From: a virus
Direction: 5' to 3' (one strand)
Virus record (IMG/VR): IMGVR_UViG_3300032246_000418
Span: 1-20,720 of that record
DNA length: 20,720 bases
Under the pieces are notes generated by a model. It did not search any database. It was not told where the DNA came from and was given only the letters and a program-made list of their open reading frames with translations. This document shows, piece by piece, positions 1-20,720 of this stretch (position 1 is the first letter of the stretch; each line of letters starts with the position of its first letter). Position numbers and translations under genes: made by a program.

Positions 1-884
1 CCAGAACTTTCTTGGCCGATAACAGCTTCATGCAATCCATCTAATAATGGATTTGATTCAATAGGTAAAATGTTAGCTTCTTCATCTGTATTTCTTCTAT
101 ATCGTGCAGCATCAATTACAGGTTTAAATGATCTAATTTCTTGTGGAGTATATTTTTGAAGTTTACCATTTCCATCATAGTATTCATATTGTTTATATGT
201 TTCTGGATTAGTAACCCACTTATGTTCTTGCTCTTCATAAGATTTAGCCCACTCACTATATAACTTATCAAACTCTTCACCTGGTTTTGCATTGATCAAT
301 GCCAATGCCATTTCACGAGTCATTGGACCAGTGCCTCCAGCACCTGCCCCACCAGCACCCGGAGCGCCAGCACCACCGACACCACCAACACCCATATTAC
401 CTAATATTAATTGTTTTTGAGCAGCTGATCGTTCTTGATTTTTTTGAGCTGCTTTGAATTGTTCAATTTGCATTTGAGCATCAAAAGCATCTTTTAACAT
501 CTCAGATTTTTTAGTTCTGTGGGATTCTAAATTTTGTAATCCTTGACCACCTGGATATGTTTGACCCCAAGCTACAGCATTAAAACCACCCTCTTCCATA
601 TCGCTTGGATTAGCTAATTTAACTCTTTGATCTCTGAATTTTTCTAAGTTAGATAGAATGCTTGCAGATTGTGCTGGATCGTATGCTAGTGTACCAAATT
701 CACCACCAGCACCTTTAGTGCCTTTAGCATATGTTAATCCACCCTCTGTAGCAGGAGTTTTTACATCAGCAGCCCTAGATTCTTCTTGATATGGGGGAGT
801 TGAAAGTGGGGGTTGGTTTGAACTTCCAGCTGTTGTACTAGGAGTTAAAATCGATGATAAAGCTGATAAAGGATTAAAATCCAT
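1..884 (-). CDS. Large internal/ejection-type virion protein with putative lytic transglycosylase motif (3' partial)
   Basis: The frame is open from an ATG at 884 to the left edge, giving 294 visible residues. An AGGGA ribosome-binding site lies a few bases before the ATG. The order is a Pro/Ser-rich N-terminus (1-35), a mixed charged segment (60-115), a long helical Gln/Lys/Glu-rich stretch (117-160), a Gly/Ala linker (163-187), then a charged aromatic region. The last visible residues read AVIGQESSG, the classical start of a soluble lytic transglycosylase (SLT) domain, where Glu292 followed by Ser293 would be the catalytic Glu-Ser pair. The rest of the enzyme lies outside the window. Phage internal virion proteins often carry such a domain to open peptidoglycan during genome delivery. 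It is the last of three ejection-like genes, in the place of P22 gp16. The ORF is certain; the enzymatic call rests on one short motif. Confidence 0.6.
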   Translation of the reverse strand, partial: MDFNPLSALSSILTPSTTAGSSNQPPLSTPPYQEESRAADVKTPATEGGLTYAKGTKGAGGEFGTLAYDPAQSASILSNLEKFRDQRVKLANPSDMEEGGFNAVAWGQTYPGGQGLQNLESHRTKKSEMLKDAFDAQMQIEQFKAAQKNQERSAAQKQLILGNMGVGGVGGAGAPGAGGAGAGGTGPMTREMALALINAKPGEEFDKLYSEWAKSYEEQEHKWVTNPETYKQYEYYDGNGKLQKYTPQEIRSFKPVIDAARYRRNTDEEANILPIESNPLLDGLHEAVIGQESS

Positions 885-905
885 TTAATATTTCCCTAAA
901 TAATA

Positions 906-1961
906 TTATGGTTGTTGGAACGGATAATAGCTTGAGCCACTATCATATGAGTAATTAGAATTTAAACCTGCATTTGGATCCCAACCACCGCCAGTATACC
1001 CTTCACTTTGTCCTGGTGTCCAATTCCAATTAGGACTTCCTGTTGTATCTGTAGGAGACCAAACAGAAGTATCAGTATTTCCTCCAGTCCATCCACCTAA
1101 TATAGAAGGCCATGAGCTTTGATCATATCCGCTTGTATCAATGTTATTAGACGATCCAATATCCCCAGTAGGAGTACCACCCAAATTACTTAACCCACTT
1201 AAACCAGATCCTATAGAACTTATTCCTTTAGTAATGTTACCCACTAAATCTTTAATACCTAATTGTTGAGCTAATCCTTGAAGTGCGTTAATCTGACCTG
1301 CTAAAGGAGCTCTGTAGTTTTGTGTTACAGTAGTTGGAGCATTAACGTTTCTTAAAATTTGTGCAAGGTTAGCTACAGTTTTTAATGGGGCTGCTTGTTG
1401 CATTTCACCTAATGTAGACATAGCAGTTGTACCTTGAGTACCTATGTTACCTAATGCAGTTCCAGCGTTGATTAAATTACTTTGGTTTTGTAATGCTGCT
1501 TGCATTTGAGCTGCATTTAGATCTGCTTGGGCTTTTCCAATCGCAGTATCTGCTGCAGACATGCCACGTAAACTTCCAAAATTGCCACCAGAGATTGCAG
1601 ATGCATCTGCAGGAGAGGTTATACCTGGAAGATTTTTTGATAATTGATCTTGTTGAGCTTTAAACAACCCACCTAATGGTGTTGCTGTGTTTGGTGTTAC
1701 AGTGCCATTATCACCAATGATCCAAGGATTAGCAGCACCATATGCAGCTTGGCTTAGATAATTTTGACCTTGCATAAATGGATTATTAGGTCCACTTAAA
1801 TTATTAATTGCTTGACCAGCAACTGTTTCATTTAATCCAGGAGCTGCTGCAGCACCAGTTGTAGCTTGTTTAACAAGATTTTGTTGCGCTTGGTCATACC
1901 AAGACGGCATCGTGGTGGTTTGACTAGTGTTTCCTGATATGAGGGAATCAAATGTAGACAT
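906..1961 (-). CDS. Ala/Gln/Asn-rich virion protein, candidate ejection protein
   Basis: This 351-residue protein has no recognisable enzyme motif. Near the N-terminus is PSWYDQAQQNLV (19-30), followed by a long Ala/Gln/Asn-rich, probably helical region (30-235). A low-complexity Gly/Ser/Thr/Trp/Tyr tail follows (245-351), ending in a Tyr/Ser/Pro-rich segment. No signal peptide or membrane segment is visible. The ATG overlaps the stop of the upstream 242-residue gene in a TAATG junction, suggesting translational coupling. It lies between a glycine-zipper protein and a protein with a transglycosylase motif, so I infer a component injected with, or packaged beside, the DNA, as P22 gp20 is. That role is inferred from position and composition, not homology. 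Confidence 0.5.
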   Translation of the reverse strand: MSTFDSLISGNTSQTTTMPSWYDQAQQNLVKQATTGAAAAPGLNETVAGQAINNLSGPNNPFMQGQNYLSQAAYGAANPWIIGDNGTVTPNTATPLGGLFKAQQDQLSKNLPGITSPADASAISGGNFGSLRGMSAADTAIGKAQADLNAAQMQAALQNQSNLINAGTALGNIGTQGTTAMSTLGEMQQAAPLKTVANLAQILRNVNAPTTVTQNYRAPLAGQINALQGLAQQLGIKDLVGNITKGISSIGSGLSGLSNLGGTPTGDIGSSNNIDTSGYDQSSWPSILGGWTGGNTDTSVWSPTDTTGSPNWNWTPGQSEGYTGGGWDPNAGLNSNYSYDSGSSYYPFQQP

Positions 1962-2689
1962 TATATATTTACCTTACGTTTAGAGATCGAAATGTATTCG
2001 AGGGGACCTTTGCTATCAGGTGGAAGTTTATCAGCTCTATTAGAATATTTATGCTCTCTAATAGTTTTTAAAAACTCATCGAGAACTTTTGAACCACTAT
2101 CATTACTACCATTGCCTAATGAAGAAACAACATCGGAAGGAATTACAAATTCGCCTGTGGCAAGCATAGCTGGAACGCTATCAGATGTGCCATCACCTTC
2201 ACCTTTAACGTAGGTATTTTTTAAACCACCTTCGCTATAAAATTCTGGATTATGTTCAGTTGCAGATAGTCCACCTTGTGGTGTTTCTTCAACTGGTTCA
2301 AAATCAATTGGACCACCATCAGCATAATAGCGTGGAGCATTTGTTGCATATAAGGAAGGGGCTGCAAAATGACCACCTAAATCAATTGGAGTAACTCCTG
2401 TAGATGGAGCTGTCATGCCTGCAGTTAAATTAGCTGGACCTACTCCACCCGCACCACCAACACCACCACTGCCACCAGCAGGAGCGTAACCACCACCAGG
2501 AACTCCTGAAGGAGCATCGCTAAGTAATGTATTAACACCGTTGGCAATACCAACAGCACTTCCAATAGCGCCTAATGCTTGAGCACCCGTAGTTATCCCT
2601 AAGGCACTACCAATGCCACCGATTGCACTACCAACAGCGCCAACAGCACTGCCAATACCGCCAACTACGGCGCTTATCGCACTAGACAT
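1961..2689 (-). CDS. Glycine-zipper virion protein with conserved phage C-terminal motif, candidate ejection protein
   Basis: The protein has 242 residues. Residues 1-55 are a run of small and hydrophobic residues in GxxxG-like spacing (glycine zipper), typical of membrane-inserting helices. Residues 60-90 are a Gly/Pro/Ala linker. Two short YxxGG motifs follow (YADGG 122-126, YSEGG 151-155). Residues 160-214 form the most conserved-looking part, with GDGTSDSVPAML, GEFVIPSDVV and LGNGSNDSG, a pattern I recognise from uncharacterised structural proteins of many environmental podoviruses. The C-terminus is basic. The gene starts inside the end of the cupin-SET gene (8-base overlap) and ends in a TAATG junction with the next gene. 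A role as a small ejected, membrane-active protein (compare P22 gp7) is inferred; assembly factor is an alternative. Confidence 0.5.
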   Translation of the reverse strand: MSSAISAVVGGIGSAVGAVGSAIGGIGSALGITTGAQALGAIGSAVGIANGVNTLLSDAPSGVPGGGYAPAGGSGGVGGAGGVGPANLTAGMTAPSTGVTPIDLGGHFAAPSLYATNAPRYYADGGPIDFEPVEETPQGGLSATEHNPEFYSEGGLKNTYVKGEGDGTSDSVPAMLATGEFVIPSDVVSSLGNGSNDSGSKVLDEFLKTIREHKYSNRADKLPPDSKGPLEYISISKRKVNI

Positions 2690-3626
2690 CTAAAATCTCC
2701 TTTTTCTTCCACTGTAACGCCATAGCTTGCCTATAGTCTATTGTAATCTCATCACCATTTTTACCACCCCTGCAACCTTCAATTTTTTTAATGGCTACTA
2801 AATTCATGTTGTTATTGGGTAATAATTCCATCTTAGCATTTGGATTTAAAGAATGGTTGGTATATCTACCAGCAATCGTTCTTTTTCCATCAATCCTAGC
2901 AGGGTAAATAACTTCACCTTCTAAAATTGGAGCTGTTGCAAAGAGCCCTTTGCCCTGAATTGGCGATCTATCTAATTTTATTTTTTGACTTGGATACTTG
3001 ACATCAATATGGTCAGAAAAATCTTTTGATAATTCAAATACCAAATCATGTGTGAATCCAAACTCAGCTAATGCTTTTAAGTAATCTTCTCTGTCTTTTT
3101 CAAAGAGAGGTACTGCAGCATCAAATTTTTTATTATCATCATCAATTGCTATTTGACATTCTTCAAACAACATTGACTCTAATGTTTCAATATCTGTTTC
3201 ATTGGTAGCATAAATATTTTGCCACACAGTATCTTGTAATGCTAGTGCAGATTTTCTGCCCGGAGGAGAGACAAAGCATAATGGAGCTTTGACTTGTGTC
3301 TTACTTCCGTCTTCTTTAAAGAAAATCATTTCACCCTGTAGCATGATATTCATATGATCATGTTTATGAACATGCCCTACAATAAGGGTGCCCTTAGGAA
3401 TAAAACATTCTCTGATGTATATTCCAGGACCAAATCTATGAATCACTGGCAAATCAGCTTGTTCATATTTTAAGCTTTCAGAGATAATTAACTCTGATGG
3501 AGCGTTTGCTAAAATATCAATCGCGCTTTGTGTAATGCTCGGTAAAACTTCTTTTTTATTCTCTTCCAAACTCGGACCTCCCTGTCCTATTGGTGCCACT
3601 ATTCCTAAGGGAGTAGGAAAGGGCAT
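2682..3626 (-). CDS. Cupin-SET domain fusion protein, putative protein-lysine methyltransferase
   Basis: This 314-residue protein has two recognisable parts. Residues 65-145 look like a phage-type cupin: GIYIRECFIPKGT, a His cluster (H85, H87, H89, H91), GEM at 98-100, and a PPG turn at 121-123 where the usual motif-2 His is replaced by Ser126. A charged linker covers 145-213. Residues 216-305 carry the SET hallmarks: GKGLFA (225-230), NHSLNPN (257-263) and DEITIDY (292-298) with the expected catalytic Tyr298, so S-adenosylmethionine-dependent lysine methylation is the expected chemistry. The ATG at 3626 has a weak ribosome-binding site. A strong GGGAGGT lies 6 bases before a TTG at 3569, so a 295-residue product starting at codon 20 is possible. 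It lies between the nozzle-side genes and the ejection trio, just downstream of a repeated control element. The substrate is unknown. Confidence 0.75.
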   Translation of the reverse strand: MPFPTPLGIVAPIGQGGPSLEENKKEVLPSITQSAIDILANAPSELIISESLKYEQADLPVIHRFGPGIYIRECFIPKGTLIVGHVHKHDHMNIMLQGEMIFFKEDGSKTQVKAPLCFVSPPGRKSALALQDTVWQNIYATNETDIETLESMLFEECQIAIDDDNKKFDAAVPLFEKDREDYLKALAEFGFTHDLVFELSKDFSDHIDVKYPSQKIKLDRSPIQGKGLFATAPILEGEVIYPARIDGKRTIAGRYTNHSLNPNAKMELLPNNNMNLVAIKKIEGCRGGKNGDEITIDYRQAMALQWKKKEILDV

Positions 3627-3655
3627 TTAGCCCGTTCGTGGCTTTGTTCTAATGA

Positions 3656-3689
3656 TACTAATGCACAAATATATGGTTTTACGCCCTAC
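3656..3689 (-). promoter_or_regulatory. Repeated intergenic element, copy A
   Basis: On the minus strand this reads GTAGGGCG, 16 AT-rich bases, then TGCATTAGTA, 34 bp in all. Both boxes and the spacer length are identical to copy B (10324-10357). It overlaps the last codons and stop of the 80-residue gene and ends 29 bases before the ATG of the cupin-SET gene. A promoter or other transcript-control element is the simplest reading, but sequence alone does not settle it. Confidence 0.5.
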
Positions 3690-3921
3690 TATTTACTATT
3701 AAAGCGAACTCATGAGCCCACTCTTGCCACGTATCAAAAGCCATTGGGTTGGGCGTTGGGAACTGAGCAAACGTTGGTGTCTGTGTAATATTTAATGCGG
3801 TATGTTGCCAATTATCTTCTGTATTATATGCTATAGCTTCTTGACCATAATACAATACTAGGTTACCATTATAGTCTTCCCAGCTAGAATAATCTGGATG
3901 GAATGGGAAGAACTGAGCCAT
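3679..3921 (-). CDS. Small aromatic-rich tail-associated protein, unknown function
   Basis: This 80-residue acidic protein is unusually rich in Trp, Tyr and Phe (FFPFHPDYSSWEDYNGNLVLYY near the start in essence, and WQEWAHEFALIVN near the end). I do not recognise a domain, and there is no membrane segment or signal. The ATG sits in a TAATG overlap with the stop of the 796-residue nozzle-like gene, so the two are probably translated in a coupled way. A structural partner of the tail tip is the natural guess. Its last codons overlap repeated element copy A. Confidence 0.6.
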   Translation of the reverse strand: MAQFFPFHPDYSSWEDYNGNLVLYYGQEAIAYNTEDNWQHTALNITQTPTFAQFPTPNPMAFDTWQEWAHEFALIVNSRA

Positions 3922-6311
3922 TATGGTCTCTCGTCGCCAAATTCCACAGTAGCTAAAACACGACCCATTTCATAATTACCATCAAGATCGTTAGATTCAA
4001 ATTTAAGTTTTAACTCACGGCTTTCTAAACGTAAGTCAATCTTCTCTGTGGTAGATTCAAAAGGGAAATTACCTAATACAGTCTCAGGGCTTGCTGCAAA
4101 TTTCTTACCTAAAACAATCATATTTAATGTACCATCCTGTACAAAATCTGGCTCAATACGTCTAAGATGTAGACGTCTATTGACACCCGGTGTTGCAGCA
4201 CCTGATGGTGATCCACCCACCCAGCTTAAATCGCATGTTGTAAAGCTTGAGTAGATAGCATTAATCTTGGTTAAGGAAACTTCATTTAATCCGATTTCAT
4301 GTTGCCAGATAGAGTATCCGCCAGCTACTGGGTATACTAAAGTTCCTGCAGCCGGAGTAGTTCCAAATGATGTTAAAACAGTAACTAAAGTAACACCTGT
4401 AGCACCTATGGTGGCATTATAAATGTGGGAGCTTGATGCTACTTGATATTTTGCAGCATTTTCGTCGGTATTAGATAATGTCACCCAGCTACTTGGCGGA
4501 AATGCAGGTGTCATATCACCAGTTAAATAAAACTGGAATGCCGTAGGTGCTGCTAAACTGGCGGGATTTGTAACTACTGTATATGATCTACCATAAGTAA
4601 CATCATAATTCCAAGATCCGAAAATAGGTGTTGGGAACACTTCAGAAGTATATCCTGAAGATCTTTGAGCGCCCACAGCAGATCCTGCATCGTACCAGAT
4701 CTTATCTTTGGTATTGTAAATAATAGCATCTGTGCACTCAGTAGCACTGCCTCTTGGATAGAAGAACCAGATTTCATTATATCTTGGAACCTTAGTCGCC
4801 CATACTTTTTGACGTTGTAAGAAGTTAAGGTTATCAAATAACCAGTTTACGTTCTTATCATTTGGCAATACTTGTACAACACCATTGTATACATAGAATC
4901 GATCAACACCCATCCAGTAATATAGTCCGTCCATTTCAACAACTGCGCTTGATGACATGATGGAAATTTGACTTGAAACAATATCGTAGTTCCAATAAAT
5001 AGGTGGATTGTTAACAAAAGAAACACGGATTAAGCTGTCTGTTGCCCAGAATAAACCTGATGGTGATGCAGTACCACCTCTTAAAGGCATACCTTTAACA
5101 ATCTTACCTGTTGCTACGTTGACCTGATTGGCAAATGTACCGTTCCAGTCTGTAAAGGTTTGAGCTGTATAGGTTGAGCTTACATTGTTATTAGCAATAA
5201 AACCATTAGATCCATAAGCAAATATGAATGGATGAAGCATACAAACACCACCATCTACTGCAATAGGTTGGTATGTAGGTCCAGTTCCTGTGCTGTCAGA
5301 TAATCCTGTAAAATTCCAATTGTTTGAAGAATCTGGTGTAATAGCTCCATAATAAACTTGCGTTTTTACGGCGTTATCAATGTTTGTTAAGTTAAGACCA
5401 GGATGTGCAATAAGATTTAATGCGCCACCTACAGGGTTATATTGGAAGTCAAACTGCCATAATAAGTTATCATTAGCTGCAAAGTTATAGTTATCTAAAT
5501 AGACAGTAGCTAAATTACCAGTAATATTTGGAGTAAATGTAACAACTGTTGTTGTTCCTGTAAAATTAGATGTTGTTACGGTGTATTGAGTGGCAGTTGA
5601 TGTTTGATTAAATACAATCTTAGATCCAGCGGATATACTGTTAATTGTAATACTAAAACCAGATCCAGTGCCACCGATGGAAGCTGCTGGGCAAGTTAAC
5701 ACAGAACCAATAGAATTAAATCCGGTACCTGTTGATGTAAGTGTTACTGATGTAACTGCTCCACCAGAAACGACAATGGTGGCTTTGGGATATGTTGTAG
5801 CAGTAGGTCCTGAACTATATGTTAATTGTACATTAGCATATGTGCCTGTTGTATATAAAGAACCACCTACTAAAGATGTAAATCCAAGAGCACCGCCGCT
5901 ATAGAAAGCAGTTGTTAGATCTTTTGTGCTTGTGATTGTAAGTGTATTTGTAGTGTTTGAAGTGATACTAAAAGGTGAGTATCCTTTTAAAAATGTAGCA
6001 GTGTACGGTCCAGAACCTGAACCCAAAGATTGACCTGTTGTAAATATATCTAATCCAGTTTTGTTTCCAGAAAAGATATAGTTAAGGCCATTGTATGAAT
6101 TCATGGTCATGCCACGAGGCACACCATTGAATGTAGTAAATAGCTGAGTGTATCCGCCTATCTTTTTTGGAACACCACGTTGGAATCTACACCAAACAGC
6201 ATCCGGACATTCTGATGATTCAAATGAAGTACCATCTCGTTTTATACCCGGCTTTAAAAAGAGGGTGTAGATTTGATTGTACTGTGGCTCTCCCTGTTGT
6301 TGATCAGCCAT
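3921..6311 (-). CDS. Nozzle-like tail protein (P22 gp10 type, inferred) with inserted beta domain
   Basis: The protein has 796 residues. The N-terminus holds a signature I associate with podovirus tail nozzle or stabilisation proteins: WCRFQRGVPKKIGGY (40-54) followed by GVPRGM (63-68). Many aromatic beta-strand repeats follow, such as GLYYWMGVDRFYVYNG (462-477) and RYNEIWFFYPRG (510-521), like a beta-propeller. A C-terminal beta region ends in GRVLATVEFGDERP. Residues about 146-236 are a Gly/Thr/Ser-rich domain clearly related to one in the 247-residue fibre protein (see findings). A second possible insertion is at about 588-665. It starts 2 bases after the stop of the 421-residue gene. The gp10-like assignment comes from gene order and local motifs, so it is moderate. 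Confidence 0.6.
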   Translation of the reverse strand: MADQQQGEPQYNQIYTLFLKPGIKRDGTSFESSECPDAVWCRFQRGVPKKIGGYTQLFTTFNGVPRGMTMNSYNGLNYIFSGNKTGLDIFTTGQSLGSGSGPYTATFLKGYSPFSITSNTTNTLTITSTKDLTTAFYSGGALGFTSLVGGSLYTTGTYANVQLTYSSGPTATTYPKATIVVSGGAVTSVTLTSTGTGFNSIGSVLTCPAASIGGTGSGFSITINSISAGSKIVFNQTSTATQYTVTTSNFTGTTTVVTFTPNITGNLATVYLDNYNFAANDNLLWQFDFQYNPVGGALNLIAHPGLNLTNIDNAVKTQVYYGAITPDSSNNWNFTGLSDSTGTGPTYQPIAVDGGVCMLHPFIFAYGSNGFIANNNVSSTYTAQTFTDWNGTFANQVNVATGKIVKGMPLRGGTASPSGLFWATDSLIRVSFVNNPPIYWNYDIVSSQISIMSSSAVVEMDGLYYWMGVDRFYVYNGVVQVLPNDKNVNWLFDNLNFLQRQKVWATKVPRYNEIWFFYPRGSATECTDAIIYNTKDKIWYDAGSAVGAQRSSGYTSEVFPTPIFGSWNYDVTYGRSYTVVTNPASLAAPTAFQFYLTGDMTPAFPPSSWVTLSNTDENAAKYQVASSSHIYNATIGATGVTLVTVLTSFGTTPAAGTLVYPVAGGYSIWQHEIGLNEVSLTKINAIYSSFTTCDLSWVGGSPSGAATPGVNRRLHLRRIEPDFVQDGTLNMIVLGKKFAASPETVLGNFPFESTTEKIDLRLESRELKLKFESNDLDGNYEMGRVLATVEFGDERP
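5607..5873 (-). repeat. Shared beta-domain module, copy in nozzle-like protein
   Basis: This segment encodes residues 147-235 of the 796-residue protein. It matches residues 89-177 of the 247-residue protein (14403-14669) at LVxGSxYTxGTYxNVxLxYxSGPT, then at SGGAVTSVTL, and finally at IGGTGSGFSITI. The two are clearly homologous at protein level and more weakly so in DNA. Confidence 0.75.
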
Positions 6312-6313
6312 GT

Positions 6314-7579
6314 TTAGAACGTTCCGCCTTGAATTCCGCCTGTTGCAGTAAATAAAGCTGGTGTTGTTACTTGAGGATTTGAAATACTAGTATAATCAAG
6401 TCTTAGTATATTTTGACTATTTGCTGAAAATCCTAAAACACTAGTACCCACAAGATACATACCTGTGTGGGAATCACTTGCAAAGTAATATGACGGAGAA
6501 GCTGCGGATCCGTTACTTGCAGCAAATGTAGTAGTGGAGGATTGAGTAATTGTAAATATTGCTCCGGCATCAACCACAATTGCAACTACTTGATTAGGAG
6601 CTATAGTAATTGTTCCCGCACCACCAGAAACGTTAAATGTTATACTAATGGTTGATGATTCATTAATAAGAACATATAATTGTGTAATATTTGGTAATGT
6701 GACAGTAAGCGGTGTTGTTCGAGTTCCAGATAATGCTACATATGTTTGAATGATTGGAGCATTAGAAACTAAGCTATATGTAGATCCTATAATACTATCT
6801 AAGTCGTAAGTTGCCGCAGTAAATGAAATATTATTTGCTGTAGTCCAACCTACAGTGTAGAAATTTCCAGTTGTTGAATCAAATAAAATTGTACCTGAGT
6901 CACCTGGATTAGTAACAATAGATGTACCATCATTAATTTGATTAGATGTTGACCCATTTACTTGAATAGTTAATGTACCCGTGCCTGCATTTCTAAAGCT
7001 CATATACCAACCAGATGATAGCGTTGTATTAGCTGGTAATGTAAATGTACCTGCACCGGCTGTCCATACATATGTAATTGCACGTGATGAATCATTAAGA
7101 GTTGGTGATGATGAAACACGGCTGATAGTACCAGTTGTTGCTAAAAGACCTGCAGAAGTAACAGTTAATCCAGCGCCTCTTAAACTTGCAGCATCGGCAG
7201 ATGATGTACCTGTGCCAAATGCAACATTGTGCCATGTACCTGCTACTGTTGTGTTATCAACAAGATAGAAATAAATAGATGCGCCTGCAGCAACGGATAC
7301 CGCATTATTGCCTGCTGAATCTGTCACAGAGAATGCAACAGCACCTTGATTTCTAATAAGAATGTCAGTACCTACTGAACCTTCATCACCTTGAGGTAAT
7401 GCAATAACTAATGATCCAGTTGTTGCAGTACAATCTAAAATACGAGGTGCAGGAACCTGTGTTGGGTTAACAACAGCAGGCCAGTATAGTTGAGTATTAG
7501 CTGATAATGTTAAATTATAGTAGGAAACGTCTGTAGGTTGAACAACGGTTCCAGTAAAGGGCGAGGTATATGTTGGCAT
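6314..7579 (-). CDS. Fibre- or spike-like virion protein
   Basis: This 421-residue Thr/Ser/Gly/Asn-rich protein has alternating beta-strand patterns throughout and no signal peptide. The N-terminus (MPTYTSPFTGTVVQPTDVSYY) is distinctive and probably the attachment end. The middle has repeated hydrophobic-polar strands (residues 140-260, including the WTAGAGTFTLPANTTLSSGW region). The C-terminal part has PSYYFASDSHTGMY and FSANSQNILRLD, a pattern found in the distal parts of many phage fibres. It starts 3 bases after the stop of the 206-residue adaptor-like gene and ends 2 bases before the nozzle-like gene. This place inside the connector block suggests a fibre or collar protein attached directly to the adaptor-nozzle assembly. 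No depolymerase motif is seen. Confidence 0.6.
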   Translation of the reverse strand: MPTYTSPFTGTVVQPTDVSYYNLTLSANTQLYWPAVVNPTQVPAPRILDCTATTGSLVIALPQGDEGSVGTDILIRNQGAVAFSVTDSAGNNAVSVAAGASIYFYLVDNTTVAGTWHNVAFGTGTSSADAASLRGAGLTVTSAGLLATTGTISRVSSSPTLNDSSRAITYVWTAGAGTFTLPANTTLSSGWYMSFRNAGTGTLTIQVNGSTSNQINDGTSIVTNPGDSGTILFDSTTGNFYTVGWTTANNISFTAATYDLDSIIGSTYSLVSNAPIIQTYVALSGTRTTPLTVTLPNITQLYVLINESSTISITFNVSGGAGTITIAPNQVVAIVVDAGAIFTITQSSTTTFAASNGSAASPSYYFASDSHTGMYLVGTSVLGFSANSQNILRLDYTSISNPQVTTPALFTATGGIQGGTF

Positions 7580-7582
7580 GTA

Positions 7583-8203
7583 TTAAGGTTCCTGTATCGT
7601 TGTGTTTCGATCCACGCGGCGAGAATTGTCTTCTTTCTTCAACGCAGCTAATGAATCCATGTAGTATTGTTTCCAAACTGGAAGTTTATCTAACGCTTTT
7701 AAATAGCCTTGGGCTTGTAATAATGTTCCAAATAACATAGCCTGAGGACATTCGCGTGTAAATAAATTTTGTTGATTAGTTGAATCCAATGGTTGGATCA
7801 AACTGTAATATGTAATTTCAACTGGATAGTCTTGATCCGGAGTTGGAGCAATTGCCCAATTATTGTAGTCATAATCTGCGTAATATAAAGGTTGACCTGC
7901 ATCTGATTCAGATTGATATTGTGCAATATAATCTTGAGATCTAATAAGAATAGGTTGACCATTTGTCTTCATAGAAACAGTTTTACGCCATCTTGCTGGT
8001 TTTTGTAAAATTACTTCACCCGCAGCTAGAGTTGTTTCCACAACAGTAAGCTGTAAGTATGATTTAAGTTCTGCTGCAATTGCAGCCTCAGCTAAACCAA
8101 TTAATGATGGAATTTGAGCTACAAAGCCATCATCATCACGTTCCATGTAAGTGATGACATCAGCTATTAAGTTGTTATAGGTTTGTTGGTATGCGCCGCT
8201 CAT
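7583..8203 (-). CDS. Head-tail adaptor-like protein
   Basis: This 206-residue protein opens with a helical region (YNNLIADVITYMERDDDGFVAQIPSLIGLAEAAI, residues 9-42 in outline). A beta region has LAAGEVILQKPARWRKTVSM, then the pairing of PLYYADYDYNNW with IAPTPDQDYPVEITYYSL, and a helical C-terminus. That helix, beta, helix pattern with a membrane-free acidic start is what I recognise in podovirus adaptor proteins that line the portal exit. It overlaps the stop of the gp4-like gene in a TAATG junction. The family call rests on recalled motif patterns and gene order. Connector or neck protein is the safe statement. Confidence 0.55.
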   Translation of the reverse strand: MSGAYQQTYNNLIADVITYMERDDDGFVAQIPSLIGLAEAAIAAELKSYLQLTVVETTLAAGEVILQKPARWRKTVSMKTNGQPILIRSQDYIAQYQSESDAGQPLYYADYDYNNWAIAPTPDQDYPVEITYYSLIQPLDSTNQQNLFTRECPQAMLFGTLLQAQGYLKALDKLPVWKQYYMDSLAALKKEDNSRRVDRNTTIQEP

Positions 8204-9273
8204 TATCTAGTATAGTAACTTATGTTAGGTTGAAAATAAATTGGAGATTTATCTCTTTCTTCATTTGCAGCATCAGCTTCTAATTTAACCGCCATGCCTT
8301 CTAAATATCCAACACGATTTAAATCAATATCTGGAAGTTGTAGTGCAAGTTTGTGAGAAAGTGTTGCTTGAATAGAACCAATCCAACGATTAGGAACATA
8401 AAGCTCATTAGTCAATGAACCAACATCTGGCATTTGTTTTTCAATAACAAGTTGGAACATTTGGAAATTATTATTTGGTACAGGCCATAGATACATAGAA
8501 GGATCAATTGTACGATCGAACCAGTACTGTAATGATCTTTGACTAGGAAATTGTTTGTTTGGTAAGCTCCAGTAATCATCACGATTTAAACGAGCTAATG
8601 GAATGACTTGTTGGCTTTGATAAAAACCAATGTATCTAATTGAGAACGTTGGAGCAACTGTTTCTCTAAATCTCCAGTAGTAATATGCTTGTGTCTTATT
8701 GATAGGCACATAGTACCACTCTTTATCAGATAGAGTTAAAGTAGGGAGTGTCTCAATAACACTCCAATTTGTGCCATCATTACTTGCTTCTAGTACGAAG
8801 TTATAAGTAACGGAACCTAATGGTGCGTAAGCATTAAAGCCAGCGTAGAATACTCTTGTTTGCTGTGCGTATGAAGCGCCAAAATAGTTCTTTGAAATGG
8901 TAGATGTACCATAGGTATTTAAATCAAGAGCTTGATTTGTTACATTTTGAGATGCTGAATTATCTGTAGGAAGTGATGCTGTAAAGCTAGGATTAATTAA
9001 ATAAACCCAATTAGCCTCTCTGACATCAATGGTATCATCTGGCATCGATATGTATTGTTGAGCTGTTTGAGCACCTATGAGTTTATTCTCAAGGAGCCAC
9101 AAATTAACACCGCGATTAGAAAGATTCTGTAGTATATAAAATAGTGCCTGTTTACCAGCACCAATATATTCAGGTGTTATTTCTTCCGCAAGCTTACCTG
9201 CATCACGAAATGCATATGAAATAAGTTGATCAACATTAATCTTGGTTTGATTAGCCGTGCCTGAGTAAGCCAA
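8203..9273 (-). CDS. P22 gp4-like tail adaptor with inserted discoidin-like domain
   Basis: The protein has 356 residues. The N-terminal part (13-94) has the features I associate with gp4-like adaptors: VDQLISYAFRDAGKL, GAGKQALFYILQNLSNRGVNLW, and YISMPDDTIDV. The C-terminal part (222-356) resumes the same fold with IPLARLNRDDYW, YWFDRTIDPSMYLWPVPNN, LYVPNRW, and a helix with LSHKLALQLPDIDL. Between them, about 95-221 is a beta-rich segment with FVLEASNDGTNWSVIETL and YYYWRFRETVAPTFSIRYIGF, resembling an F5/8-type-C carbohydrate-binding fold. The start is TTG, with GGGAG 6-7 bases upstream inside the end of the 57-residue gene; no ATG occurs in frame until residue 77, so TTG is well supported. 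Gene order (adaptor, second adaptor, nozzle) supports the role. Confidence 0.65.
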   Translation of the reverse strand: MAYSGTANQTKINVDQLISYAFRDAGKLAEEITPEYIGAGKQALFYILQNLSNRGVNLWLLENKLIGAQTAQQYISMPDDTIDVREANWVYLINPSFTASLPTDNSASQNVTNQALDLNTYGTSTISKNYFGASYAQQTRVFYAGFNAYAPLGSVTYNFVLEASNDGTNWSVIETLPTLTLSDKEWYYVPINKTQAYYYWRFRETVAPTFSIRYIGFYQSQQVIPLARLNRDDYWSLPNKQFPSQRSLQYWFDRTIDPSMYLWPVPNNNFQMFQLVIEKQMPDVGSLTNELYVPNRWIGSIQATLSHKLALQLPDIDLNRVGYLEGMAVKLEADAANEERDKSPIYFQPNISYYTR

Positions 9274-9275
9274 AA

Positions 9276-9449
9276 CTATCTCCCGCGACCAGCAGATTTA
9301 CGCATAGGCTTATTAGCAAAGGATTTTCCTTTATCAGCCTTGGCAAACTCCTTACCAACTTTTTGTGAAATCCCAACCTTTTTTGCAAAAGCTGGAGAGT
9401 GGGCTACACCCTCCATGAGATTATGTTGAGCTTTTGATTTACTTGGCAT
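9276..9449 (-). CDS. Small basic virion-associated protein (57 residues)
   Basis: The start is ATG at 9449, with AGGGG about 8 bases upstream, and the stop is TAG at 9276-9278. The protein is MPSKSKAQHNLMEGVAHSPA at its start and KSAGRGR at its end. It has 11 Lys and 3 Arg in 57 residues, with the pattern FAKKVGISQKVGKEFAKADKGK in the middle. I recognise this kind of MPxKSKAQ...GI.QxVGKEF small protein from many phage structural regions, where its function is unknown. It begins 2 bases after the stop of the lysine-rich gene, and its last codons hold the ribosome-binding site of the TTG-started adaptor gene. It fills what would otherwise be an unexplained gap in a tight operon. DNA or assembly association is a guess from charge. 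Confidence 0.8.
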   Translation of the reverse strand: MPSKSKAQHNLMEGVAHSPAFAKKVGISQKVGKEFAKADKGKSFANKPMRKSAGRGR

Positions 9450-9451
9450 TC

Positions 9452-10270
9452 TTAGTCCCCTGTGTGTGAAAAGTCACCGCGTCTATCCATGTCCGTAAGA
9501 GTTTTATTAATCTCTTCGTCTGAATATGGACCTTGACCTTTAGGCATGGTTGGTTTTGGACCTAATCCTGCAGCATTAGCTGCTTTAGCTGCTTGTTGTG
9601 CAGCTGCTGTTGATTTTGCAGCCTTAACTAAAGCTCTGTCAGTATCTGATACAGCACCGCCATCAGCATATCGATGGCTATCCATAATTTCTTTAGGAGC
9701 CATCGTGGGAGCAATCATACCCCCGTCCGAAGACTTTTTTGCTTTACCACCCTTCTTGTATTTATTAGGCTCTTCTTTAGCGCCAGATTTAGCCTCAGCC
9801 TTTTTGTCGCCTGTAGGTGGTACTTTTTTAATTGGATCTTTACCATCAGATGGTTTTGATTTTTCTTTAGATACATCAGAACCTTTAAAGTTTGGTCTTA
9901 ATGTAGCTTTGTTAGGAGCATCAGCTTTTTTAACGCCTGTAGCTTTAATCTTTTTAATTGTGTCAATGTCGCCAGAATCTTTTTTCATTTCAATAGCGCC
10001 ACCAGCTTTATATTTTTTAACTGTGCCTACTGCTTTTTTAGAACGACCACCTTTTTTCAATGTTGAGAGGTCTGTCTTTTCTCCTTCATGCTCTTGTTTA
10101 TCATGAAGTCTAAATGCTTTTTTAACGATTGCTTTATCTTGAGCAATATCAGCTTTTCCGCCTTCTGCGTACTTGCCACCTTTTTTCATTGCGCCGCCGC
10201 CACATTTTTTAACAGCTTTATCTACGCTACCGCCGCATTTCATTTTTGGCAGTGATTTGAATCCGTCCAT
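9452..10270 (-). CDS. Lysine-rich protein with repeated (K/R)YxxGG motifs, unknown function
   Basis: This 272-residue protein contains 54 lysines by my count (about 20%) plus many Gly and Ala. It looks largely disordered. Two Cys sit in CGG contexts at 12 and 23. Four short motifs recur: KYAEGG (33-38), KYKAGG (86-91), KYKKGG (170-175) and RYADGG (200-205). Residues 213-236 are an Ala/Lys helix, and the C-terminus is acidic (SDEEINKTLTDMDRRGD). A comparable YxxGG motif appears twice in the 242-residue protein. Scaffolding, DNA-condensing or internal virion roles are all possible, and I do not recognise a family with known function. It is the first gene of the connector block, 53 bases downstream of repeated element copy B. 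Its lysine content makes it an obvious, unproven candidate substrate for the cupin-SET enzyme. Confidence 0.55.
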   Translation of the reverse strand: MDGFKSLPKMKCGGSVDKAVKKCGGGAMKKGGKYAEGGKADIAQDKAIVKKAFRLHDKQEHEGEKTDLSTLKKGGRSKKAVGTVKKYKAGGAIEMKKDSGDIDTIKKIKATGVKKADAPNKATLRPNFKGSDVSKEKSKPSDGKDPIKKVPPTGDKKAEAKSGAKEEPNKYKKGGKAKKSSDGGMIAPTMAPKEIMDSHRYADGGAVSDTDRALVKAAKSTAAAQQAAKAANAAGLGPKPTMPKGQGPYSDEEINKTLTDMDRRGDFSHTGD

Positions 10271-10284
10271 AATATTTTCCTATA

Positions 10285-10304
10285 GGTTAAAATTGGTTAA
10301 AATG
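10285..10304 (-). repeat. Tandem 10-bp repeat in leader of the lysine-rich gene
   Basis: On the plus strand GGTTAAAATT is followed directly by GGTTAAAATG, and GGGTGATCAGCCC (nearly palindromic around TGATCA) follows at 10304-10316. All lie between repeated element copy B and the ATG at 10270. They could be an operator or RNA-structure element, but could equally be chance in AT-rich DNA. Confidence 0.3.
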
Positions 10305-10323
10305 GGTGATCAGCCCTTAATCC

Positions 10324-10357
10324 TACTAATGCATAAAAGCTACTATTTTCGCCCTAC
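10324..10357 (-). promoter_or_regulatory. Repeated intergenic element, copy B
   Basis: The minus strand reads GTAGGGCG, 16 bases, TGCATTAGTA, the same boxes and length as copy A. It overlaps the last codons and stop of the lysozyme gene and ends 53 bases before the start of the lysine-rich gene, the first gene of the connector block. The overlap with coding sequence in unrelated genes argues against a shared protein-coding cause. Confidence 0.5.
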
Positions 10358-10865
10358 CAAGAAAGATTTCTCTTTCTTTTTTACGCCTGTCTTCTAAAAC
10401 AGCAGGTTTATTCCATAGTAGAAAAGCATCGGCTGCACTGCGTAAATTGTGGTCTCGAATGTGCCTAATGACCGTTGACTTTTTAAAGTTATCAACCCCA
10501 ATGTTAAAGCAAAAGCTTACTAAAGCATCATGTTGATATGGCAATAGGTTATATGGTGATATGGCATCAATGGCATCATTACAAGCCTTAATATCATTCT
10601 TAAATAACTGAATAATTTCTTGCTGGGATAATGTCCTATATTTAAGCTCTTTTTCATTAGGCTTAATAAGATGACCTACCCCAATGGTGTAAAGTCCTTT
10701 ACTATCTTTATAGGCATTAGTTCTACTGCCTTCTATTTGAGATAGCATAATATATTGATGCGCTATCTTTGTAAGATGCATATCTAGCTTTGAGTAAAAG
10801 ATTTGCTCTGTGTTACATGACGTGGCGATAATAAGTGATAATATCACTGATATTAAATATTTCAT
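10326..10865 (-). CDS. GH24 (T4-type) lysozyme endolysin with lipoprotein-like/SAR-like N-terminus
   Basis: This phage lysozyme would cleave the glycan strand of peptidoglycan. From ATG 10865 the product has 179 residues. AAGGAG lies 5 bases before this ATG; an upstream TTG at 10889 adds eight residues but has no good ribosome-binding site, so I reject it. The catalytic triad is Glu45, Asp54 and Thr60, in EG...YKDSKGLYTIGVGH, with the same Glu-8-Asp-5-Thr spacing as T4 lysozyme. The C-terminal core includes LPYQHDALVSFCFNIG and ends in a basic tail. Residues 1-17 are MK plus a hydrophobic stretch ending SLIIATSC, so Cys17 could be a lipid-attachment cysteine. Alternatively the stretch is a signal-arrest-release anchor. 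It closes the lysis cassette after the M15 gene; its end overlaps repeated element copy B. Confidence 0.88.
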   Translation of the reverse strand: MKYLISVILSLIIATSCNTEQIFYSKLDMHLTKIAHQYIMLSQIEGSRTNAYKDSKGLYTIGVGHLIKPNEKELKYRTLSQQEIIQLFKNDIKACNDAIDAISPYNLLPYQHDALVSFCFNIGVDNFKKSTVIRHIRDHNLRSAADAFLLWNKPAVLEDRRKKEREIFLGRAKIVAFMH

Positions 10866-10880
10866 TCTAGCTCCTTTTTC

Positions 10881-10900
10881 TGTAGGCAAAAAGCCCTACA
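10881..10900 (-). other. Short inverted repeat in the leader of the lysozyme gene
   Basis: The minus strand reads TGTAGGGC, four T, then GCCTACA: a stem of about 7 bp with one bulged base and a small loop. It is followed at once by GAAAAAGGAG, the lysozyme ribosome-binding site. There is no U-tract after it, so it is not a classical terminator. It shares GTAGGGC with the repeated element. A weak TGnTATACT-like extended -10 lies just upstream (10912-10920). Confidence 0.35.
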
Positions 10901-10944
10901 AATTGAGTGTTAGTATATCATAGTTTAATTGGTTAGAGATAAAT

Positions 10945-11379
10945 CTAACTATTGAAGGGCCGGGTTCCATTTCGGTCAATAATTAGCTTTTGTAGTCTCG
11001 GTTTTTGACCTTTGGGGGCAAAGCCGATGTGACACCATCGATCGAACTCGAGGATGATTTGGTCGTACTGAATATTGCTTGCAATGATTTTGCTAACAAT
11101 ATCGCGAGGAGAGCCGAAAGACGGACAAATAATATCCGCCGCAAGGCCTTTTGTATGAGCAGAGGTTGACTTACTGCCCAGAATGCTATTAACAGCATCG
11201 CAACGATAAGCGCTGTTAACATGAATAGGGTGATTAAGAAGGGTTCTAACATCTTCCAAATTATCTGCTAAATACTTGAGATTGTCAAGTAGCTCAGCAC
11301 TTTTTGGTTTGTTGTCGATATTGTTTCTATCGGCTATTTCTGATGCGTAGAGTTCTTCTAGTGTGAAGTGCGGGGTCAT
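10945..11379 (-). CDS. M15-family zinc peptidase (endolysin-type L,D- or D,D-peptidase)
   Basis: This 144-residue protein would cut peptide bonds in peptidoglycan cross-links or stems, complementing the GH24 lysozyme next door. Zinc ligands fit the M15A pattern: His75 and Asp82 in STSAHTKGLAADI, and His117 in WCHIG. SAYRC (56-60) is the usual preceding motif, and Glu111 lies near the third ligand. The N-terminus starts directly with FTLEELYASE and has no signal sequence or wall-binding domain, so it is a single-domain enzyme of normal size. The ATG overlaps the TGA of the holin gene (ATGA), indicating coupled translation. A hydrophobic ORF in another frame lies inside it (see findings). Bond specificity cannot be read from sequence. 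Confidence 0.88.
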   Translation of the reverse strand: MTPHFTLEELYASEIADRNNIDNKPKSAELLDNLKYLADNLEDVRTLLNHPIHVNSAYRCDAVNSILGSKSTSAHTKGLAADIICPSFGSPRDIVSKIIASNIQYDQIILEFDRWCHIGFAPKGQKPRLQKLIIDRNGTRPFNS

Positions 11380-11768
11380 TTAATTTTCATTTTTTCAACT
11401 GTTCTTAATGTGCCCATACCAAGTAGGCCCAACAGTACAGTTAAAAGAGTATCCATTTGAAATGGCACAAGAATTGGTTGTTTGCCGCAGAGCATGAGAA
11501 AGTAGTTGAATAGGGGAAGAAGGACAAAGTGGAGTCCAAAGGCAATGCTACAAATCCAGCCAACAGAAGGTCTCCAGCCGGATTTAAAAAAGCTTTCTGA
11601 TTGAGCTTCGATAGCATTGATCTTAATTTGTTCGATAGCAATTTGAAAGTCTTCATCATTGATAGCCTTTGCTAATTCTTCTTTAGCCTGTGCTCTGGCG
11701 TTCGTATCAGGTATGACTCTATCAAGAATCTTAGAGCCAATATCCAATACTGATTCAATTAATCCCAT
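11376..11768 (-). CDS. Holin of the GTA/3TM type
   Basis: The protein has 130 residues. The N-terminal half is a charged amphipathic region (1-60). It is followed by the family-like motif GWRPSVGW (64-71), a hydrophobic stretch at about 69-93 and another at 106-122. The end LLGMGTLRTVEK (114-125) is the conserved C-terminal signature of the 3TM holins first described in gene transfer agents. It would form holes in the inner membrane at lysis. The start lies one base after the stop of the 46-residue gene and lacks a strong ribosome-binding site, so coupled translation is likely. The stop overlaps the M15 start by 4 bases. It may act with the 65-residue protein. Confidence 0.85.
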   Translation of the reverse strand: MGLIESVLDIGSKILDRVIPDTNARAQAKEELAKAINDEDFQIAIEQIKINAIEAQSESFFKSGWRPSVGWICSIAFGLHFVLLPLFNYFLMLCGKQPILVPFQMDTLLTVLLGLLGMGTLRTVEKMKIK

Positions 11769-11769
11769 T

Positions 11770-11910
11770 TTAGTCTAGTAGTGTATTGATTGTTTGAAGT
11801 AATACAATAACTTCTTCAATAACAATTCTTAATACTCTCTTAACAATGTTTAACACACAAGTTAATGGTGATTTTACAACATTCCAAACTTTTAATAATT
11901 TTTCTTTCAT
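11770..11910 (-). CDS. Small amphipathic lysis-cassette peptide (46 residues), unknown function
   Basis: The ATG at 11910 overlaps the TGA of the 65-residue gene in an ATGA junction, with AAGGAAA at a good distance upstream. The stop TAA at 11770-11772 is one base from the next start. The product begins MKEKLLKVWNVVKSPLTCVL and ends LLQTINTLLD. It alternates hydrophobic residues with Lys/Arg in the first half (one Cys at 18) and becomes strongly hydrophobic after IEEV. It could be a membrane-surface helix, an antiholin or a spanin-like peptide. No lipobox is visible and I recognise no family. The tight packing and ribosome-binding site make it a credible gene despite its length. Confidence 0.7.
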   Translation of the reverse strand: MKEKLLKVWNVVKSPLTCVLNIVKRVLRIVIEEVIVLLQTINTLLD

Positions 11911-12104
11911 TTAGATTTCCTTTTTGAATGAATCCAGTTTTGAATTGTTTTAGTTTCGTAGATGCGGATAAGAGACCACACAAGTGAAAATAATGCGGCC
12001 AAGGATGGTAGCACCTGCATAAGCGTGCCTAATACTGTTGCAATCGATGCCCAGTCAATTAAGTGTTTGGTATGCTCGTGCATATCGTGAAATTTGTCAA
12101 TCAT
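11907..12104 (-). CDS. Small one-TM holin-like membrane protein
   Basis: This 65-residue protein has a His-rich charged N-terminus (MIDKFHDMHEHTKHLIDW), a long hydrophobic segment from about 19 to 48 containing one proline (33), and a strongly basic C-terminus (HSKRKSK). This layout is like the small one- or two-TM holins of short-tailed phages. It is the first gene of the lysis cassette, 35 bases after repeated element copy C, with AGGATAGGA directly before its ATG. Because a second holin follows two genes later, it could be a holin, pinholin-like partner or antiholin. The membrane-protein call is firm; the precise role is inferred. Confidence 0.65.
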   Translation of the reverse strand: MIDKFHDMHEHTKHLIDWASIATVLGTLMQVLPSLAALFSLVWSLIRIYETKTIQNWIHSKRKSK

Positions 12105-12139
12105 GTCCTATCCTAAAAAATGTTAAGCTTTACAATACA

Positions 12140-12169
12140 TACTAATGCAAAAAATTTCATTAAACCTAC
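12140..12169 (-). promoter_or_regulatory. Repeated intergenic element, copy C (shorter)
   Basis: The minus strand reads GTAGG, 15 bases, TGCATTAGTA. The right box is identical to copies A and B, but the left box keeps only GTAGG and the spacing is 4 bases shorter. It begins 1 base after the stop of the third fibre-tip paralog and ends 35 bases before the first lysis gene. It also contains an ATG opening a 14-codon frame (MKFFALVCIVKLNIF), which might be a remnant or a leader peptide. Confidence 0.45.
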
Positions 12170-12170
12170 C

Positions 12171-12824
12171 TTATTCATATAAAAATTGTATAGTACCTGT
12201 TGTAAATGTACCAATTAATTGAATTTGAGTTAAAACCCCACCTAAATTTGTGCCAGTGATATACCCACTTCCTGTAGTAGCTCTATTTCCGGAATTGGTA
12301 TGGCTTGAAACATAAGACCAAGTATTACTTCCTAAACTATATAAAATAAAAGTTCCATCATTTGCTTGAGTAAAAAATGAAGTCGTTGTTGATCCACTAG
12401 AAGTATTATTTGCAGCTAAAGCAGAATAATATGCAGAAACATAATTAGTACTAACAATTCCACTAGAAGTGCCTAGTCTAATACCAGGAATGCCCGATGA
12501 CCCTTGTGTTATTACAGTAATTCTTTTAGCCCATGATGGAATACTAGCATATGTTACTGCATCTGTACCAATCATGGATTGTGGGCCTGAAGAACCTATT
12601 TTACTAGTGCTTGTCCAATTAGTACCATCTGTAGTAAATAATATGTTACCTGTTGTTGTAGGTGTTGGAATACTACTAACTACCCAAGCAGATCCATTAT
12701 ATGTTTCTAAAATATTTAATGTTGTGTTATATCCTGTTTGACCTGTTGCTGGAGATGCTGGTCTTCCCACAGTTGTCCAAGATGGAAATGTTTCTCCGTT
12801 TGTTCCGTCTAATATGATTGCCAT
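12171..12824 (-). CDS. Fibre-tip protein, third tandem paralog
   Basis: The protein has 217 residues. Residues 1-50 (MAIILDGTNGETFPSW, GRPASPATGQTGYNT, YNGSAW) are a common anchor module of phage fibres. Residues 58-79 (GNILFTTDGTNWTSTSKI) resemble residues 50-66 of the middle paralog. From about 92 comes the shared tip domain: IPSWAKRITV, GIRLGTSSGI, FTQANDGTFILYSLGSNTW, GSGYI, and the ending TGTIQFLYE. The leader GAATAAGGAAAAATAAA is nearly the same as that of the middle paralog. Being last before the lysis block, it ends at repeated element copy C. Receptor binding is inferred from position, composition and variability. Confidence 0.7.
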   Translation of the reverse strand: MAIILDGTNGETFPSWTTVGRPASPATGQTGYNTTLNILETYNGSAWVVSSIPTPTTTGNILFTTDGTNWTSTSKIGSSGPQSMIGTDAVTYASIPSWAKRITVITQGSSGIPGIRLGTSSGIVSTNYVSAYYSALAANNTSSGSTTTSFFTQANDGTFILYSLGSNTWSYVSSHTNSGNRATTGSGYITGTNLGGVLTQIQLIGTFTTGTIQFLYE

Positions 12825-12837
12825 GTTTTATTTTTCC

Positions 12838-13521
12838 TTATTCGTAAAGTATATTAATCGAACCAGCATCAAATGCATCTGAACCAGTTGTTGTGATTCT
12901 AATTCTATCTAAAGTACCAGATAAAACTTTTGAACCTCCTATAACAGAAGTACGAGCACTGTTTGAAAAACCTAATGATCCTTGCGCTGCCCAAGTTCCT
13001 GTTGCTGAATCTAACAATGTAAATATAACAGAACCATTCATAACAGCAGCAGCATTTGCTGCTTGGCTTATTTCAAAACCTCCGGTTGCAAGTGTCGTTG
13101 ATGTTGTTCCTGTATTGCCTGTTAAAGATGCTAAATATCCCGCAGTTTGAATTCCACCTGAAGTACCTAATTGTATTTGTGAATTAGCTGTTCCGCTTGT
13201 TGATACAGCACTTAACATTACGGTAATTCGTTTAACCCATGATGGAATACTTGTAAAATCTACAGATGTTGGTCCACCTGAAGATGGGAACGGATTTGTT
13301 CCTCCGGCATTAACTGATCCTGATACTATTTTATTAGCACTTGTCCAGTTTGTACCATCGGCAGTTAATACATTTCCAGCAGTTGCTGGAGATACTCCTC
13401 CAGTAGTTGTTAATATGGTACCGCTTGTCGTTGGTAAAGTTAGTACCGGAGATCCCGCAACTGTTTGCGCTTGAAGTGTGACGCTACCGGAGGTATCGCC
13501 TGCTATAACTAATGAACTCAT
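12838..13521 (-). CDS. Fibre-tip protein, second tandem paralog
   Basis: The protein has 227 residues. The N-terminal part (1-65) has MSSLVIAGDTSGSVTLQAQT, LPTTSGTILTTTG and GNVLTADGTNWTSANKI, typical fibre-anchor motifs. From about 87 the shared domain runs: VDFTSIPSWVKRITVML, IQLGTSGGIQTAGYL, GSVIFTLLDSATGTW, VLSGTLDRIRIT, ending DAGSINILYE. Its first residues recall residues 15-30 of the first paralog (TADTSGSLQLQT). The gap to its upstream neighbour is 11 bases with a GGAAAA ribosome-binding site. Short gene size suggests a trimeric tip that joins a longer shaft protein, but this is not shown. Confidence 0.7.
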   Translation of the reverse strand: MSSLVIAGDTSGSVTLQAQTVAGSPVLTLPTTSGTILTTTGGVSPATAGNVLTADGTNWTSANKIVSGSVNAGGTNPFPSSGGPTSVDFTSIPSWVKRITVMLSAVSTSGTANSQIQLGTSGGIQTAGYLASLTGNTGTTSTTLATGGFEISQAANAAAVMNGSVIFTLLDSATGTWAAQGSLGFSNSARTSVIGGSKVLSGTLDRIRITTTGSDAFDAGSINILYE

Positions 13522-13532
13522 GTTTATTTTTC

Positions 13533-14180
13533 CTATTCGTAAATTATGTTTACAGATCCGGTACTAAATGTGCTAGTACCAGCAAATGCTCTTACTGTGG
13601 TTAATGTTCCTGATAATAAAATATATCCGCTACCAGTACCTGCATGGCTTGAAGTATTACTCCAATTCCAAGATGCTGTCCAAGTATTACCTGAAATATT
13701 ACAAATTGTCCACAATCCTACAATATTACTATTAGTGTTTTCAGTAGGGAATCCGTTTGGTTTAGAGACTACACTTGTAAGATTTCCGTTTTGAATATCC
13801 GCAGCTCCACCAACATATCCAGATGAAACTATAGTGACAGGCGATGTTCCATATCCTAATTGAACTCCGGGATTACCAGCGGAACATGTTACATTATTAA
13901 ACATCACGGTAATACGTTTTACCCAAGATGGTACAGTGAAATCTACAGATGCTCCAGATGCTGTTTGAACAGCCCCAGATTTAAGTACACTAGAGTTAAA
14001 TGTTGTTGATCCTGTTACTGTTAAATTAGTATTTACAGTTAGGCTGTTATTTACAGTTGTATTTTGGGATGAATCAATAGTTACCGCAGGCAAAGTATTA
14101 GTTTGTAATTGTAGTGATCCGGACGTATCCGCAGTTTGAATAAGTCCTGAAACGTTTGATGCGTTTATGGTTGTTGTCAT
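13533..14180 (-). CDS. Fibre-tip protein, first tandem paralog
   Basis: The protein has 215 residues. Residues 1-72 contain TADTSGSLQLQTNTLPAVTI and LTVNTNLTVTGSTTF, repeats seen in fibre shafts. The shared C-terminal domain starts at about 79: VDFTVPSWVKRITVMF, GVQLGYGTSPVTIVSSGY, GSGYILLSGTLTTVRA, ending STGSVNIIYE. Trp-rich strands (WTASWNW, about 164-170) are specific to this copy. It starts 9 bases after the 247-residue gene with GGAG upstream. The three copies differ most between the PSW motif and the GSGY/SGTL motif, which is where a receptor-binding face would be expected to vary. Confidence 0.7.
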   Translation of the reverse strand: MTTTINASNVSGLIQTADTSGSLQLQTNTLPAVTIDSSQNTTVNNSLTVNTNLTVTGSTTFNSSVLKSGAVQTASGASVDFTVPSWVKRITVMFNNVTCSAGNPGVQLGYGTSPVTIVSSGYVGGAADIQNGNLTSVVSKPNGFPTENTNSNIVGLWTICNISGNTWTASWNWSNTSSHAGTGSGYILLSGTLTTVRAFAGTSTFSTGSVNIIYE

Positions 14181-14189
14181 TTATGTCTC

Positions 14190-14933
14190 CTATAATATAA
14201 CCCAGCGTGATGTGGATGGCACAGTTACCGCAACACCTGATGATATTGTGATAGGTCCTACTGATTCAGCACCATTACCCGCAGTGATTGTGTAATTAGA
14301 TGTAATTGTTCTAGTGTTCTCATAGATTGCACCACTGGCTACTGAACCTCCGATAGGAGCCCAGTTAACTCCATCAAATCCTTCAAAACGATTTGTGGTT
14401 GTGTTGAATCTAATTTCTGCTGGTGTGAGAGATGCTATTGTAATTCTGAATCCTGATCCAGTACCACCAATTAATGCATTATTAACTTGTAATACAGTAC
14501 CTGCAGCTGAGAATCCAGATCCGCCAGATACAAGTGTTACTGATGTCACCACGCCACCAGCTACAGTCATATTAACTGTTGGATATGCTCCTGCTGTTGT
14601 TGGTCCACTGAAATAGGATAATAACACATTATTATAAGTTCCGTTTGTGTATCCAGAGCCTGCAACTAAAGTACCTAATGCAGATGCTGCAAGTGTTGGT
14701 CTTTGTGCTGTCGTGCCTGCAGGGACTTGAATAGATCCTGTTGTATCAAATATACCTATGGCAGAATTTGCATTCGCAATAACCTTAACAACACCGCCAC
14801 TTGTTTTATAGTATAAATTACCATCAGCAATATTAATAGCCAATTCACCATTAACTAAATTACCTGATGTAGGCGCAGTTGTTGTGGTTGTACTATAATA
14901 TAGTGATATGGGTGTAAATCCTGATGCTGCCAT
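14190..14933 (-). CDS. Fibre protein with inserted beta domain
   Basis: The protein has 247 residues. The N-terminus (LYYSTTTTTAPTSGNLVNGELAIN, with DGNLYYKTSGG) is a common fibre-base module. VPAGTTAQRP (70-79) and EIRFNTTTNRFEGFDGVNW (173-191) are normally adjacent halves of one fibre motif, but here they are split by about 88 residues with GSGYTNGTYNNV, GGVVTSVTLVSGGSGF and IGGTGSGFRI. The C-terminus (NYTITAGNGAESVGPITI, VPSTSRWVIL) is a frequent ending in environmental phage fibres. The inserted domain recurs in the nozzle-like protein. It starts 25 bases after the 986-residue fibre gene, with AGGAAAT upstream, and is followed by the fibre-tip triplet. Confidence 0.7.
   Translation of the reverse strand: MAASGFTPISLYYSTTTTTAPTSGNLVNGELAINIADGNLYYKTSGGVVKVIANANSAIGIFDTTGSIQVPAGTTAQRPTLAASALGTLVAGSGYTNGTYNNVLLSYFSGPTTAGAYPTVNMTVAGGVVTSVTLVSGGSGFSAAGTVLQVNNALIGGTGSGFRITIASLTPAEIRFNTTTNRFEGFDGVNWAPIGGSVASGAIYENTRTITSNYTITAGNGAESVGPITISSGVAVTVPSTSRWVIL
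14403..14669 (-). repeat. Shared beta-domain module, copy in 247-residue fibre protein
   Basis: It encodes residues 89-177, the counterpart of 5607-5873. Its edges fall inside a fibre motif (GTTAQRP ... IRFNTTT) that is otherwise contiguous in related proteins as I know them, which indicates an insertion here. Confidence 0.75.
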
Positions 14934-14958
14934 AATATTTCCTTTTTGTTAAATTGTA

Positions 14959-17919
14959 TTAATACGCTTCAAATATAACTGCGCCTGTAGTGCCGTTTGT
15001 TGTTGTTGCGATATTTTGTGAACCACCAGCTCCAGCTCCAAACCCTGTACCTGCAAAACCAGCATTTGTATTAGTTGCAACTAAAGGTCCACCTTGACTT
15101 AGTATTGCAGCTGCTCCACCAGCACCTGAAAAACTGGTAGAGTTAGTTGTTGAGGATCCATAAGATGTTCCCCCAGCTTGACCAGCAATGTTAATATCAC
15201 CACCGGTTGCTGTACCTCCTGCAGGGCCAGCAGTAATGGAGTTAGCAAATGCAGTTGTAGTTCCGTTAGCACCACTAGATGCTGTAATGGTTGATATAGT
15301 TTGTGTACCTGATGAAACAGTTGTATTTGTACCAGATGCAGTTCCTACAGTATAAGTTAATGTATTGCCTGGAGTAACACCTGTTAGCCATTTAATAGCT
15401 ACACCACCACCTGAACCGCCTGTAGCACGAGAACCTACAGCACCAGCACCGTTACCACCAGGACCAATTGCTGTAACTTTAACTACAGTACACCCTGTTG
15501 GAATTGTATACGTTGCAGCCGAACCTGTTGTAAATACTGAAGCTACGCCTACGTTAGAAGTCCATGTTGGTGCGCCTGTACCGGCTGAAACTAATTTTTG
15601 ACCTGCAGTACCTGCCGCTGAAGTTGCCATTGCAGTCGTTGTAGATCCATAAACAATACCGCCTTGAGTTAATGCGGATGATTGACCTGTACCACCACCA
15701 TTTACACCTACGGTACCCCATGTAGGAGCTGCACTTGTTGTAGCTACTAATGCTTGACCTGTTGTGCCCGCGGCAGTAGTTGCCATTGCAGTAGTCGTTG
15801 AACCATAAACAACACCGTATTGTGTTAAGTTTGATGATTGTCCTGTACCGCCACCACCAACGCCTAATGTACCCCATGTTGGCGTTGCAGCAGAACCTCC
15901 CGATAACATTGGTTGACCAGCTGTACCAAAGTTGGTTGTACCGGTAGTTGCTGGTGATGTTCCTAAGTTAGTATTTAAACCGATAGCACCTGATGCATTA
16001 ATGACGTGAGCAGATCCTCCCGCAGCACCCCAAGAAAAATACGTTTTATATCCGTTGCCTGATCCAACAGCAATGTCACCATCATGGCCGGCAAAATAAA
16101 TAAGATTATTAATACCAAAAAAGTCAGCAGGAGTAGAGGCACTGAATACAGATGAGTTCATGCCAAACTCACCGTAGTAAGTTGAGTCTGTGCCTTGATC
16201 ATTACTTATTACATAGTTAGTCGAAGCACCAGCAGTTCCTGATTTATTTTGGATAACTAACTGATTGTAAGATCCTGCTGTTGATGTGCCGAATGAAGCA
16301 ATCGTATTTGAAGCATTAAAGCTTAATACAGGCGTTGTGCTTGTGACTGTATTTCCTGATAGTGTTGTAAAGTCACCAGAAGCTCTAGTAGTAGCACCTA
16401 TAGATACAGCATTTAATCCTGAAACTGTACTACCTAAACTAACCGCTGTTGCACCAAAAGTAATGGATGAGTTAGTTAGTGCACTATTAGGGATATTTGT
16501 TAATGTGTTTGTTGATCCACTAATTGATTTGTTTGTTAACGTTTGTGATCCTGTTAACGTAGCAACGGTTGAATCAATTGCAATAGTGACCGGAGAAGAG
16601 CCATTAAATGATGTGCCACTTAATCCTGTACCAATAGTTAACGTGCTTGTTGTAGACGCAGTCACTGTGGTTGAGCCGCCTAAGCTTACTGAATTACCAT
16701 TGATTGTTATAGCACTATTTGTGAGTGCACTGTTACCAATGTTAGTGAATGTATTTGTAAGACCACTCAACGATTTATTTGATAAAATCTGAGTACCTGT
16801 TAGCGTTGCTACTGTTGAATCAATAGTAATAGTAACAGCTGTTGATCCATTATAACTTGTACCTAATAGTCCTGTGCCGATTGTTAATGCGTTAGTGGCT
16901 GTTGCTGTTACTGTGGTTGATCCACCTAAAGAAACAGTATTTCCATTAACAACTAATGAGCTATTTGCTAATTGAGCATTTGACACAGTGCCACTTAATA
17001 CTGTTGTTGGTATTGTGGTTGATGCTGTCATAGCACTTGTACCATTACCGTACACATAACCTGTGAGTGTTGAAGCACCTGTACCACCATTTGCCACATT
17101 TAAAATACCGCTTAGTGTAAGTGTGCCGTTTGTAGTGATTGGACCACCACTAAAAGTAAATCCTGTTGAGCCACCGGAAGCATTGACACTTGTCACAGTT
17201 CCTGAACCAGCAACAGTTACCCAAGCTGTATCATAATCAGCCCCTGTTACTTTAGTTAAAATTTGACCTACTGAACCGCCTGCATTAACACCTGCGCCTC
17301 TAGGAATTGTAAAATCAAAAACAGCTGTACTTGATGTGCCTGAGTTAACTACAATTGCATTTGTACCTGGGTTTGATGTTGTTGTAGTACCTACCGCAAT
17401 CGTTGCTGCAGCGCCTGAACTACCTCTTGGAATTGCAAAATCAAACACTGCGGCAGATGATGTACCAACGTTAGTTACTACTGCAGAAGCTCCTGGAGCA
17501 GTGGTTGATGTTGTTCCGACTGCTATTGTTGCAGCAGAACCTGTGGCCCCTGCAGGTCCTGCAGGTCCTGTAGCCCCTGTTGGGCCCGTAGTCCCTGTTG
17601 GGCCTTGAGGTCCAATCACGTAGCCTGCATTTGTGGTACCGCCTGTTGAGTTAGTGAGAATTAAATAGCCACTGCCGTCAACTGCTGCTGATACATATCC
17701 TGGAATTGGTCCCACGGATGATGATGTGCCGTCTGTGTAGTAAAACACAAGATTGCTACCAACGAATGACACACTGGTGATTAATTTGCCAGGTGATACT
17801 GCATTGGCAATTAATGACACGAGCGCTTGTTTTGTCACACCAGCTTGAACGACTGCGGTGACTTCATTGCCAGTGAGCGTGGTTGCGACGGGTAATTGGG
17901 TTATTGGTTGATCAGCCAT
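14959..17919 (-). CDS. Long tail fibre with collagen-like segment, tandem repeats and glycine-rich tip
   Basis: The protein has 986 residues. Residues 1-45 (MADQPITQLPVATTLTGNEV...) look like the virion-attachment end. Residues 103-127 are eight collagen-type Gly-X-Y triplets. Three repeat families follow: 42-residue units (129-166, 171-208), 82-residue units (about 319-400, 401-482 and a partial third), and 52-residue units (681-732, 733-784). A less repetitive segment at 500-660 includes YYGEFGMNSS and GYKTYFSWG. Residues 800-986 form a glycine-rich tip ending GAVIFEAY, with GGSGGGVAIKWL, like polyglycine-type adhesin domains that bind receptors. It is the largest fibre in the window and likely trimeric. 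Its DNA is less AT-rich than the neighbours because of Gly, Ala and Pro codons. Confidence 0.8.
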   Translation of the reverse strand: MADQPITQLPVATTLTGNEVTAVVQAGVTKQALVSLIANAVSPGKLITSVSFVGSNLVFYYTDGTSSSVGPIPGYVSAAVDGSGYLILTNSTGGTTNAGYVIGPQGPTGTTGPTGATGPAGPAGATGSAATIAVGTTSTTAPGASAVVTNVGTSSAAVFDFAIPRGSSGAAATIAVGTTTTSNPGTNAIVVNSGTSSTAVFDFTIPRGAGVNAGGSVGQILTKVTGADYDTAWVTVAGSGTVTSVNASGGSTGFTFSGGPITTNGTLTLSGILNVANGGTGASTLTGYVYGNGTSAMTASTTIPTTVLSGTVSNAQLANSSLVVNGNTVSLGGSTTVTATATNALTIGTGLLGTSYNGSTAVTITIDSTVATLTGTQILSNKSLSGLTNTFTNIGNSALTNSAITINGNSVSLGGSTTVTASTTSTLTIGTGLSGTSFNGSSPVTIAIDSTVATLTGSQTLTNKSISGSTNTLTNIPNSALTNSSITFGATAVSLGSTVSGLNAVSIGATTRASGDFTTLSGNTVTSTTPVLSFNASNTIASFGTSTAGSYNQLVIQNKSGTAGASTNYVISNDQGTDSTYYGEFGMNSSVFSASTPADFFGINNLIYFAGHDGDIAVGSGNGYKTYFSWGAAGGSAHVINASGAIGLNTNLGTSPATTGTTNFGTAGQPMLSGGSAATPTWGTLGVGGGGTGQSSNLTQYGVVYGSTTTAMATTAAGTTGQALVATTSAAPTWGTVGVNGGGTGQSSALTQGGIVYGSTTTAMATSAAGTAGQKLVSAGTGAPTWTSNVGVASVFTTGSAATYTIPTGCTVVKVTAIGPGGNGAGAVGSRATGGSGGGVAIKWLTGVTPGNTLTYTVGTASGTNTTVSSGTQTISTITASSGANGTTTAFANSITAGPAGGTATGGDINIAGQAGGTSYGSSTTNSTSFSGAGGAAAILSQGGPLVATNTNAGFAGTGFGAGAGGSQNIATTTNGTTGAVIFEAY
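15568..15879 (-). repeat. 52-residue tandem repeat in long fibre
   Basis: Two in-frame units start with TWGTLGVGGGGTGQSS and TWGTVGVNGGGTGQSS, continue VYGSTTTAMAT, and are followed by a third TW at the next period. The DNA period is 156 bp. Confidence 0.75.
16474..16965 (-). repeat. 82-residue tandem repeat in long fibre
   Basis: Two full units, each with SLGGSTTVTA, LTIGTGL, IDSTVATLTG and NKSxSG, plus a partial third unit (SSITFGATAVSLGS). The DNA period is 246 bp. Confidence 0.75.
17296..17535 (-). repeat. 42-residue tandem repeat beside the collagen segment
   Basis: Two units, AATIAVGTTSTTAPG ... VFDFAIPRG and AATIAVGTTTTSNPG ... VFDFTIPRG, directly follow the Gly-X-Y stretch. The period is 126 bp. 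Confidence 0.8.
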
Positions 17920-17938
17920 TTGATATTCTCTTTATAAA

Positions 17939-18574
17939 TTATGTATATTGAAATAAGTTAACGCCAGATCCTGACCCGAAGCTATTAGATACTGTTACAT
18001 TAATGTATCCAGCTGCGTGGGCAGGTGCTATCAATGTTATAGTGTTTGAATTCACTACAGTAAAGCTTGATATAGAAACGCCACCAAACGTTACTGCTGT
18101 TGCTCCAGTAAAATATAATCCCTGTATGGTCACAGAGAAACCGCCTGCTGTTGTGCCTACGGAAGGTGTTACGCCTAAAATACTAGGCTGGTTACCTACC
18201 ACAGGTGGAGGTGCTGGTACCGCAGGGTGTGGTACATTGCCATACTCTATGGTTGATCCTGTGGCTAAATCGCCAGAGGCTCCGCCGATAGGTGGCACGC
18301 CCTCAATAAACATTGAGTTATCATCTTCTGTCAAGATTTGGTTTGCTGGCAATCCAACATTAATATCAGGACGTGGAAAACGTAACGCAATGTTTTCTGT
18401 CTGAAGCGCTGGTAATCTCCAAGGATCGAAGTTATCTACGTCGTCCTTACACACGCGTAATCCAGGGAAGTTTGGATCTGGCATGAGCTCAGTGTACGGA
18501 AACTTTCTGCTGCATCTATCGCATATTGCGACAGATAGCACAGAATTACCGCGGGTGTCGAGATAGACTGGCAT
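17939..18574 (-). CDS. Virion protein with Cys-containing N-terminus and C-terminal IPT/TIG domain
   Basis: The protein has 211 residues. Residues 1-55 (LDTRGNSVLSVAICDRCSRKFPY, then GLRVCKDDVDNFDPWRLP) contain CxxC at 18-21 and Cys42, which look like a partial zinc-ribbon with an acidic or His fourth ligand, or a degenerate one. The middle is Pro-rich (113-130). Residues 130-211 form an Ig-like IPT/TIG domain: ILGVTPSVGTTAGGFSVTI, VTFGGVSI, NTITLIAPAHAAGYINVTVSN. IPT domains on virions are commonly linked to surface binding. The start directly abuts the stop of the 126-residue gene (TAAATG). It sits between small tail proteins and the long fibre, so a fibre-base or decoration role is likely. 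Confidence 0.65.
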   Translation of the reverse strand: MPVYLDTRGNSVLSVAICDRCSRKFPYTELMPDPNFPGLRVCKDDVDNFDPWRLPALQTENIALRFPRPDINVGLPANQILTEDDNSMFIEGVPPIGGASGDLATGSTIEYGNVPHPAVPAPPPVVGNQPSILGVTPSVGTTAGGFSVTIQGLYFTGATAVTFGGVSISSFTVVNSNTITLIAPAHAAGYINVTVSNSFGSGSGVNLFQYT

Positions 18575-18955
18575 TTACTCTGCTACTGCCTCTTCAGTTG
18601 GTGCTGGATCAGTCCAAGGCAACGGTGCAGGTTGCGGTGTTGGGATGTAAGATGCAGCAATTTGTTGTGCTACTTCTTCTTCCATCGCTTGGGTTCTGTA
18701 TAAACCTTCTGCATTAGGACCTGTTGCATCTAGTGCCTCTTTAGTCCATTCGATCGCTTGTTGTTGTGTAATCTGATCGTACGGTGTGAAGTTGTTAGGG
18801 TCTGGAGGTAGTAAATTAACTGAGTAAGATACATTGCCTGTGTGCCCTTCATCATCAACGCCGTTGATTGAGAAGTTAGACAAAACTGCTGTATTAGGTT
18901 CTGGGTTATTGTCTACCAATAACGCCTGAATTGTCCATGTGTATGTAATTGCCAT
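18575..18955 (-). CDS. Small phage tail-region protein with N-terminal TYTW motif
   Basis: This 126-residue acidic protein starts AITYTWTIQALLVDNN. It then has a beta pattern ending GNVSYSVNLLP, FTPYDQITQQQAIEWTKEAL (about 56-75) and a Pro/Ala/Glu tail. I recognise the combination of an N-terminal TYTW strand and FTPYxxIT...W as a small family found beside fibre genes in many phages, without a known function (possibly the one catalogued as DUF7936). Its SD AAGGAG overlaps the stop of the upstream 89-residue gene. No membrane or signal segment. Confidence 0.6.
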   Translation of the reverse strand: MAITYTWTIQALLVDNNPEPNTAVLSNFSINGVDDEGHTGNVSYSVNLLPPDPNNFTPYDQITQQQAIEWTKEALDATGPNAEGLYRTQAMEEEVAQQIAASYIPTPQPAPLPWTDPAPTEEAVAE

Positions 18956-18965
18956 TTAGTTCTCC

Positions 18966-19235
18966 TTAGCAGTCTGTTGCACCAGCGTAGTCGCTGTATG
19001 TTTTTAGTACATTGTAGATAGCAGGGATTATATCACCTTTTAGGTCTTCAATGTTGATGTAGTGTGCGTTTTGTTTTACAATAGATAGATTGTTCTTTCG
19101 AGCATCTTCATCATAATAGATCGCTACCTGTACTTGTAATTGGGATGAATTACCCCAAAAGTCTGTAATTTTAGCATAGGCCTTTGGAGCCGGTACTCCA
19201 AATTGCGTTTGCTCTAGTTTAAGTTTTAGTGCCAT
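18966..19235 (-). CDS. Small conserved-looking tail-region protein, unknown function
   Basis: This 89-residue protein begins MALKLKLEQTQFGVPAPKAYAKI, has a probable beta-strand core (QLQVQVAIYYDEDARKNN), a helical part (IEDLKGDIIPAIYNVLKTY) and ends ATDC. No domain recognised and no membrane segment. The start has AGGAG 7 bases upstream, which lies at the stop of the right-hand fibre gene. It is tightly packed between fibre genes, so a chaperone or a small fibre-joining protein are possible, but not shown. Confidence 0.55.
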   Translation of the reverse strand: MALKLKLEQTQFGVPAPKAYAKITDFWGNSSQLQVQVAIYYDEDARKNNLSIVKQNAHYINIEDLKGDIIPAIYNVLKTYSDYAGATDC

Positions 19236-19248
19236 TTGTTTCTCCTAA

Positions 19249-20720
19249 TTAAAATGATACTTCAGTTGTTTCTATATTAGCAACAGTTCTAATTGTAGTT
19301 GCTGCTTGTCCTGTGAAAGTGATTGCTAATCCGCCATTAGTAGTATCTGCTGTAGCAGTTACTGTCCATGTAGAAGCACCTGCATCTGCCGCAATAACTG
19401 TTGTTGTTACAGAACCTACAATTGATGTTGCTGCAGCATTAGCACCGCGTTTAATAGCGCCTTCTAATGTCCACGCCTTAGTATTACCCCCACCTGTTAC
19501 GTTAGATATTACTTTAGCTTTAAAGTAGTATGCAGAGTTGTTAGGTAATATAATTTGATTAGTAGTATTTGCAGCAGATGAATCAGAAGTTAATACCGTA
19601 GCTGTTGCATCCGTGGTTTGTCTAGCTAAAACTAATATAGTTGATTGAGATAATCCATTATTTCCTAAAGGAGCCACGTTGGCAGCAAAGACTAAAGCAC
19701 CATTTATTGATCTACTTGTTCCATTATACCCTATTAGATTACTATAAGATGAATTACTAATATTATTTCCACAACCTAAAATTACAGCACCATATCCTGT
19801 AGCTTGGTTATTTACGCCACCACAAACAACGGACGCTGTTCCTGAAGCAACATTGCCTGAAATACCTGTTCCGTAATAACCACCACCACCAATAAATGCG
19901 CTATAACCTGATGCTACATTTCTAATACCACCACATACGGTAGACCAATCTCCTGATGCAACATTTCTATTAGCCGCAGTTCCTGCATCACCACCGCCGC
20001 CGATGAATGAGTATGATCCTGTAGCTGTATTATTACCACCACCTACTACTACGCCGTGTGGTGTATAGAATGATAGTGTTGTAGCGCCTGAACCTGAAGC
20101 GGCTTGAGATAAAGTAAGAGTAGTTCCTGATATAGCGGCAACATAAGTATTTGGAAAGCTTTGAATATTTGTTCCTATAATAAGCTGTCCTACTTTAATA
20201 GAAGCATTAGAAGCATCTAAAGTAAATGTTGTAGTTCCATTAGCTGTACCTGTTTGAGTAGTTACTGCTGCATTAGCTGTTCCTGAATTAGCGTATCCAT
20301 TACCAATAAAGTTATATACACCTAATGCATTATTGCCATATCCAGCACCAATAAAGTTATAATTATTAATAGCTGTAATTCCAGTTATGTTATTTGCTAT
20401 TCCTCCTGCAATTACAGATGTTCCTCCACTATTAGTATTTTGTGTACCACTTAATACTCCGCCTGAAGTACCTGTACATGTATTAACATATCCTCCTGCA
20501 ATAACAGAAGCGTATCCACTAGCTACTTGGGCTGCAGCAGTTCTACTCATTTGCCAATCTACAGCATAACTACCACGCGCATTACCGCCTGTTGCTGTTC
20601 CGTCATTTAGCTGGGCTTGGAGGGCGCCTGTGCCTTTTGGTTGAAGTACTAATGAGATGTTAGTGTCTGTTCCTAAAGCATTTATGCTAGGTGCATTTCC
20701 TGTAGCCGCACCACCTGCAA
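19249..20720 (-). CDS. YadA-head-like tail fibre (5' partial)
   Basis: The frame is open to the right edge, giving at least 490 residues; the first ATG in view (20550) is internal, since upstream codons continue a typical fibre sequence (LVLQPKGTGALQAQL, ARGSYAVDWQ). From 20550 down come repeated units of the form NxAxGxxSxVxGG (SGYASVIAGG, TGSYSFIGGG, SGYSAFIGGG), the left-handed roll of trimeric adhesin heads. The roll is interrupted at about 20265-20059 by a separate beta segment (NGTTTFTLDASNASIKVGQLI ... TLTLSQAASGSGATTL). The last 140 residues (ILVLARQTTDATATVLTSD, AWTLEGAIKRGANAA, TVTATADTTNGGLAITFTG) are a frequent phage fibre C-terminal domain. A host-binding fibre is likely. Confidence 0.75.
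   Translation of the reverse strand, partial: AGGAATGNAPSINALGTDTNISLVLQPKGTGALQAQLNDGTATGGNARGSYAVDWQMSRTAAAQVASGYASVIAGGYVNTCTGTSGGVLSGTQNTNSGGTSVIAGGIANNITGITAINNYNFIGAGYGNNALGVYNFIGNGYANSGTANAAVTTQTGTANGTTTFTLDASNASIKVGQLIIGTNIQSFPNTYVAAISGTTLTLSQAASGSGATTLSFYTPHGVVVGGGNNTATGSYSFIGGGGDAGTAANRNVASGDWSTVCGGIRNVASGYSAFIGGGGYYGTGISGNVASGTASVVCGGVNNQATGYGAVILGCGNNISNSSYSNLIGYNGTSRSINGALVFAANVAPLGNNGLSQSTILVLARQTTDATATVLTSDSSAANTTNQIILPNNSAYYFKAKVISNVTGGGNTKAWTLEGAIKRGANAAATSIVGSVTTTVIAADAGASTWTVTATADTTNGGLAITFTGQAATTIRTVANIETTEVSF

Follow-up and report, generated by a model that had tools for sequence, protein, structure and literature searches.

Phage ejection proteins must survive in the capsid, pass out by way of a narrow nozzle, and then fold again as a channel spanning the host envelope. 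Our literature search found no report of methylation as a post-translational control of these proteins and no paper describing a cupin-SET protein. The closest described relative of the protein reported here is PHROG 34170, a family that includes gp30 of Rhodoferax phage P26218 and that has the same two-domain layout over residues 50 to 304 in the same slot, between the nozzle and a DNA-ejection protein. A homologous cupin occurs in the same operon slot in proteins labeled short tail fiber or tail fiber adhesin (PHROGs 12032 and 24280, PHA00672, Vibrio phage VvAW1, and Thalassomonas phage BA3). For the SET half, the nearest viral counterpart is vSET of chlorella virus PBCV-1 (PDB 3kma), a minimal SET domain that methylates histone H3K27.

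We analyzed a window of 20,720 nucleotides, positions 1 to 20,720 of IMG/VR virus record IMGVR_UViG_3300032246_000418, in which one gene encodes a cupin-SET fusion (Table 1). From sequence and structural modeling, we propose, with a probability of roughly 0.55, that its product is a late phage protein-amine methyltransferase acting on the phage's own ejection or tail-tip machinery.

Table 1. Features of the cupin-SET gene and its neighbors in the window
Feature	Positions	Strand	Basis
Cupin-SET fusion gene, whole ORF with stop, 314 aa, ATG start	2682..3626	-	PHROG 34170, E 1.6e-81
N-terminal 30 residues, mostly disordered	3537..3626	-	pLDDT <50 at residues 8-29
Cupin barrel, residues 57-142	3201..3458	-	AlphaFold2 model; HP0902; TM1459; PHROG 12032/24280
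Helical segment, residues 158-205 (178-205, SET module)	3012..3155	-	Model; segment also found before stand-alone SETs
Mini-SET domain, residues 208-300, without SET-I insert	2727..3005	-	PF00856; MLL1/vSET structure matches; catalytic-residue conservation
Next gene, glycine-rich 242-aa protein in gp7-like ejection-protein position, start MSSAISAVVGG	1961..2689	-	Position and N-terminus
351-aa gene after the 242-aa gene, probable second ejection/internal protein	906..1961	-	Position only
80-aa protein between nozzle and cupin-SET	3679..3921	-	Similar-looking 78-aa protein at this place in Caulobacter phage GB2A (judged by eye)
Nozzle/packaged-DNA-stabilization-like protein, 796 aa	3921..6311	-	phrog_3287, E 5e-22; relatives annotated phage stabilization protein
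SU10-type head-tail adaptor	7583..8203	-	PF24175, E 2e-20

A preliminary description of the window had read the gene as a His-rich cupin joined by a charged linker to a SET domain. The motifs on which it relied lie at the residues it gave: H85, H87, H89, and H91, PPG at 121 to 123, and Ser126 at the motif-2 His position in the cupin, and GKGLFA at 225 to 230, NHSLNPN at 257 to 263, and DEITIDY at 292 to 298 in the SET half. It had also named a SET fold at residues 214 to 305 beforehand as one of the points on which its reading would stand or fall. An AlphaFold2 model built with 57 aligned sequences (mean pLDDT, 88.6; pTM, 0.84) places such a fold at residues ∼208 to 300 (pLDDT >90), with MLL1 as the best PDB match (Z, 10.6; rmsd, 2.1 to 2.3; 32 to 33% identity; 81 residues aligned), and the SET half passes the curated cutoff of PF00856 (32.7 bits against 22.4; E, 1e-7), with relatives scoring up to 41 bits. 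The cupin call was upheld by the predicted fold, in which the barrel at residues ∼57 to 142 aligned with HP0902 (Z, 9.0; rmsd, 2.5; 85 residues) and had TM1459 as its top Foldseek match (E, 4e-5) with other cupins near the top of the list, but not by the Cupin_2 profile (PF07883), whose 15 bits fell below the curated cutoff of 27.2. The stretch described as a charged linker turned out to be helical, with pLDDT >90. Because residues 178 to 205 also precede stand-alone SETs (loci L113, L126, and L106), we assign them to the SET module rather than to a plain linker. PHROG 34170, which has no functional annotation, spans residues 50 to 304, a full two-domain match that makes the protein a member of a real, catalogued family; the cupin half alone matches the tail fiber-labeled PHROGs 12032 and 24280.

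The SET half retains what would be needed for catalysis. Both the AdoMet motif NHSxxPN and the catalytic Tyr of the ExTxDY motif are present in the window protein. Across 76 unique fusions, S221, G225, G227, F229, R249, G253, R254, N257, and E293 are invariant, H258 is kept in 75 of 76 and Y298 in 75 of 75, and the catalytic residues are kept in more distant SETs as well; we assessed the Tyr298/Asn257 pocket from fold alignment and conservation. In close homologues, the cupin had a dN/dS of 0.05 and the SET domain one of ∼0.07. Near-invariant catalytic residues together with this low ratio make it very probable that the SET domain is an active enzyme.

The domain lacks the SET-I insert that separates the N- and C-terminal SET halves, and solved SET enzymes have 17 to 34 more residues. 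In the model, residues 208 to 299 (92 residues) align to 124 residues of MLL1, and residues 209 to 299 (91 residues) align to 125 of SET8. The SET-I region is represented by 9 profile positions versus 43 residues in MLL1, and the stretch from G227 to N257 measures 31 residues in 96 of the 101 family members counted, with 9 further, mis-cut rows left out. Without SET-I, part of the usual peptide groove is missing, and we do not place the window SET among the canonical SET-I-groove enzymes of the MLL and SET8 type.

The preliminary description had suspected a nonstandard metal site from Ser126. Across the family, none of 83 fused cupins has a His at motif 2, and their HxH positions are mostly H-x-Q. 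The residues listed for 160 aligned cupins show no motif-2 His. H87 is Q or Y in 75 of the 83 fused forms, and H139 is replaced by Y in most, giving a typical pocket of H85-Q87-H91-Y139 in fused cupins and K85-H87-H91-H139 in lone cupins; the H85-H87-H91-Y139 pocket of the window protein is rare. The four ligands that define a metallocupin (HxHx3-4E in motif 1 plus the motif-2 His) do not occur together here, and we do not class the domain as one. These alignments show no conserved metal site and so give no support to a metalloenzyme role for the cupin. The earlier picture of a protein-modifying enzyme, with the cupin as a targeting or sensing part, is partly supported: the SET fold, catalytic residues, selection, and genomic slot are consistent with a modifying enzyme tied to virion assembly, whereas the cupin as a general metal site is not borne out. 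A targeting role for the cupin is plausible, since the same cupin occurs alone in the same slot (>590 contigs) and carries a PHROG tail fiber/adhesin label. In the loci examined, no C-terminal fusions of the cupin other than SET were seen.

A single-sequence search of viral contigs gave no match. An alignment-based search recovered at least 406 IMG/VR contigs with relatives of the fusion, and a cupin-only query recovered >590 IMG/VR stretches, two sets that may overlap. The arrangement is therefore not special to this window but belongs to an existing PHROG found in hundreds of contigs, and the cupin-SET family is widespread in freshwater viruses. Among phages, seven records carry the full or near-full fusion and, with PH1 duplicated, represent about five distinct genomes: Rhodoferax phage P26218, two Manatee Spring podovirus genomes, Phage zth2-2, and Pseudoalteromonas phage PH1. 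The remaining matching phage records contain the cupin part only.

Gene order in ∼100 loci runs adaptor, nozzle, small ORF or fiber, cupin(-SET), ejection protein, and two larger internal proteins, so that the placement between nozzle and ejection genes first noted in the window is kept in ∼100 relatives. Lone cupins take this place too, with the nozzle on one side and the first ejection protein on the other. Caulobacter phage GB2A, related via its nozzle, has the nozzle, a 78-aa protein, and a tape-measure-labeled protein with no cupin or SET between them, which makes the cupin-SET gene an accessory insertion there. In the tail modules of two siphovirus contigs (L100:4203-9953 and L101:4044-9758), the fusion is flanked by an L-like minor tail protein on one side and a J-like tail-tip protein on the other, and the start of the J-like protein, MSS(F/I)VA, resembles those of podovirus ejection proteins.

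Other architectures include split, adjacent cupin and SET genes (L098, a Paraburkholderia prophage, and L126/L127) and stand-alone SETs, near ejection genes in L099 and in another marine phage type in L111 to L130. The recurrence of the association in several architectures supports a functional link between cupin and SET. In L098 (Paraburkholderia ferrariae; 7629-9076), the two genes overlap within a prophage-like region near a helicase gene and are not beside a nozzle. L106 (5739-6353) encodes a SET domain, ∼75 aa, and then an apparent cupin start, a probable reversed order for which the evidence is incomplete, as the partial ORF ends 2 nt before the contig end. L113 (4870-6291) and its relatives in L111 to L130 have a stand-alone 130-aa mini-SET upstream of terL and portal, which directly adjoins two ORFs, one a GroES-like co-chaperonin (187 aa) and the other 2OG-oxygenase-like (158 aa; PF13640 E, 0.001, short of the curated cutoff). 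We considered repeated independent fusion and do not claim it: the cupin tree shows two fused groups, but an AU test does not reject a single one (P = 0.40).

In the window, the 242-aa gene that follows cupin-SET overlaps it by 8 nt. Its product has only weak, tape-measure-like PHROG matches, and the 351-aa protein after it gave no convincing family match in Pfam and PHROG searches. An overlap of ∼13 nt with the ejection gene is frequent for the cupin or SET gene, as at L007, L126, and L107, so that its final codons, C-L-G-stop or C-Q-E-stop, become M-S-W-V or M-S-G-V when read in the frame of the ejection gene. Elsewhere on the minus strand of the window are a 272-aa, very Lys/Gly-rich, histone-tail-like protein with KKGGK and AKKSS repeats (9452-10270) and two long, low-complexity proteins of 986 and 433 aa that are collagen-like or repetitive and fiber-like (14959-17919 and 19249-20550). 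The 272-aa protein was rejected as a general substrate, with no homologue in 32 SET-positive and SET-negative records or in the phage collection, although this is a weak negative because low-complexity filtering may mask matches. Cupin-SET had no match to a defense system.

The SET domain has a correlate in the protein encoded next. That protein starts MS(G/A/S)(V/I)ATAIVG after cupin-SET and MS(W/V/F)VA(A/V)A after a lone cupin. Among distinct MS-initiated proteins with a scored third residue (85 fused and 90 cupin-only), residue 3 is G, A, or S in 84 of 85 fused loci and W, V, or F in 87 of 90 cupin-only loci, and the window, with MSSAISAVVGG, fits this pattern. The exceptions are the split-SET locus L126 (W3), the fused loci L103 and L104 (V3), and a small number of cupin-only loci that have A3 or G3. 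The information on SET presence amounts to 0.89 bit at residue 3 and 0.35 bit at residue 6, with almost none at residues 2, 5, and 7. On a tree of the ejection-protein body, with the tip left out, SET status changes 18 times; in 13 independent contrasts on well-supported branches, residue 3 followed SET status in 11, did not differ in 2, and went the opposite way in none (sign P = 0.001, a descriptive value, as it was the pattern that prompted the test). The cupin tree offered only 3 independent contrasts. Gene overlap was ruled out as the sole cause, as the pattern persists without it. Cupin-SET and the opening residues of the adjacent ejection protein thus seem to evolve jointly. The mature N-terminus of the ejection protein could be a substrate or a docking site, or its first codons could simply be inherited with the upstream gene. 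A conserved lysine in the ejection protein was also considered as a substrate and rejected (best column, 58%, and 40% in cupin-only loci). Because no well-conserved lysine is present, the alpha-amino group would be the better candidate if the ejection protein is the target. Rubisco methyltransferases provide the precedent for a SET enzyme that methylates an N-terminal alpha-amine.

According to the reading that we favor, the cupin-SET protein would be made late, its cupin would serve as a structural domain docking the enzyme on the ejection or tail-tip assembly, and the SET domain would bind S-adenosylmethionine and methylate an amino group on a protein of that assembly. The best single candidate target would be Ser2 of the adjacent ejection protein, methylated on its alpha-amino group after Met removal; a lysine elsewhere in the virion would be the alternative. 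This specific N-terminal target is a tentative proposal that we consider doubtful. It would mean, with equally little confidence on our part, that a SET domain without SET-I alpha-N-methylates the mature N-terminus (Ser2-small-Val/Ile-Ala...) of an injected protein and that a bulky residue 3 plays the same part, unmodified, in cupin-only phages. The broader phage-directed reading is supported by the predicted folds, catalytic conservation, purifying selection, the conserved slot, and residue-3 covariation, as well as by the position of the L100 and L101 fusions directly before a J-like tail-tip protein. Counted against it are the residue-3 exceptions, the missing SET-I, the lack of a well-conserved ejection-protein lysine, the small number of contrasts on the cupin tree, and the location of the N-terminal tip within a few codons of the SET gene end, so that it can be inherited with the SET gene.

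That last point underlies an explanation to which we give a substantial chance, though short of even: the residue-3 signal could be linkage only, with the first codons carried along with the upstream cupin(-SET) by recombination at the ejection gene's conserved 5′ end and the substrate lying elsewhere. The tip lies no more than tens of bases from the SET gene, with frequent overlap, the body of the ejection protein is shuffled with respect to both (as in the SET-status changes on its tree), and the split locus L126 breaks the rule. Linkage would fit less well with an association concentrated at residues 3 and 6, with a residue 3 that varies inside each class but keeps its size class (G/A/S versus W/F/V), and with a pattern that holds where the genes do not overlap; it would also explain the correlation but not the function of the enzyme. 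The substrate could instead be a host protein, such as a component of translation, the envelope, or defense, with the virion operon setting only late timing or packaging for injection. Stand-alone mini-SETs in other marine phages without cupin or slot (the L113 group, with its GroES-like and 2OG-oxygenase-like neighbors) and in pelagiphage Kolga, where the gene lies outside the cupin slot at a strand switch, are consistent with this idea. Nevertheless, the fused gene holds one slot in phage types that are unrelated, and the sole covariation we detected involves the protein encoded next by the phage itself; we regard a host target as unlikely.

Two further explanations concern the domains themselves. 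The tail fiber and adhesin labels of the cupin homologues in PHROGs and the missing SET-I groove would suit a structural virion part, in which the cupin is a short tail fiber or collar and the SET is a catalytically dead binding or plug domain. For those labels, however, we found neither an experiment in the literature, including that on phiAP1, nor virion proteomics, and AdoMet-pocket and catalytic residues kept near-invariant across divergent members under strong purifying selection would be unneeded in a dead domain, making this explanation quite improbable. Finally, JmjC demethylases share the double-stranded beta-helix fold with cupins, and this shared fold, along with the 2OG-oxygenase-like ORF beside L113-type SETs, would allow the cupin to be an Fe(II)/2OG-type demethylase or oxygenase, an eraser paired with the SET writer. 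The sequences disfavor it: the cupin lacks the HxD/E...H facial triad of 2OG/JmjC enzymes, having no acidic residue at the corresponding position, and most fused cupins have lost both H87 and H139. We consider it highly improbable.

If the reading with the N-terminal target is true, the phage infection channel would carry a methyl cap, which would be the first protein-methylation step known in the assembly of a phage ejection machine. A widespread, putative phage methyltransferase in this operon slot, predicted to have a minimal SET fold and paired with a covarying site on its neighbor, makes a specific, testable case, and it would also bring SET chemistry to a domain roughly one quarter shorter than those of MLL1 or SET8.

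Compared with known systems, the slot has counterparts in P22 gene 14 (DUF2824) and T7 gene 13 (PF11090), which lie just before the first ejection gene (gp7 and gp14, respectively) but have no sequence relation to cupin or SET. These two genes (L134:8911-9366 and L133:1308-1724) may share a GNAT/acetyltransferase-like fold; T7 gp13 matched an acetyltransferase at chance level (E, 0.39). The tail fiber-labeled cupins share the cupin and the slot but differ in lacking SET, in having the lone-cupin pocket, and in preceding MSW, MSV, or MSF rather than MSG or MSA ejection proteins. The phage SET resembles vSET (Z, 9.9; rmsd, 2.1; 33% identity over 81 residues), and unlike vSET it is shorter (87 versus 104 residues in structural alignment), is joined to a cupin, follows a helical pre-SET segment, and likely acts on a target other than a histone. 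Within PHROG 34170, the window member is divergent (40 to 52% identical to its best relatives) and has the minority three-His cupin. The fusion family was thus already catalogued, without a function, and what is new here is that SET-I and the cupin metal site have been lost, together with the analysis of the slot and the covariation with the neighboring ejection protein.
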